Below are positions 1 to 64,000 of a stretch of DNA of 64,000 nucleotides, piece after piece. Location: NCBI GenBank assembly GCA_947303395.1, contig CAMYYD010000003.1, positions 1 to 64,000 on the forward strand, written 5' to 3'. The stretch is from an uncultured Bacteroidales bacterium. GTDB taxonomy: Bacteria; Bacteroidota; Bacteroidia; Bacteroidales; F082. How positions within the stretch are numbered: the first letter of the stretch is position 1; each line of letters opens with the position of its first letter. A model generated the notes under the pieces. That model did not search any database. It saw nothing but the letters and a program-made list of their open reading frames with translations, and was not told the DNA's origin. Made by a program: the position numbers and the translations under genes.

Positions 1-17
1 TTTGTAATTGGCTAATT

Positions 18-1616
18 ATGAAGAAGAGATTCAACGTTAAAAAGAAGGCTCTGCTCATCTTCGCCTTGGTGGCCATCCTGCTCGTGCTTCACGGCATCAT
101 GACATCAAGTCCTGCGATGGCTGAACACGTTTTCAGCGCACCACAGACGACAGAGCTTGCGATGGAAGCTCAAGACGCTGAGATGCAGACAGTCTCAGCT
201 GGAGAAGCCATCGGCGACGGCATGTATTCGTTCTGGCAGTTCACCGGATTCCGCAACTGCACACGAGGCAACCTCATCATGATTCTGGTCGCCTTCGTGT
301 TCATCTTCCTCGCAGTCAAGTACGACTTCGAGCCTATGCTGCTCATCCCAATCGGTGTGGGTATCATAGTGGGTAACATCCCATTCATCCAAGACTCATA
401 TACCTTTGATTTACAAGGCGCTTTGGCAGCATTGTCGAAGATCGAGATTCAAGGTAACTTGACTTTCGACCTGACAGAAGCTCAGAAATTCTTTGTAGGA
501 TTGTTTGCCGGACAAGACACCATGAACTGCCAGCAGGCTTTGGAGCACTTCCACAGCATGAGTCCTGAGCAGCTTCAGGCATTCCTCCCGGCAGGCATGG
601 ACCCGACAGCACCTAACACAGCCAAGTTCTTCGACGGCCTCATCAGCCAGGTGTTCAACATGAACATCCAGACCGGTGTCTATCAAAAAGGCTCAGTGTT
701 GAACTATCTGTATTTTGGTGTCCGTCAGGGTATTTATCCTCCATTGATTTTCTTGGGAATCGGCGCAATGACCGACTTCTCATCACTGATTTCACAGCCA
801 CGTTTGATGATTTTGGGTGCAGCCGCTCAGCTCGGCGTGTTCATCACCTTCATCAGCGCACGTGCTTTGGGCTTCGACCCGCACGAGGCTGCAGCTATCG
901 GTATCATCGGTGGTGCTGACGGTCCTACCGCTATCTTCATCTCCACAAAGATGGCTCCACACCTCCTCGGCGCAATCGCTATCGCGGCATACTCCTACAT
1001 GGCTTTAGTGCCTGTCATCCAGCCGCCTATCATGCGTTTGCTCACCACCAAGGAAGAGCGTCTCATCAAGATGAGAGAGCCTCGTATGGTCGGCAAGACA
1101 GAGAAGGTCATCTTCCCTATTGTCGGTTTGTTGCTCACCACTTTCATCAGCCCTTCAGCACTTCCATTGCTCGGTATGCTGTTCTTCGGTAACCTGTTGA
1201 AAGAAAGCGGTGTGACAAAACGTCTCGCCAACACTGCAGCCAACCCGCTCATCGACATCGTGACAATCCTGTTGGGTCTCACAGTCGGTGCTTCAACACA
1301 GGCTGACGTGTTCTTGACAGTCGACTCACTCATCATCTTCGCTTTGGGCGCCTGCTCATTCGCTGTCGCTACATTCGGTGGCGTTTGCGGTGCCAAGTTG
1401 ATGAACCTCTTCTGCAAAGAAGGCAACAAGATCAACCCTCTCATCGGTAACGCTGGTGTGTCGGCAGTACCTGACGCTGCACGTGTTTCCGAGGTCGAAG
1501 GTCAGAAATACGACCCATCGAACCACCTCCTCATGCACGCCATGGCACCAAACGTTGCCGGTGTTATCGGCTCGGCAGTAGCGGCTGGTATCTTGATGAG
1601 CTTTATTGGAATTTAA
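18..1616 (+). CDS. Sodium ion-translocating decarboxylase beta subunit (OadB/GcdB family)
   Basis: ORF of 532 aa, multi-TM; motifs GIGAMTDFSSLISQPRLMILGAAAQ, IGIIGGADGPTAIFISTKMAP, GNAGVSAVPDAARVS typical of the beta subunit. Confidence 0.93.
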   Translation: MKKRFNVKKKALLIFALVAILLVLHGIMTSSPAMAEHVFSAPQTTELAMEAQDAEMQTVSAGEAIGDGMYSFWQFTGFRNCTRGNLIMILVAFVFIFLAVKYDFEPMLLIPIGVGIIVGNIPFIQDSYTFDLQGALAALSKIEIQGNLTFDLTEAQKFFVGLFAGQDTMNCQQALEHFHSMSPEQLQAFLPAGMDPTAPNTAKFFDGLISQVFNMNIQTGVYQKGSVLNYLYFGVRQGIYPPLIFLGIGAMTDFSSLISQPRLMILGAAAQLGVFITFISARALGFDPHEAAAIGIIGGADGPTAIFISTKMAPHLLGAIAIAAYSYMALVPVIQPPIMRLLTTKEERLIKMREPRMVGKTEKVIFPIVGLLLTTFISPSALPLLGMLFFGNLLKESGVTKRLANTAANPLIDIVTILLGLTVGASTQADVFLTVDSLIIFALGACSFAVATFGGVCGAKLMNLFCKEGNKINPLIGNAGVSAVPDAARVSEVEGQKYDPSNHLLMHAMAPNVAGVIGSAVAAGILMSFIGI

Positions 1617-1620
1617 TATA

Positions 1621-1713
1621 GTTAATCAGTTAGTCAGTTAATCAGTTAGTCAGTTATATACTGGAAAACTGGTTAACTGAATAACTGAACAACTGAATAA
1701 CTGAACAACTGAA
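1621..1713. repeat. 8-nt period inverted tandem array (CAGTTAAT/CAGTTAGT units, then AACTGAAT/AACTGAAC units)
   Basis: Read directly: GTTAATCAGTTAGTCAGTTAATCAGTTAGTCAGTTA ... TTAACTGAATAACTGAACAACTGAATAACTGAACAACTGAA; arms complementary; ends at the udk start codon. Confidence 0.9.
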
Positions 1714-2343
1714 ATGTTATTAATCGGTATCGCCGGCGGCTCAGGATCCGGCAAGACAACAGTGGTTAAGAAATTGATTGAGGCGCTTCCTGAGGACTCA
1801 ATCAGCGTGGTGTCGCAAGACGCCTATTACTGGGACAACGGCAACCTCTCGCCAGAGGCGAAGAAAGAGATCAACTTCGACCATCCAGACGCCATCGAAT
1901 GGGATCTGCTGGTGAAGCATCTCGACATGCTGAAGGAAGGCAAGACCATCCCGATGCCTATCTACACCTACGTGACATGCGCCCGTTCAGCGGAAGTGAT
2001 TCCAGTGAAGCCGACGGAAGTGGTCATCGTGGAAGGCATCCTCATCATGACATGTCCTGAGCTGGTGAAACGCTTGGATATCAAGATTTTTGTCGATACC
2101 GATGGCGACGACCGACTGATGCGCATCATCAAGCGCGACATCGAAGAACGTGGAAGAACCGTTTCCGACGTGTTGCGCCATTACGAGACATTCGTAAAGC
2201 CGATGCATAATCAGTTTATCGAGCCGACAAAACGTCTGGCAGACATCATCATCCCGCAAGGCGGTTCAAACCAAGTGGCTATCGACATCATGGCGAGCAG
2301 GATTAGGATGCAGCTGAGCCAGATGAAAAAAGAAAAAATCTAG
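1714..2343 (+). CDS. udk: Uridine kinase
   Basis: GIAGGSGSGKTTVV P-loop, DHPDAIEWDLL, FVDTDGDDRLMRIIKRDIEERGR. Confidence 0.95.
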   Translation: MLLIGIAGGSGSGKTTVVKKLIEALPEDSISVVSQDAYYWDNGNLSPEAKKEINFDHPDAIEWDLLVKHLDMLKEGKTIPMPIYTYVTCARSAEVIPVKPTEVVIVEGILIMTCPELVKRLDIKIFVDTDGDDRLMRIIKRDIEERGRTVSDVLRHYETFVKPMHNQFIEPTKRLADIIIPQGGSNQVAIDIMASRIRMQLSQMKKEKI

Positions 2344-2351
2344 GTTGACTC

Positions 2352-3770
2352 ATGCCTTTGCATTTTATAATGACAGAGACAAACCGCATAGAATTCAAAC
2401 GTGAACTTACTCGCGACCTCGACTTGGAACGCGAAGTGGTAGCTTTTCTTAACTATCGCGAAGGCGGAGTTATTTACATTGGCATCGACAAAGAAGGAAA
2501 ACCTGTCGGCGTTCAGGACATTGATGGCGATATGCTCAAGATCAAAGACCGCATCCGCAACGGCATCCTACCTTCTCCTATGGGATTGTTCGATGTGGTG
2601 GTCGAAAAAGTTCAGGATGTCCCTGTGATTAAGATTTTTGTTGCAAGTGGAAGCGAAAAACCATATTACAAAGCCGCCTACGGCCTGTCGCCTCGCGGCT
2701 GCTTCATTCGTGTCGGCTCTGCAACCGACCCAATGACAACAGCACAAATAGAAGATTTGTTTACCCATCGTGTGCGCAATTCTTTACGCAACATACGCTC
2801 CCCTCGCAAAAACCTCACTTTCCGTCAGCTGCATATCTACTACGAAAGCAAAGGCTTCGCTCTCAACGAGCATTTTCTTGAAAATCTCGACCTTTTAACT
2901 GATACAGGCGAGTACAACTACGTCGCTTATTTGCTTGCTGATGAAAACAGCATGTCAATTAAAGTGGCCAAATATGCCGGTACCGACAGAGATATTCTTG
3001 TTTCCAACAACGAATATGGTTTCTGTTCATTGCTCAAAGCAACCGACCAGGTACTCGACAAACTTAAGGTTGAAAACAACGTAAGCAGCGAAATAACATA
3101 TAAACGTCGCATCGACACACCTCTATGGGATGAGCGTGCCATGCGTGAGATAGTCATAAACGCCATAGTCCACAACGACTATTACACCAACGAAGTGCCG
3201 CCCAAGTTTGAGATATTTTCCGATCGTATCGAAATAACATCAGCTGGCAGATTGCCTATCGATATGACAAAGGAAGAGTTCTTTGGTGGAATCAGCTCTC
3301 CACGAAACAAAGAGCTCATGCGTGTCTTCCGTGACGTGGATATGGTCGAGGCGCTTGGCTCCGGCATGAAACGAATCCGCAAGGTTTACGACGAAAGCAT
3401 TTTCTCATTCACGACCAATTTTATTCGCGCCAGTATTAAATTCCACTCACAAAGAAACATCGAAACCACATCTTTCGACGACATAGTTGGCAGTGTAAAC
3501 AACGATGTTGACAGTGTAAATGGCAGTGTAAACAACACTCAACTCACTGAAAGACAATTAACTATAATTTCAATCATCGACAATGGCAACGCCGTTGGCA
3601 GTGTAAATGGCAGTGTAAAATCCAAAGTCACCACCAAGGACATCATTTCCAAGTTAAACCTGTCTGAAAGAACAATCTATCGTGAGCTGGCCACCCTCAA
3701 ACAACTTAATCGCATCCGTCGAGTCGGCTCCGACAAAACAGGTTATTGGGAGTCAGTTTCACAACACTAA
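2352..3770 (+). CDS. AlbA_2 (Schlafen-like) / RecG-C-like putative transcriptional regulator with C-terminal winged helix
   Basis: N-term ETNRIEFKRELTRDLDLEREVVAFLNYREGGVIYIGID; REIVINAIVHNDY; C-term HTH; the start may be the internal ATG at 2370. Confidence 0.85.
   Translation: MPLHFIMTETNRIEFKRELTRDLDLEREVVAFLNYREGGVIYIGIDKEGKPVGVQDIDGDMLKIKDRIRNGILPSPMGLFDVVVEKVQDVPVIKIFVASGSEKPYYKAAYGLSPRGCFIRVGSATDPMTTAQIEDLFTHRVRNSLRNIRSPRKNLTFRQLHIYYESKGFALNEHFLENLDLLTDTGEYNYVAYLLADENSMSIKVAKYAGTDRDILVSNNEYGFCSLLKATDQVLDKLKVENNVSSEITYKRRIDTPLWDERAMREIVINAIVHNDYYTNEVPPKFEIFSDRIEITSAGRLPIDMTKEEFFGGISSPRNKELMRVFRDVDMVEALGSGMKRIRKVYDESIFSFTTNFIRASIKFHSQRNIETTSFDDIVGSVNNDVDSVNGSVNNTQLTERQLTIISIIDNGNAVGSVNGSVKSKVTTKDIISKLNLSERTIYRELATLKQLNRIRRVGSDKTGYWESVSQH
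3489..3620 (+). repeat. Intragenic 12-nt micro-repeat GGCAGTGTAAAY coding (G/D)SVN units
   Basis: GGCAGTGTAAAC, GACAGTGTAAAT, GGCAGTGTAAAC ... GGCAGTGTAAATGGCAGTGTAAAA in the linker before the wHTH. Confidence 0.85.
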
Positions 3771-3776
3771 CAGCCA

Positions 3777-5492
3777 ATGTATGTCATGAAAAGACTGTTA
3801 CCTTACTTGATTGTTGCATTGTTTCTTGTCGCTTGCGGCAAGAAAGTTGAGATCATTGAGCCGCCTTTTGTTTTTGACGACAATCTATTGCAAATCGACA
3901 GTATGATGCAGCACGATGCCGACTCCGCCCTGCAAATGCTGCTGTCATTCCGAGCGGAGCGAGGAATCTCATATGAATTCAACGACAACTATCATTCGCT
4001 TATCCTCTCCGAAGCATTTTACAAAACCTATAATCCGCAATTAAACCGATATTGTTGTGAGACGTGCCATGGCGCGTCTCTACAGGACGCCATGCATTAT
4101 TTTGACAGCCTCGCCTTTCGATATCCCGATAACGATGACATCACTATGCTTTCCGCCCGCTCACACTACATGAACGGCGTTGGTTTTTATGAAAACGACA
4201 GCATTGTGGAGGCTTGCAAAGAATATCTGCACACATTGGAGATAATGGAAGATCATTTCGACGAAAAAGATTTGGTGGGGTACAAGGCGAAGTTTATAGG
4301 GTTGACATATACCAGGTTGGGAGAAGTCTATTATTATTATGGAATTGCTAAAGCTTCCATTGAATTATACGAGAACGCATTGTTTTACTTTAAGAGAGTG
4401 CCCAATTACGACCTTGCAAATACATACAGGCACATCGGTGGATCATATCGTTATTATAATAACAACGACAGCGCTTTGCTTTATTATAGGGAAGCCATCC
4501 ATTTGGCAAAAAAACAGCATAATATCACCATTTATGGTGCCTCTTTATCAGAATCTGCTCCTATATATTATTCTATGGGATATAAAGACAGCGCATTTTT
4601 ATTGATTAAAAAGGCACTATCTATGCCAATTTTTGATGATGCTCGTTTAGCTCAGTATTATACACTCGGTCTTTTGTTTGAAGCAGAATGTCAATACGAT
4701 TCTGCAATATTCTATCTTGAAAAAAGCTTGAATCGCATAAACTACGCAACACAGACGGCATCTGCCGATCTTCTAATGAAATGTTGTCAAGCTATAGGAG
4801 ATACGACGAAATTTCTATATTATAAGTCAGTATATGGCAACAATTTTTCTAAGTTTAGAAACAATTCGATAATTGAAACAAATTTGGTAATATTATTTGA
4901 AACATATAAGGAAAATAGATTACAAATAATAAATAATATAAATGCAAAAAGTCGTAACAAACAAAAAGTTTTAATATTGTTTTCGATTTTGACAGTTATT
5001 ATCACTATATTTTATAAGATAAAGATTCATAACACCATTGTAAAATCGAATAAAAACATTATCGCAAAAGACAAAACGTTAGAAGCCATGAAACGTAAAA
5101 TGGAAGCCAACCCTTTCATTAACGAGTCTATATGTAAAAGTATTTTGGAAACAACCCATATCCAACAGTTTAAATCAAAAGTGAATTTTGACATATATAA
5201 GGAATACGCTTTGAGCAAAGAGCAAATGCTTTTATTGAGAGATGCAGCTGATCGTCATTACAATAGTTTTACACAAAGACTACAAAACGAGTATCCCGAA
5301 CTGACTTATGACGATATTGATTATTGTTGTTTATATCTTCTCGGATTGAAAGATGCTGATGTATCGGCATTTAAACAACGCTCATATAGAGCTGTTTGTG
5401 ATAGAAACAAAAAGCTAAAACATATTTTTAAGACAAACCTTACTGTTAGTATTTTTCTTAATAATCTGGTCAATGACTGTTTTTTAGATTGA
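3777..5492 (+). CDS. TPR-containing lipoprotein / TM sensor-like protein (Bacteroidales type)
   Basis: Lipobox-like LFLVACG, repeated TPR-like helices, TM near residue 400, C-terminal helical domain. Confidence 0.75.
   Translation: MYVMKRLLPYLIVALFLVACGKKVEIIEPPFVFDDNLLQIDSMMQHDADSALQMLLSFRAERGISYEFNDNYHSLILSEAFYKTYNPQLNRYCCETCHGASLQDAMHYFDSLAFRYPDNDDITMLSARSHYMNGVGFYENDSIVEACKEYLHTLEIMEDHFDEKDLVGYKAKFIGLTYTRLGEVYYYYGIAKASIELYENALFYFKRVPNYDLANTYRHIGGSYRYYNNNDSALLYYREAIHLAKKQHNITIYGASLSESAPIYYSMGYKDSAFLLIKKALSMPIFDDARLAQYYTLGLLFEAECQYDSAIFYLEKSLNRINYATQTASADLLMKCCQAIGDTTKFLYYKSVYGNNFSKFRNNSIIETNLVILFETYKENRLQIINNINAKSRNKQKVLILFSILTVIITIFYKIKIHNTIVKSNKNIIAKDKTLEAMKRKMEANPFINESICKSILETTHIQQFKSKVNFDIYKEYALSKEQMLLLRDAADRHYNSFTQRLQNEYPELTYDDIDYCCLYLLGLKDADVSAFKQRSYRAVCDRNKKLKHIFKTNLTVSIFLNNLVNDCFLD
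3944..3970 (+). repeat. Dispersed repeat arm GTCATTCCGAGCGGAGCGAGGAATCTC inside a CDS
   Basis: Encodes SFRAERGIS in frame; related arms at 23108-23195, 25100-25115 and 43880-43919. Confidence 0.8.
4059..4080. repeat. Near-perfect palindrome GAGACGTGCCATGGCGCGTCTC inside a CDS
   Basis: Reverse complement GAGACGCGCCATGGCACGTCTC differs at two positions; encodes ETCHGASL. Confidence 0.75.
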
Positions 5493-5599
5493 TGCTTAAA
5501 GTATTAACATAACCGCACCAAACCGCACCTATATTTTCTTGACATAATCATATATTGAAAGTAGTTTTGTCATGCAAATCACAAAACTAACAATACATT

Positions 5600-5956
5600 A
5601 TGTTTAAAAAAATCATTTTTTCCATTTGCATGCTTCTAACTATGAGCATGAATTATGCTAGCATTTCGTATCATGAAGATAAGATTTCAATTATGGCTGG
5701 CAATACTGTCGGAAATGACAGATCTTCTTCCATCTCCGCTTACATCAATGGTCATTCCCTTTACGTAGTGTTTTTACAAAACATCGGTGAAGTAACCATT
5801 GAGATTTCAAATGTATTTGGGGTAACTTTGAATATCGAGGCAACCGAAACCCCATCTGGATACATGTATTATATACCGCTTACTGGAACATACACCGTTA
5901 CTTTCACATTGGAGAATGGCGACGAATATTATGGGGAGTTTGAAGTAAAAGATTAA
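5600..5956 (+). CDS. DUF3244-like small secreted protein
   Basis: Signal peptide plus short beta-rich domain (ISAYINGHSLYVVFLQNIGEVTIEISNVFG...YTVTFTLENGDEYYGEFEV). Confidence 0.7.
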   Translation: MFKKIIFSICMLLTMSMNYASISYHEDKISIMAGNTVGNDRSSSISAYINGHSLYVVFLQNIGEVTIEISNVFGVTLNIEATETPSGYMYYIPLTGTYTVTFTLENGDEYYGEFEVKD

Positions 5957-5962
5957 AAAATA

Positions 5963-5993
5963 TTGTGATATAATTAAAAAACAGTTATCTTTG
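5963..5993 (+). promoter_or_regulatory. Candidate Bacteroidetes promoter (TTG -33 / TATCTTTG -7)
   Basis: TTG at 5963, 20-nt spacer, TATCTTTG at 5986-5993, upstream of the 6026 CDS. Confidence 0.5.
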
Positions 5994-6025
5994 CCGATGT
6001 ATAACGACCTGAAAACAACAATGCC

Positions 6026-7345
6026 ATGAAAAAATTCTATTTATTATCATTACTGTTAATGACTACAGCTTTCGCTTGGTCACAGCAAAACACATTGGTT
6101 CTGCAGCCCGACAGAATAACCTGCCAACAAATGGTTTATGATAACGGTGTGTATAATCCTTATAATTCCGAGACTACTTTCCAATACAATGAAGATGGTA
6201 CATTCTATCAAATTTTGAACAGTTGTAATAGCCCGGATTATTGGGGATATCATTTTGGGGATTTTGAATACGACAATCACAACAATATTATTGGATATAA
6301 CTATACATCATTCTTTGCGGCTTCTGGATCACTTTATTACGATATTATATATAGTGGTGAAAATATTATTGAAATTGAAAAAACATATCATAATCTACAC
6401 GGAAATGACTGGTCGATTAGAAAGAAGGCATATTTTGACGGCAGCAACAGAATTGTTGAAGATTCGATTATCCATGATAATGGCGATGGAACAATAACAC
6501 TTACATGTCATGACATATACGAGTATAATGACAACGAAATTGTAATGACACAATATTCGTTATATGAGCCTACGACATTAAGGATTACAACGACATTAGC
6601 AGCAGATGGGAATGCCTTAAGTGTAAAACATGAAGAAATGACCGATGGCGTATTCGTCAACACAGAATACGCCGGATATCATTACGAAAATGGTTTTCTG
6701 GCAAGCGTTGAGACCTCCCATTGGGATGGGGAATGGGTTCCTTACAGCAAAGACACTTATAGCCGAAACAGTGAAGGTGCGGTTATAATGGCAGAGCACA
6801 AATTATGGAACGGAGTCGAATATGCAAACAACAAAAGGACAATGTATGAATACAACGAGGCAGGCTATCCAATAAGCATACATTTTCAAGACTATTCCGA
6901 CACTGAAAACACTTGGGTTGACGGAATAAGCCTCATCGAGAACCGTTATACCTATTTTACTTCGCCCGATTGGGTAGCCGATCGGTTATTCACGCAGGAG
7001 CATTTGCAATTTCTTGATGTGAATCTTAGAAACGGCATAAGATATTTCGGCAGAATGGACATCACTTATACCGAAACAGCTAATCCTTATTACGATATTG
7101 AGGAAACAGAAGATATGCCTGTGACCGTCCATCCTAACCCAGCAAACGATATAGTCACAATCACCGGCAAGGATATCGCGAAAGTCGAGGTGACAAACAT
7201 TCTCGGACAATCGGTTATCAGCAAAGACTGCGGTGGAGACATCACTATTGACCTCTCCGAACAGCCTTCAGGAATCTATATCTTCAACATCACCGACCTA
7301 AAAGGCAACAGATGTTCAAGAAAAGTTCTGAAAACTCAACTCTAA
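6026..7345 (+). CDS. T9SS type A sorting domain-containing protein
   Basis: Signal peptide; C-term VHPNPANDIVTI...GQSVISKDCGGDITIDLSEQPSGIYIFNI...RKVLK. Confidence 0.9.
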   Translation: MKKFYLLSLLLMTTAFAWSQQNTLVLQPDRITCQQMVYDNGVYNPYNSETTFQYNEDGTFYQILNSCNSPDYWGYHFGDFEYDNHNNIIGYNYTSFFAASGSLYYDIIYSGENIIEIEKTYHNLHGNDWSIRKKAYFDGSNRIVEDSIIHDNGDGTITLTCHDIYEYNDNEIVMTQYSLYEPTTLRITTTLAADGNALSVKHEEMTDGVFVNTEYAGYHYENGFLASVETSHWDGEWVPYSKDTYSRNSEGAVIMAEHKLWNGVEYANNKRTMYEYNEAGYPISIHFQDYSDTENTWVDGISLIENRYTYFTSPDWVADRLFTQEHLQFLDVNLRNGIRYFGRMDITYTETANPYYDIEETEDMPVTVHPNPANDIVTITGKDIAKVEVTNILGQSVISKDCGGDITIDLSEQPSGIYIFNITDLKGNRCSRKVLKTQL

Positions 7346-7349
7346 ACTT

Positions 7350-7772
7350 TTATTGAATAGCGTAGGCAAACCCTCTGCCGCCGTATTTCAGTTTCTTCAA
7401 GTCATCACGTCGACCAGAGAGTTTCACGAGGCACTGGTTGATTTTGGCTTTCATTTTCGCCTCATCCATAGCGATGCCCATTTTTTCGGCTTTCGCCATG
7501 ACTTTATCATAAATTTCCTTGCTTGTAGTAGGTTTTCCATTGTCTTTGATAACCTCAAGAACCAGTTTATCCCAAGTCGACAACGGATAAGGTTTGCGTG
7601 TTTTTTCCGGTTTATTGTCTTCCACCTCTGCAGGTGCTGCGTTTAAAAGTCTGGTGAGCTCTTCAATTTTCTCGTTATAAAAATCAATTTTAACAAGATT
7701 TTTCTTCACTTCGGATTTAAAATCAGCAATCAATCCAATGAGTTCATCTTTAGAAAGTGCTTTTTTGTCCAT
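7350..7772 (-). CDS. Hypothetical protein with winged-helix-like C-terminal region
   Basis: 140 aa ORF; STWDKLVLEVIKDNGKPTTSKEIYDKV resembles an HTH. Confidence 0.6.
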   Translation of the reverse strand: MDKKALSKDELIGLIADFKSEVKKNLVKIDFYNEKIEELTRLLNAAPAEVEDNKPEKTRKPYPLSTWDKLVLEVIKDNGKPTTSKEIYDKVMAKAEKMGIAMDEAKMKAKINQCLVKLSGRRDDLKKLKYGGRGFAYAIQ

Positions 7773-7874
7773 CTTTAAAATCTAAAAAATAATTAAACAG
7801 TTATAAAAGTTGTGCAAAGTTAAGAAAATCTTTGAATAATTATACTATATTTGCAAAAAAAATTGAAAAAAATC

Positions 7875-8552
7875 ATGAAAGAGATCATCGATTTCCTTAA
7901 CCTCATCGTTGAAAACAACAACCGTCCATGGTTTCAGCAGCATAAGGATTTGTATACCAATGCGCAAAACAAATTCAACGCCATTGCCGAGCAGATATTA
8001 ATAGGTGTGCAGAAATTCGACCCGCTGACACGCGGATTGACCTTAAAAGACTGCACTTACCGCTTCTACCGCGACACTCGTTTCTCTCCCGACAAAAGTC
8101 CTTACAAGCGTCATTTCGGTTTGTTTATCTGTCCGAACGGCAAAAAATCAGGATTGGCGGGCTATTATTTCCACGTTGAGGGCGAAGGAGCCGAATATCT
8201 CGGTCAACACGGTCTGTATCCGGGCATGTATATGTGCGAGCCATTTATCACGAGGAGCGTGCGCGAAGATATCAGCACCAAAGGCGATGAGTTTGTGAAA
8301 GCTTTGAAAAAAGCGAAGAATTTCTCGATGGATTTCTCTTCGAAATTAAAAAAGGTGCCGAAAGACTACCCTGCCAACCATCCATATGCTGAGTATCTGA
8401 AACTCAAAGACTTCTGCCTACATCAGCCGATTTCCGACGACATGATTTATTCCGACCACCTGGTGGAATGGGTCGTTGATGAGTTCCGCTCGTGCTATGA
8501 TTTCAACTCGTTTTTGAACCGTGCGGCGCTTTTCGCGATGGAAAACGAATAA
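7875..8552 (+). CDS. DUF2461 domain-containing protein (TIGR02453-like)
   Basis: FLNLIVENNNRPWFQQHKDLY..., YRFYRDTRFSPDKSPYKRHFG; ATG at 7875 preferred over the 7851 track start because TATATTTG (7846-7853) looks like a -7 box. Confidence 0.88.
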   Translation: MKEIIDFLNLIVENNNRPWFQQHKDLYTNAQNKFNAIAEQILIGVQKFDPLTRGLTLKDCTYRFYRDTRFSPDKSPYKRHFGLFICPNGKKSGLAGYYFHVEGEGAEYLGQHGLYPGMYMCEPFITRSVREDISTKGDEFVKALKKAKNFSMDFSSKLKKVPKDYPANHPYAEYLKLKDFCLHQPISDDMIYSDHLVEWVVDEFRSCYDFNSFLNRAALFAMENE

Positions 8553-8615
8553 TTTTTCATTTTTTGATGCAGCAAAAACAAAATCCTTTCGTTATAGAGG
8601 TGTAAAACGGACGAA

Positions 8616-9140
8616 ATGTTAGGATTCAACATAGTTTTGGACATGGCAAGAAAGGGCAACCAGCGCTCGATGATGAGGCTTTACGACCTCTGCTGTGATG
8701 CCGTCTTCAACGCCTCGTACCGAATTGTGCTGAACGCCCAAGATGCCGAGGAGATAACGCAAGATGCTGTGCTCAAAGCATTTGAGAAACTCGACAGTTT
8801 CAGTGGTTCGGAACGCGATTTCGTGGCGCTGGTGAAGACCATAGCCATCAACAGAAGCATCGACTTGTTCAGGAGGCATTCCAAAGAACCGTTTTACGAG
8901 GAAATCGACAACACCGCCGACCAGATTGAAGATGACGACGATTTTGAAGATTTCCCGATTGAAAAAATAAAAGAGGCATTGAACAACCTACCCGACGGCT
9001 ACCGCCTGACGATAACAATGCGACTGATAGAAGGAATGGAGTTCGCTGACATTGCAGAGAAAATGGGGATTAAGGAGTCGACAGTGAGGTCGCAATACGC
9101 CAGAGGGCTTGAAAAGTTGAGAACAACCTGTAGAGGATAA
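8616..9140 (+). CDS. ECF-type RNA polymerase sigma factor
   Basis: Region 2 (AQDAEEITQDAVLKAFEKLDSF) and region 4 (GMEFADIAEKMGIKESTVRSQYARGLEKL). Confidence 0.92.
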   Translation: MLGFNIVLDMARKGNQRSMMRLYDLCCDAVFNASYRIVLNAQDAEEITQDAVLKAFEKLDSFSGSERDFVALVKTIAINRSIDLFRRHSKEPFYEEIDNTADQIEDDDDFEDFPIEKIKEALNNLPDGYRLTITMRLIEGMEFADIAEKMGIKESTVRSQYARGLEKLRTTCRG

Positions 9141-9176
9141 GGCATGCCTTATCCCAACTGGATGAGATAAAAACGA

Positions 9177-9692
9177 ATGAATATGAATATCGAACAAAAA
9201 ATAAGAAACAACACCGCATCATTCGATGATGTGAAGATGCCGGAAGGCAGCCGAGAGAGGTTCGAGGCAAGGCTCCGCAGGGACGCGGCGCGCCACGTCC
9301 CCACCAACAACGTCCGCAAAATGCGTTTCATGACCTGGACCTCGGTGGCGGCAGCGGCGGTGACAATCATAATGGTGATCACGGGCATGGTTTTGGACAA
9401 AAAAATGCCGGATAACGCCCCGCAAATGGCTGACAATAAATTGGTTGAGATGCGCCAGATGTACGACGCGAGGATGGATGAGGCAATAAGCGACCTCGAA
9501 AACGTGATGCAAAACGTCGACGACTCGACAAAGATGCAAATCAACGCAGTAATCGACGGATTGCTCGACATGGGCGACGTGTTCGCTGAACTGGCTCCGC
9601 TTCCTGAAGAGAAACAGATGGCTATAGCAGAACAGATTTACGATAAAAATTTGAGAACATTGGAATTATTAACCGACAAATTAAACAAATAG
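9177..9692 (+). CDS. Putative anti-sigma factor / single-TM protein downstream of ECF sigma
   Basis: One TM (FMTWTSVAAAAVTIIMVITGMVL), operon position. Confidence 0.6.
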   Translation: MNMNIEQKIRNNTASFDDVKMPEGSRERFEARLRRDAARHVPTNNVRKMRFMTWTSVAAAAVTIIMVITGMVLDKKMPDNAPQMADNKLVEMRQMYDARMDEAISDLENVMQNVDDSTKMQINAVIDGLLDMGDVFAELAPLPEEKQMAIAEQIYDKNLRTLELLTDKLNK

Positions 9693-9696
9693 TATT

Positions 9697-10740
9697 ATGA
9701 AAAAGTATTTGATTTTAACAGTTTTAAGCATGATGGCTTTCTTCGGAAATGCCAACAGTTTCAGAGGTGACGGCGGAAAATACAAATATGAGTTAAAGAG
9801 AACCGTCGAGAAGACATTCAGCGTCAAAGAGAATCCTATTCTGGAGATGGATGGCAAATACAGCGATTTCATCATCACAACCTGGGATCAGCAGCAAATC
9901 GACTTCAAAGTGAACATCGTTGTGAAAAGCGACAACGAAGACAAGCTCAAGGCAAAATTCAATTCTATTGATATCGAGCTGGAAAAGGAAGGCAACAAAG
10001 TGACAGCCGAGACCGTCTTTGGCGAATACAATTACAAGACCTTCAACGGCTCAATGATGATTAAATATTACGTGCAGGTGCCAGCTGATGTCTTTATGGA
10101 ATTGGAAACAAAATACGGCGACATCACAGTGGAGACAGTCAACAAAAGGTTTGAGGTCGATATCAAATATGGAGATCTTGTGGCTGACAATCTGATGGAT
10201 ATCAGTCAAATCGATGTGAAATATGGCAACATCAACATCAATTATGCGAAAAAACTCAATCTTGAGCTGGATTATGGCGACGCAAAAATCAACAAATGCG
10301 ATGAATTGGACGGAGAATTGAAATACAGTAAGATTTTCATCACTGAATTGGGCACTGGAAATATCGACAACAAATATTCAACAACAAGAATTGAAAAAGC
10401 AGACAAAGTCATTTTTGAAAACGCGGCTTATTCCGATTTAAAAGTGTCGAATGTCACAAATATCCTTGATGTAGATATGAAATACAGCGATTTGTCGGCC
10501 TCGATATCATCCGACACGCCTGTCGTCGACATTGACGGACAATATTCCGATGCGGCATTGTATATCAACGGGACAGCTTCATTCCGCTACAATCTGGAGT
10601 CGTCGTACAGCGACATTATCTTCAAAGGATTCTTCGATACGACAAAAATCAAGGGCAACGGCTCTTACGGCGAAGGCACTCCGGGAAGTCTCGACATCTC
10701 AACGAGATACGGCGACGTGAAAATCTATAAAAATAAATAA
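9697..10740 (+). CDS. Secreted putative adhesin-like protein (DUF4097-like beta-repeat)
   Basis: Signal peptide and repeated KYGD/KYSD strands. Confidence 0.6.
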   Translation: MKKYLILTVLSMMAFFGNANSFRGDGGKYKYELKRTVEKTFSVKENPILEMDGKYSDFIITTWDQQQIDFKVNIVVKSDNEDKLKAKFNSIDIELEKEGNKVTAETVFGEYNYKTFNGSMMIKYYVQVPADVFMELETKYGDITVETVNKRFEVDIKYGDLVADNLMDISQIDVKYGNININYAKKLNLELDYGDAKINKCDELDGELKYSKIFITELGTGNIDNKYSTTRIEKADKVIFENAAYSDLKVSNVTNILDVDMKYSDLSASISSDTPVVDIDGQYSDAALYINGTASFRYNLESSYSDIIFKGFFDTTKIKGNGSYGEGTPGSLDISTRYGDVKIYKNK

Positions 10741-10765
10741 TCTTTTTTTCATAACTTTGAATTTT

Positions 10766-10798
10766 TATGCCGGATTTCATAGGTTCGGCATATTTTTT
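10766..10798 (+). terminator. Rho-independent-like terminator
   Basis: TATGCCG...CGGCATA stem followed by a T run. Confidence 0.7.
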
Positions 10799-10866
10799 TA
10801 TTATTTTTGTATGCTTTTTGTAATAAAATAGAATAATTATTGTTTAATAAAGAAAACGTTAATCCA

Positions 10867-13350
10867 ATGAAACGAGCAATAATATTTTTTGCGTTTATCT
10901 TATTAAGCGTCAATATATTGATGGCGCAGCACTCAATCTCAGGCACCCTGGTCGACGGAAACACCAACGAAAGTCTGGCATTTGTCAATGTTGGACTCAT
11001 CAGAGCCGCCGACACGGTTTATATCAGCGGAACGGCATCCAACGAAAAAGGGTTCTTCAAGATTGAAAACATCAGGAATGGCGAGTATATTCTGCAGATT
11101 ACAGCCATTGGATATGAGAATTACAAAAACGTTTTGAATATCACGGAAGATGTCGATTTAGGCATCATCAAGATGAACGAAGGCGCGGTTCGCTTAGACG
11201 AGGTGGTCATCATCGAGAAGAAGCCGCTGTTTGCCAACGAGGGCGAGAAAACTCTCTACAACGTTAGCGAGGACCCTTCCATTCAGACGGGAACGGCATC
11301 CGACGCCTTGCAGAACGCTCCAGGCGTGGAAGTCGACGTGGAAGGCAACATCTCTCTTCGCGGTGTATCGTCAGTGGAAATTTGGATCAACGGAAAGCCG
11401 TCGCATCTCAACGAAGAGAACCTTAAGACATATATTCAGCAGTTGCCGGCGAACGCGATTAAAACCATTGAGGTCATCACCAACCCGAGCGCACGTTACG
11501 CCTCGAAGAGTGACGGCGGCATCATCAACATCGTGACAAACGGCAAGGTGCAGAAAAACCAGTTTGTGAGCTTCGGCTTCAACGCATCCACACGTCCAGA
11601 CGTATCGCCTTGGGTTTCATACGTTTACGCTAACGACAAGATTTCTTTTAACCTTTATCTCAACGGACGTTATTCAAACAACATCAACGACAACAACGGC
11701 TACAGCTATTCGTTCAAGGACAACGCCGACCACACTGCGCTCGACACCACCACCACGACGCGTTACGACGGTAGAAGCAAAAGCAACAGCTACGGCTTCG
11801 GTGGCTATATGAGTTTTGAATACAATATCGACACCATGAACAACGTGTCGGTGTGGATGGGCGGCTGGCCTACATGGAACCTCAACGACAGCTGGCAAAA
11901 CTACTACCGCAACGAGTATAATGCCAATGGCATTGAGCACAACTTTTACCGCACAGAGGGCGACGGCACCGGACGTTGGGGCGGTTTCAACGGAGGCGCC
12001 GACTACCAGCATCTGTTCAACAACAAAGGCCACAACATCAGGTTCAGCCTCTTTGGCGGCAACTGGAGCGGCTACAACAACAGCACCAACAATCGAAATT
12101 ATTATTACTGGGACGAAGCTGCCGGCGCGTTCAACGACAGCATCATACTTCTTAGCGGGTACAAACAGAAATACAATTACGACGACTTCAGCTATGACGC
12201 GAGCATCGACTACAACCTGCCATACAGCGAAAACGGCGAGATAAGCCTCGGCGTGTCGTATTCGCACGACCCCGACACATATCACATGATTTACGACACA
12301 TTAGTCGGTGAGAATGAATATGTTAGCGACAACCTGCGCACCCTTGACCGTGTAAGCTGGGAGAACGAATTCGACGCTTATCTCACTTTACAGCACAAAT
12401 TCGGAAACTTCGTGGTGAAGCCAGGCATCAGGATGGAATATTCCGACGTGCATTGCAACATGGACGGCTACATGACTGACCATCAGTCGAAAACGTATCT
12501 CAACTGGCGTCCGTCGATACATTTCTCATACAGAACCAAATCGATGCACAACTTCAAGCTGAGCTACACACGCCGCATCAGCAATCCGGACGCGCGTTAT
12601 CTCACAAACTTCGTCGAATACGAGCTGGAGAGCCTCGACTTAGGCAACATGGAGTTGAAACCTGTCTACACCAACTCCGTCGACGCAGGCTGGACGAAAT
12701 ATTTCGAGAAATTCGGAAGCGTGGGCTTGTCGGCATACTACAGAGACACCAAGGGAAGCATTAACAGCGTGACTGAGAACGTTTATGACGACTATTTCTT
12801 CCATCGCTGGGTGCGCGCCACCAAGCCTTATAACGTCGATGACTCGTACAATCTTGGCTTTGAAGCGAACATGATGTACCGTCCAAACGGATTTTTCAAC
12901 ATGAGGTTTTACGCTAATGTGTACGACTCGTACTATTCAACGATGTTCAACAACGAAAAAGTCAAGAGCGATTTATGGTCATACAGTTTAAGATTAAACG
13001 TTTGGGCGAAGCTTTGGAACAAGCTGGAAGTGCATGCTTCGGGCTACTACCGCTCTGCTACTCAATCACTTTACGCCGAGCAGAGACCATCGTATGCCAT
13101 CAATTGCGGCTTACGAGCCGACTTCTTCGACAAGAAAATGTCGGTTTATTTGAACGCAAATGACATCTTTAACTGGAACAAATGGGACAATAACACGTAC
13201 AATCCGTACTATATTTCGTACAGTTCGTACAAATACAACAGCCGTTCAATCAGCGTCGGTGTGACGTTCAGGTTCGGAAAGATGGAGCTGGAGAACAGAG
13301 CGCGACAAGGCGGTGCGGAAGGTGACGATGGTATGTCAACAGGGAAATAA
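10867..13350 (+). CDS. Outer membrane beta-barrel family protein (TonB-receptor-like, CarboxypepD_reg-like N-term)
   Basis: SGTLVDGNTNESLAFVNVGLI..., plug region, C-terminal beta strands; ATG at 10867 gives a cleaner signal peptide. Confidence 0.88.
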   Translation: MKRAIIFFAFILLSVNILMAQHSISGTLVDGNTNESLAFVNVGLIRAADTVYISGTASNEKGFFKIENIRNGEYILQITAIGYENYKNVLNITEDVDLGIIKMNEGAVRLDEVVIIEKKPLFANEGEKTLYNVSEDPSIQTGTASDALQNAPGVEVDVEGNISLRGVSSVEIWINGKPSHLNEENLKTYIQQLPANAIKTIEVITNPSARYASKSDGGIINIVTNGKVQKNQFVSFGFNASTRPDVSPWVSYVYANDKISFNLYLNGRYSNNINDNNGYSYSFKDNADHTALDTTTTTRYDGRSKSNSYGFGGYMSFEYNIDTMNNVSVWMGGWPTWNLNDSWQNYYRNEYNANGIEHNFYRTEGDGTGRWGGFNGGADYQHLFNNKGHNIRFSLFGGNWSGYNNSTNNRNYYYWDEAAGAFNDSIILLSGYKQKYNYDDFSYDASIDYNLPYSENGEISLGVSYSHDPDTYHMIYDTLVGENEYVSDNLRTLDRVSWENEFDAYLTLQHKFGNFVVKPGIRMEYSDVHCNMDGYMTDHQSKTYLNWRPSIHFSYRTKSMHNFKLSYTRRISNPDARYLTNFVEYELESLDLGNMELKPVYTNSVDAGWTKYFEKFGSVGLSAYYRDTKGSINSVTENVYDDYFFHRWVRATKPYNVDDSYNLGFEANMMYRPNGFFNMRFYANVYDSYYSTMFNNEKVKSDLWSYSLRLNVWAKLWNKLEVHASGYYRSATQSLYAEQRPSYAINCGLRADFFDKKMSVYLNANDIFNWNKWDNNTYNPYYISYSSYKYNSRSISVGVTFRFGKMELENRARQGGAEGDDGMSTGK

Positions 13351-13356
13351 TCGACT

Positions 13357-14358
13357 ATGAAAAAGGTATTTTTGATATTAGGAATTGTATTTGCATTCGC
13401 ATCATGCGAAAACAACAACACACCAAAGCAGACGACACAGAAAACTGAGAAGAAAAACGTTGTAGTGCCAGCATTTGTTGGCGATTCGGCATATTATTTC
13501 GTTAAAAGGCAATGTGACTTCGGTCCGAGAGTGCCAGGTTCGATGGCGCATCAACAGTGCGCAGAATGGCTGGTTGAAACGCTCAACGGATATGCCGACA
13601 CTGTTTTTGTTCAGGATTTCAAGACACGCGTTTACGACGGAAGGGTGTTCGACGGACAAAACATCATCGCGACGTTCAATCCAGAGGCAAAGAAAAGAAT
13701 CATTGTAGCAGCACATTGGGATTCAAGACCTTACGCCGACAACGACCCTGACGAGGCAAACTGGAAGAGACCTATCGACGGTGCCAACGACGGTGCCTCG
13801 GGCTGCGGAGTGATGATGGAGATGGCAAGAGTGATGAAGTCGCACCGCATCGATGCAAACATCGGTATCGACTTGATTTTCTTCGACTTAGAGGATTACG
13901 GCGCACCGAAATGGGCTGATGAAAGCTTGCACGACGACCTCGTATGGGGTCTCGGCTCACAATATTGGTCGAAAAAGCTGCACATCGACGGATACAAGGC
14001 CTATTACGGCATCTTGTTAGACATGGTCGGAGCTGCAAATCCGCGTTTTCCGAAGGAATATTACTCACAAACCAATGCGGCATGGGTGCAGAACAAGGTA
14101 TGGCGCACCGCACGTGACATGGGATACACTGACAGTTTCACCAACGAACTCGGCGACCCTATCAACGACGATCACATCTACATGATTCACTACGCCGGCA
14201 TCCCGACAATCGATTTGATTCATCTCGTTGGCGATGACGACAGGACATCGTGTTTCTTCCCTTACTGGCACACCATAAACGACAATCTGCAACATATTGA
14301 TAAAAACACATTGCAGATGGTAGGAAACGTGGTGATGAAGGTGGTTTATTCGGAATAA
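13357..14358 (+). CDS. M28 family peptidase / glutaminyl-peptide cyclotransferase-like lipoprotein
   Basis: RIIVAAHWDSRPYADNDPD, GANDGASGCGVMMEMAR, LIFFDLEDYG, lipobox FASC. Confidence 0.9.
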   Translation: MKKVFLILGIVFAFASCENNNTPKQTTQKTEKKNVVVPAFVGDSAYYFVKRQCDFGPRVPGSMAHQQCAEWLVETLNGYADTVFVQDFKTRVYDGRVFDGQNIIATFNPEAKKRIIVAAHWDSRPYADNDPDEANWKRPIDGANDGASGCGVMMEMARVMKSHRIDANIGIDLIFFDLEDYGAPKWADESLHDDLVWGLGSQYWSKKLHIDGYKAYYGILLDMVGAANPRFPKEYYSQTNAAWVQNKVWRTARDMGYTDSFTNELGDPINDDHIYMIHYAGIPTIDLIHLVGDDDRTSCFFPYWHTINDNLQHIDKNTLQMVGNVVMKVVYSE

Positions 14359-15689
14359 TATTTTACCCCGTTTAGGATATAAACCCCTTTATAATTTTCA
14401 GGTAATTTCGCGCCGAGGCAACGACCTTCTATGGTGTAATAAAGGTTGTCGTTCAACGTGTTATTTTCAAATATTTCATTAATTCCTTCGGCTCCGACGA
14501 AAGGATAGAACGTGACGAGACCAAGACTTGGGTCGTCGTGCTGATGATAGATATGCGATTCGATAACATCGTAATCCAATGAGGCCCAAATATTTCCAAC
14601 GGCAGAGAGGTCGCATGCCGAGTTGTTGTACAAGTCGTAAACCACGCCAGTGTTGTAGTTGTCGTGAATCTCGTTGTAGCCCCAATCGTCTTCGGTTCCC
14701 ATGTCGATATCATGCTGATTTATTGCGGTGATACCCCAAAGATTGCCTGTAATCACATTGTGGCGCAAAATCGCCTTGTTGTCGGTCGCGTAGCCGTAAA
14801 TCGAGATGCCGCTGCCGCCGTTCATCGGGTTTTCCTCGTGGTTGTTATTGATAAACTGGTTGCCTTCGATGACGGATGAGATGGCGTATCCCTGCTGGTT
14901 ATAGCCGTAACGACCGTCGCGAATGATATTGTCTTTCAGAAGCACCTTCGTATCACCAGCCATCATGAGGTCGGCGATGGAGATGCCGCCAACGTACCAT
15001 TGAGCCATGATGGTGTAAATCTCATTGCCAACGATACGAATCGTGTCTTCAGCGCCAGGTCCAAGATTGATTTGCGGAGCGTTGATGCCGTTGACATTGG
15101 TGTCAAAATCGCAGTTCAAAATCTGAGGCGAAGCTTGTCCGTTGACCGGCGAGCCGATGGCAGAACCCTCATTCAGCATGAAATAGCAGTTCCTGATAAT
15201 CGGGCTGCAGTTAAAAACGTTGATAACCGAGTTGCTGTAACCTCTTGTAAAATAAACAAATTTCACGTCGTCAAAGGTCACATCCGACTCGATTACTCTG
15301 ATGCCGGCGCCGTCGGAGAAATACATTTTCTTAATCATGCAGCCGGTGGCGTTCTCGAAACACATGCTGAAATGGTTAGTCTCGTTCAAGCCATAAAACT
15401 TAGTTCTGGTACTTGTATTAGTACAAACCATTGAGCCATTGATAGTTACGAGCACTTCACCAAAGTCAACTCTTGACGTCTGATTGTTGATTTCCAACAC
15501 GTCGCCAGTCGAAATCGTGAGGTCAGCATTGACGAGATAGCCGTTTTCGCCAACTGTCACCACTCCTTCGGTGATTTCAACGAGGTCAGCGAAGGTGTAA
15601 GTGGTGCCGTTGCCTGGGCTAACCCATTGAGCATTAATCGCCGAAACGAGTCCGGCGATTAATGATATTAAAATGACTAATTTTTTCAT
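14346..15689 (-). CDS. Right-handed parallel beta-helix protein, secreted
   Basis: Signal peptide; repeated I..N.I..N coils; overlaps the 13357 CDS tail-to-tail by 13 nt. Confidence 0.8.
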
Positions 15690-16936
15690 TTTTTGATAGC
15701 TGCGATACCTGGTAATTCTTTACCTTCGATAGCTTCGAGCAATGCACCACCGCCTGTCGACACGTATGAAACCTGGTCGGCGAGGTTGAACTTGTTGATG
15801 CAAGCCACTGAGTCGCCACCACCGATGAGTGAGAAAGCGCCAGTCTTAGTTGCCTCAGCGATTGCAAGAGCTATAGCTTTTGAACCTTCAGCAAATGTGT
15901 CGAACTCAAACACGCCGCAAGGACCGTTCCAAAGGATGGTCTTCGAGCCTTTGATGACGTTGGCGAAGAGCTCGCGGGTCTTAGGACCGATATCCATACC
16001 TTCCCAGCCTTCAGGAATGTTCATCGGGTCAACTATCTGAGTGTTGGCGTCGTTAGCGAACTTGTCGCCGCACACGCAGTCGATGGCGAGCACCAAATTC
16101 ACGCCTTTTTCTTTAGCTTTTGCCAAGATGTCGAGAGCGAGGTCGAGCTTGTCGTCTTCGCAGATTGAGTTACCGATCTTGCCGCCGAGAGCTTTCTTGA
16201 AGGTGTATGTCATGCCGCCGCAAAGGATGAGGTTGTCGACCTTTGTGAGCAGATTTTCGATGATTTCGATCTTTGTTGACACTTTCGAGCCACCCATGAT
16301 AGCTGTGAAAGGATGTTTGATGTCGTTCATAACCTTGTCGACAGCAGCCACTTCCTTGCCCATGAGGTATCCGTACATCTTATGGTCGGCATCGAAATAG
16401 TCGGCGATGAGAGCTGTAGAAGCGTGAGCGCGGTGAGCTGTTCCGAAAGCGTCGTTAATGTAGTAGTCGGCGTATGAAGCGAGTGTCTTGGTGAACTCTT
16501 TCTGAGCTGCCTTCACCTCTTTCTTTGCCTCGTCGTAGCCAGGCTCGCCTTTTTCCACGCCACGTGGTTTGCCCTCTTCTTCAGCGTAGAAACGGAGGTT
16601 TTCGAGAAGCATCACCTCGCCAGCTTTCATAGCTTTGATAGGCTCGGCAGCCTTCATGCAGTCGTCGACGAAGATGACAGGTTTGCCAATAAGCTCTTCG
16701 AGATGTTTCACGAGCGGTTTGACCGAATACTTCGGATCAGGATTCTTTTTCGGACGGCCGAGGTGCGACATAATGATAAGCATGCCATTGTCTTTCAACA
16801 CTTTCTGCAATGTAGGCATTGCTGCGCGCATACGGGTGTCGTCGGTGATGTTGAAATTGTCGTCCAACGGAACATTGAAATCAACGCGAACGATGACGCG
16901 TTTTCCAGAGAAATTAACTTGATCGATGTTTGTCAT
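15686..16936 (-). CDS. pgk: Phosphoglycerate kinase
   Basis: [59 protein letters not shown]. Confidence 0.98.
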
Positions 16937-16966
16937 AATGTTAAGTTTTTATGTTTTTAAATTTAT

Positions 16967-17866
16967 TTAGTTTCCAAAACAAGCGAAAATTCGTTTTATC
17001 AACTGCTTGATACAGTTAGGTTTAGGCAGTTTACCCTCCTCCACTGCCGTGAAATCTGTGCTGCCTCTTTGAAGATATTTTTCGGTGAAAGTGCCCGGGC
17101 TGATGCCCCATTTCAGTTGGAACATCTTCTTTCCCGGATTTTTGCGCATGCGCTTGGTCGATTTGCTCCCAAAATGATAAACTAGGCTGTTGCCAACGCC
17201 AATAAAATCGCGCACTCCAGCGTGCCAAAGCTTACGCGAGATGTCTGGATCGGAATACCATCCAGGATGAAACTCGATGCTCATTCCGCCGACGAGATCC
17301 CAGCAATCCAACGGCATCACGTTTGGCGGCCAGGTGCTTCCACGCCAGTCGTTGCGCACAAGATTTTCCTGCTCCGTCAGCAAATCAGTCTCACGGAAAG
17401 TCTCGATATCCGTTCCAAAGTCTTTAACTACAACGCAAGGATTGTTTCCAGTCGGCTCGATGAGGGTGCTGGAAATCATGAAATATTTATGCGTATCTTT
17501 CTGATTGTCAGTCAGTTGATTGATTCGTTCAAGAATCGGCACATCCCAGTTAGGCAGGAAATACATATCGTCGTTCGCATAAAACACAAACTTCGTGTCG
17601 ATGAGGCTGCGGCAGGCGTTCAAGGCGTAGCAGATGCCGATATTTTCTTTAGCGTAAATATAGTCAAGTTGCTGATTCTCAACCCATTGAAGCGTTCCAT
17701 CCACACCTTCGTTGATAGCCACGATAATCTGATGTTCGTAAGCCGAATTCTTGCGGATGCTGTTCACGCAAAGCTCCAGATACTTCAGATTGTTCCAAGT
17801 CGGGATAATGAAAGTGAAGCAGTAGTCCTTTTTTTCGGCACGTTTATATTTCTCAAAACCAATCAT
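16967..17866 (-). CDS. Glycosyltransferase family 2 protein
   Basis: FTFIIPTWNNLKYLELCVNSIRKN, FYANDDMYFLPNWD. Confidence 0.88.
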   Translation of the reverse strand: MIGFEKYKRAEKKDYCFTFIIPTWNNLKYLELCVNSIRKNSAYEHQIIVAINEGVDGTLQWVENQQLDYIYAKENIGICYALNACRSLIDTKFVFYANDDMYFLPNWDVPILERINQLTDNQKDTHKYFMISSTLIEPTGNNPCVVVKDFGTDIETFRETDLLTEQENLVRNDWRGSTWPPNVMPLDCWDLVGGMSIEFHPGWYSDPDISRKLWHAGVRDFIGVGNSLVYHFGSKSTKRMRKNPGKKMFQLKWGISPGTFTEKYLQRGSTDFTAVEEGKLPKPNCIKQLIKRIFACFGN

Positions 17867-18627
17867 AACTTCTTGTCTGTCAATTCTTTGAGTGTCTGAT
17901 ACTTCAGTCTAGTGGCTTTTGCGGTTATGTGGCATATATGCAAGCCGTCTTTGCCGTCGAGGAAGCCCAGTTGGAAGATATAATGCTGTATGAAGCTGAA
18001 AACAGGCGACACCACCATATAAAACGAGGCGTGTTTTTTGCCTTTCATAAAGTAATGTTGTCCGCGCATCTTGGCGAACTTAAACTGCTGATTCTCATAG
18101 TCTTCAGGTGTAGCAAAGGAGTAATGCAGCAGGTCGCCGTGAAGCACTGTCTCTTTTATTTCAGTAGAAAACTCTATCGTTTCGTGAATCTCGCCCTGCC
18201 ACTTTCCCACTGTGCGGTTCCAGATACGGATTTTACGGTCGGGATACCAGCCGCAGTGACGTATCCAGTGGCCGCAGTAGTTGGTTAGGCGGTTCATGCT
18301 GAACACGTCGTCGTCAGAGAGGCGTTGGTTTTTAAGCTCTGAAATTGAATTTTTCAGTTTCTCGGAAAGCTCTTCATCGGCGTCGATGCTGAGGATCCAG
18401 TCGTTTGAGGCGAGGCTGTTGGCGAAGTTTTTCTGTTCGGAATAGCCCAGCCAGTCCTGTTGTACAAATCTGACGTTGAACGACTTACATGTCTTTTCTG
18501 TGTTGTCGGTTGAGCCAGAGTCGACCACGACAATCTCATCCGCGACATCTTTTATTGATTCAAGACATCGGGCTATGTTACGTTCTTCGTTTTTTGTGAT
18601 TATGACGGCTGTGAGCAGCATTGCACA
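17863..18627 (-). CDS. Glycosyltransferase family 2 protein (WaaE/KdtX-like)
   Basis: AVIITKNEERNIARCLESIKDVADEIVVVDSGSTDNTEKTC; the internal ATG start (MLLTAVIITK) is preferred over the track start. Confidence 0.88.
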   Translation of the reverse strand, partial: CAMLLTAVIITKNEERNIARCLESIKDVADEIVVVDSGSTDNTEKTCKSFNVRFVQQDWLGYSEQKNFANSLASNDWILSIDADEELSEKLKNSISELKNQRLSDDDVFSMNRLTNYCGHWIRHCGWYPDRKIRIWNRTVGKWQGEIHETIEFSTEIKETVLHGDLLHYSFATPEDYENQQFKFAKMRGQHYFMKGKKHASFYMVVSPVFSFIQHYIFQLGFLDGKDGLHICHITAKATRLKYQTLKELTDKKL

Positions 18628-18690
18628 ATTTTTTGCAAAGGTAGTAATTAATTTTAAGATCTGCAAAAAAAATAATCGGAATCTCATCAA

Positions 18691-18787
18691 ACCTTAACCC
18701 CCTTACAGCGGCTGCCTTAAGGGCTTTAATGCCCTTAACGGCCTTAACGCCATTAACGCCCTTAATGCCGCCGCCAAAGGTGGTTAA
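18691..18787. repeat. 9-nt period tandem/inverted array, family CTTAACGSC (CTTAACGGC CTTAACGCC ATTAACGCC CTTAATGCC)
   Basis: Direct reading; related array at 34978-35060 and a shorter relative inside 30440-30495. Confidence 0.9.
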
Positions 18788-18794
18788 AGAAAAA

Positions 18795-18838
18795 AGCCCC
18801 GGTGCTTTTGAAAAACACCGGAGCTTTTGTTTTTTTTA
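18795..18838 (-). terminator. Strong stem-loop terminator for the 18873 CDS
   Basis: GCTCCGGTG TTTTTCAAAAG CACCGGGGC followed by a T run on the minus strand. Confidence 0.75.
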
Positions 18839-18872
18839 CACGCCTCGCCCGTTTTGCGGGAAAGGGTAAATT

Positions 18873-20780
18873 CTACTCAACAACGCGAGCCAAGCGGACC
18901 GAGTACCCGTTGCTCCGATAGCTGCTGCCCTGAGGCTTCACATTGCCCGAATAGAAGCCCGCGTAGTACGCGAGGTTACTACCGTTGTAGGAACTCGACC
19001 AGTAGACCCCGCCGGAACCGACATAGCTGACCGAAGTACCATTCCGGCAGCCTGCGGCAGGCAAGAACACGCAACCCGCAGACTCGAACGTCGACCAATC
19101 GCTGCCCGAATACACTGAACCCGTATAGTCGTCAGGATACAAAACAACTCCCAACATACCATTTACACTCTGGCCCAATGTGTAGCTCTTGCCAGAACCT
19201 GTACCTCCATTAACTGTACGTGTGTTGAACACATATACCCATTCGTCTTTTGTCAATGTGCGCCATGTGCTGTAGCCGCCCAGATTAGCGGCGCTGGCTG
19301 CATAACCCCAGTCAGCCTTGCCGGCGTTATCACCACCATCATACAAATTTGTCGACGTTGAACCATATGGATTGTATTGGCCGTTTGTCGTACTGGTGCT
19401 ATAAGGCTGGTAGCATGTGGCTATCGGACTGTATCCGTCGATTCCGCTCGTGCCCCAGCCGAAAAGGTCTATCCATCCTGTATAGCTCGATGAAATCGAT
19501 GCGTTGTTGCTCTTCACCTCGCTGACATACACATTGCCACTGGTCGCATCGCCAACATAGTCCCACTGGTTCTCGGCAAAACGCCATGTGCTTGTCGATG
19601 CCTGGTACTGCAGATTGCCAGGAGCAAAGAACACCTTGTCATTGCTCGAGTTGATGGTGAATGCGCCCACAGGGCTGCCCGATGCCATCGCAACGGCGAC
19701 ACCGCTGTCGTAATATCCGTTGGCTGAGACAGCAGGAACGGTGAAAGCGCCTGTGCTGGTGTAACCCGAAGCATAAGCTGTGGCGGTGGTCACCTCGTCC
19801 TGAGGGAGAAGTATCGCCCAGCGCTCGGTGTTGCTCTCGGCATGGAGCCTTATCTCGCCGCTGCCGCTCTTCGAATAGGTGTATGGATTGACAACATCAC
19901 CTATACCATTTTTTGAAAAGTCAACCGTTACTGTGTTGTTCATCCCAGTGACGGTGATGGCCTTGTCGGTATCGACACCAGTGATGGTAAACTTCGCGAT
20001 GGCGCACTTGTTGTAAAGCGTGGCTTCGTAATCCGTTTTACCTGATTGGTACAGGCTTGTCGAGCGACCATAAGAAATCACAGGGTATTTACTTGTCTGG
20101 TCGGTGATGTTCACGCTTGTTGGCTCAGAAGTGGTGCCTTTGTTGCCCATGAAGTAGATGTGGAGATAGTCGCCGTCATTACCGCTTGTAGGGTTGATGG
20201 TGCCGCTGAACTGTTTTGTCGAGCTGTTGTAGGTGAGATATCCGCAGTATGCGCCGTTGTTGCCGACGTAGAGGATGTCGCCGTCTTCCCATGTGACAGT
20301 GGCGTAGGTGCCGCCGCCTGTGGGATTAACTGCCACTTTCTCGCCGCCGTCAACATTAAGTGTGATATGGACACCGTTGGACGGGACGCTTGAGATTGTC
20401 TCGACGTTCTTTCGGCAGTTGGTCATGCCTATAAGTAACGCAAGAGCTAAAACCAATTTGGCGCCGCTATTATAGAACCTGTGAGTCTTAGAAGTCCTAT
20501 GGGTCTTATAGGATTTGCGGCGCGCTACAGCATAACCTGCGCCGACAGCTGTCAGAATCAGCAATCCACTACCCAGCGGAGCTTCGCTCTGGCCGATGCC
20601 GTTGTTTGTGATTGCCCCTGTCGTGGCAAAATCGCGGTTGCCGCCGAAGTTATCTTCTGTGCGGAAGAAACCGTCGCTCTGGGCGAACGCTGCGTTTGGC
20701 AACAGCATTCCAAATGCCATCGCCACTGAAAGCGCAAAGACTTTCAGTTTGGTTGTTCTTTTCATTGTTGTTTTTTTCAT
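18873..20780 (-). CDS. Apparent two-part ORF: short secreted protein with PLGSGLLIL...RRK C-terminal anchor motif, joined to a FISUMP/C-type-lectin-like lipoprotein
   Basis: First signal peptide at N-term; EAPLGSGLLILTAVGAGYAVARRK; second signal with lipobox LALALLIGMTNC; C-term VYWSSSYNGSNLAYYAGF...GYSVRLARVVE. Confidence 0.75.
   Translation of the reverse strand: MKKTTMKRTTKLKVFALSVAMAFGMLLPNAAFAQSDGFFRTEDNFGGNRDFATTGAITNNGIGQSEAPLGSGLLILTAVGAGYAVARRKSYKTHRTSKTHRFYNSGAKLVLALALLIGMTNCRKNVETISSVPSNGVHITLNVDGGEKVAVNPTGGGTYATVTWEDGDILYVGNNGAYCGYLTYNSSTKQFSGTINPTSGNDGDYLHIYFMGNKGTTSEPTSVNITDQTSKYPVISYGRSTSLYQSGKTDYEATLYNKCAIAKFTITGVDTDKAITVTGMNNTVTVDFSKNGIGDVVNPYTYSKSGSGEIRLHAESNTERWAILLPQDEVTTATAYASGYTSTGAFTVPAVSANGYYDSGVAVAMASGSPVGAFTINSSNDKVFFAPGNLQYQASTSTWRFAENQWDYVGDATSGNVYVSEVKSNNASISSSYTGWIDLFGWGTSGIDGYSPIATCYQPYSTSTTNGQYNPYGSTSTNLYDGGDNAGKADWGYAASAANLGGYSTWRTLTKDEWVYVFNTRTVNGGTGSGKSYTLGQSVNGMLGVVLYPDDYTGSVYSGSDWSTFESAGCVFLPAAGCRNGTSVSYVGSGGVYWSSSYNGSNLAYYAGFYSGNVKPQGSSYRSNGYSVRLARVVE
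20477..20516 (-). repeat. 9-nt period array CCTATAAGA CCCATAGGA CTTCTAAGA CTCACAGG inside a CDS
   Basis: Coding strand AAATCCTATAAGACCCATAGGACTTCTAAGACTCACAGGTTC, encodes KSYKTHRTSKTHRF. Confidence 0.8.
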
Positions 20781-20849
20781 TTTTAAACAGTAAAGTTAAT
20801 CGGTTAGTTAATGATTTTTTTTAAAACTGATTATGAATGCACGAAAACA

Positions 20850-21000
20850 GAAAAGGCATACCACTCCAATGCGGAGGTATGCCTCTATGGTTATTTTACG
20901 ATAAAATTCGCGTAAGTTATTGATTACTAACGACTTATAACTACCGGGGGGGGGTATGATTCCATACCTGCGGAATCCCACAAATGGCATTCCGCACATT
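20850..21000. other. Structured intergenic region: three perfect stems and a G9 tract
   Basis: AGGCATACC/GGTATGCCT; GGTATG/CATACC; TGCGGAAT/ATTCCGCA; G9 at 20946-20954. Confidence 0.8.
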
Positions 21001-21117
21001 ATAAGTCCGTAATATCTTGGATCAATAGTCATTTAAAAAAGTAGTGGCTGCAAAATTACAACATTTTTTAATATGGATTATCAAGAAGTTAAAGTTTTTT
21101 TAATGGTTCTGAATTAT

Positions 21118-21684
21118 TCATATAAGATTCCACTTTTTCACTATTTTATACACAGCGCCATCGGGTCTCAAGATGCTCTGGAACAGTATTATTTCTTTCA
21201 CTTCCTGGTGGATGTAGGTCTTCTGCTCGATGGCCTGCACCACCTTCTGGAAATACTGTTTCTCGCAGAGGTCTTTGATGCGGCCGAGGGTCAGATGCGG
21301 CACAAAATTTTGTCTGTCACGTTGATAACCAATGCTATCGAAGGCGGTCAGCACATCTTCTTCGAGGCTCAACAACTCATCGGGTGTCTGCTGCATGCCG
21401 AGCCATAGCACGCGCGGGGCGTAGCGGGCTCCGAAGATGCCGGTGCGGTTGAAGTCCATGGTGAAACTATGATGATTTTCAACGACTTTCGACACTGCCT
21501 CTATGATTCTCGGCTCGTCCTGAGGGGGCGTCTCGCCAATAAACTTAAGGGTTAAATGTATATTTGTAGGTCGCACCCAATTTATCATTTTCTCATGCGA
21601 CAAACTACGGCGTAAACCGTCAAGCAGCGGCACGAAGCCGTTGTTTTCGGTATTTATCGGAATTGCAAGAAATAATCTTTTCAT
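21118..21684 (-). CDS. thpR: RNA 2',3'-cyclic phosphodiesterase
   Basis: Two HxT-like motifs: NIHLTLKFIGE and FVPHLTLGRIK. Confidence 0.92.
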   Translation of the reverse strand: MKRLFLAIPINTENNGFVPLLDGLRRSLSHEKMINWVRPTNIHLTLKFIGETPPQDEPRIIEAVSKVVENHHSFTMDFNRTGIFGARYAPRVLWLGMQQTPDELLSLEEDVLTAFDSIGYQRDRQNFVPHLTLGRIKDLCEKQYFQKVVQAIEQKTYIHQEVKEIILFQSILRPDGAVYKIVKKWNLI

Positions 21685-21693
21685 ATTCTATAT

Positions 21694-21876
21694 TTTCTCT
21701 CACAGATTTCACAGATAATCACAGATTTTTTATTTCATAATATCTTCCACAATTTCATTTAGTTCGCTAAAGCGAACAGATTCCACAGATTTTTCTGTGT
21801 AATTTCTCGCTTTAGCGAGTAAATAACCGTGAAAGAACTATCTGTGTTAATCAGTGTAATCTGTGTGAGATTTTGT
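21694..21876. repeat. Composite inverted element, CACAGATTT family, with inner AGTTCGCTAAAGCGAAC and CTCGCTTTAGCGAG palindromes
   Basis: CTCTCACAGATTTCACAGATAATCACAGATTTTT ... CTGTGTTAATCAGTGTAATCTGTGTGAGA. Confidence 0.9.
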
Positions 21877-21877
21877 T

Positions 21878-23086
21878 CTACATTTGTTTGTAATCTTCAG
21901 CGAGACCGCCTTCTGATGTTTCACGATAGAGATATGGGATGTCGCGTCCTGTCTTATTCATTGTGTCCACCACTTTGTCGAACGACACTCTATGTCTGCC
22001 ATCGCTGAATGTCGAGTAGATGTTAGCATCCAGAGCGCGTGCTGCTGCGAAGGCGTTACGTTCGATGCATGGTATCTGGACGAGGCCGCACACAGGGTCG
22101 CATGTCATGCCGAGATGATGTTCGAGAGCCATCTCGCAAGCATATTCTATCTGTGCCACGCTGCCACCAAAGATCTGGCAGGCCGCACCAGCGGCCATCG
22201 CGCATGCCACTCCTACCTCGCCTTGGCAGCCGACTTCGGCACCGGAGATGGAGGCGTTGGTCTTCACGATATCACCAATAAGACCTGCGGTTATCAGCGC
22301 GCGAAGGATACGCATCTCGTCAAACTCATAGCTCTTAGAGATGTGATACAGCACCGCAGGCAGCACTCCACAAGAGCCGCATGTAGGCGCAGTGACGATG
22401 AGTCCGCCCGAAGCGTTCTCCTCAGAAACAGCGAGGGCATACGAGAACACCAGACCACGGTTACGTAAGGTGTGATGCTGATAGCCCATGGCCTTGATAT
22501 GATATTGCGTGGCTTTTCTGGCCAGATTCAATGGTCCGGGCAGACGGCCTTCGGTGGCGAGACCACGCTCCACAGCCTCTTTCATGGCAGCCCAGACGTT
22601 TCTCAGATGGTCGATGAGAGTCTCATCATTCTCATTATCAAGCACATACTCCCAGTAAGTCTTACCTTTCTCCTCGCACCATTTCATGATGTCGGTCATC
22701 TTCGTCAGCGGATAGATGTCGGGCAGCACCGACGGCTTGCCTTCCTCTTCGAGGGCACCTCCGCCAACGCTGTAAACTGTCCATTCTTCAAGGACTTTAT
22801 TCTCTTTGTCAAAAGCCTTGAATGTCATTCCGTTAGGATGATAAGGCAGGAATATCTTCGGCTGCCAAACGATGTTCACCTGTGCATGAGGCTTCAGCAC
22901 CTCGAGGATGGCGACATCGGTAAAGTGGCCTTTGCCGGTGGCGGCGAGGCTTCCGTAGAGTGTGACTTCAAACGAGGCTGCATCATGATGACGCTCAAGG
23001 AACTGCTCAGCAGCGAAACGGGGCGCCATAGTGTGGCTTGAAGATGGGCCATGACCGATGCGGTAGATTTCTTTGATAGTTTTCAT
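21878..23086 (-). CDS. sdaA: L-serine ammonia-lyase
   Basis: GHGPSSSHTMAPRFAAEQF; TAPTCGSCGVLPAVLYHI; GAEVGCQGEVGVACAMAAGA; CDPVCGLVQIPCIERNA. Confidence 0.95.
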   Translation of the reverse strand: MKTIKEIYRIGHGPSSSHTMAPRFAAEQFLERHHDAASFEVTLYGSLAATGKGHFTDVAILEVLKPHAQVNIVWQPKIFLPYHPNGMTFKAFDKENKVLEEWTVYSVGGGALEEEGKPSVLPDIYPLTKMTDIMKWCEEKGKTYWEYVLDNENDETLIDHLRNVWAAMKEAVERGLATEGRLPGPLNLARKATQYHIKAMGYQHHTLRNRGLVFSYALAVSEENASGGLIVTAPTCGSCGVLPAVLYHISKSYEFDEMRILRALITAGLIGDIVKTNASISGAEVGCQGEVGVACAMAAGAACQIFGGSVAQIEYACEMALEHHLGMTCDPVCGLVQIPCIERNAFAAARALDANIYSTFSDGRHRVSFDKVVDTMNKTGRDIPYLYRETSEGGLAEDYKQM

Positions 23087-23107
23087 AATTCATTTTTATT
23101 TGTCCTC

Positions 23108-23195
23108 GTCATTCCGACCGACCGTAGGGAGCGGAGGAATCTCCATCAATTGCAGGAGATTTATTCATTCCATTTCGCTCCGGTCGAAATGACGG
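23108..23195. repeat. Inverted pair of CATTCCG/GGAATCTCC-type arms
   Basis: CGTCATTCCGACCGACCGTAGGGAGCGGAGGAATCTCC ... GGAGATTTATTCATTCCATTTCGCTCCGGTCGAAATGACGG. Confidence 0.85.
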
Positions 23196-24894
23196 ATGGT
23201 ATAGCGTTTATCAATTTTTTTGTATATTCATTTTTCGGGTTGTTGAAAATCTCATCGGCGTCGCCGAGTTCCACTGGGCGGCCGTTGTACATCACGAGGA
23301 TGCGGTCTGACATGAAGCGGACGACGCTGAGGTCGTGCGAGATGAAGATATATGTGAATCCGAAGTCTTTCTTGAGGCGGTTCAGCAGGTTCAGCACCTG
23401 AGCCTGCACCGAGACGTCGAGTGCCGACACCGACTCGTCGCAGATGATAAGCTTCGGACGCACCGCCAGTGCCCTCGCGATGCATATACGCTGCCTCTGA
23501 CCGCCTGAGAACTCATGCGGATAACGCTGATAATGCTCAGGTTGCAGTCCCACCTCGGTGAGCAGCTCGCACACCTTGTCGCGACGACGTTTGGCGTCAG
23601 GTTCGAGGCCATGCACCGACATCGGCTCCGCTATCGCGTCGCCGACGCGCATCTTCGGGTTCAGCGACGAATAGGGGTCCTGAAACACAATCTGCGCATG
23701 TTTGCGGTATTCACGTAAGTCGTTGCCGCTCAGCGACATCACATCTCTGCCTTCGAAGATAATTTTGCCATCGGAAGGCTCTACCAGACGTAAAATCGAG
23801 CGCCCAAGGGTCGTCTTTCCGCATCCGGATTCGCCAACCAGACCGAGTGTTTCGCCAGGATAAACCTCGAAACTAACGTCATCGACGGCTTTCACGTGGT
23901 CGTAAACACGGTTGAAGATGCCTTTTTTCAGCGGGAACCACGTCTTCAGATGCTCCACCTTCAGCAATGGCTCACGGCTATATATCTCTTTCAGATGAGA
24001 TTCTCTTTCTTCTTGAGTGACAATGAGTTGCTGCTTGAAATCAGCGTCATCACTCCAGGTGCCGTCGAGGAACTCCTTCACTATCGGAAGGCGACGAAGG
24101 CGGAAATCCATTGGAGGGCGACAAGCCAGCAAGCCTTTAGTGTAGGGGTCACTAGGGGCACTAAGGACTTTAGGGGCGGGGCCAAATTCGACGACGCGGC
24201 CATCGTGCATGACTAAGATATCATCAGAGACTTCCGACACCACGCCGAGGTCGTGCGAGATGAAAATCATCGAGAGGTTATCGCTCTTTTGCAGCTCCTG
24301 CAGCAGCTTCAGAATCTCTTTCTGCACTGTGACATCGAGGGCTGTGGTAGGCTCGTCGGCAATCAGGACCTCTGGGTTGCATGCCAGCGCCATCGCTATC
24401 ATCACACGCTGTTTCTGTCCGCCGGAGAGCTCATGAGGATAGCTTTTGTATATCGCCTCGGGGCGTGGCAGCATCACTTTTTTGAAAAGGGATATTACGC
24501 GTGCCTTAGCCTCTTCTTCGGTGACGTTTTCGTGGGCAAGGATGGCTTCAGAAACTTGAAAACCGCACTGAAATACTGGGTTGAGCGAGGTCATCGGCTC
24601 CTGGAATATCATGGCGATACGCTTACCACGGATGTCGTGCATGTCTTTCTCATCGAGATGCAGAATATCTTTCCCGTCGAGGGTTATCTCGTCGGCGGTT
24701 ATCTTCGACTGTTTCTCGTTGAGAAGCCGCATCACCGCGAGGTTGCTCACCGACTTTCCGGAACCCGATTCGCCAACAATTCCAAGGGTTTTGCCACGCG
24801 GCACCTCAAAACTGACACCATGCACCGCCTCGTTCCACTCGCCATCGCGAAGGAAGCTGATTTTCAGGTTTTTTATTTGAAGCAGTGTACTCAT
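23161..24894 (-). CDS. ABC transporter ATP-binding protein, fused OppD-OppF type
   Basis: Two Walker A sites ([28 protein letters not shown]), two signature motifs ([16 protein letters not shown]); the internal [14 protein letters not shown] start is likely. Confidence 0.94.
24136..24178 (-). repeat. Possible 9-nt period array GTCCTTAGT GCCCCTAGT GACCCCTAC inside the ABC ATPase
   Basis: Encodes [15 protein letters not shown]; period 9 visible, but PYTKG is also expected for the family. Confidence 0.5.
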
Positions 24895-24959
24895 AATCGT
24901 CATGTCGAGCCTGTCGAAACATCTCATATATTTCTGCAAAGATAGTATTTTTTTATTTA

Positions 24960-25091
24960 TCTCTCGCAGATCTAGCAGATCTAGCAGATTTTTACCTATC
25001 TTCCGAAAATCATCTCCCAGATGCTCGCGACGCGAGCTGCAGATTTCGCGGATTTTTAACGTAATATATATCTGCGTGATCTGCGAGAGAA
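24960..25091. repeat. Composite inverted element, CGCAGAT family, with inner CTCGCGACGCGAG palindrome
   Basis: CTCTCGCAGATCTAGCAGATCTAGCAGATTTTT ... ATATCTGCGTGATCTGCGAGAGA. Confidence 0.9.
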
Positions 25092-25112
25092 TAAATGGCG
25101 GTCGAAATGACG

Positions 25113-26699
25113 TCAGAACCCCTCAAGTGTCATTAAAACCGTTGGTATCAACAATATTCCTCCAATTATAATCATCATCAGGATGAACCTCCACACCCAT
25201 TTGAACCATTTCTGATATGGGATCTTCGCTACACCGAGGGCTCCGATGAGAACGCCTGACGTTGGCGTTATCATGTTGGTGAAACCGTCGCCGAACTGGA
25301 ACGCCATTACTGTGGCTTGACGGCACACCCCGATGAGGTCGCCAAACGGAGCCATGATAGGCATGGTGATAGCAGCCTTAGCCGAACCCGACGGAATCAC
25401 GATGTTAATAAGCGTCTGGATGCCATACATTATCTCGACCGACGCCACCTTGCCGAAGTCGGACATCGATTTCGACAAGCAGTAAAGGATAGTGTCGATG
25501 ATGCCTCCGTCTTGAAGAATTATCACTATGCCACCCGCCAAACCGACGACCACGGCAGCCGACAAGATATCCTGCATTCCCTCGATGAAAAGTCGGGCTA
25601 TGTCGCTGGCGCTCTTGCCGATAGCCACGCCGCTGCAGATGCCCATGGCGAGGAACAGCGACGCGATCTCCATCACATACCAACCGTAACCCATCACGCC
25701 GATTATCAAATAAACGATGGTGTAAAGCAGCATCACCAAGATGAAGCTGTGCACCGTTTTCCGTAAGGATAGGAAACCTAAAATGGCGAAAAGACCAGTC
25801 AAAATCGGGATGATTGGCATGGTTAAAGCTCTTTTGCCCACCGTCAATGTCGTTTCAGGGTTCAAAACCGAGAAAACCACCATCGCGACAAACAGGAAAG
25901 CATAGACAAACCAAGCCTGTCGAGGCACATATTTTTCAAACTCCTGCCCTTGCGCCGATGAATTTTGCCGCCAATAAGCGTCGTCGTCGAACATTATCGA
26001 GCTTTGCGGATTACGTTTGACTTTATGGGCATAATGCAACACGAAGGCGATGCCGAAAATGTTGATAATCACCCAGCAGAAGATGCGGTAGCCTATGCCC
26101 GAGAACAGCGGCACGCCTGCGATGCCTTGCGCGATACCGATTGTAAACGGGTTCAGAATAGCTCCGGCAAATCCGATATGCGCCGCCACATACACCATGC
26201 AAAGGCCTACGATGCTGTCGTAACCCATTGATATTGCGAGCGGTATGACTATAATCACAAAGGCGATACACTCCTCGCTCATGCCGAAGACCGCTCCGAA
26301 GAGGCTAAACAGCAGCATTATCAGCACGATGATGATGTTATCTATGCCTAAAAATCGTATAAACTTATGATTTTCAAGTCGTTGCGTGAATTTCAAAAAG
26401 GAAAAGATTCCCATGTCTATGGCGCGGCTTTTGTTCATAATCCAGAACGCGCCGCCAATCATAAGGATGAAGATGATGATTTTCGACTGCTGCACGAAGC
26501 CGTTGAAAAGCGCCGAAAACACTTGCCATGTCTGAGCTTCAGGATGGAAAACCTCCTGATATTCAGCAGGTAACTCGTTTTCATAATAAAACTGTCCGTC
26601 GACGTACATTCCCGGCTTGATGAACCAAGTCATGATGGCGGCGACCACGATTATGCAGAAAACGATGACGTAGGTATGCGGTACTTTTCGCTGTGACAT
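25113..26699 (-). CDS. YfcC / C4-dicarboxylate anaerobic carrier family membrane protein
   Basis: [30 protein letters not shown]; multi-[34 protein letters not shown]. Confidence 0.88.
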
Positions 26700-26707
26700 A
26701 ACTCTAA

Positions 26708-27100
26708 TTATTGAACGTGCATAAATTCGTTACCAATTCGATGCAATCCATTGACAATCAACTCCCTTTTATCTTGACGAGGGTTTCTGTAACCACTGAG
26801 ATAATGCCCCAGCTGACGTTGGTTTATTCCAGTCACACGACTTAATGCAGCACGAGTCAATATTCCATCATAATAATGAAGAAGAGCTGATACTTCAAGG
26901 ACAAACTCAATTTTATATTCACATTTTACACATTCAGGTAACTCATCAGGTTCTGAACCTTCGATATGAAATTTCAAAGCCGATTCGTAGGCTTCCTTAA
27001 CGCCGTCAAGGGTTTTATGCGTGGCTACACATCCCGGAACCTGATCTGAAACCGCCCCGTAATTGTTTTTCCAAACGATTTTTACTTTAATTGTTTCCAT
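26708..27100 (-). CDS. HicB-like antitoxin (partial-RNase-H fold plus HTH), no HicA partner seen
   Basis: GAVSDQVPGCVATHKTLDGVKEAYESALKFHIEG; C-term RAALSRVTGINQRQLGHYLSGYRNPRQ. Confidence 0.8.
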   Translation of the reverse strand: METIKVKIVWKNNYGAVSDQVPGCVATHKTLDGVKEAYESALKFHIEGSEPDELPECVKCEYKIEFVLEVSALLHYYDGILTRAALSRVTGINQRQLGHYLSGYRNPRQDKRELIVNGLHRIGNEFMHVQ

Positions 27101-27382
27101 ATCTTTATTATTTTAATCCAGCTACTTGTCCATACATCCATAATTTTGAACATTGCAAAGGTAGTAAAAATACTAACATACAACAAATTTTTAATAAAAA
27201 TTTTAACCATTTTTTCAGGCAAAATTACAATAGGTGATTTGAATTAGTCGTATGAAAAATGACTAATTTTTGAATGGTTTTGTAAATTATTGATTGTCAA
27301 TTTGTTACAATAGCAACAATGACAGTTTTAAGGCTTTTTAATTGTTAATAAATTTTAACAAATCGATGCAGATATTTTCAGA

Positions 27383-29200
27383 TTATCTTACAACATCGCT
27401 TACGAGGCGCACCGAATAGCCATACCAGCGGTCATTGGTCGAAAATCCTCCAAAATAGATATCAAAATGCATGTAATAGGCAATATAGTTATAGTATTCG
27501 TAAGGTGTTGATGTCCAATATCCACCAAAAAGGCTATCGGTATAGTATTCCGTGCGCATTCGATAACCTGCGGCTGGGATGAACACCGCTCCTTTCGACT
27601 CAAACCTATCCATCCACTCTGTGGCACCTATCACGTTATATGTGTAACTCACTGATTCCGAATTAACTCCATACAAGCCACTGTTCAAATCCCAATCATC
27701 GGGAAGCAAAATAATTCCGCATACATTATCCACTTTGGCTTTCGCAAAACGCACGCCCGACGGCGTATTCCGCTGATAAAACAGATACCACCACTCGCCC
27801 GATGTCATTGTGCGCCACAGGTTATTGGTGTTTCCGCCATTGATTATCTGATTATCGCCCCATTCGTTGTATTCACTGTAATCATCCGAATTTGAGTATT
27901 TTGTCGGATCCTGGCCAGTTCCCCATCCGAACAAGTCAATCCAGCCGTCGTATGATGGGGAGATATTACTATTTGATTCTCCGACAAAATCTCTCTGGTT
28001 TTCGGCAAAACGCCAAGTGTCGGTCGAAGCTTGATATTGCAGATTTCCTTTTGAGAAATAAACTTTTTGCGTTGCACTCACGGAAAACGCACTAACAATA
28101 GCGCCTTCCGGACCAGGCACATCGGTTATGAAAACCACATCCTCACCGTATGCTGTGCCATAGTTGTTTGTCGCGTATGCCCTTACATAATACGTCACGC
28201 CAGCATTTAAGCCAGACATTTCAACTGAAAACTCCCACATGCCGGAATCTGTCGATTGATGAGCTCCGTCAATCGTAGGATTTGGAGAAGTACCCCAACA
28301 GGCTCCAAGGTCAATAATGCTGTCGCCACCCAAATCTTCAATATTTCCATAACATTTGGCGGTGGTTTCAGTGATATTTGTAACGTAAGATGTCCGCACA
28401 GTCGCAACACCAGGATTATCAAGAGTTGTGAACATCAACTGGTTACCATAAACCACACCAAAACGTGGGCTTTCAATAAAAGCTCTTACATTATAATTAG
28501 TCGAAGCTTCTAATCCAGTAATCTCCAACGTGAAATCATTAGTATTTTCATTAGTAGACACATGGCTGTCTTCAATTGTAGGATAATAGTTTTCCTTGCT
28601 CCAACAAAAACCTCTTTTTTTAATGGTATTGTCCGCAAATTCGACAAAGCCGTTAATCACAGCCGAAGTAGCAGTCACATCGGTGACAGAATATGTGTAA
28701 ACATCTATTCCAAAGCACCAATTATCCTGATATTCAATCTGTGCGCCTATTATCTCATTGTTTGCATCATAAATATAGTCAACAACATAAACTCGCGCAT
28801 ACTTTGTATATACATATCCATAATTGTCATATTCAACTTTTTTCAAAACGTAGCCATGTCCCGGAAAAACCGCCACCTGCTCGCTCCAGCCATCCTGTGG
28901 GATCTGGTAAACATAGCCCAAAGAAGCCACTTCTCCAACATCATTAAAGGTAAGATATGCACCGTTACCATAAATAGTATAAAAATTATTTGCAGTGCTA
29001 ATCTTTATATAACGACCGAGAATGAGCACATAGCTTCCATCGTCATTCAACAGATTTACGGTAACAACATTTTCCGGTTCCTCATAATATGTTGGGGTTT
29101 CCGGCTCATTTGACGCTGAAGTTTTGTCTTTTTTGCAAGATAAAGTCAAAATGCTTAAAGCGATAAGCATCAGGGATATAGCAAAAATACGTTTTTTCAT
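27383..29200 (-). CDS. FISUMP/C-type-lectin-like lipoprotein with Fn3-like repeats
   Basis: Lipobox LTLSC; YFSKGNLQYQASTDTWRFAENQ...GWIDLFGWGTG parallels the 18873 CDS; C-term GGYWTSTPYEYYNYIAYYMHF...GYSVRLVS. Confidence 0.8.
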   Translation of the reverse strand: MKKRIFAISLMLIALSILTLSCKKDKTSASNEPETPTYYEEPENVVTVNLLNDDGSYVLILGRYIKISTANNFYTIYGNGAYLTFNDVGEVASLGYVYQIPQDGWSEQVAVFPGHGYVLKKVEYDNYGYVYTKYARVYVVDYIYDANNEIIGAQIEYQDNWCFGIDVYTYSVTDVTATSAVINGFVEFADNTIKKRGFCWSKENYYPTIEDSHVSTNENTNDFTLEITGLEASTNYNVRAFIESPRFGVVYGNQLMFTTLDNPGVATVRTSYVTNITETTAKCYGNIEDLGGDSIIDLGACWGTSPNPTIDGAHQSTDSGMWEFSVEMSGLNAGVTYYVRAYATNNYGTAYGEDVVFITDVPGPEGAIVSAFSVSATQKVYFSKGNLQYQASTDTWRFAENQRDFVGESNSNISPSYDGWIDLFGWGTGQDPTKYSNSDDYSEYNEWGDNQIINGGNTNNLWRTMTSGEWWYLFYQRNTPSGVRFAKAKVDNVCGIILLPDDWDLNSGLYGVNSESVSYTYNVIGATEWMDRFESKGAVFIPAAGYRMRTEYYTDSLFGGYWTSTPYEYYNYIAYYMHFDIYFGGFSTNDRWYGYSVRLVSDVVR

Positions 29201-29278
29201 GGCTAATTATTTTAACATTTATGCAAAAATATATAAAATTTGAATATGAATCTTTCTGGACAATTTTTTTTTACTTTT

Positions 29279-29309
29279 TTTGAATATTGAATGAAAAATT
29301 GTAATTTTG
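29279..29309 (+). promoter_or_regulatory. Bacteroidetes promoter for the aldolase gene (TTTG -33, 19-nt spacer, TAATTTTG -7)
   Basis: TTTG 29279-29282; TAATTTTG 29302-29309; ATG at 29340. Confidence 0.65.
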
Positions 29310-29339
29310 CGGAAAGAAATTTAGTAAAAACATCATATT

Positions 29340-30344
29340 ATGGTAAACTACAAGGATTTAGGGCTAGTGAACACCCGTGCAATGTTCGCAAAGGCTGTCG
29401 ACGGCGGCTATGCCATCCCGGCATTCAACTTCAACAATATGGAACAGTTGCAGGCTATCATCATGGCGGCTGTTGAGACGAAATCGCCAGTGATTCTTCA
29501 GATTTCGAAAGGCGCTCGTAACTACGCTAACCAGACTTTGCTCCGCTACATGGCAGAAGGCGCTGTAGCATACGCCAAAGAACTCGGCTGCGCTCATCCT
29601 GAGATAGTGCTTCACCTCGACCACGGCGATTCATTCGAGCTCTGTAAAAACTGCATCGAGATGGGATTCTCATCAGTGATGATCGACGGCTCGGCACTTC
29701 CATACGACGAAAACGTGGCTCTGACCCGCAAAGTCGTTGATTTTGCTCATCAATACGACGTGACAGTGGAAGGCGAACTCGGTGTTTTGGCAGGCGTTGA
29801 AGACGAGGTCTCGGCTGAGGCAAGCCACTACACAAAACCTGAGGAAGTCGTGGACTTCGTGACCAAGACAGGTGTCGATTCACTCGCAATTTCAATCGGA
29901 ACATCACACGGAGCATATAAATTCACTCCTGAGCAATGCACCGTCGACCCGAAGACAGGCCGCTTGGTACCTCCACCGCTCGCATTCGACGTGCTCGAGG
30001 CCATTGAGAAAGAGCTTCCGGGCTTCCCTATCGTGCTTCACGGCTCATCATCGGTGCCACAAGAGGATGTCGACACCATCAACAAATACGGTGGCGCATT
30101 GAAGGCAGCCGTCGGTATCCCAGAGGAACAGCTTCGCAAGGCAGCGAAGTCGGCAGTGTGCAAGATCAACATCGACTCAGACAGCCGTCTCGCCATGACA
30201 GCGGCAGTGCGCAAGGCTTTTGCCGAGAAACCGGCAGAGTTCGACCCTCGCAAGTACCTCGGTCCTGCAAGAGATCACATGAAGGAGCTTTATATGCACA
30301 AGATTATCAATGTGCTGGGAAGCAATAACAAACTTGCCGAATAA
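29340..30344 (+). CDS. fba: Class II fructose-bisphosphate aldolase
   Basis: AIPAFNFNNMEQLQAII, HLDHGDSFELCKNCIEMGFSSVMIDGS, GTSHGAYKF, VLHGSSSVPQ. Confidence 0.95.
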   Translation: MVNYKDLGLVNTRAMFAKAVDGGYAIPAFNFNNMEQLQAIIMAAVETKSPVILQISKGARNYANQTLLRYMAEGAVAYAKELGCAHPEIVLHLDHGDSFELCKNCIEMGFSSVMIDGSALPYDENVALTRKVVDFAHQYDVTVEGELGVLAGVEDEVSAEASHYTKPEEVVDFVTKTGVDSLAISIGTSHGAYKFTPEQCTVDPKTGRLVPPPLAFDVLEAIEKELPGFPIVLHGSSSVPQEDVDTINKYGGALKAAVGIPEEQLRKAAKSAVCKINIDSDSRLAMTAAVRKAFAEKPAEFDPRKYLGPARDHMKELYMHKIINVLGSNNKLAE

Positions 30345-30351
30345 TCATTAA

Positions 30352-30604
30352 TCTCTCGCAGATTTCGCAGAAAACGCAGAAATTTTTCTGTTCTTCCACA
30401 TGGATTTAGTTCGCTAAAGCGAACAGATTACGCAGATAGTGGCGGCATTAGAGGCTTTAAGGTCATAAGGTACTTTAAAGACTCTGGTGCCGCTGATCAT
30501 ACCATATCTGCGAAATCTGCAGCTCGCTTTAGCGAGGATCTGAAAGATAATTTTGAGGAAGATAAAGAAAAAATCTGCTTTATCTGCGGTATCTGCGAGA
30601 GAAT
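30352..30604. repeat. About 250-nt composite inverted element, CGCAGATTT family with nested TTTAAGG array and inner palindromes
   Basis: TCTCTCGCAGATTTCGCAGAAAACGCAG ... TTCTTCCACATGGATTTAGTTCGCTAAAGCGAACAGATTACGCAG ... CTCGCTTTAGCGAG ... ATCTGCTTTATCTGCGGTATCTGCGAGAGA. Confidence 0.92.
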
Positions 30605-30670
30605 TAAAAAAAATTATTATTTTTGCGGCCGAAATTTTATTTTTAAACCATTTAAATTTTATCTAATAAA

Positions 30671-32035
30671 ATGAAAAAATCTTTATTAAAAAGAACTTTC
30701 ATTTCAGTCGTTCTTATCTGTTTTGCTTTGACTGGAATGGCACAAACTTTTACTGCTGGTGATTTGAATTATAGCGTTAACGCTGATGGAGTTTCGGTAA
30801 CAGTTACAGGTCATGCGCTCGATTATGAGCATGCAAATGGACCGTTAAACATTCCAGAAGCGGTTAATTATCAAGGTACTGACTATACGGTGACAGCCAT
30901 CGGCAATGCAGCATTTTTGTATTATTTTTATCTGACAAGTTTGTCATTGCCGAACTCATTGGTCACAATCGAAAATAGTGCTTTTGCGTATTGCTCAGGT
31001 TTTACTGGCGATTTAATTATTCCTAATTCAGTTGTCACAATCGAGGAAAGCGCATTTTTCACCTGCTATAGCTTTGATGGAGATTTTGTGATTGGCAATT
31101 CTGTAACTACTATTGGAGACGGTGCATTTAATTCGTGCGACGGTCTGCATGGTGTGCTGAACATCCCGAGCAGTGTTGAATCGATAGGTTCAATGGCTTT
31201 CAGATATTGCAATTTCAGCGGCATGACCGTTGATCCGGCAAACCCTGTTTTTGATTCGAGAGACAACAGCAATGCTATTATTGTGACAGAAACCAACGAA
31301 CTTCTTATTGGATGCGTTAATTCTGTGATTCCAAACACTGTCACTGCAATCGGTGAAGATGCGTTTTGCGGTCTTGCATTAACTTCAATTAACATTCCGA
31401 ATTCGGTGACCAGAATTGGAGCCGGCGCATATGCGTTCTGCTTCAGTGCAACTGGCGATTTGACCATTCCTAACTCAGTGGAATTCATTGGTGCCGGTGC
31501 TTTTACGCAGTGTACAGGTCTTGACGGCACTTTGACAATAGGTGAATCAGTCAAATTCATTGGCGACTATGCTTTCAGACAATGCGGAGGCTTCACAGGA
31601 GCTGTTTCTTTGGCAACCGTGCCACCTGAGCTTGGCAATGAGCCAGGATGGAATTGCGTTGTGTTCGAGCAGTTTGGCTATCCGATTCTCACCGTTCCTT
31701 ACGGATGCGCTGAAGCATATCAAAATTCAAATTGGTACGACCCGATTGGCTTGAATGGTTTCTATGAATTCATTGAAGCTGAACCACAAGCGGTTTCGGA
31801 AGTTGGTGATGTGATTTCAGCGGTTTATCCGAATCCAACTAAAGGTGTAGTGAAAATCGAAGCTGAAAATATCAAAAATGTCAGTATTTTCAATGCTTTA
31901 GGACAATTAATTTTTGATACTTTTGTCACTGGCGATTCCTTCGAATATGACTTCAGCAATCAAGAGGCTGGAGTGTATTTTATCAAGGTTGAAACCGAAA
32001 AAGGAGTTGAGACTAAAAGAGTGGTGGTAATTTAG
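30671..32035 (+). CDS. BspA-like leucine-rich repeat protein with T9SS sorting domain
   Basis: Repeated IPNSVxxIGxxAFxxC units; C-term VYPNPTKGVVKIEAENIKNVSIFNALGQ. Confidence 0.93.
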   Translation: MKKSLLKRTFISVVLICFALTGMAQTFTAGDLNYSVNADGVSVTVTGHALDYEHANGPLNIPEAVNYQGTDYTVTAIGNAAFLYYFYLTSLSLPNSLVTIENSAFAYCSGFTGDLIIPNSVVTIEESAFFTCYSFDGDFVIGNSVTTIGDGAFNSCDGLHGVLNIPSSVESIGSMAFRYCNFSGMTVDPANPVFDSRDNSNAIIVTETNELLIGCVNSVIPNTVTAIGEDAFCGLALTSINIPNSVTRIGAGAYAFCFSATGDLTIPNSVEFIGAGAFTQCTGLDGTLTIGESVKFIGDYAFRQCGGFTGAVSLATVPPELGNEPGWNCVVFEQFGYPILTVPYGCAEAYQNSNWYDPIGLNGFYEFIEAEPQAVSEVGDVISAVYPNPTKGVVKIEAENIKNVSIFNALGQLIFDTFVTGDSFEYDFSNQEAGVYFIKVETEKGVETKRVVVI

Positions 32036-32057
32036 GTTATTGGTTATAGATTATTGA
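32035..32057. repeat. 7-nt period array (GGTTATT GGTTATA GATTATT)
   Basis: Reverse complement of the array at 42853-42887. Confidence 0.6.
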
Positions 32058-32058
32058 A

Positions 32059-32099
32059 ATAACGATGTAATAATTTAATGGTTACATCGTTATTTTTTT
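32059..32099 (+). terminator. Stem-loop terminator
   Basis: AATAACGATGTAA ... TTACATCGTTATT followed by T run; perfect 13-bp stem. Confidence 0.8.
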
Positions 32100-32711
32100 A
32101 TGAAAAACTTTTTCCTATTGATGTTTTTGGCTCTTTGTGCTTTTGAGATTAAGGCACAAGATGATTGTTTTCTGGTAAAGGGAAGAATTTTTTCGGAAGA
32201 TAGCCTGACAGCGATTTCTAACGTGAACATTGTCAGTGAGTTATCTAATTATGGAACAACAACCAATTGGGAGGGATGGTTTTTGATTAAATCAAAACTG
32301 GTTGATACTTTGTGGGTGAGCTGTGTGGGATTTGACCGTCAACGTGTTCCGGTTTCCAAAGACAATCTTTTTGATAATGAATTGATTATCAAGTTGATAA
32401 GAAGTGATATCATGCTTGATTCGGTGGAGATTTATCCTTGGCCGGATTATGAGACTTTCAAGCAGGAAATCATCAATATGCCTTGGCGGAAGCCGTTTTT
32501 TGTACCAGGTGTTTCGAAAGAAGGTTACGAAAAAATAATAAATCAGGAACCTGTCAGAGAACCGAAAGCGAGCTCCATCAATCCCATTACATTGATTTAC
32601 AATAGGTTCAACAAAAGAGAACGCTTCAAAAGGAAACTCGAGCGAAATAGACGGCAGTTTAACCGCGAGATGGAACGCCTCGGCGCCGATTCGCTGATGA
32701 TACCAGAGTGA
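32100..32711 (+). CDS. Carboxypeptidase-like regulatory domain (CarboxypepD_reg-like) protein
   Basis: VKGRIFSEDSLTAISNVNIVSELSNYGTTTNWEGWFLIKSKLVDTLWVSCVGF; overlaps rnr by 53 nt tail-to-tail. Confidence 0.8.
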   Translation: MKNFFLLMFLALCAFEIKAQDDCFLVKGRIFSEDSLTAISNVNIVSELSNYGTTTNWEGWFLIKSKLVDTLWVSCVGFDRQRVPVSKDNLFDNELIIKLIRSDIMLDSVEIYPWPDYETFKQEIINMPWRKPFFVPGVSKEGYEKIINQEPVREPKASSINPITLIYNRFNKRERFKRKLERNRRQFNREMERLGADSLMIPE

Positions 32712-34842
32712 AATCCATTTGTTTCTTGATTAGGTCAACTGCTTCCACTCGAACTTTGACAGCATCACCGAGACGATAGATTTGACGCGTTTCCTGTCCG
32801 ACAACGCGGAAGTTTTCCTCGTCGATGTAGTACATATCGTCGAGGGTGCTGAAGCGCACCATTCCCTCGCATTTGCTGTCGACAAGCTCCACATAGATGC
32901 CCCATTTGCTGATGCCTGAGATGAGCCCGTCGAACACATGGCCGATCTTATCCTGCAGATACTCGGCCTGTTTGTAACGCACCGACTCACGCTCCATCTC
33001 GGCAGCCTTGCGCTCCATTTCGGAGGCGTGCTGGCACAAAACCTCATACTCTTCTTGGCTCACACTCGGCTGATTTTCAATCATATAGCGCTCTATGAGA
33101 CGGTGAACCATCAAATCGGGATAACGACGGATTGGCGAGGTGAAATGGGTGTAGAACGGGAACGCCAAGCCATAGTGACCGATGTTGACAGTGCTGTAAA
33201 GTGCCTTCGCCATCGTGCGAAGTGCCACTGTCTCAACGAGATTGCGCTCGCCCTTGCCTTCTACGGCATCAAACAAGGCGTTGTACGACTTCACCAGATT
33301 CTCGCGCGTGCTGATGTTCATCGAATAACCTAATTTCGACACCAACGAGATGAAACTGAAAAGCTTTTCGGGGTTAGGCTCATCGTGGACACGATAAACG
33401 AAGGTGTAACCGTGATATTTCGAGTCTTTCTTGCCGATAGATTCAGCCACGGTGCGGTTCGCCAACAACATAAAGTCCTCGATGAGCATGTTCGCCTCGT
33501 TTTGCACCTTCACGTAGGTGTCGATGGGATGCATCTTCTCGTCGAGTACAAACTTCACCTCTTCGCTGTGGAAGTTGATGGAACCTTGAGCCATGCGCTT
33601 TTCGCGAAGTTTAGTGGCTAAATCATTGAGTATCAATATTTCTTGCTTATAATCTCCTTCCCCACCCTCAATCATGGTTTGAACCTCTTCGTAGGCAAAA
33701 CGACGATTTGATTTGATGACTGTTTTGCCGATCCATTTTTTGAGGATTTCGGCTTTGTCGTTCATCTCGAAAACAGCCGAAAACGTCAGCTTTTCCTCAT
33801 CGGGACGAAGTGAGCAGACGTTGTTGCAGAGCTTCTCTGGCAGCATTGGGATGGTTCTATCGACGAGATACACCGAGGTGCCGCGTTGTTGAGCCTCCTG
33901 GTCGATGGCAGAGCCTGGTTTCACATAATAAGAAACGTCAGCGATATGGACTCCGACTTCATGGTTGCCGTTAGGAAGTTTGCGATAAGAGATGGCGTCG
34001 TCAAAGTCCTTTGCGTCGCGAGGGTCGATAGTGATGGTGAGGACATCGCGGAAGTCTTTTCTGGCTTTAATTTCAGAATTAGAAATCTTATCGGAAATTT
34101 TGCTTGCCTCCTTCTCGACTTCTTTCGGGAACTCCAGCGGATACTCGTATTGCGCGAGGATTGACTGCATCTCGACGTTGTTCTCGCCAGGAGTGCCGAG
34201 CACACGCACAATCTCACCGAACGGGTTACGCGAGTTTTCGGGCCAGTCGGCAAGTTTCACGATGACTTTCTGTCCGTCGCGGGCGCCTTTGTATCTGCCA
34301 CGAGGAATGAAGAAGTTGACAGGCATAGTTTCTTTGTCTGGCACCACAAAAGCGTAGCCGTGCGAGACGCTGAAAATGCCAACAAATTCAGTATGAGCGC
34401 GTTGGATAACTTTAACAATCTCGCCTTCGGTCTTCTTCGACTTACGCTTCGGGAACATCGCCACCTTGACTTTGTCGCCGTGCAGAGCCTTTCCGGTGTT
34501 GTTTGAGGCAATCTGGATGTCCTCGCCCCCGTCTTCAGGCACCACATAAGCCTTGCCGGTGCTCTTCATGTCGACGATGCCGACCACATAATGTGGCTTC
34601 GGACCGTATTCGTTGACCAGATCTGGGTTCAGGGTATAGCTATATGGATGATGCTCAATGAGTTGACCGTCACGGTTGAGGGTCTCGAGCACCTGAAATA
34701 TCACGTCTTTGCCTGCAGCGTCGCGCACACCCATGACTTTGGCTATCTGCTTGTAGTTCATTGGCTTGAAAGGATGCTCGCCGTAAATTCTTAATATAGT
34801 GTTTACGAAAGTGCTGAGGCTATTTGTTTTTTTTCTGGACAT
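32659..34842 (-). CDS. rnr: Ribonuclease R
   Basis: RNB signature TITIDPRDAKDFDDAISYR, HIADVSYYVKPGSAIDQEA, HFTSPIRRYPDLMVHRL, S1 domain; MSRKKTNSLSTF start preferred. Confidence 0.96.
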   Translation of the reverse strand: MSRKKTNSLSTFVNTILRIYGEHPFKPMNYKQIAKVMGVRDAAGKDVIFQVLETLNRDGQLIEHHPYSYTLNPDLVNEYGPKPHYVVGIVDMKSTGKAYVVPEDGGEDIQIASNNTGKALHGDKVKVAMFPKRKSKKTEGEIVKVIQRAHTEFVGIFSVSHGYAFVVPDKETMPVNFFIPRGRYKGARDGQKVIVKLADWPENSRNPFGEIVRVLGTPGENNVEMQSILAQYEYPLEFPKEVEKEASKISDKISNSEIKARKDFRDVLTITIDPRDAKDFDDAISYRKLPNGNHEVGVHIADVSYYVKPGSAIDQEAQQRGTSVYLVDRTIPMLPEKLCNNVCSLRPDEEKLTFSAVFEMNDKAEILKKWIGKTVIKSNRRFAYEEVQTMIEGGEGDYKQEILILNDLATKLREKRMAQGSINFHSEEVKFVLDEKMHPIDTYVKVQNEANMLIEDFMLLANRTVAESIGKKDSKYHGYTFVYRVHDEPNPEKLFSFISLVSKLGYSMNISTRENLVKSYNALFDAVEGKGERNLVETVALRTMAKALYSTVNIGHYGLAFPFYTHFTSPIRRYPDLMVHRLIERYMIENQPSVSQEEYEVLCQHASEMERKAAEMERESVRYKQAEYLQDKIGHVFDGLISGISKWGIYVELVDSKCEGMVRFSTLDDMYYIDEENFRVVGQETRQIYRLGDAVKVRVEAVDLIKKQMDFTLVSSANRRRGVPSRG

Positions 34843-34870
34843 AAAAAATCTTTTTGGCAAAGATACTATT

Positions 34871-35068
34871 TTTTCGCACGCAGATCTCGCAGAAATCGCA
34901 GAAATCAATTCTTTCGAAAATTATTCTTCCACATTGATTTAGTTCGCAAGCGAACCGATCTCGCAGAGATAATAGCTCTTTAAATACTTTAAAGCGGTAA
35001 CTTTAAAGCCCTTAACGCCATTAATGCCCTTAAGGCAGCCGCTTAATGTAGTTAAGGCTAAAATATCC
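34871..35068. repeat. Composite repeat: CGCAGAT-family half element followed by CTTAACGCC 9-nt array
   Basis: CGCACGCAGATCTCGCAGAAATCGCAG...TTCTTCCACATTGATTTAGTTCGCAAGCGAAC...CTTTAAAGCCCTTAACGCCATTAATGCCCTTAAGGC. Confidence 0.88.
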
Positions 35069-35381
35069 TTTCCATTAACTGCCATTTTTCATCGCTCCTC
35101 GCATTTGCGCTACAGCCTTGAAACTGAGATACATACGCTTCCCATTCCGCTTGACGAGGAAGTGTTGCAAGGCGCGCCATGTCGCATTCGAAATCGAAGT
35201 CATCTTTTACATCCATTATCATGAAAAGATTGCGACCTTTACGATAAATTTGCATATCGAGAATACCGACTTGCCGTTGACCTTCAATGATGTCAGGCCA
35301 GACGTGAGAATGAGCTTCCACGTATTTTGCGATCATTTCCTCGTCATCGACGAGTTGTAAACACTGACAATATCTTTTCAT
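35058..35381 (-). CDS. L-rhamnose/L-fucose mutarotase family protein (COG3254-like)
   Basis: KRYCQCLQLVDDEEMIAKYVEAHSHVWPDIIEGQRQVGILDMQIYRKGRNLFMIMDV. Confidence 0.88.
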   Translation of the reverse strand: MKRYCQCLQLVDDEEMIAKYVEAHSHVWPDIIEGQRQVGILDMQIYRKGRNLFMIMDVKDDFDFECDMARLATLPRQAEWEAYVSQFQGCSANARSDEKWQLMERIF

Positions 35382-35405
35382 TTTACAGTAATACTTTCTT
35401 TGCAT

Positions 35406-35560
35406 TTTTAACATTAATTTATCGTTAATTATTCATTAATTCTTTTCTTTCCTGCCTTAACTTTCATGGAAAACTGATTGTGATAGATTAGTAATTAATG
35501 AAAAATTATATGGTCAATTAATGATAATTATATGTTTAATTCATTGGTAATTATATGTTT
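35406..35560. repeat. CATTAATT/CGTTAATT inverted array (about 10-nt period), copy 1
   Basis: TTTTTAACATTAATTTATCGTTAATTATTCATTAATT ... TAATTAATGAAAAATTATATGGTCAATTAATGATAATTATATG. Confidence 0.85.
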
Positions 35561-36966
35561 ATTTTTCTTGCTCTAATTCCGTAAATTGTTACTATTACGA
35601 AGCAAATCAATGGCAAAATATAGCTCACGTTGACTGCTGGATGACCGAGAATTGTGCCGCAGTCGATTATTAGGCCTTGGAGTGGTGGCATCAGGGCGCC
35701 ACCGACGATTGCCATTACGAGGAATGCCGCGCCGAGTGAGGCATCTTCAAGGCTGACTTTTTCCAATGCGGTACCGTAAATGGTCGGGAACATCAGGCTC
35801 ATGAAGAGACTGATTCCGACGAGGCAGTAGAGACCGGTTTTGCCGACAATTAATATTGCGCCAAGCGAACAAATCGCAGCACAGATTCCGAAAATGGTCA
35901 GGAGTTTTCGCCCGTCAACATATTTCATCAGGAAGGTGGAGATGAAACGACCGCAGAGGAAGAGGCACATCGCGATGATGTTGTAGTTTTGCGCTGTAGC
36001 TTTGTTAACTCCAAGATTATCAGCGTATTGGATGATGAAAGTCCAGACCATGATTTGAGCGGCGACGTAGAAAACTTGGGCGATGACGCCTTCGCAATAG
36101 ACGCGGTTCTTCCAAAGCCGTTCTACCGTGGTTTTAAACGAACACGGATTGCACGAATTTACACGAATCTGTTCTTCCGAAGACTTTTTCGAACACGGAT
36201 TGCACGGATTTGACGGATTTTTTTGGACCTTATTATCCGTTAGATCCGGTAAATCCGTGGTCGAAAAATAAGATTTCGCGGTTGGCACTTTTACGAGGGC
36301 GATGATTATCAGCATAATAATGACGACAATTCCTAGGGCGACGTATGGGTCACGAATTACTGCCAAGTCGTGGAGTCGGATATTCGCTTTTTCGGCTTCG
36401 GAGAGCATCGGGAAGATGATGTTTCCAGCCGCATCGCGCTTGTCGCTCAACAAGTTAGGAAGAACTACCATCGAGGCGACCGCCATTCCTGCCAGGGAGC
36501 CCATCGGGTTGAAAGCCTGGGCGAGGTTAAGACGACGAGTTGCGTTAGCACCACTGGTTGCTGAGCCTGTCGAAGCACCCAAAGACAGGATGAAAGGATT
36601 GGCGGTAGTTTCCAAAAATGCCAATCCAAAAGTCAGGATATACAGGCTAAAACAGAAAAACGTGAAGCTTTGTCGTGCTGCTGCGGGGATGAAAAGCAGT
36701 GCGCCGACGGCATAGAGAGCCAAGCCAAGGAGGATACCGCTTTTGTAGCTGTATTTTCTGATGAAAAGTGCTGCCGGAATTGCCATTGTGGCATAGCCTC
36801 CGTAGAATGCAAATTGAATCAGAGATGCTTTTGCTGCCGGGAGTTCCATTAAAGTCTGAAACGCCGCCACCATCGGATTGGTGATGTCATTGGCAAAACC
36901 CCACAAGGCGAAAAGAGTGGTTATCGCTATAAACGGAACAACATATTTTTTTTCTACTAAACGCAT
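35551..36966 (-). CDS. fucP: L-fucose:H+ symporter permease (FucP-like MFS)
   Basis: LWGFANDITNPMVAAFQTLMELPAAKASLIQFAFYGGYATMAIPAAL; FLETTANPFILSLG; ATRRLNLAQAFNPMGS. Confidence 0.9.
   Translation of the reverse strand: MRLVEKKYVVPFIAITTLFALWGFANDITNPMVAAFQTLMELPAAKASLIQFAFYGGYATMAIPAALFIRKYSYKSGILLGLALYAVGALLFIPAAARQSFTFFCFSLYILTFGLAFLETTANPFILSLGASTGSATSGANATRRLNLAQAFNPMGSLAGMAVASMVVLPNLLSDKRDAAGNIIFPMLSEAEKANIRLHDLAVIRDPYVALGIVVIIMLIIIALVKVPTAKSYFSTTDLPDLTDNKVQKNPSNPCNPCSKKSSEEQIRVNSCNPCSFKTTVERLWKNRVYCEGVIAQVFYVAAQIMVWTFIIQYADNLGVNKATAQNYNIIAMCLFLCGRFISTFLMKYVDGRKLLTIFGICAAICSLGAILIVGKTGLYCLVGISLFMSLMFPTIYGTALEKVSLEDASLGAAFLVMAIVGGALMPPLQGLIIDCGTILGHPAVNVSYILPLICFVIVTIYGIRARKINI
36136..36265 (-). 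repeat. 9-nt period ATCCGT/ACGGATT array, inverted, inside fucP
   Basis: CGAACACGGATTGCACGAATTTACACGAATCTG...CGAACACGGATTGCACGGATTTGACGGATTTTTTTGGACC...ATCCGTTAGATCCGGTAAATCCGTGGTCG; encodes STTDLPDLTDNKVQKNPSNPCNPCSKKSSEEQIRVNSCNPCSF. Confidence 0.92.
36556..36579 (-). repeat. Dispersed repeat GGTTGCTGAGCCTGTCGAAGCACC inside fucP
   Basis: Codes the extra GASTGSATSGAN before ATRRLNLAQAFNP; related GTCGAGCCTGTCGAAACATCTC at 24903-24924. Confidence 0.75.
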
Positions 36967-36979
36967 TTTTTTCTTTTTT

Positions 36980-37057
36980 CGACCACAGATTTCTCGGATT
37001 TGACGGATTTGTTCTTTCGTAGTTTTTTATCCGTTGGATCCGTTTAATCCGTGGTCA
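36980..37057. repeat. ATCCGT-family inverted array, intergenic
   Basis: GACCACAGATTTCTCGGATTTGACGGATTTG ... TATCCGTTGGATCCGTTTAATCCGTGGTC. Confidence 0.9.
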
Positions 37058-37078
37058 ATATTTTCGTGATTGTTAATA

Positions 37079-38245
37079 TTACATCCCTGTTCTACGTATA
37101 GTTAGCCTTATGGCTTCTTCGTGTTCTTTGGCGAAGTCTTCAGCGTCTTCAACCACGCAGGCAAGGTAGCCGCCACCACCGGCACCAGGCATTTTGTAGG
37201 CAAGAACTTTGTCGTTATATGCGTCAATGTAGCTCTGAACGCAACCCTGGATCATCGCTGGAAACATTGCCACTTGAGCTTCAAATGATGCTTGATATGC
37301 TTCGGCAAAAGTTTGCAAATCCTTCTGCATAATGGCATTCCAGCAATCGTCGGCGGCTTTTGCCAATGCTTTAACCTTTATTTCGGTAATGTCTTTGCCT
37401 TCGACCACAGAGCAACCTGGTTGGCGAGGCTCCATTGGAATCATAACCAGATGATTTTCAAGCCATTGAAGTATTGATTCATCGTTGCAAGTCTCGATTT
37501 TTTCAGGCCAAAAGTGATTGTCGTAATAATGGCGGCAGAGTCCCGGAACGCAGATACCTATTGCATCTTGCGCTCCGCTGATAATGCCGTCTTCACGCTC
37601 TGGATGGTTCTCAAAGCAAAACACCAAACGAGCCAAAGTTTCTGGATCCATGTTTGGTAGCTGATATGGCCAGATGCGTTTGATGACGTTTCGGGTTGAG
37701 GTGCTTAATCCGCAGCGTTCGCGAACCTCAAAATTAGGCTCCAGCGAGATGGTGATAGCCCAACCCGGGGCGAAACAGCTCACGTATGGCTGGTCGATCC
37801 ATGTTCCGGCGAGGTCGAGGCGAGTAGGAATACGACTTTCGGTCTTTTTCAAGTCGGTGGAGCTGCGGGCGGTGAGACCTTCATGCGGGTCGCGACTCAA
37901 AACCACGTATTCGATGCCGTGTTCTTTGCAAAACTGCCGTTTTTCTTCGCGATCACCGTCCTCGTTCACCAACAAAATATCAGGTTTCAGCGCATCGACA
38001 GTCGGGATGAAATCCATGATTCCACTGCCGGCATTGATGAAAGCATCTTTCACATAGCGGATGCTTTTGACCATGAAGAGGCGCTCCTGCTCACTGTAAA
38101 CTGTTTTATGATGTTTGTACTCCAAAATGGTAGCATCGGAGCCTATTCCGACATACAAATCACCATACTGAGCCGCCTGACGGAAGAACTCCACATGACC
38201 ACTATGCAGTAGATCGTAACAACCGCTGACAAAGACTTTCTTCAT
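37079..38245 (-). CDS. Nucleotidyltransferase (CTP_transf_like) - GHMP kinase fusion
   Basis: MKKVFVSGCYDLLHSGHVEFFRQAAQYG (HxGH); RIPTRLDLAGTWIDQP; C-term KMPGAGGGGYLACVV of GHMP kinases. Confidence 0.85.
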   Translation of the reverse strand: MKKVFVSGCYDLLHSGHVEFFRQAAQYGDLYVGIGSDATILEYKHHKTVYSEQERLFMVKSIRYVKDAFINAGSGIMDFIPTVDALKPDILLVNEDGDREEKRQFCKEHGIEYVVLSRDPHEGLTARSSTDLKKTESRIPTRLDLAGTWIDQPYVSCFAPGWAITISLEPNFEVRERCGLSTSTRNVIKRIWPYQLPNMDPETLARLVFCFENHPEREDGIISGAQDAIGICVPGLCRHYYDNHFWPEKIETCNDESILQWLENHLVMIPMEPRQPGCSVVEGKDITEIKVKALAKAADDCWNAIMQKDLQTFAEAYQASFEAQVAMFPAMIQGCVQSYIDAYNDKVLAYKMPGAGGGGYLACVVEDAEDFAKEHEEAIRLTIRRTGM

Positions 38246-38268
38246 TTACCACATTTTTTCTTTTTTCA

Positions 38269-38340
38269 ACCACGGATTACTCGGATTTAACGGATTATTT
38301 CGTCCTTTTTATCCGTTTGATCCGTTAAATATGTGGTCAA
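38269..38340. repeat. ATCCGT-family inverted array immediately 3' of the GxxExxY gene
   Basis: ACCACGGATTACTCGGATTTAACGGATTATTTCGTCCTTTTTATCCGTTTGATCCGTTAAATATGTGGTC. Confidence 0.92.
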
Positions 38341-38341
38341 T

Positions 38342-38713
38342 TTATATAACTATCCTTTCTTTTTCCAGTTCTAAAGAACAACCAAAATTATATAGCAATC
38401 CAAGTTTATAACCCGTTGCACGGAGATAATTGTAAACCTGTGAACGATGTGCGTCGTCAAGATCACTGACAGCTTTCAATTCAACTATTATTTTATCGTA
38501 GCAAACAAAATCTGCTTTATATGTTTGCTTTAACACTACACCATCATAAATAATTTTTAATTCCTTTTCACGTTCATACGGAATGTTACGTTTTTTAAAT
38601 TCTATTTCAAGAGCCTCTTGATATACCGCTTCTAAGAATCCATGTCCAAGTGTATTGTAAACATGGAAAGCTGCTCCATTGATTTTATAACTTTGTTCAC
38701 TATATATTAACAT
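38342..38713 (-). CDS. GxxExxY protein (PD-(D/E)XK-like)
   Basis: HVYNTLGHGFLEAVYQEALEIEFKKRNIPYEREKEL; YKADFVCYDKIIVELKAV; QVYNYLRATGYKLGLLYNFG. Confidence 0.93.
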   Translation of the reverse strand: MLIYSEQSYKINGAAFHVYNTLGHGFLEAVYQEALEIEFKKRNIPYEREKELKIIYDGVVLKQTYKADFVCYDKIIVELKAVSDLDDAHRSQVYNYLRATGYKLGLLYNFGCSLELEKERIVI

Positions 38714-38743
38714 ATCCGTTTGATCCGTGCAATCCGTGGTCGT
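38714..38743. repeat. ATCCGT-family arm immediately 5' of the GxxExxY gene
   Basis: ATCCGTTTGATCCGTGCAATCCGTGGTCG; abuts the ATG on one side and the fcl stop on the other. Confidence 0.92.
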
Positions 38744-39685
38744 TTATCTTTCAGCGCGCATTGGGTTGTTCAGGAAATCTTCGTAGGCCAGCTTTATACC
38801 GTCCTCGAGTTCGGTTTTGTAAGTCCAGCCGAGTTTGGTGGCTTTCGAGACATCGAGAAGCTTGCGAGGGGTGCCATTCGGACGGGTTGTGTCCCATTTT
38901 ATTGCGCCTTTGTAACCAACAACTTTTGCAACTAATTCAGTTAAAGCCTTGATTGTCAGTTCTTTACCAGTGCCGGCATTGACAGTTTCGTTACCAGAAT
39001 AATTGTTCATTAAGAAGACACAAAGATTGGCGAGGTCATCTACGTAAAGGAACTCGCGCAATGGTGAGCCGTCGCCCCAGCAGGTGACTTCTTTTGCTCC
39101 ACTGACTTTCGCCTCATGGAAACGACGAATCAATGCCGGCAAAACATGTGAATGTTCAGGGTGGTAGTTATCGTTCGGGCCATAGAGGTTGGTCGGCATT
39201 ACTGAAATATAATCAGTACCATATTGGCGATTGAGATACTCGCAGTATTTCAAGCCTGAAATCTTAGCCAAAGCGTATGCTTCATTGGTTTTTTCAAGTT
39301 CAGACGTGAGAAGGCATGTTTCTGGCATCGGCTGAGGTGCCATTCTCGGATAGATGCAACTCGAACCGAGAAATTCCAGCTTTTTGCAGCCGTTTTTCCA
39401 GGCGGCGTGGATGACGTTCATCTCCAAAATCATGTTGTCGTACATGAAATCCGCCAAAGCGCTCTGGTTTGCCACGATTCCACCGACTTTTGCAGCAGCA
39501 AAGAACACATACTCAGGCTTTTCGTCAGCAAAAAACTTCTCCACCTGATCCTGACGTGTCAAATCCAATTCCTTATGGGTCTTTAACACCAAATTATTAT
39601 ATCCTTGCCTCTGCAACTCACGCACAATAGCACTTCCAACCATTCCGCGATGCCCAGCGACATATATTTTACTGTTTAATTCCAT
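38744..39685 (-). CDS. fcl: GDP-L-fucose synthase
   Basis: [86 protein letters not shown]. Confidence 0.96.
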
Positions 39686-39693
39686 TTTTTATT

Positions 39694-39862
39694 CTTTTTA
39701 ACATTAATTGCCGTTAATTTATCATTAATTATTCATTAATTTTATTCTTCCTTAACTTCTCTTCCTTGGCTTTTCTCACCCTTATTTTTCTTAGAAAATT
39801 GATGTGAAAGAAAAAAAATTAATGAAAAATTATATGAATAATTGATGATAATTAATGTTTAA
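39694..39862. repeat. CATTAATT/CGTTAATT inverted array, copy 2
   Basis: TTTTTAACATTAATTGCCGTTAATTTATCATTAATTATTCATTAATT ... AATTAATGAAAAATTATATGAATAATTGATGATAATTAATG; shares arms with 35406-35560. Confidence 0.88.
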
Positions 39863-39864
39863 AA

Positions 39865-40947
39865 TTAATCTTCGAGTTGATCTCGGAGATGCATTTTGCG
39901 AACCTTTTTCATGTCGTGTTTCACCATGATTCTGACGAGTTCCTCGAAGGATGTCTTGCTTGGGTTCCAACCGAGCTGGGTCTTGGCTTTTGTCGGGTCG
40001 CCAAGAAGCTGGTCAACTTCAGCGGGACGGAAATATTTCGGATCAACCTCAACCAAAACTTTGCCTGTCTTGACATCGATACCTTTTTCGTTGACGCCCT
40101 CGCCTTCCCATTTCAATTCGATGCCGACTTCCTTGAATGCCAGAGTGCAGAAATCGCGTACGGTGTGATATTGGCCGGTAGCGACCACGTAATCATCGGC
40201 TTTCGGCTGTTGAAGGATGAGCCACATGCACTCGACGTAATCCTTGGCATAGCCCCAATCTCTTAAAGAATTCAAGTTTCCAAGGTAAAGTTTATCCTGG
40301 AAACCTTGTGCGATTCTAGCCACAGCTAGAGTGATTTTACGCGTCACAAAGTTCTCGCCGCGACGTTCCGATTCATGGTTGAACAGAATGCCGTTGCAGC
40401 AGTACATGCCGTAGCTTTCGCGATAGTTTTTCATAATCCAGAAACCATATTGCTTGGCGACACCGTATGGCGAGCGCGGATAGAACGGCGTTGTCTCCTT
40501 TTGCGGCACCTCCTGCACCATGCCGAAGAGCTCTGATGTCGAAGCCTGGTAGATGCGACATTTCTCGGTAAGACCAGCAATTCTTACAGCTTCGAGCAGT
40601 CGCAAAGTGCCCATAGCATCGACGTCGGCAGTGAATTCCGGCACGTCGAACGACACCTTCACATGACTCTGAGCCGCAAGGTTATAAATCTCGTCGGGCT
40701 TTATCTCGGTGATGATTCGAATCAGCGACGAGCTATCGGTCATGTCGCCCCAATGCAGTTCGATGAGACGTTTGTGGTGCATATCGCGCACCCATTCGTC
40801 GAGGTAAAGATGCTCGATACGGCCAGTGTTAAAACTCGAGCTGCGGCGAAGGACTCCATGCACCTCATAGCCTTTTTCTATCAGAAATTCAGCCAAGAAC
40901 GAGCCGTCCTGGCCAGTGATTCCGGTGATTAATGCTTTTTTTGCCAT
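39865..40947 (-). CDS. gmd: GDP-mannose 4,6-dehydratase
   Basis: [78 protein letters not shown]. Confidence 0.97.
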
Positions 40948-41082
40948 AGCTTGTTAATATGTATAATTTGCAAAGATACAAAGTTTTAACGAATTCGAAA
41001 AATTATTTTTTGTAACTTTGCGCTTTAAAAACGAAGAACCTTATGTGTAAACCTGAAAATTTTTCTGACGAAGCATCTATTA

Positions 41083-42366
41083 TCAATGCAATTTTATCAG
41101 CATATTTGAAAAGATAGCATCGATTATTTCCTGCTTTACACCGCAATCTTTAGCTATTTCAGGCCAATGTGACGTGGTTTCACATATTTCGTCGATAATA
41201 TTAGCAGCTTCCTTAATGTTATTTTGATGGGCAAAAGCAAGCAAGTCATCGCGAGTAATCTCATCAAACTTCCCGTTTATCGACATCTGATGCGTGGCTG
41301 TCCATCGTCCGTTGGGATTGTAGGCGTATCCCATATCGTAGGCTGGCGAAAGTTTCCATTTTCCACTATCATCCATGAGGAACGAGATGTTTTTTGTGTG
41401 ATCATCCTGGTTGCGAACTACAACGTTGAACACCATTCGACGAAACATTTCCTGAGCTTCGGAATATGATAGCCTCAACGCTCTCATCACATTAAACGCC
41501 TGTTCGTATGAATAGGCGCGATGTAAACGATAGTCGAAATGGGCTATGCCGCAAAGCGTTTGCATGTGAATTTTTTTGCCGTTTTCGCGGTCGAAACGCC
41601 TGGTAAGGAAATGAGCCCGACCGTTTTCCTCAATCAGCGAGCATTCCGTCATCTCGATGCCGCAAGCCTTTGCCAACTTATAAAAAGAATGCTCCAAACG
41701 ACCGTGATTGCCTGTTTCTTTAAAACCAGCCGTTGCCGAAACACCATCCAACTTGATAAGATAATAGTCATATCCTTCAGGCGCTTCCACTTGTCCTGAA
41801 CGCACCTCACCTGTCACTTTATTATATGTAATAATAGCCTTTGCACGTTGTCCTCCAGCGGAAGTCCCAAGTCTTAAAATTTCAGCTATTGCCGCTTTTT
41901 TTTCATCGTTGAGATTAACTCCAAATGATGATTTTTGCGACAAGGCTTCACTTGCGACATTCACCAAAGAATCGATTTCGAATTTGGCATTTTTGTCGTA
42001 GGCGATGTCCATGGCAGGCTCAAATTCCAAGGCCCCCATGCATCGTTTGCCCAAAAAGCACAGCGTTTCAATAGGGTTACTGCTCGTGCGGCCTGTCAAA
42101 GCCAGCCATTTGTCGAACAATGCGCGACCGTATGTATCAGGTAATGAATCTGCCAACATACCAGGCAAACCTTTGAAAGTTTCTTTGTCCAAATCGCCAA
42201 ATGAATAAACGCGTCCCTCGCGCACGGGCATCATCAAAGGTGACGGCTCCAAACCACGTCCAACGAAGCTAGTGTCGTATTCAAATCTGACCACCTCGTA
42301 TCGATCGTCCCATCGGAAAGTGCCGACAGGCATCCCAAACATGTTAACTTTTGCTACATCTACCAT
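41083..42366 (-). CDS. hipA: HipA-like toxin / serine-threonine kinase
   Basis: YDYYLIKLDGV, ARAHFLTRRFDR-like NGRAHFLTRRFDRENGKKIHMQTLC, VFNVVVRNQDDHTKNISFLMDDSGKWKLSPAYDM. Confidence 0.93.
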   Translation of the reverse strand: MVDVAKVNMFGMPVGTFRWDDRYEVVRFEYDTSFVGRGLEPSPLMMPVREGRVYSFGDLDKETFKGLPGMLADSLPDTYGRALFDKWLALTGRTSSNPIETLCFLGKRCMGALEFEPAMDIAYDKNAKFEIDSLVNVASEALSQKSSFGVNLNDEKKAAIAEILRLGTSAGGQRAKAIITYNKVTGEVRSGQVEAPEGYDYYLIKLDGVSATAGFKETGNHGRLEHSFYKLAKACGIEMTECSLIEENGRAHFLTRRFDRENGKKIHMQTLCGIAHFDYRLHRAYSYEQAFNVMRALRLSYSEAQEMFRRMVFNVVVRNQDDHTKNISFLMDDSGKWKLSPAYDMGYAYNPNGRWTATHQMSINGKFDEITRDDLLAFAHQNNIKEAANIIDEICETTSHWPEIAKDCGVKQEIIDAIFSNMLIKLH

Positions 42367-42707
42367 TCCGAATCCTCCTTTTCAACTTTATCAATCTTAC
42401 CCACAGCTCTTTGTCTTGTTTTCGCTTTTGCAGAATGAACCAAATTATAGTATTCATTAGGACTTAACTGCTCTTCCTCTACCAGTGGCTGCAGCACGTC
42501 AAGCATACCCAAAATCCGCAACACTCGCAGCAACGAATCGAACGAGCCGATTTCGCCATTTTCAATCTTTTTAATAGATGACAGTGAAATGTTGGCAGCT
42601 TCCGCGAGACTTTGTTGGGTAATGTTCTGCTTCAGTCTTGCCTGTTTCAGCTTGCCTCCTATTTTTTGACAGATTGCAGCATCCGCTAACATGTAAATAT
42701 TTTCCAT
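42360..42707 (-). CDS. hipB: HipB-like XRE antitoxin
   Basis: IGGKLKQARLKQNITQQSLAEAANISLSSIKKIENGEIGSFDSLLRVL; overlaps hipA by 7 nt. Confidence 0.9.
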   Translation of the reverse strand: MENIYMLADAAICQKIGGKLKQARLKQNITQQSLAEAANISLSSIKKIENGEIGSFDSLLRVLRILGMLDVLQPLVEEEQLSPNEYYNLVHSAKAKTRQRAVGKIDKVEKEDSEW

Positions 42708-42852
42708 AATAGCTTATATTTAAACTTTAACGCTGCAAATATACGAATAAAAGTTTAAATTGCAGCTATTTTAAAAAAATATAAATTTTGAATTATAGAA
42801 AACAAAAAAGGCCAGATTCCTTCTGAAACCTGACCTTTTATCTATGTAAATC

Positions 42853-42887
42853 TCAATAACCTATAAACTATAACCAATAACCACTAA
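42853..42887. repeat. 7-nt period array AACCTAT AAACTAT AACCAAT AACCACT
   Basis: Direct reading; reverse complement resembles 32035-32057. Confidence 0.75.
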
Positions 42888-44062
42888 AAAACAATCGCCT
42901 CCTTTATCTTCTCCACGATATATTTCACGTCGTCATCCGTCACCCACGGACCGCTTGGCAGGCAGATGCCGTGTTTAAACATACTTTCGCTAACGCCGTT
43001 GGTGAATGCCGGAGCGTTTTTATAAACCGGCTGGAGGTGCATCGGTTTCCAGAGTGGACGGGCTTCGATGCCGGCTTTGTCAAGCTCAAGGCAGAAGGCT
43101 TCGGTGTCTAATTCTTTTTTGAAAAGGATTGTGGTGAGCCAGAAATTGCTATCGAAATCGCCATTCGGATTATCTTGAACTGAAATATCCGTTAAATCTG
43201 TGAAATCCGTGGTCGATAAAAATTCCCGATAAAGATTGTGAACGTGTTTGTGATGGTTGATATGATCTTTCAAAACCGTCATCTGACCGCGACCGATGCC
43301 TGCGGAGATGTTCGACATTCGGTAGTTGAAGCCGATGGTTTCGTGTTCGTAATGCAAAAATGGCTCTTTGGCTTGTGTTGCAAGGAAAATGGCACGCTTC
43401 TTGGTAGCCTCGTCTTTGCAAATTATTGCTCCACCGCCTGAAGTGGTGATCATCTTGTTGCCGTTGAACGAAAGCGTCGCGATATCGCCAAAAGTGCCGC
43501 AAGGCTTGCCTTTGTAATACGAGCCGAGTGCGTTGGCGGCGTCTTCAATAATCGGTATAGCGTATTTACGGCTGATGGCGGTTATTTCGTCCCATTTAGC
43601 TGGCATGCCGTAGAGGTCAACAACTATTATCGCTTTTGGCTTTTTGCCTGTTTTGGCCATCCTGTCGTTTATCGCATCTTCGAGAAGCTCCGGCGACATG
43701 TTCCAAGTCTCTTTTTCGCTATCGATAAATATCGGCGTTGCTCCGCAATATACAACTGGGTTTGAGCTTGCGCAGAAAGAAAATGATTGGCACAAAACCT
43801 CATCGTCTTTGCCAACGCCTAAAAGAAGCAATGCCAAATGGATTGCCGCGGTGCAAGATGAAACTGCTGCGACATAGACAGGAGATTTCTCCACTCCCTG
43901 CGGTCGGTCGAAATGACGGGCCAGTTCTTCCTCAAAAGCATCTACGTTGGGGCCGAGCGGTGCTACCCAGTTGGAGCTAAATGCTTCCTGGATGTAGCGT
44001 TGCTCAGTGCCAGTCGGCGACATTTTAGCGAGGCAGAGGTATATGCGGTGGTCAATATTCAT
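42884..44062 (-). CDS. DegT/DnrJ/EryC1/StrS aminotransferase
   Basis: LAKMSPTGTEQRYIQEAFSSNWVAPLGPNVDAFEEELA; SFCASSNPVVYCGATPIFIDSE; SFNGNKMITTSGGGAI; FNYRMSNISAGIGRGQ. Confidence 0.95.
   Translation of the reverse strand: MNIDHRIYLCLAKMSPTGTEQRYIQEAFSSNWVAPLGPNVDAFEEELARHFDRPQGVEKSPVYVAAVSSCTAAIHLALLLLGVGKDDEVLCQSFSFCASSNPVVYCGATPIFIDSEKETWNMSPELLEDAINDRMAKTGKKPKAIIVVDLYGMPAKWDEITAISRKYAIPIIEDAANALGSYYKGKPCGTFGDIATLSFNGNKMITTSGGGAIICKDEATKKRAIFLATQAKEPFLHYEHETIGFNYRMSNISAGIGRGQMTVLKDHINHHKHVHNLYREFLSTTDFTDLTDISVQDNPNGDFDSNFWLTTILFKKELDTEAFCLELDKAGIEARPLWKPMHLQPVYKNAPAFTNGVSESMFKHGICLPSGPWVTDDDVKYIVEKIKEAIVF
43180..43220 (-). repeat. ATCCGT-family 9-nt array inside the aminotransferase gene
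   Basis: ATATCCGTTAAATCTGTGAAATCCGTGGTCGATAAA encodes STTDFTDLTDIS; compare STTDLPDLTDN in FucP. Confidence 0.9.
43880..43919 (-). repeat. CATTCCG/GGAATCTCC-family arm inside the aminotransferase gene
   Basis: GGAGATTTCTCCACTCCCTGCGGTCGGTCGAAATGACGG encodes RHFDRPQGVEKSP. Confidence 0.82.
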
Positions 44063-44114
44063 TTGTCAAGTGTAAAATGCAAAAATACTAAATTTATTTT
44101 ATATTACACAAACA

Positions 44115-44861
44115 TTAAAACGCATTCAACGACAAGTCAATCTTCATCTTCCTGTTGCTATGCGACTTGGCGGCGGAGATCATTGCCTCTTGGGTGGTGT
44201 ATTGCTGGTATAAAGTGCAGCGGGTGACGATGCCTTGCGATGAGCAGCGTTTGCCTTTGACAAGCACCAGAGCCCAGCCTTTGTTGGTATTTGCAAAGTC
44301 ATCTCCCACTAATGCCAGACCATTTTCCGTCTCGGTCAGTTCATCTTTCTCAACTTTCCTGACTTCGAAATATACTCGCGGACAATCGCGTTCAATTTTT
44401 TGCTCGGCGCTGTAGAGATGCATTTCCATGCCTTGTCGGAAGTCGCTCTTTTTAAGATTGGTGATCAAGGCGGCGACGCCATCAACCTCGCCAAGATACT
44501 GCTTCACAGAGAGCAGAGCACCTTCGCTAACCGGGATATCAGGCATAAGCAATGAAGCATTGTCCGACGCCTCGCGATCGTTTACAAAAACAGCCGGCAA
44601 CCTGTTGGCGAGCGCCACAAAACCGCTGTAGGCCGACTGATGCTCAGTAAACATCGGGTTGCACCACGATAGCGTATGCCACAACGCGATAGAATGCCTC
44701 ATGCGCTGGCGTTGTTCGAACTGTTTCAGCGTGCAGTGATTTGGTTTTGTCTTATTGTGAGTCGAACGTCCTATCATCTGCCCCTGTTTCAAATAATAGG
44801 TCGTTCCCGATTGCGGATATCTAGCAATCGTAAACATTCCTCTGGCTTGTCTTTTTTTCAT
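44115..44861 (-). CDS. Hypothetical protein
   Basis: 248 aa ORF between the aminotransferase and the defence island; no motif recognised. Confidence 0.6.
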   Translation of the reverse strand: MKKRQARGMFTIARYPQSGTTYYLKQGQMIGRSTHNKTKPNHCTLKQFEQRQRMRHSIALWHTLSWCNPMFTEHQSAYSGFVALANRLPAVFVNDREASDNASLLMPDIPVSEGALLSVKQYLGEVDGVAALITNLKKSDFRQGMEMHLYSAEQKIERDCPRVYFEVRKVEKDELTETENGLALVGDDFANTNKGWALVLVKGKRCSSQGIVTRCTLYQQYTTQEAMISAAKSHSNRKMKIDLSLNAF

Positions 44862-45033
44862 ACTTCTTTGATATTTAATTGTTTTTTGTTAGTTGTTTGA
44901 TTGTTATTCGATTTAAAAACGAATAACAGACGAAGAAGAGTTGAGGAATAATAGAATAACATTAAAGGGAAGTATGATGCTATTTTCTGTATTGCTTGCC
45001 TTACGAAGAAAATCTGCCGCTTTAATAATCATT

Positions 45034-45636
45034 CTATTCATCTAACTGTGGAGAACTAAATTTTACAACTGCTGGCGTCAAAACCCAAGCCTGATTAGCA
45101 GCTTTCAACAATGCGCCAGTTTCCTCTTTGATTGTTATCATATCTTCCTGTACAAAGTATGATGCGTCAAACGGATCAAGCGGTTCTACACCTGGTGTTG
45201 AAATAACCAGATATTTCTTGGAATACTGCGATTCATCTATTTCTTGTTTCTCTTTCAGAATGTAATTGCACGTAGCCTTCAATTGTCCAATACCTTCCAG
45301 CATTCTGGCATAGACATTTTGCGGCTTACAATATTTCAATTCTAGAAACATAAGCCATCCTTTACGATTGTCATGTCGGTCGGTGTGTATGATGCATTCA
45401 CAGTTACTCACCTTGGTTTTATCTTCACGAGTATATACAGGCTGATTATTCTCATTGTTCACTACCTTAACTTGAGCTTTATTCGGATTATTCAGTATGA
45501 ACGATGGAATTATGCTGTTTCCCTCTTTTCCAACCGTAACTCCAGAAAAGTCTGTCGATTGCGAACCATGGGTGTTGTTATATTCAGTGAAATCGGCAAT
45601 GAATACGTCTTCGTCAAATGTCTCACTAATCATCAT
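45034..45636 (-). CDS. Putative PD-(D/E)XK-like nuclease partner of AAA ATPase
   Basis: CECIIHTDRHDNRKGWLMFLELKYCKPQN (D...ExK spacing) then GIGQLKATCNYI; 11-nt overlap with the upstream ATPase. Confidence 0.5.
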   Translation of the reverse strand: MMISETFDEDVFIADFTEYNNTHGSQSTDFSGVTVGKEGNSIIPSFILNNPNKAQVKVVNNENNQPVYTREDKTKVSNCECIIHTDRHDNRKGWLMFLELKYCKPQNVYARMLEGIGQLKATCNYILKEKQEIDESQYSKKYLVISTPGVEPLDPFDASYFVQEDMITIKEETGALLKAANQAWVLTPAVVKFSSPQLDE

Positions 45637-46885
45637 ATTCCAACAACTTATTAAAATCGCCCATCACCTGATGCATCACATCGTTAAAGTAGTTCTTTCT
45701 TATCAAACCGCGCTCATCCTGAATTGTTTTATGCACTTCTCCCTTGGCATTACGTAGATAACCGTCTTTTAATGACCAGACAGAAACATCGTGAGGATTC
45801 AATGCATAAGGCAAGCACTCTATCTCATCAGCCACTTCTTTATCAACTTTATCTTTAACCAAAAAAGCAAGCATACAATTATTAAGCGCATACAGTAAAT
45901 ATGGGCTATGAGTTGTCATTACAAGCCGATGATTACGACCATGGTTGATTTCCGATATCAAATCATACAACAAATCCATTTGTGTCTTCGGGAACAAGTT
46001 TTGCTCAGGTTCTTCGATGATGAATTGTGTATGCGAATATATCTTGCCTTGTATAAAACCTCTAAGACGTTCAATAACTTGAGACTCTGACTCAGATGTG
46101 CTGCCCGACACATGTGCCAGAATATTTCTTACCTTCTGCACCTCTTCTGGCGAGAACGGTTGATTCTCTTCATAAATACCAGACGACAACCAACGTACCA
46201 TCAACGCCAACGGAACAATCGACTGAAAACCGCTTGCAGCATCTGTTAAAGCTATTGGCGTTTTGTCTTCTAACAACAATTCGTCCCTGTTTCTGCCAGC
46301 ATTAAAATAATACTTAAATCCCAAGTTTACAACATTGAATGGTTTGTCTTCAGGATAATGACGCTTGGCTTCAAACCAATCATTGATAAACGACTGTAAG
46401 ACATCGTCTTTTTCGGCATACTTGCTCAGGTTTGGAACTGCCGAAACAAAGTTTCTTTCAGCTGGAATGTAAATAACCTTAGGGTTTTCTGTTTTATCTG
46501 TCGTATAGAAAACATATTCATCATTGTTCAGATGCTCGGTCTGTCCATCCAGATATCTTTTTGCTATCGGCAAAGTTTCAGATTTCCAATTATATACTAT
46601 AGCAATATTCTGACCCTCAAAAAGTATCTGTGTCTTTTCGTTGAAAAAACCTCTCATGTGGTAAAACTTCTCAAGTTGAATGCGAAGTCCGTCGGCAACC
46701 GCTGCTTCAGTACCCTCGTTTACCTTTTCAAGCCAATTGCAAAAACTAATTATTTTGGCAATAGTACTCTTACCACTTCCCTGTGGGCCTATAAAAACGT
46801 TAACCTTATTCAACTTTATGTCAACACTTTTAATTGGACCGAGATTCCTTATGATTAAATGTTTCATACGTAAGCTTTTTTGCAA
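45626..46885 (-). CDS. AAA family ATPase (AAA_15/OLD-like, no obvious TOPRIM)
   Basis: KHLIIRNLGPIKSVDIKLNKVNVFIGPQGSGKSTIAKIISF; FIIEEPEQNLFPKTQMDLLYDLISE; LVMTTHSPYLLYALNNCM. Confidence 0.88.
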   Translation of the reverse strand: MQKSLRMKHLIIRNLGPIKSVDIKLNKVNVFIGPQGSGKSTIAKIISFCNWLEKVNEGTEAAVADGLRIQLEKFYHMRGFFNEKTQILFEGQNIAIVYNWKSETLPIAKRYLDGQTEHLNNDEYVFYTTDKTENPKVIYIPAERNFVSAVPNLSKYAEKDDVLQSFINDWFEAKRHYPEDKPFNVVNLGFKYYFNAGRNRDELLLEDKTPIALTDAASGFQSIVPLALMVRWLSSGIYEENQPFSPEEVQKVRNILAHVSGSTSESESQVIERLRGFIQGKIYSHTQFIIEEPEQNLFPKTQMDLLYDLISEINHGRNHRLVMTTHSPYLLYALNNCMLAFLVKDKVDKEVADEIECLPYALNPHDVSVWSLKDGYLRNAKGEVHKTIQDERGLIRKNYFNDVMHQVMGDFNKLLEYDD

Positions 46886-47000
46886 AAATAATAATTTTCT
46901 GCAAAAGAATTTCGTTTGTTTAAAAAATTTCCAAGATTTTCAACCTAAAATTTTCGCCAAGGCGAAACGAATATTTGTGATTTGAGAGACAAAACAACTC

Positions 47001-48533
47001 TTAATAATCAAAAATTGACACTTCTTTTGCTTCTATAATAGGTGTTTGTGCATCTCGAATTTCTGTATTACAAATACTTAGCAACGGGAAACTCTCCAAC
47101 AACGCCGGCTTCACCCAAGTATTATTCCATATTTTAACTTCATTGCCTTTAACAAGCTGAGTGAGTGGTTCTTCATAAGCGATTTCAACATAATTCATAT
47201 GGAATGTGATTCGCTGCAACCAAATTTCCGATTCGCCAGTGTTTGACATCCTACGCAACTTGGTGTAAACATCTTTAACAACAACGTCCTTATTATACTC
47301 TATTCTGTTCAAGAAACAACTAATCAATGCAGTTCCCACATTAAACACTCTTGGTGAAGTCATCATAATCTCCAACGTAATAGAGATTAAGACGCGCATA
47401 TTTTCTTTTTCATATTTCGATTTATCTATTCGATTGAGAAGTTCAGAAAGCAGGCGTGCCACCATACCACTATTGGGTTGTTTCTTGGCAAACTGAAGAA
47501 TATAAAGCAACTCCTTTTGAACCGTAGTAAACAAAGAATAGCGACCTTTATAGATCGGTGGTTGTGATAAATAAGCCAATTTATCGGCTTTGATAGAACT
47601 CAGCACAATCTCTTCAGACAAATGGGTTTTTGATGAATTCATTCGTAAATTCAGATCTATCAGCACTTCCTGCAAAACCATCACAATGGTTTCCAACCTT
47701 TCCTTACTGTTGGCAAAAACCCGATAATCATCCCTGTAACGAAGGATATAATACTCTTCGTCACCGAAGCCCTTGGCTGCAAGTTTATCATAGAGGCATG
47801 CATCAGCATAGGCTAAAACCATCTCGGCTATGAGGTCAAACAACACACTTCCCTGCGGAATTCCATTTGTTTGGTCATAGTTCATCGCACCCATATAATG
47901 GTCAATAGCATTACCTAAGTTCTTTTCAGCGCGATGTTCTTTTGCGTAATTTTTACCATAAAGGCTCCATGGAATGGTATGGGTATAAATGGAGCCATAG
48001 CAATCTGTTATATCAGTAATGAACACATATTGATACTTTAGCGCCAAAGCTATTGATTCTTGTTCAAAATCATCCCACCATGCGGGTATATCAATACCAG
48101 CTTGAGCTTGTTTCTTAATCTTCTTAACCTTAGGTAAGCTTGCCACGATGATGTTTGGCCTACCTCTGTTTACAAAGTGACGTTTGACTACATCCCAATT
48201 ATCTGCCTCAGTTATTGTTCGTACAAGCAAATAGTAAATATAAGGATTGGCCAATTGTATCCGCCGATATGCATAACGTCCATCCTTATTCATCAAAAGC
48301 TGGTGATTTACGCCTTCAAAGCCAGATGGCATCTTTTTCTTATCTGCCAAACAAGTATGAATATCTTTCCGACCTACAACCTGTTTGACAAATTTCAAAA
48401 TCTTTGAAAAGTCATAGTATTCAGGTAGATTGACCGTACAATATGACGAAGGAAGCAACAGATATTCTCTCGCTTTTCTTGAATCAAGCTCTATTATAGT
48501 ATTAGGTTTCATTTTCTTTTTTATGAATAACAT
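47001..48533 (-). CDS. Reverse transcriptase, UG/Abi-like (candidate DRT-type)
   Basis: VFITDITDCYGSIYTHTIPWSLYGK; TNGIPQGSVLFDLIAEMVLAYAD; YYILRYRDDYRVF; LNLRMNSSKTHLSE; long C-terminal helical extension. Confidence 0.88.
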   Translation of the reverse strand: MLFIKKKMKPNTIIELDSRKAREYLLLPSSYCTVNLPEYYDFSKILKFVKQVVGRKDIHTCLADKKKMPSGFEGVNHQLLMNKDGRYAYRRIQLANPYIYYLLVRTITEADNWDVVKRHFVNRGRPNIIVASLPKVKKIKKQAQAGIDIPAWWDDFEQESIALALKYQYVFITDITDCYGSIYTHTIPWSLYGKNYAKEHRAEKNLGNAIDHYMGAMNYDQTNGIPQGSVLFDLIAEMVLAYADACLYDKLAAKGFGDEEYYILRYRDDYRVFANSKERLETIVMVLQEVLIDLNLRMNSSKTHLSEEIVLSSIKADKLAYLSQPPIYKGRYSLFTTVQKELLYILQFAKKQPNSGMVARLLSELLNRIDKSKYEKENMRVLISITLEIMMTSPRVFNVGTALISCFLNRIEYNKDVVVKDVYTKLRRMSNTGESEIWLQRITFHMNYVEIAYEEPLTQLVKGNEVKIWNNTWVKPALLESFPLLSICNTEIRDAQTPIIEAKEVSIFDY

Positions 48534-48637
48534 TCTCTATCAAAGACGTATTCTCGCAAACTAATTCGTAAAAAGTGTTTAATAGCTATTCTCTAAACCA
48601 CTTAACGTTATCACCATTGATTCACCCTTTTATACCT

Positions 48638-48847
48638 TTATCCTATCTCCATCAACTTCTGAAACATCTCCACTCTCTCCTCTTTCAACTCACCTTTGTT
48701 CATCAAATTTCTGTTAAGCTTAACAAAATTCAACATCTAGTGTTCTTCTAGGCGGTGCTTAGATGGATTCCTGTGGTTTTTCTCCATAAAATCCATGACT
48801 TCATTGTATTTTGATATCCACAATTCGTCCTGCGTCATTATTTCCAT
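48638..48847 (-). pseudogene. Small helicase-associated (HA, PF03457-like) domain protein with in-frame TAG
   Basis: Minus-strand conceptual translation MEIMTQDELWISKYNEVMDFMEKNHRNPSKHRLEEH*MLNFVKLNRNLMNKGELKEERVEMFQKLMEIG*; TAG at 48737-48739. Confidence 0.75.
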
Positions 48848-48865
48848 TGTTCATTAACGTCGTAT

Positions 48866-50317
48866 CTACACCACTTTATGTGCATTCCCCACATGCCTCA
48901 ACGGTCTGCCCTCGCTGATAGCTCTCAGTTTCACTACTTCTGTATAACCCCAGTCATTCACCATACCGCTATAGCCCGCTTTCTTCAAAAGCAACATTGC
49001 CGTCAGCATAATCAATCGTTGAGACACCATAAACACCAACTCCTGCTCCGTTAGAAAACTCAGTTTCTTATTCTTGGGCAACCAGCCATGCAAGAATTGG
49101 TTCCTGCACGAAATACAAATCTTTTCGTCTTCGTCAAGTTCAATCCTCAACTGCTCAAACACAGATTCCAGCTTCACTGCATTGGGCAAATTGTTCACGG
49201 AATTAACTTTTGACTCTAATTTCTTGTAATCCTCAGCAGCGACTTTCTCCTTGATCTTTTTCAACCCTTTATTCAACTCATATTTCAATTGCGATGCAAT
49301 CTCCTTATCCGTTATCACCTTGGCCTCATCTGATTTCTGAACAAGTTGGTTGGCTATCGTTTCCAAAGCCACAACTGCCAGCACACCCCTTGATGTTCCG
49401 TCTATAGCGGAAGCATCTATCAGCAGTTTTGCCGCTCTTGCAAACTCTTCATTTTTAATTAACAGCTGTAGTAAGGCATTCATTTGCTCCGTTGTCAGTT
49501 CAAACTGTTTGTGGTCATCATCCACATAGCGCGTTTTATCCAGCAACGGATATTTGTGTTTTTTATTCCTCTCCCTATTGTGATACCTTACGATGAGTGG
49601 AATCCTATCCTTAGGCTTATCATCCGTGTAATCAGAAATAAAGTAGCCTCTATCAGCAAAACTATAACCTGCGAGCAGTCCATAGACTATTCTCACCGCC
49701 TCTACAGCCTTTTCAAACAGGTCTATACTCATTATCTTCTGAGCACGGAACACGCAGTAGGCATCATCACCTGTCATCATTTCCTCAAAACTTACGATAA
49801 TGTTATTATCTCCCGACAGTCTAATCAAAAAAGCATTCTTCCAACTACTATGCTGATTCTTGTCTGTGGTCATATTATACCCTAGACTCATGTCTGTGTA
49901 TCTGAAATCATCCTTGCTATATCTGATGTACGCACAGTGTTTAGAGTTTTTCCATTTCGACGGATCCACTTCCGTTCCGAAACTCTTATAGGTCACCTTT
50001 ACTTCTTGTGGCCCTTTTTCGTTGATGGTTTGTGTAAACCCCAGTGCATCAGTATTCAACAGCAGAATCTGAATCTTGTTTGGAACAAACAGTACTGCCG
50101 GTTTAGAAAAGAAATATTCCCCATCGAAATCATCCCCATCGGGAACAGAGAACTTCAAGATGAAGTTGTCATCATCATTCTTTTCAAACTTTGCATTATA
50201 TACACGTGTAGGATTGTCTATGCCAAGAAGGAAATCAGTCTCTCCCTTCTCAACACTCTCCACGAAAGTTAACATATGTTTATCCTGTTCGAAAATTGTA
50301 TCCATAGAGAAAACCAT
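48866..50317 (-). CDS. ApeA-like / HEPN-domain protein
   Basis: C-terminal ICISCRNQFLHGWLPKNK (Rx4H) within a helical region; N-term beta-rich domain. Confidence 0.65.
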   Translation of the reverse strand: MVFSMDTIFEQDKHMLTFVESVEKGETDFLLGIDNPTRVYNAKFEKNDDDNFILKFSVPDGDDFDGEYFFSKPAVLFVPNKIQILLLNTDALGFTQTINEKGPQEVKVTYKSFGTEVDPSKWKNSKHCAYIRYSKDDFRYTDMSLGYNMTTDKNQHSSWKNAFLIRLSGDNNIIVSFEEMMTGDDAYCVFRAQKIMSIDLFEKAVEAVRIVYGLLAGYSFADRGYFISDYTDDKPKDRIPLIVRYHNRERNKKHKYPLLDKTRYVDDDHKQFELTTEQMNALLQLLIKNEEFARAAKLLIDASAIDGTSRGVLAVVALETIANQLVQKSDEAKVITDKEIASQLKYELNKGLKKIKEKVAAEDYKKLESKVNSVNNLPNAVKLESVFEQLRIELDEDEKICISCRNQFLHGWLPKNKKLSFLTEQELVFMVSQRLIMLTAMLLLKKAGYSGMVNDWGYTEVVKLRAISEGRPLRHVGNAHKVV

Positions 50318-50322
50318 GCTTC

Positions 50323-53300
50323 TTAATACTCAAACATCCTTTTCGACCTGCTCAGTCCGTATTCATCCAAACTTTGATCTAGTTCTGCGAGCAATTTTTT
50401 GATTGCATCTATTAAAAAATTGGTTTTCCCTTCATAGTTATCTATTAGATGCATCAGTATCACTCTGAGGTTTATGCAGTCTTTTGCCACTTCAAACAAC
50501 ACTTCATCACCCTTGAGAGGGAGTTTCCGTAGGCTTTCTTTAAAACCTACTAAAGTTTCTTTCGAAAGGTCATACATCTGGTTTATATCACCGTCAACAA
50601 CAGGAAGACATGCCGGTAGAACTTCTCTTACCTTAACAGTCTCATCACCTCTGATACTCTTTGTAAAGAGCGCCTCTATCATTTGTTTGGAAAGTTCATC
50701 TTTTCTTACGAGACCTTTCCCAACCAATGGCAATACAACGTGTTCCACATAACTGGTCTTATCCTTTATACAATGCGATTCTCCCAATATGTCTTCAAAC
50801 AGACATTTCTTGAAATAATCAGCATCACCTTTCTTGGCAAATGCATCAACCAGCCATTCATAGAACACATCCATATGAGCTGGAGCCGGTTTCATTCCCC
50901 ATGCAGCATGGCTGAGTGTAACAACCTCATCATCACACACCAGATGGCGGAAATTGTTGCAATTGAAACTGGCATCCTGTGCCTTATGCAAGAAAACCAG
51001 AGCACCGACACCTCTAAGCCAAGCATCCTGCTCGCTCATCAAAGCCGTCATCACAGCATCTGATTTGTTCCAATAGTCGTACTCCATAAGCTCAGCCATC
51101 AGCATTACGCTCACTTTGTAGCACGGCTCAATCGTCTTGTCGGAATAAATCTTAAGTAACGTGGGTCGCAACTGCTTTAGTACATCTACATATTCTGTAT
51201 GCGACAGTCTCAATAATATTTTGGCAGTAAAGTACTGCCCCCAAACCCCGTAGCTATGGCCCTCACAGCCAATATAGTCCAAGAAATGGGCATTGAAGCA
51301 CGTTACAATTTGATCGTATTTTAGACCCATCAGAATGGTGGCGTCATTATGTATCATTCCTCTGTATGGAGTATTTATATACCCTACAGGATAATTGGAA
51401 TAATGCCCTTTCAGGATAAAGTCTTTCAGAGTGGTAACCCAATAAGCATCCTTATGCATTTCATTTTCCATATGACATAAGATAACGTGGGCTTCTTCAT
51501 CTGACATATCAGCCAGGAAATAGCCCAATGTCGCCAACTTGTCGTATGTCCTCCATTCACGAATATCTCTTAAAATATGGTCAACCTTACCACCCTTCAT
51601 GATTTCCTTTTGGCAATCCAACCACTTCAAGAAGCCCCCGTCAGCCACTTTATCTAATTCCACATTTTCTCGCTCTGACGTTATCTCTGCATAGTTATAG
51701 ATAGTCTGAACACCCTCCCTGCTCATTGTCTCCTTTATGTGTTTCATCACCTTCTCAAAGGCGACATCCCCAATTTGGGTTATCAGCAGCGGCAACTTAT
51801 TGGTTGCGCCCTGCAATGAGTTCGACAATGTGTAAGCTTCCACTTTCCCTTCTCCATAGTCAAATATCAGATACCTGTCGTGTAACACATTATGGGAAAT
51901 GGGTATGTCTATAACCACCAGTTTCATTGGAGCGAACATCCTAGGATTAGCCTTAATGCTCTCAACTATTCTTCTCTTCCTCCATCCATCTTCATCCTCT
52001 TTCACTTCTTTGTTAGTGCCGTCAGGATTGGTGCGAAGCTGAGTCTGTGTCAGCACAGTGTATTCGCTGCTTATATTTGCTGAAGCAAGAAAATACATTG
52101 CCACATCCTCGAAGTACGGGTCTTGCAGGAATAATCTTTGGGAGTTCTTAGCTTTATCCTTAAACCATTCAAGGAACGATAACAGGCCATGCTCTTCCTC
52201 TTTGGCATCCCATCCTTTTGGGAAAAAAACATCATTGCATTTTTGTGGTTTCTTTCTATATACACGCTTTTTCTCTAGCTCACCAATAGTCGAGTGCATA
52301 CTCTCGCCACGCTCAATGGTCATCGCCTCATCCACTTCCTTTCGCATTTTTTCAGGAACCACATTGCGTATTTCTTTCAGCCATTTCGTCGTGATTTTCA
52401 TCTTTCCACCAATCAATCCGGCAGTAATACTAATACGTTTCAGGAAATGACGCAAGGTGTCAGTGACCACCACTGTTTCACCATTTCTCTCACGCCAAAT
52501 CTTTATCTCTATACTATCTGGGCATTTCTCGAAAGAATATTTGAGTTCCACATCACTGACCGCCACAATCTCTTTTCTCTCAATGCTGTCATGTACAGTC
52601 CTTCCATCCTCTTTACATACTACATTTATAGTCAGCACATCGCCCATCTCAACCAACTTCTCGTGAATATAAACATGTTGAACGAAAGGAGTCCCTTTCT
52701 CCCAGCAACATTCCACAAGGGGTCTTCCAGCAGCATCTCTGTCGAGAGCAACCACTATCTCCAGATTCCCAACATGGTCATAACGCTCTCCAAAAGGCAG
52801 ATGTGTTTGTTCTTTAAGGTAATCCTCTAGCAAAGCTGATGCTTTTTCTATATCATCAGGTATTTTCCCGTCTATTTCAAACAACCTTGCAGGATCAATC
52901 ATCTGTATTATTTGAGTAAAAGAAGACTGACTACCCAGAATTGGCTCTTGTCCCCATTCCTCGTAGTTCGACTCCTGTGTAAAACTCACATCATAGTTGA
53001 ATTGACTGGTATCCACTCCCCACTTTAGGAACGATGCTTTCAAACTTACTCCGTTCACAAGATCTTCGTAAACACCCAGTACAATGTCTCTTTCTCCCGA
53101 CCAGATAACCTTTCTGATGCTCAGCCTTTCACTCTTCTTACCAAACACACACGAGCCAATTTGATTTGAGCCTAGTACAATAGGTTTGGGCATCTTATCA
53201 GGAGAGGGTGTTATCAGGCCATAAGCAACTCGCCACTCCATACTATTCTTCCCAACACGAAGAGCATATATGCTGATAGTCATAAAATTGAAACTTACCA

Positions 53301-53400
53301 GCATATTGTTCTTCTCTAATATCTTCTTTATTGCCATATTGTTATATATGTTTCCATCATCCCTGCAGCACAAACATATAGCTACAGAAATCACAAACAA
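50323..53400 (-). CDS. Large protein with PLD-like segment, VPA1262-family-like
   Basis: RLFLQDPYFEDVAMYFLA...HDRYLIFDYGEGKVEAYTLSNSLQG (HxRx4D); family name from recollection of VPA1262-type sequences; the real start is probably the MAIKKILEKNN methionine. Confidence 0.5.
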   Translation of the reverse strand: MFVISVAICLCCRDDGNIYNNMAIKKILEKNNMLVSFNFMTISIYALRVGKNSMEWRVAYGLITPSPDKMPKPIVLGSNQIGSCVFGKKSERLSIRKVIWSGERDIVLGVYEDLVNGVSLKASFLKWGVDTSQFNYDVSFTQESNYEEWGQEPILGSQSSFTQIIQMIDPARLFEIDGKIPDDIEKASALLEDYLKEQTHLPFGERYDHVGNLEIVVALDRDAAGRPLVECCWEKGTPFVQHVYIHEKLVEMGDVLTINVVCKEDGRTVHDSIERKEIVAVSDVELKYSFEKCPDSIEIKIWRERNGETVVVTDTLRHFLKRISITAGLIGGKMKITTKWLKEIRNVVPEKMRKEVDEAMTIERGESMHSTIGELEKKRVYRKKPQKCNDVFFPKGWDAKEEEHGLLSFLEWFKDKAKNSQRLFLQDPYFEDVAMYFLASANISSEYTVLTQTQLRTNPDGTNKEVKEDEDGWRKRRIVESIKANPRMFAPMKLVVIDIPISHNVLHDRYLIFDYGEGKVEAYTLSNSLQGATNKLPLLITQIGDVAFEKVMKHIKETMSREGVQTIYNYAEITSERENVELDKVADGGFLKWLDCQKEIMKGGKVDHILRDIREWRTYDKLATLGYFLADMSDEEAHVILCHMENEMHKDAYWVTTLKDFILKGHYSNYPVGYINTPYRGMIHNDATILMGLKYDQIVTCFNAHFLDYIGCEGHSYGVWGQYFTAKILLRLSHTEYVDVLKQLRPTLLKIYSDKTIEPCYKVSVMLMAELMEYDYWNKSDAVMTALMSEQDAWLRGVGALVFLHKAQDASFNCNNFRHLVCDDEVVTLSHAAWGMKPAPAHMDVFYEWLVDAFAKKGDADYFKKCLFEDILGESHCIKDKTSYVEHVVLPLVGKGLVRKDELSKQMIEALFTKSIRGDETVKVREVLPACLPVVDGDINQMYDLSKETLVGFKESLRKLPLKGDEVLFEVAKDCINLRVILMHLIDNYEGKTNFLIDAIKKLLAELDQSLDEYGLSRSKRMFEY

Positions 53401-53945
53401 CTTTCAAGTACTTCATTTTTGTGGAATATTAAGAATGTTCTCCTATTCATGTGACACAAACGACCCTTACTTGCGCCCAAAAATAACTGAGTCTGATTCT
53501 AAGCTTTCAATGGTGTACTACACGTTCTTTGGGATGTCAACGCCATATTGACCAGACTGAGAATCAAGAATTACGCTTTAGATGATTGAGTCAGCGTCGT
53601 TATAGGTTGATACCTTCACTTTGCCTATTTGCCTATTTTCCTATCTTGTCCAACAATGTTTTATCAATAATCTTTATTTATCTTTTCTGATAAAGGTTAA
53701 ACTTGCTTCTATCTCTTCTAATGTAATATAACACCTCCCCAAATCGCATACACTTACTCTGACGTGACGCAGCCATAGTCCACTGAACAATAACGTGCTT
53801 CGTTGTCCATAAATTCACTACATCATTACATTCTGCATCATTTTCTATAAAAATGAGAGCTTCCCAAGCCATCTGCAAAATAATCTACTTAAGAGAAAAA
53901 CTTCACATCGGCTCTTGTTAACATTACTAACACCCTTAAAACTCA

Positions 53946-54870
53946 TTACATCCTACTTCTCGGATGATGGTTCATCAATATCTCACGTTGCCTAAACGGA
54001 TTGACATGGAAATAAATCTGCGTGGTTGAGATGGAACTGTGACCTAAAATGTGCTGGATATATGATATATCTACGTTTTCTTCGAGAAGAAGCGTTGCGA
54101 ATGTGTGGCGGAAAGTGTGTGGTGTTACATGCTTTTCTATGTTGCATTCGCGAGTCAGTTGACGGACTAATGGTTTGAGGACCCAGTTTTCGGCCAATAT
54201 GGCTGGTGAAAAATGCATCCTCGGGATCTTCTAAAGATTTTCTGAGTTTTATCCACTGTCGTAGCGGATTCAAAATCGCTGGCAGGCATATGTCAACTAT
54301 CCGTTCTTTGTTACCTTTCCCGATTATTCGCACCTGTCCCAACTGTAAATCCACATCTTTATTTCTCAATCCGCACAACTCCCCGATTCTCATTCCCGAG
54401 CCGAATAAAAGCTCAATGATAGCTTTGTTGCGAACATTCAGAAATTTTTGCCTGTCGCTTTCAGTAGCGGTTATCACCTTGTCAAGTCTGCCAACAATTC
54501 TCTGCATCTCGTCTTTTGTCATAACCACCGGCAATCTCACTGGTGGTTTCAACCTTATGTGCAAACTACGTAAAGGATTGTTAAACTCTTCAAACTCCCC
54601 TTCGAGATAATTCATCAACGCATTGACTGATGCTATCTTTCTTTTAATTGTTTTATATCGATATTTCGATAACGATTCGATCCACTTTTTCAAATAATCT
54701 CTTGTCACATCGCACAATTGGGCGTTTACAGTCAACTCCTCAGCAAATTGTCTTATATCAAAACGATAAGCTTTAATTGTTTTCTCGTCAAGTTTTCTCT
54801 CAAACCGGCAGTAGCGCAAAAACTCCTCCGACGCCTCTGCCATTGCAATTTGTTTAACATCCTTTGTCAT
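53946..54870 (-). pseudogene. Tyrosine recombinase/integrase, frameshifted
   Basis: N-term in the 53992-54870 frame (to EDAFFTSH); C-term catalytic part [39 protein letters not shown] in the 53946-54218 frame; shift near a T5 run at about 54210-54220. Confidence 0.88.
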
Positions 54871-54913
54871 AGCCGTTTTTGCGGCAAGATAAGGAATAAT
54901 TTTGGACTGGGAG

Positions 54914-54938
54914 TAGCGATAATAGCAAATTATCGCTA
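54914..54938. promoter_or_regulatory. Perfect 10-5-10 inverted repeat upstream of the integrase
   Basis: TAGCGATAAT AGCAA ATTATCGCTA. Confidence 0.75.
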
Positions 54939-55017
54939 GTATATAATACTATACTTATCATATCCATATTTATAATCAGGAAGCCAACAATGACAAAATA
55001 TACAAAACCATGGTCAA

Positions 55018-56970
55018 TTATTTTTCCATGGATCTAATCAATTGATTCCAGCTATCGTATATGGTGGAACGGTCGCTGTTTTCAACCAATGCGTAAAATA
55101 TTGATTCGTCTATGGTTTTGTTGATGTTTAATTTGTCTAACGCTTCTTGTATAATGGTAATCACATCGTTTTTATCAGCCAGCTTCTCTGGTGCTTGGTT
55201 GTTATAAAACGCCTTTAGTTTTGTTTGAAGATCAATGTCATTGGTTTTTATCTTTTTCCCGGATATTTTTTCTATCTTGTCGAGATAACAACCCTTATAA
55301 CTCTGAACAAACTCATTGTCTATTTCCTTATCTTCATATCTGCTTTTAATCTCCACAATTTGTTTCTCTATCGCATCTTGAAGAGCTTCTTCCATTTGAG
55401 GTGCTGTTATATTCGATAGTTTCAGACATCTCATTAGCAATATTGACAGCACTCTTATATCTGAAATAAACACACTTTCTTGTGTATAAACAGGTAACGC
55501 GAAACCATCAATATGCTTCTTTGTTTTAAGAGAATTTATCAGTTCCGTACAATGTTCGTCTATCAACCTGTCTCTGTCAAATATCAACAACGATTTTTCC
55601 CATAATGATTTGGTGTTTTTAATTTCGCTAAAAAACACCTTGTACATATCAACCTTGTCCAAAATTTTGGATATTCCGCCCAATACCCAGAACATTATCT
55701 TTGTATCATGGTGGGCAACATCCATTGAAAACAATTTATGCAACAAACGCGCATCGTCATCACCTTCAACAAAAATAATCTTGTCAGCCTCTATTGCCGA
55801 TATAAAATCCAATCCTGCGGCAGTACTGTCAATACTTCTAATCACCGGCGTCGGCAACACAGGATAAGGCCCGGTAAAATGAGGACTGTTGAGCTTGGGT
55901 AATTCCTTTTTATACAAACAGTTAACTGTTCCTTGACCGGAACCATCAATATGAAATAATTGCGTCAATGATGCCGCGCGAATCAAAGATTCATTATGCG
56001 TTGTTATTATTACCTGATTGTTCAGGAAAGAATTGCTTAAGATTTGCAACAACCTTTCTTGAATGTCTCTGTGAATATGACTGTCGGGCTCATCTAGCAA
56101 GACCAGATTCAAATCTTTTTTCTCATCCACCTGATGATAGACATCCAACAAAATCTCTATGACTTGCAATGTGCCACTTCCAAGTAAAGCTATGTCTTTT
56201 TCAACATTATCATCAGCATTTACGTAGTTTATAACAATTCTCTTATCTTTGTTTATATCGCTACGATTAATGAATCTAATGTTGGCGTACGATGTGCTAC
56301 CATATAAAACAAAAGACAAATCCTCTTGAAATTTATTGAATCTTGCAGTATGGTATAATTTGTAAATCCTATTTCGGATAATCCGATAAGACTGTCTTTT
56401 TCTGATATTATCTTTGAGATTTGGTTCTGTGACAAAATCCTCACGTTGCTCAATATATGCAACCGGAGACGCATAATACGACGATATGCTGCCATTGTTC
56501 AAATAATCGAAAAACGTGTTAAACTTATTATAGTCAAACGATTTTTCATTTATCAGTGATATGACATATCGTGTATTTGTCGAGTTACTGATAGAAAAAC
56601 CCAAAGAAATTTCTTGCCTTTTTTCTTCTGATACAACGACGGCTTCTATAATTATCGGCAATTTTACGTTTCTATCTCTAAACAAGTCGTCAAAATCGGG
56701 ACAACGAACGCTGTTGATTTCATCAAAATTAAAATATTTGTTATAGGTCGGTCCTAAAATATAATCGCCTTTTTTATATCTGCCTGTAACAGCTCTTTGA
56801 GCAACTTTCAATAGTTTTTCAAAACACTCCACCCATAATGCCAGAGCTTCTAAAATAGTAGTCTTTCCACTATTATTAACACCCGTCAAAATGCTTATTT
56901 GTTTGTCAAGATTTATCTCTAAATCTTTTATTGACTTAAAATCCTTAATATGAAGCGTTTTTATATACAT
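55018..56970 (-). CDS. OLD-family-like ATPase with TOPRIM domain
   Basis: TLHIKDFKSIKDLEINLDKQISILTGVNNSGKTTILEAL; LVLLDEPDSHIHRDIQERLL; VIITTHNESLIRAA; TOPRIM-like KIIFVEGDDDARLLHKLF...LLIFDRDRL. Confidence 0.85.
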   Translation of the reverse strand: MYIKTLHIKDFKSIKDLEINLDKQISILTGVNNSGKTTILEALALWVECFEKLLKVAQRAVTGRYKKGDYILGPTYNKYFNFDEINSVRCPDFDDLFRDRNVKLPIIIEAVVVSEEKRQEISLGFSISNSTNTRYVISLINEKSFDYNKFNTFFDYLNNGSISSYYASPVAYIEQREDFVTEPNLKDNIRKRQSYRIIRNRIYKLYHTARFNKFQEDLSFVLYGSTSYANIRFINRSDINKDKRIVINYVNADDNVEKDIALLGSGTLQVIEILLDVYHQVDEKKDLNLVLLDEPDSHIHRDIQERLLQILSNSFLNNQVIITTHNESLIRAASLTQLFHIDGSGQGTVNCLYKKELPKLNSPHFTGPYPVLPTPVIRSIDSTAAGLDFISAIEADKIIFVEGDDDARLLHKLFSMDVAHHDTKIMFWVLGGISKILDKVDMYKVFFSEIKNTKSLWEKSLLIFDRDRLIDEHCTELINSLKTKKHIDGFALPVYTQESVFISDIRVLSILLMRCLKLSNITAPQMEEALQDAIEKQIVEIKSRYEDKEIDNEFVQSYKGCYLDKIEKISGKKIKTNDIDLQTKLKAFYNNQAPEKLADKNDVITIIQEALDKLNINKTIDESIFYALVENSDRSTIYDSWNQLIRSMEK

Positions 56971-57092
56971 AATAGTTTATGCTTAATGAATTGCAAAATT
57001 AATAATTATTTCTCAACTATATTGTAAAATTTAAAATAAAAAACCTTTAAACTTCCCAAACCTTATCTGTATTGTGCTTCTTGTGTTATAGA

Positions 57093-59663
57093 CTATGCGT
57101 CAACTGGTTCCCCCTCAAAGAGGTTGTTATACATTGCATAATCATGCTGTTTCACCGCCGTAATATCACCATTTATTGTCATGGTTGGCTTCCATGTGTT
57201 CTGAACTTTGCACAACTCAGCATACTGAGACAAAGATAGTATCATGCTTTCATTTTTACTCTTTTCTATGCTGTTGATAAACATCTGAAACTCTTCATGA
57301 CCTTTAAATAATTCCTTATATGGAATCTTCTCCATAAAGAACTGAATACCTGTCTTAACATCAGGAGCTTCCTTGTGGAACAACACATCTTTCAAAAAGA
57401 AATCGGGATTCTCTTTGATCGCCTCCTGCATCATTTCAGTTGCCACAGAATCTATGCTCTCGCCATTATCTCTATTGTACTCCATAACACAAGCCCTATA
57501 CGCCCTGAAAACATCTTCCAATATTACACCACCATCCGCCACTTCCGAAATAGCCTTTTTCAGTTTTTTCCTTGCGAAACCCATTAATTCATTAGCAGTG
57601 AAAACAAGCGTAGGAACCTCGCCAATATCTAATGAATTAACAGCATGTAATGCGTCATGCAACGCCTCTATAGATAATCGGAAATCATATCTCTCATTTA
57701 AAACCGCTTTCAGAAAGCCAATATAGGAGTGTTCGTTTTTAAAGCCAAACTGCTTCACGTTATCAGGCACATTATCCTTTAGCAAATATGACAACGTTGC
57801 TATGTAAAGATCCTTTGATTCGCAATATGTACGCGCCATTAGAAAGAAGCAGAAATACCGAGCAGCTTCTTGTTCATTGTGGATGTTATTCTCAAACGAC
57901 AACACAAACTCTACAAAATCCGACTTATCATTATCGCTTTTAACAAGAGCCTTAACCGTAGTTTTATACTCCTCAGGCGTGATGCTTGGATTCAACAGTC
58001 CCGCCAACTTACTATAAGACAGATGCCCTGAGTCTATATCATAAAAATAATTTGTAAACGAATTGACATGTGAGACAGACTTGTATTTCGGCTCTTTTCC
58101 TGTAAACAGAAATTTCAATATATCTGCGCAGTCCGCTTTATCATAAGTGCCGGCATTTAGCTTCAAGCATTTACTCTCTGGTATCATTCTCCCTTCCCTT
58201 ACAACATACCCGTACATACTCAGTTTCTTATAATCTTCAGGATATTTATATCGTATCAAGGTTACAAGCAAAAAATCTCCTAGCAAAACATCATCTTCCA
58301 CTTGTGGCAATGTCAGGGATACAAGGTTCACAAACCTTTTAATGTCTCTGATAGTCGGCAAACTCTTGGAAATATATGGAAACATTTTGGGCAAAGCCTC
58401 ATCAATATCTTCCCGCTTAAAACCAATAAACTTGTTATCTGACAAAACATACAGACATTCCCTTAACACCTTCACATAATTGCTCTGCCTCCTCTTTGGA
58501 AGGGAAACTTCTATATTGAAATATTTATCCGTATAATCAAGAGTCTCATCATCAACCAAATGCCCCATATAGTTAGATATCACTTGGTTTGTCTGCTTCT
58601 TGTCGTAGGCTGTCACAAAGAAGGTTTGTGGAAATGCCGCATTCTTGTCCATCAATTTCAGAACCTCCTGTATCTCCTCACCTGATAATCTGTCAAAGTC
58701 ATCTATCAGTACAACTATCTTCTTCCCTATCTGATTAATAACATCAACTATGCTTGTCCTCCATCGTTCAATATCCGCTTCCGAGACATTCCCCAGTATG
58801 CGTGCAGCCCATAAGTTATCGGGCAAAGCTCCTATCGCTTGCATGTATTTATGCGCAATTCTCACTGCTCCAGAGTGATAGAGTCCCAATGCTTCTGCCA
58901 ACAGGTTTAAAAAATCTTTCTGTATATCTTGTATAGTAGAAGACTGTCTAGGGTTAAACTCAATGATAATAATATCATCGTATTTCTCCAGCAAACCTTT
59001 TATAAACAGCAGCATCGACGTTTTTCCCGTGCCCCACGAACCTGTTACGCCTATGCTAAACGACGCGTCGAATGCATTGTTTATTATAGCAGAAGCTATT
59101 CTTTTTGCCAGTCCGCTGTATGCAAGGCCATCGTTGGATATTTTACTTTCCGGCCTGTCCTGAAACAGCCGAACGGTTGGCAACCCTTCAATCTCTACGC
59201 TTTTACTGAACAACGGAGCTATCCAATCGAAAATGTAATGGGTTGTAATACCAATCAAGTATGCCACAAGCAAGACAAACCAGCAGGGCATAAGTCCAAT
59301 ATACTGCAAATATGGAACACTGTCATTGTCCCAAAAGAATAGCAATATCAGTAGTATGATAGATACCAGTATCCCTACGTGGTGGCAAGAATAATGCCTT
59401 TTTTTGCTCGCCCAACCTGCTATTAGACAAACAATTGCAAAAAGGCTTACAGAAATGTTTAACCATGCACCTTCTGTAATGTTCAGAAAAGTCCATAATC
59501 CAGGCAGCCAATTCTCGTATAGCAAATTTCTAAAAATGCTATAGATAATTAACGTTCCAACAGGCCACAATAAAAGCTTATAAAAATACCTTGATTTCTG
59601 TTCAACCGATTTCATCTTAAGTTCTTCTTTTGCGACTAGAACAAATAAGAGTAAAATGCACAA
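57093..59663 (-). CDS. KAP-family P-loop NTPase, membrane-anchored
   Basis: Several N-terminal TM segments; GVTGSWGTGKTSMLLFIKGLLEKY; KIVVLIDDFDRLSGEEIQEVLKLMDKNAAFPQTFFVTAYDKK. Confidence 0.9.
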   Translation of the reverse strand: MCILLLFVLVAKEELKMKSVEQKSRYFYKLLLWPVGTLIIYSIFRNLLYENWLPGLWTFLNITEGAWLNISVSLFAIVCLIAGWASKKRHYSCHHVGILVSIILLILLFFWDNDSVPYLQYIGLMPCWFVLLVAYLIGITTHYIFDWIAPLFSKSVEIEGLPTVRLFQDRPESKISNDGLAYSGLAKRIASAIINNAFDASFSIGVTGSWGTGKTSMLLFIKGLLEKYDDIIIIEFNPRQSSTIQDIQKDFLNLLAEALGLYHSGAVRIAHKYMQAIGALPDNLWAARILGNVSEADIERWRTSIVDVINQIGKKIVVLIDDFDRLSGEEIQEVLKLMDKNAAFPQTFFVTAYDKKQTNQVISNYMGHLVDDETLDYTDKYFNIEVSLPKRRQSNYVKVLRECLYVLSDNKFIGFKREDIDEALPKMFPYISKSLPTIRDIKRFVNLVSLTLPQVEDDVLLGDFLLVTLIRYKYPEDYKKLSMYGYVVREGRMIPESKCLKLNAGTYDKADCADILKFLFTGKEPKYKSVSHVNSFTNYFYDIDSGHLSYSKLAGLLNPSITPEEYKTTVKALVKSDNDKSDFVEFVLSFENNIHNEQEAARYFCFFLMARTYCESKDLYIATLSYLLKDNVPDNVKQFGFKNEHSYIGFLKAVLNERYDFRLSIEALHDALHAVNSLDIGEVPTLVFTANELMGFARKKLKKAISEVADGGVILEDVFRAYRACVMEYNRDNGESIDSVATEMMQEAIKENPDFFLKDVLFHKEAPDVKTGIQFFMEKIPYKELFKGHEEFQMFINSIEKSKNESMILSLSQYAELCKVQNTWKPTMTINGDITAVKQHDYAMYNNLFEGEPVDA

Positions 59664-59685
59664 ATACTTATATATACTTCTTTCA

Positions 59686-60060
59686 TCATAACTCCATGAT
59701 ATCTTCTGGACTTTGCGGCTCGTAGGGACCGTCTTTGACTTCCATGATGACGGAACCTGACTCGAGGGATTTCACGGTGTGCCATTGGCCTTGCGGAACG
59801 TTCAATGCCACTATCGGGCCGTTGGGCGAGATTTCTATTCTCTCAGTGCATATATGTTCCGGTTCGTCATAATATTCCCATACAAGCCTTCCACGCAGAC
59901 ATACTACCGTTTCGGACTACTTTTGATGGCGGTGAATTGGTAATGGGCTCCCGGGCTCGATGGCATTGAGCATACGCTGTGATTGGTCATCAGGGCTGTT
60001 TCGCAAGTCGAGGTTCATGCGCAAACGAGGCGAGATTTGCGCCAGTCTCAAATCATTATC
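59686..60060 (-). pseudogene. WbuC-like cupin with in-frame TAG
   Basis: Minus translation LRLAQISPRLRMNLDLRNSPDDQSQRMLNAIEPGSPLPIHRHQK*SETVVCLRGRLVWEYYDEPEHICTERIEISPNGPIVALNVPQGQWHTVKSLESGSVIMEVKDGPYEPQSPEDIMEL*; TAG at 59917-59919, no upstream start. Confidence 0.85.
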
Positions 60061-60086
60061 TCACATTTCTCAACACTCACCACTAA

Positions 60087-61226
60087 TCAAAACGGTACAT
60101 CTTCATCAGATGGTGATGATGTTTGTATTTTCTTTTTATAATCATCCAGCAAACTTCTGTAATACACCAACTCTTTGATCATTGTATTTGTGTCTCTAAC
60201 TGCCTCAACAATAATCTGTTTGACATCGTTAGAAATTGCTGCAAATTCAGACCAATCTTTTTGATGAGTATAATAAGAATCATCAGAAAAAGGAAATGTA
60301 GCAAGAAAAAAAGTTCCGTCATTCTTCACAATAGCCAACCGCATTTTTCCATTCTTGTCTTCAAATCTCTCTTCGTGCGAAATATTGCAATCAGCCAACA
60401 ACTCTTCCCATGATTGTTTTTTAAAAATTATATCAGGACTCGGTAATAGACAATCTATATAGTTTATCAGCGAGCGAAACTTGAGCACTCCTTTAGCAGC
60501 CTCTTTTGGAACATCAGATTTGTTGACAGAACTCATAATCAATGCTTTCATATCGTTCAACTGTTCTGATATTTGATTCATTTGTTTAGAAGTATCACTT
60601 TTACTCTTACTTTGAGACAATAACTTTTGAAACAAGTTAGACCATTGTTTCAATAAACAACTTTCTATATCCTCCAGTTTTCCAAATGGGAATAAAGCGT
60701 TATTATGAGTTCTTGCCCTCATGAAATTGATAAATTCAAATATATATGGAGCTGTTTCATCTTTATCTATTGATGGAAATTTCATATTCTTAATCACATC
60801 TCCATTTTCTTTGTTTTTTTCATAAACACGATGATCATGCCAAACGCTTTCATCTACAAAGCAATAAACAGGTATATCGGTTTCTATTGCTTTAAATATT
60901 TCATACTGTGTTACTGAGAGGTTATCCTTGTCCTCTAATATTTTTGTCTTAAAAGATGCCGCAGACAATGATTTAAAGTCAATCAAACTTTGCAAATTAG
61001 GCATTGCAGTCCCTCCAAATCGCGAACCGATGATTAATATAACCACATCAGCATTTGCGACTTCTTTGACACAACTTTCATGAGTATGATCTTGAGGGTC
61101 ATAAAACACGTCGTTATATTCGCTTAGCACAGCCTCATAACCCATGTTTTCAATAAAACTTTTGAGCTGAGAGCGAATTATGCTCAAATCATAGCATGTT
61201 GATGACACAAAAATTTTTAGTTTCAT
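60087..61226 (-). CDS. DUF4062 (TIR/TIR-like fold) domain protein
   Basis: KLKIFVSSTCYDLSIIRSQLKSFIENMGYEAVLSEYNDVFYDPQDHTHESCVKEVANADVVILIIGSRFGG. Confidence 0.88.
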   Translation of the reverse strand: MKLKIFVSSTCYDLSIIRSQLKSFIENMGYEAVLSEYNDVFYDPQDHTHESCVKEVANADVVILIIGSRFGGTAMPNLQSLIDFKSLSAASFKTKILEDKDNLSVTQYEIFKAIETDIPVYCFVDESVWHDHRVYEKNKENGDVIKNMKFPSIDKDETAPYIFEFINFMRARTHNNALFPFGKLEDIESCLLKQWSNLFQKLLSQSKSKSDTSKQMNQISEQLNDMKALIMSSVNKSDVPKEAAKGVLKFRSLINYIDCLLPSPDIIFKKQSWEELLADCNISHEERFEDKNGKMRLAIVKNDGTFFLATFPFSDDSYYTHQKDWSEFAAISNDVKQIIVEAVRDTNTMIKELVYYRSLLDDYKKKIQTSSPSDEDVPF

Positions 61227-61256
61227 TATAACTATCTTTATGGAACGCTAAGTCGT

Positions 61257-61472
61257 TTACTTTACCTTCACCCTCAAAAACGACCCCAACTCCGATTCTG
61301 TCAGCACCTCAAGTTTATTGTCAAAATACATTTCGATTAAAATTGGATAAACCCGAAGCTGGTTGGCACCGGCATTGGCGATGATGTCGTCAACATCTAC
61401 GCCGTCGGGAAATTTTTCCAAATAAGTTTTTATGGCTTTTTGATCCTGCTGTTTGTAATCTATATCTGTCAT
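61257..61472 (-). CDS. Small protein homologous to the C-terminal tail of the neighbouring WecA-like protein
   Basis: VDVDDIIANAGANQLRVYPILIEM versus VYVDDIERRSGAEKLRIYPILFEGEM. Confidence 0.75.
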   Translation of the reverse strand: MTDIDYKQQDQKAIKTYLEKFPDGVDVDDIIANAGANQLRVYPILIEMYFDNKLEVLTESELGSFLRVKVK

Positions 61473-61483
61473 ATCATAAATTT

Positions 61484-62974
61484 TTAAAATGAAACATCTT
61501 CTGCCAAAGTGACAATCTCGGGCGAGCCAAGACCTGAACGGGTTATAACTTTTATATATCCACTCATCTCACCTTCAAACAAAATAGGATAAATTCTGAG
61601 TTTCTCAGCCCCGCTGCGTCGCTCAATGTCATCGACATAAACCTCAGCCTTGCCTTTCATAAACTCAAGAATTTTTTTTCTGTCCTGATCTTTATAATTT
61701 TCGGGGTCTGAGTCAAAGATTATAACATGCGATGGCTGTTTAACAGTAACTTCAAAAGGCTTCTCATCTTTTATTTCGCGTCGGTCAAGCAACATCTGAA
61801 GCCAAATCCACCAGTTTTTATGTCCAAGATGAGTCGAAATCGAATAATAAGCCAACTTGTGCATGGTGTCGGTGTGATGCTTGATTTGGTTAGATAGGAA
61901 GAAATATGTTCCCCATACCAATATTACCGCCGAAAGAATCACTATGTAAAGCTGCCAATCAATACTGGCTTCAAAATGATAAGCCAACAACCAAATACCG
62001 AAAATTATTAGATTGATACCGATTTCACCAAGTGAAGTTATTGAATGACTGAACCCTACATTGATAAAAACATGATGAAGATGCGTTTTGTCGGGATGGA
62101 ACGGACTCATGCGCTTCAAAATCCTCATTGTCATCACTCGTATGGTGTCGAAAACTGGCACACTAAATACAGCCAACGCCACCGCTATCACATTGGCATC
62201 CAAAAACTTATGATTTAACGCCACTATTGAATCACTGCGCAATATGCAGATCGTAAACCAAGTAATAAGGATACCCATCACCATGGTGCCGGCGTCGCCG
62301 ATAAACATTCGCGAATTAAGTCCAAACACATTGTGAAGCAGAAACGGAAATAACGAAGCAGCAACGATAAATGCGAGCATTGCGTTGGTTATGTCGCCTA
62401 CTGAATGAAAAATACAACCGTAAACAATGCAGCATGCGATACACAAACCGCTGCTCAGACCGTTCACACCATCAATCATATTGATGGCATTTATTATTCC
62501 CACTCCGGCAAACACCGTGAGAGGCACCGCTACATACCAATTAAAACCATTTACTCCCCACAATCCATGGAACGAATCAATACAGCTGCCCGAAGCATAA
62601 ATAATCCCCAGCACAGTAAAAATCTCTATTATAAAGCGGCTTCTCGGCGTTAATCCGATGATGTCATCCATGGCTCCAGTGTATAACATAATCACCATTG
62701 CCAATATTATCGGCAGAAGAGAGTGCAAATCGCTTTTACCAAAAAAATAATTCATTACCATGCCCGCAAGCACGCCTGCCACAACCCCTATAAAAACAGC
62801 AATGCCACCCATAACAGGTATAGGTGTCTTTTGCAGTTTTCGCGCGTCGGGATTATCGACAAGGTCTTTATCCTTGGCTATCTTAAGGATTTTGAAATAG
62901 GCATATCGCACAGCAAACAAAGCCATCAGCGATGCCGCCGCAATAATAATAACATTGAGGATATATATGCTCAT
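61484..62974 (-). CDS. Undecaprenyl-phosphate GlcNAc-1-phosphate transferase-like (WecA/MraY family) with C-terminal extension
   Basis: DLVDNPDARKLQKTPIPVMGGIAVFIG; NAINMIDGVNGLSSGL; SRMFIGDAGTMVMG; HPDKTHLHHVFINVG. Confidence 0.92.
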   Translation of the reverse strand: MSIYILNVIIIAAASLMALFAVRYAYFKILKIAKDKDLVDNPDARKLQKTPIPVMGGIAVFIGVVAGVLAGMVMNYFFGKSDLHSLLPIILAMVIMLYTGAMDDIIGLTPRSRFIIEIFTVLGIIYASGSCIDSFHGLWGVNGFNWYVAVPLTVFAGVGIINAINMIDGVNGLSSGLCIACCIVYGCIFHSVGDITNAMLAFIVAASLFPFLLHNVFGLNSRMFIGDAGTMVMGILITWFTICILRSDSIVALNHKFLDANVIAVALAVFSVPVFDTIRVMTMRILKRMSPFHPDKTHLHHVFINVGFSHSITSLGEIGINLIIFGIWLLAYHFEASIDWQLYIVILSAVILVWGTYFFLSNQIKHHTDTMHKLAYYSISTHLGHKNWWIWLQMLLDRREIKDEKPFEVTVKQPSHVIIFDSDPENYKDQDRKKILEFMKGKAEVYVDDIERRSGAEKLRIYPILFEGEMSGYIKVITRSGLGSPEIVTLAEDVSF

Positions 62975-63034
62975 GTCGGGATGTATTTATTCAGGGTACA
63001 AAGATAGGGAAAATAAAAATATGATGTCTAAAAT

Positions 63035-64000
63035 TTATTTATTAACGAATCTTAAAATAAACTCAATGTCATCTTCCACTTTACACTCTTCAGTGTTTGG
63101 ATCCTTAATAAAATTCTTTTGCTGCTTAATAAAAGCCAGACCATCCTGACGACAATCATCCGCATAATAAGTTACGACATAACCATTTTCCATCTCTCCT
63201 AATGAGAAAGCTAAAGCGCCATTTTCGATTTTTCTTCGAAGCATCATGCTTGTTGCCGCATAAGCACCAATCAGCTGTGGCTGTGATCGAAAAGCTTCAC
63301 TTATTATGGTAATTATCTTTTCGTCTGAAAGACCTAACCTTCGCATTATCGCTGTCATAATAAATAATCCCCTGTGTGGTACTACTCTATTTAATGCTTG
63401 TGGTAGAGATATCTGTTTCCCTATATCATCCACAGCATGGTACAACTGTCGCAATGTATATGTCAAAAAATCATATTTATTCATAATGGCAAGAACCGCC
63501 TTGTTTTCCATCCCTGTTACTCTCGCCAACTCATTAACATAAAATTGATTTACTTGCTCTTGTAGAGAATAAGTAAAAACCCCTCTGTCGGAAAACTTAT
63601 TTATATAGCCGTCAAAACATGTTTTCGCTCCATAAAAATGATGAAATATGTTTTCTAGATTGTCATAGTCAAGACACACTACAATATTGTCGACACCGAA
63701 TTTATTTCCAACCGCACTATTGCTTCGTGGTGAAGCGCCATATTTATAACCATAGTCAACCTGCGCAGATATAACATTCAGAATTCTAAAAATATGCGCC
63801 GGATCTATTCTGTCCAAATCTTCAAAAACAAGACACACCTTCTTATGTGAATGTAGTTTTTTCCAATCTTTTATGATGTCACATAATATAGAAGTTATTG
63901 GATCAGATTCATATATACCTTTATCATCAAATGAAGCCATAAAATGCTCCAATTTTACACCAAGTTCTCCTCCATTCTTTTTGAACTCATCATACTTCTT
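63035..64000 (-). CDS. KAP-like / P-loop NTPase, 5' end outside the window (partial)
   Basis: KVCLVFEDLDRIDPAHIFRILNVISA (Walker B); reading frame open through the window edge (KKYDEFKKNGGELGVKLEHFMASF). Confidence 0.75.
   Translation of the reverse strand, partial: KKYDEFKKNGGELGVKLEHFMASFDDKGIYESDPITSILCDIIKDWKKLHSHKKVCLVFEDLDRIDPAHIFRILNVISAQVDYGYKYGASPRSNSAVGNKFGVDNIVVCLDYDNLENIFHHFYGAKTCFDGYINKFSDRGVFTYSLQEQVNQFYVNELARVTGMENKAVLAIMNKYDFLTYTLRQLYHAVDDIGKQISLPQALNRVVPHRGLFIMTAIMRRLGLSDEKIITIISEAFRSQPQLIGAYAATSMMLRRKIENGALAFSLGEMENGYVVTYYADDCRQDGLAFIKQQKNFIKDPNTEECKVEDDIEFILRFVNK

Follow-up and report, generated by a model that had tools for sequence, protein, structure and literature searches.

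The DNA analyzed here (the window, 64,000 nt) is positions 1-64,000 of contig CAMYYD010000003.1 in assembly GCA_947303395.1, from an uncultured Bacteroidales bacterium (F082). It contains a fucP gene with a repeat array read in frame, a gene for a GxxExxY protein and further copies of the array:

35551-36966, minus strand: fucP, L-fucose:H+ symporter of 471 aa with an in-frame insert (TIGR00885, 514 bits; 3o7q, E = 1.3e-58)
36143-36178, minus strand: older layer of the insert, the loop (GTCTTCGGAAGAACAG) and the right arm (CACGAAT units, ATTCGTGTAAATTCGTGCAATCCGTG) that remain from an ancestral hairpin
36189-36262, minus strand: younger layer of the insert, a CACGGAT hairpin (arms 36194-36218 and 36235-36258) over the old left arm
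36980-37057, unstranded: CACGGAT hairpin at the junction of fucP and a fkp-like gene (arms within 36984-37053; DNA fold z = -5.4)
38269-38340, unstranded: CACGGAT hairpin directly 3' of the GxxExxY gene (arms within 38271-38335)
38342-38713, minus strand: GxxExxY protein, 123 aa, PD-(D/E)XK family (TIGR04256, PF13366/PDDEXK_3), the proposed driver of the repeats
38714-38738, unstranded: array arm (ATCCGTTTGATCCGTGCAATCCGTG) adjoining the GxxExxY gene on its 5' side, in inverted orientation to the outer arm of the 38269-38340 hairpin
43187-43211, unstranded: single CACGGAT-type arm, 4.5 kb from the GxxExxY gene

Judged by its sequence, fucP is an intact gene for a true L-fucose symporter. The parts of the protein on both sides of the insert have dN/dS values of 0.06 and 0.05 against two relatives and are under strong purifying selection. 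Alignment with Escherichia coli FucP (3o7q) moves from residue 232 to 274 in the query and from 236 to 244 in the chain, which leaves ~34 extra residues between the two six-helix halves, in the TM6-TM7 loop. The AF2 model of FucP, built from four sequences, was uninformative (pLDDT 37), so the position of the loop rests on the 3o7q alignment. Residues ~229-276 are without counterpart in most orthologues: seven relatives with 59-77% identity overall have only a short loop at this place, and the alignment runs straight past it in orthologues L046-L052. These comparisons bear out the first-pass annotation, which had placed an in-frame array in the central loop between the six-helix halves of this MFS protein. 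It had expected ~40 residues absent elsewhere; the absence holds for most orthologues, and an older part of the insert is common to close relatives. No orthologue outside the array-bearing group was found with the peptide. A second repeat-derived in-frame insert in FucP, GASTGSATSG (36548-36582), contains the 16-mer GCTTCGACAGGCTCAG, which has four more one-mismatch copies in the genome; this insert is common to the window and the related locus L072 and absent from L106 and L085.

The insert at 36143-36262 is an inverted array phased at 9 nt and read in frame. The spacing is a multiple of 3 and therefore gives the NPC/NPS and DLP/DLT peptide periodicity, as had been proposed. The insert had also been taken for one event, and it consists of two layers instead. 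On the plus strand, an old CACGAAT arm (~36143-36168) is followed by the CACGGAT hairpin. The older layer stems from an ancestral hairpin common to the window, L072 (CAMZJA010000002.1) and L106/G011, and the latter two have a CACGAAT-type hairpin at the place of the insert, with the peptide NHESHESSQIKK...QIRVNSYDSCS in L072. L085 carries a CACGAAT hairpin in the same loop. The window keeps the right arm and loop of this hairpin (GTCTTCGGAAGAACAGATTCGTGTAAATTCGTG), the outermost unit now being of the CACGGAT type, and the left arm is replaced by the CACGGAT hairpin. The CACGGAT hairpin was seen at this place in the window only, and its closest copies are found in L072, in the hairpins on either side of the GxxExxY gene.

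The arrays are concentrated near the GxxExxY gene. The pattern ATCCGTNNNATCCGT with up to two mismatches has 30 matches in the window compared with 4.5 expected, and the largest count in 100 shuffles was 11. Genome-wide there are eight exact CACGGAT arrays and none for the reversed control pattern; seven of the eight lie at 36.2-38.7 kb, within 2.5 kb of the GxxExxY gene. Both non-coding hairpins that had been described as the same DNA as the insert are real, and they are similar to it rather than identical: the insert and the hairpin between fucP and the fkp-like gene share 80% identity. This junction hairpin is of the CACGAAT type in L072 and the CACGGAT type in the window. A CACAGAT-type inverted array pair with no gene between its arms, apparently a degenerate composite element, lies at 21702-21864.

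A single GxxExxY gene was found in the genome, at 38342-38713; the first-pass annotation had overlooked that the hairpin at 38269-38340 and the arm at 38714-38738 flank it, and with this the likely source of the insert. The protein matches TIGR04256 (E = 1.1e-41, 141.9 bits, cut-off 35) and PF13366 (E = 5e-41, 140.2 bits, cut-off 22). Family alignment identifies G13, G23, E28, D68, E78, K80, Q92 and Y96 as invariant, among them the catalytic D and (D/E)xK of the PD-(D/E)XK superfamily (D68, E78 and K80). A PDB sequence search with the family profile gave weak matches only. The AF2 model is confident (pLDDT 96), and its best solved Foldseek match is SSO0001 (4ic1, E = 6.6e-5), which we take to be a Cas4 nuclease, followed by an Argonaute-associated Cas4-family protein, LHK-Exo and lambda exonuclease. 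The protein is thus predicted to have a Cas4/lambda-exonuclease-like fold. It is likely an active nuclease, because invariant catalytic residues coincide with a confident model that matches these enzymes. PADLOC gave no match for the GxxExxY protein, and a defense-system reading is therefore unsupported. Literature searches returned no account of arrays with GxxExxY genes and mention the family only in passing. In G011, the remnant of a decayed GxxExxY gene lies between CACAGAT arms (L180, 16920-17365), which suggests that arms can outlast the gene.

The survey of flanking arrays covered 118 distinct GxxExxY genes; Bacteroidota and a few other phyla are represented. Matching inverted arrays were present on both sides of 89 genes. 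The same arrangement appeared in 0/118 Markov-shuffled flanks, 5/236 control placements within the same loci and 1/233 FucP loci. Of the 29 genes that fail the two-arm criterion, some show decay, other motifs or incomplete flanks. Arrays number 11-13 per kb up to 100 bp from the gene and mostly 0-3 per kb beyond. The unit varies from gene to gene (CACGGAT, CACGAAT, CACAGAT, CACAGAA, CACAGAG, CGCTAAG, CACTAAT, ACAAAAC and others), unit spacing is mostly 9 nt (also 8 and 10-12), and the inverted arms are arranged in hairpins with outer ends GA(A/C)CAC. Since the gene is found with such repeats in many further bacteria, the two together look like small mobile elements of an undescribed family, and the FucP insert apparently comes from such a repeat-plus-nuclease element. 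FucP is not the only protein affected. A scan of 87 hairpins in the retrieved loci for coding cases identified in-frame hairpins in a galactokinase (L076, ~33 extra residues compared with 1pie), a sugar-phosphate nucleotidyltransferase (L104) and a Cap5F homologue (L036, ~13 extra residues).

The explanation that we favor, with confidence a little better than even, is that the insert is a gene-free copy of a selfish repeat-plus-nuclease element whose hairpins spread locally and persist in frame where a loop tolerates them. The full element would consist of two inverted arms with a GxxExxY nuclease gene between them, each arm having about three units (CAC-NNAN) spaced at 9 nt, and the gene-free copies would be compact hairpins of the same arms. 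The protein may recognize its own unit, possibly via its N-terminal helix, and cut or nick cognate arrays or their folded hairpins. Repair would then copy hairpins into nearby DNA and overwrite older hairpins with the current unit type. Copies would survive at gene junctions, and within genes only where length and frame allow, as in the cytoplasmic TM6-TM7 loop of FucP. Mobilization by the GxxExxY protein is putative and is the best-supported mechanism.

Structure and genomic position of the arrays bear on a different explanation, in which they are ordinary intergenic structures (terminator, mRNA-stabilizing or REP-like) spread by host recombination and GxxExxY genes are passengers in permissive junctions. 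The gmd-fcl-fkp-like-fucP-rhaM-like operon is syntenic in several genomes. Three of its junctions are gaps of 5-8 bp in G012, and the operon of G015 has neither GxxExxY-type arrays nor a GxxExxY gene. In the window, L072 and G011, several junctions contain arrays and a GxxExxY gene lies between fcl and fkp; a 40%-identical GxxExxY gene with CACAGAA arrays occupies the fcl/fkp junction of G005 too. The contrast between array-free and array-bearing junctions counts for the favored element. Arrays and gene at the junctions of one operon fit the passenger explanation, as do other repeat families and small genes in the same junctions; permissive sites explain part of the clustering, since the same junctions hold unrelated small genes with their own repeats. 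The hairpins also fold better as single strands than shuffled sequences (z = -3.0 to -5.4). Conservation of RNA stems as the main constraint was nevertheless rejected. Arm-to-arm spacer complementarity is 0.207 compared with 0.285 in shuffles, an effect that is confined to one spacer position and loses significance when the wider 4-nt inter-core stretch is taken (234/2000), so the spacers are not complementary beyond chance. Partner units are hardly better matched than non-partner units (0.849 versus 0.838). The arms match a common unit and not each other, which favors recognition of the unit by a protein over conservation of a stem. Rfam 15 had no family match at the arrays. Ordinary intergenic structures also do not account for inverted arms that bracket the gene in 89/118 cases, a unit type that changes with protein lineage or arrays in coding DNA, and we regard this explanation as unlikely.

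Unit type tracks the GxxExxY protein, consistent with the favored nuclease-driven element. On the protein tree there are 22 changes of unit type, compared with 45.4 for shuffled labels (0/200 as low). Joint descent of unit type and protein would follow from physical linkage alone. Of 165 arms 0.4-4 kb away, 71 match the unit of the local gene, compared with 34.2 in permutations (0/2000). The alignment columns most informative on the second variable base of the unit are residues 2, 5, 7, 8, 10 and 12, which lie on or beside the first helix of the AF2 model. Residue 12 is N or R in 28/39 genes with G at this base and in 1/46 with A, across several separate clades. An independent-pair test gave 4.5:0 for residue 12 (median p = 0.125; few independent contrasts and little power) and 5:0 for Thr at residue 8 (p = 0.06). 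These residues were picked from many columns after looking and are therefore a lead, not proof, for specificity.

Array load follows the gene. The 24 genomes of the genus with a GxxExxY gene have a mean of 5.4 (median 3.3) exact arrays per Mb and the 12 genomes without it a mean of 0.9 (median 0.65), a ~6-fold difference (p = 1.7e-4) that ignores kinship and includes the gene's own flanking arms in the counts. A reversed control pattern shows no difference between the two groups. This load bears on two further explanations. The FucP insert could have arisen by gene conversion or tandem expansion of the neighboring junction hairpins through host recombination alone, with no mobilizer. The copies are local, the older CACGAAT hairpin of the window looks overwritten by CACGGAT sequence, and tandem hairpin copies distinguish L072 from the window and L090 from L091, all as host recombination would have it. 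It leaves unexplained the arrival in the loop without prior homology, the in-frame copies in unrelated genes and the way array abundance follows gene presence, and we consider it very improbable. Equally hard to sustain is a role of the protein as a host nuclease acting on the arrays, either to process or to remove them (a counter-agent or structure-specific repair enzyme), with slippage or another mobile system behind their multiplication: the predicted Cas4/lambda-exonuclease-like fold and the small, stand-alone protein would suit such a role, but the presence of the gene goes with more arrays in a genome and not with fewer, each gene has its own array type directly on its flanks and the gene is patchily present at the same junction.

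The selfish repeat-plus-nuclease element resembles several known systems. REP/BIME sequences with RAYT (TnpA-REP, a Y1 HUH transposase) are short inverted repeats that flank a small nuclease gene and have many gene-free copies. Inverted repeats around a small nuclease gene and gene-free copies elsewhere are found here as well; the nuclease is PD-(D/E)XK (PDDEXK_3), not Y1/HUH. The one Y1 protein of the genome (C4:25636) has no GxxExxY-type arrays in its 3.3-kb locus. Membership in REP/RAYT was rejected on both counts. MITEs are likewise short and gene-free, have inverted ends and are presumed to rely on an autonomous relative. The inverted hairpin arms correspond to MITE terminal inverted repeats, with ends that are unit arrays, and a GxxExxY gene between the same arms would be the candidate parental element, although this proposed partner is not a known transposase. 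No transposition event and no target-site duplication was seen; among the loci compared, empty and filled sites were too divergent for the exact junctions to be read. The predicted fold and the catalytic residues, including QxxxY, are those of Cas4/lambda-exonuclease-type PD-(D/E)XK enzymes; the GxxExxY protein differs from Cas4 in being a stand-alone protein of 123 aa with no four-cysteine set among its invariant columns.

Rickettsia palindromic elements (RPEs) are mobile palindromes of ~150 bp, often located in frame within unrelated protein genes, and a review names no partner protein for them (PMC10969869). In-frame insertion at several unrelated loci (FucP, galactokinase, nucleotidyltransferase and Cap5F) is the same behavior. 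The present elements are set apart from RPEs by their design, with arms that are 9-nt-phased unit arrays changing with a linked nuclease gene, and they occur in Bacteroidota and a few other phyla. The best reading, by analogy, is that the element works like RPEs and REP/RAYT with a different nuclease. No mechanism for the movement of in-frame palindromes such as RPEs was found in the literature examined. Here, RPE-like behavior is accompanied by a candidate enzyme, by a recognition unit that changes and by residues predicted to set specificity, and the proposal is directly testable. It would give a function to the uncharacterized GxxExxY family and would help explain new loops of ~13-45 residues in conserved bacterial proteins.

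The FucP loop has also been filled independently by other repeat families. In G015 (L174) it holds GCCAATAGCCAACAG repeats and in G005 (L179) GGTCAAGCCCGCAATGAGGG repeats, both in frame, and the same repeats are present at the operon junctions of the respective genome. The loop is therefore a tolerant landing site and not the target of one element. A broader proposal, to which we give somewhat less than even weight, is that GxxExxY proteins could be the engines of undescribed, phylum-spanning minimal selfish elements. A single-domain Cas4-like nuclease would drive the copying of unit-array hairpins, the unit would shift through residues of the N-terminal helix, and TIGR02436 proteins (7-nt arrays) and small GIY-YIG proteins (own palindromes) would form parallel systems competing for junctions and loops.

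The latter two families were sampled only, and genes with their own repeats suggest such parallel systems. Four-helix-bundle (TIGR02436) genes are flanked by 7-nt arrays, for example (AAAGACT)n and (GTTTAGA)n, in L185, L187, L200 and L195, and two TIGR02436 genes occupy fucose-operon junctions of G003. Small GIY-YIG genes lie near TGTCATTTCGACC...GAGAAATC palindromes, GGAATGGAG hairpins or CCTGAGCCTGTCGAAGG repeats in L210, L219, L213 and L205. The gmd-fcl junction of L072 contains a TGTCATTTCGACCGAAG...CTCGAAATGACA palindrome (2767-2905) that is absent in the window.

Follow-up and report, generated by a model that had tools for sequence, protein, structure and literature searches.

The aminotransferase gene and its two in-frame inserts

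The window, a stretch of 64,000 nucleotides from the genome of an uncultured Bacteroidales bacterium, contains an open reading frame for a DegT/PglE-like aminotransferase that is host to two inserts, together with a fucose-related gene group in which similar repeats recur (Table 1). The ORF belongs to the PF01041 superfamily (DegT/DnrJ/EryC1/StrS, E=1e-90), and the nearest PDB entries are 1o61/4ztc. A more specific identity as LegC (TIGR04181) was rejected, with 355.9 bits lying below the cut-off of 420. The catalytic region is undamaged, as the PLP-lysine stretch SFNGNK is conserved. Immediately past the stop codon is a 7-nt-period array (CTATAAACTATAACCAATAACC, 42861-42883). Between GMD and the aminotransferase gene (41083-42707) lie a HipA-like toxin gene and, upstream of it, a small helix-turn-helix-like ORF.

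Table 1. Genes and repeat features discussed, in window coordinates
Feature	Position	Strand	Remarks
CGTC-type REP in coding frame	3944..3969	+	LSFRAERGIS; TPR protein ORF 3777-5492
CGTC-type REP, intergenic copy	23108..23142	+	
FucP (L-fucose:H+ symporter) ORF	35551..36966	minus	full ATCCGT palindrome in frame
Repeats inside FucP	36142..36266		in-frame ATCCGT palindrome 36190-36266; half arm of older ATTCGT palindrome 36142-36170
Solo ATCCGT palindrome	36980..37057		spacer between FucP and fucose kinase/adenylyltransferase-like gene
ATCCGT palindrome	38266..38340		directly downstream of GxxExxY gene
GxxExxY gene	38342..38713	minus	123 aa; putative autonomous partner of arrays
Upstream 9-nt array arm of GxxExxY element	38714..38743	+	
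DegT/PglE-like PLP aminotransferase	42884..44062	minus	392 aa, open ORF; host of both inserts
Insert 2, half palindrome (single arm), 9-nt-unit ATCCGT family	43185..43216	+	codes STTDFTDLTD on minus
Insert 1, single CGTC-type REP (CGTCATTTCGACC...GGAGAAATCTCC)	43881..43919	minus	codes RHFDRPQGVEKSP

The initial annotation had proposed that two repeat families are read in frame within this gene, and both the array (insert 2) and the hairpin (insert 1) do lie in the frame of the ORF. The core of the array, at 43187-43212, gives its peptide through the minus-strand reading TCGACCACGGATTTCACAGATTTAACGGAT, and the pattern AAATCCGTGAAATCCGTGG, allowing up to 3 mismatches, is matched 9 times in the window, where 0.02 matches would be expected. 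The array is real, but it is half of a palindrome and no plain tandem repeat; the hairpin is likewise real, but its arms are only imperfect complements.

That both inserts are extra residues, as had been claimed, is borne out by a protein alignment with 45 relatives and a comparison at the DNA level, in which several orthologues are without them; the excess is about 7-8 residues at site 1 (the hairpin) and about 5-9 at site 2 (the array). At site 1, L015, L016, L018, L020 and L021 have no insert. L009 and L010 share the hairpin there, L012 and L013 have a member of its family read in a different frame (SVISTGADRRSGEIS), L017 and L019 have inverted pairs of hairpins, and L014, L025, L037 and L055 have unrelated repeats. 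The peptide insert of L055, SPQPSPEGKGG, represents a further repeat family in that loop. At site 2, L016, L018 and L019 lack an insert, L009-L012 have an ATTCGT-type array of nearly equal length, and L017 is 3 residues, or one unit, shorter. The alignment and an AF2 model of the enzyme (pLDDT 87) place both inserts in low-confidence loops (pLDDT ~65): residues 51-62 (site 1) are predicted to join helix 38-50 to strand 63-67, and residues 284-292 (site 2) to join helix 264-283 to strand 293-295. The two loops are insertion hot spots, which relatives fill with other repeats; this had been missed by the initial annotation.

Nine-nucleotide arrays, FucP and the GxxExxY gene

The same strand and frame are used in FucP, as had also been claimed, where the peptide is STTDLPDLTDN. 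In the loop joining the two halves of the symporter, a complete ATCCGT palindrome is read in frame (TTDLPDLTDNKVQKNPSNPCNPC); after it comes an older ATTCGT palindrome, of which the right arm is present. FucP orthologues differ at this loop: the ATCCGT palindrome occurs alone in L179, ATTCGT palindromes occur in L180, L181 and L185, GCCAACGGCCAACAG repeats in L182 and L190 and AACTCTAAACTCTC repeats in L183 and L184, and L186-L189 are without repeats there. The chimera of an ATCCGT palindrome and an ATTCGT arm suggests, from its sequence, that one palindrome was replaced by another.

When 1.263 Mb of this genome, taken as stretches (genome completeness 92%), was scanned for repeat periods, peaks appeared at 7, 8 and 9 nt (21, 37 and 47 matches), against 2 at 10. 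A genome-wide spread of ATCCGT palindromes was rejected, since the copies are concentrated beside the GxxExxY gene, most of them between 36.1 and 43.2 kb of the window; so was the idea that array palindromes are common in genes, as just 2/41 are intragenic, one of them in a doubtful 89-aa ORF. Another 9-nt family (CGCAGATTT / ATCTGCG) is dispersed in this genome, with window copies at 24959-25084, 30356-30596 and 34877-34907, and no GxxExxY gene with this unit was found in the genome.

The GxxExxY gene of the window sits between ATCCGT-family arms, 4.5 kb from insert 2. Its protein scores 141.9 bits against TIGR04256 (cut-off 35) and 140.2 against PF13366 (cut-off 22), with the motif at G25xxE28xxY31. 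The AF2 model (pLDDT 96) shows a minimal PD-(D/E)XK fold, for which the best structural matches are Cas4 SSO0001 (4ic1; Z 9.9, rmsd 4.4 over 100 residues) and lambda-type exonucleases; residues E28, D68, E78, K80, Q92 and Y96 are invariant in 56 sequences. The modelled core fold and the D...ExK active site place the protein among predicted PD-(D/E)XK nucleases, and a Q-xxx-Y motif, here Q92-xxx-Y96, is typical of the RecB/Cas4 branch. The distribution of GxxExxY genes is patchy (40/60 genus genomes and 59/118 sampled phylum genomes), and no functional study of the proteins was found in the literature searched.

Arrays with a period of about 9 nt were present near the GxxExxY gene at all 30 genus loci inspected, and the unit differs by locus (ATTCGTG, ATCTGTG, ATCCGTG, TTTCTGTG and others). 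Inverted relatedness of the two sides was scored by comparing the upstream flank with the reverse-complemented downstream flank, with mismatched pairs and far flanks as controls. Matched GxxExxY flanks scored 23.4 in the genus (n=30; mismatched 12.8, far 9.6) and 21.5 in the phylum (n=29; mismatched 12.1, far 10.6); flanks of DegT genes, the negative control, gave 9.9 vs 10.1, and those of RAYT genes, the positive control, 25.3 vs 19.3 vs 10.4. One locus, L152, had no matching downstream arm (score 9), and loci on named plasmids gave weaker flank scores of 9-22, which are weakly supportive. Protein and array co-vary (Mantel r=0.35 in the phylum and 0.52 in the genus, p=0.0002 each), in correlations that still include shared ancestry and base composition. 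A rule by which the in-gene array is always of the resident GxxExxY type was rejected, being true in G000 (this genome) and G079 and false for the DegT array in G098 and G077.

In seven related genomes, the spacer that separates Fcl from the fucose-kinase-like gene (Fcl-FKP) holds alternative elements at one orthologous place. It is occupied by a GxxExxY gene with ATCCGT arrays in G000 and G098, by a GxxExxY gene with ATTCGT arrays in G079, by a divergent GxxExxY gene with TTTCTGTG arrays in G077, by a four-helix-bundle-like gene (identified by eye) with 7-nt arrays in G093, by a solo 7-nt palindrome in G096 and by nested solo 9-nt palindromes in G006. This alternation is the best evidence in the analysis for mobile elements that share target sites. 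By the criterion used for MITEs, inverted arms are present in the elements, and the empty sites are too diverged for a target-site duplication to be read.

Genes for TIGR02436 four-helix-bundle (S23/IVP-like) proteins (L197-L221) were likewise observed between inverted arrays of 7-nt or 8-nt period, with flank scores of 24.2 matched, 13.7 mismatched and 10.6 far. The copy in this genome (G000:C5:86669-87155) is flanked by a dispersed 8-nt family (AGTTATTCAGTTGTTCAGTT), and an 8-nt-period palindrome at 1620-1714 of the window (AGTTAATCAGTTAGTC / AACTGAATAACTGAAC) is one of about 20 such in the 1.263 Mb.

CGTC-type REPs and small GIY-YIG genes

The family of insert 1 (family B) has 38 copies in the 1.263 Mb, counted with a looser hairpin scan, vs 0 in the reversed sequence; a stricter genome pattern was too narrow and gave none. 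The hairpin in the aminotransferase gene starts with CGTCATT, and the base before GTC among matches to the family pattern is T in 28, C in 14 and A in 1. Judged by the published description, insert 1 has the [C/T]GTC end, AT-led stem, CC tail and head-to-head dimers of CGTC REPs. Copies inside ORFs occur in genes for TatD DNase, U32 peptidase, N6-methylase and TPR proteins; the U32 peptidase gene has two hairpin pairs, one of which codes RHFDRPQGAEKS, nearly the peptide of the aminotransferase.

CGTC REPs were defined in a 2013 survey, which counts RPE-4, RPE-6 and neisserial dRS3 among them, states that a dedicated transposase is apparently lacking and records no tyrosine transposase gene with CGTC REP flanks (PMC3733652). 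Here, RAYT was rejected as mobiliser of family B, as 97,302 bases around 30 RAYT genes contained 0 copies and RAYT genes carry other REPs. In the genus RAYT genes L302-L308 these are CCCCGTAGGGGTT-type or other REPs, with several repeats beside the gene.

Inverted family-B pairs do flank small GIY-YIG genes at L293 and L295, and family-B copies lie no more than 350 bases from the gene in 11/30 genus GIY-YIG loci, with other hairpins at more distant members. Matched GIY-YIG flanks scored 26.2 (n=27; mismatched 14.1, far 10.4), and 12 named GIY-YIG records gave 32.4 vs 12.4, with the inverted match absent at two of the 12, L372 (Photobacterium) and L376 (Rhizobium L51/94). CGTC REPs adjoin the GIY-YIG gene in Rhizobium CIAT894, Azospirillum lipoferum, Sphingobium, Aeromonas and Neisseria gonorrhoeae, and in Sinorhizobium meliloti one was located upstream by the scan and one downstream by eye; reversed controls gave none in any of these. 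No GIY-YIG partner was detected in the present genome at its 92% completeness, and such genes are present in sister genomes.

Origin of the inserts and relation to known systems

What the initial annotation had missed is that the inserts belong to two mobile-element families that are unrelated and have putative enzymes of different kinds, and that FucP, the nearby spacers and the GxxExxY gene are parts of the same system. Both inserts are quite probably remnants of non-autonomous palindromic mobile DNA. Insert 2 would be an arm of a 9-nt-unit palindrome whose autonomous form is a GxxExxY gene with such arrays in inverted orientation on either side. Insert 1 would be a CGTC-type REP, and its autonomous form a small gene for a GIY-YIG nuclease that has inverted REPs on both flanks. 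We infer cutting, mobility and a direction of movement as follows: the nuclease would recognise and cut the palindrome cognate to it, which may be extruded as a hairpin, and repair would then place copies at new sites or let them replace existing ones. The inserts would have survived because they leave the DegT frame open and are placed in tolerant loops; gain or loss of array units keeps the frame because a unit of 9 nt equals 3 codons.

It is improbable that arrays and hairpins are instead regulatory or structural features of DNA or RNA, such as terminators or operators, that arose repeatedly, with the in-gene copies produced by local duplication or slippage. Hairpins can act as terminators, and the array palindromes are mostly intergenic and often abut gene ends; against this, FucP holds full palindromes in frame, unrelated families occupy the same site in relatives, the type of repeat tracks the adjacent small gene, and inverted arms are impossible by slippage. 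Mobilisation by an unrelated enzyme, for instance a RAYT, with the GxxExxY and GIY-YIG genes as passengers that prefer the same sites, is unlikely, if less so. One Y1 transposase is present in this genome, and CGTC-type REPs persist here though a GIY-YIG gene went undetected; yet passengers would not be expected to have cognate repeat types on both flanks, the 97 kb around RAYT genes with their different REPs contain no family-B copy, and the 2013 survey likewise records no tyrosine transposase gene with CGTC REPs at its sides (PMC3733652).

A very improbable reading makes the GxxExxY genes and arrays a host function (immunity or recombination control) in which the arrays are targets rather than selfish DNA. 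The Cas4-like fold of the model and the position of the window gene within a fucose/surface-sugar cluster would fit it, whereas the patchy presence of the gene and the alternative occupation of the spacer look like mobile DNA.

GIY-YIG and PD-(D/E)XK folds are tied to site-specific mobile DNA in homing endonucleases. The same nuclease folds are seen here, but no intron or intein is involved, and the enzyme would recognise the palindrome of its own element. In REP/REPIN elements with RAYT (Y1/HUH transposase), a small enzyme gene likewise lies between inverted palindromes with dispersed solo copies; the enzyme here is PD-(D/E)XK or GIY-YIG vs HUH, and family-B REPs are found away from RAYT genes. 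Family B corresponds to CGTC REPs including dRS3 in its [C/T]GTCAT start, its stem, tail and dimers and its ORF copies, and differs in that the REPs flank GIY-YIG genes, where the survey reported no dedicated transposase (PMC3733652). The intervening sequences of 23S rRNA with an S23 four-helix-bundle protein (PMC4990558) are selfish elements that have a small ORF and inverted ends. The TIGR02436 genes between 7-/8-nt inverted arrays are similar in layout, but lie outside rRNA and are dispersed over the chromosome.

Palindromic repeats in frame in protein genes are known from Rickettsia as RPE (Ogata 2000, 2002, as summarised in PMC10969869). The palindromes in the DegT, FucP, U32 peptidase, TatD, N6-methylase and TPR protein genes are similar, in a Bacteroidales host; unlike RPE, the same loops house repeats of several unrelated families, two of which are tied to candidate nuclease genes. 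Insert 1 resembles the superfamily of RPE-4/RPE-6, which are CGTC REPs (PMC3733652), whereas insert 2 is a 9-nt-unit array and no CGTC REP. In-frame palindromes (RPE) and the layout of an enzyme gene with flanking palindromes (RAYT/REP) are already known. A link of GxxExxY, PDDEXK_3, TIGR02436 or GIY-YIG to repeats was not found in the literature searched, which covered few subscription journals or preprints, and neither was the 9-nt array class within the same incomplete coverage.

More broadly, we lean towards the view that GxxExxY and small GIY-YIG proteins each provide the dedicated enzyme for a class of palindromic mobile DNA that is widespread and had gone unrecognised (9-nt arrays for the former, CGTC REPs including dRS3 and some RPE for the latter), with S23 four-helix-bundle proteins serving a third (7/8-nt arrays) and non-autonomous copies adding peptides to host proteins. 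The CGTC REPs, whose enzyme the 2013 survey called unknown (PMC3733652), gain a candidate in the small GIY-YIG nucleases. If these move CGTC REPs, the question of the enzyme becomes directly testable; the superfamily includes some of the palindromes found in Rickettsia coding sequences. A cognate repeat would supply a function for the GxxExxY proteins, common as they are in the phylum, and the DegT and FucP loops present new peptides entering retained proteins across one genus.
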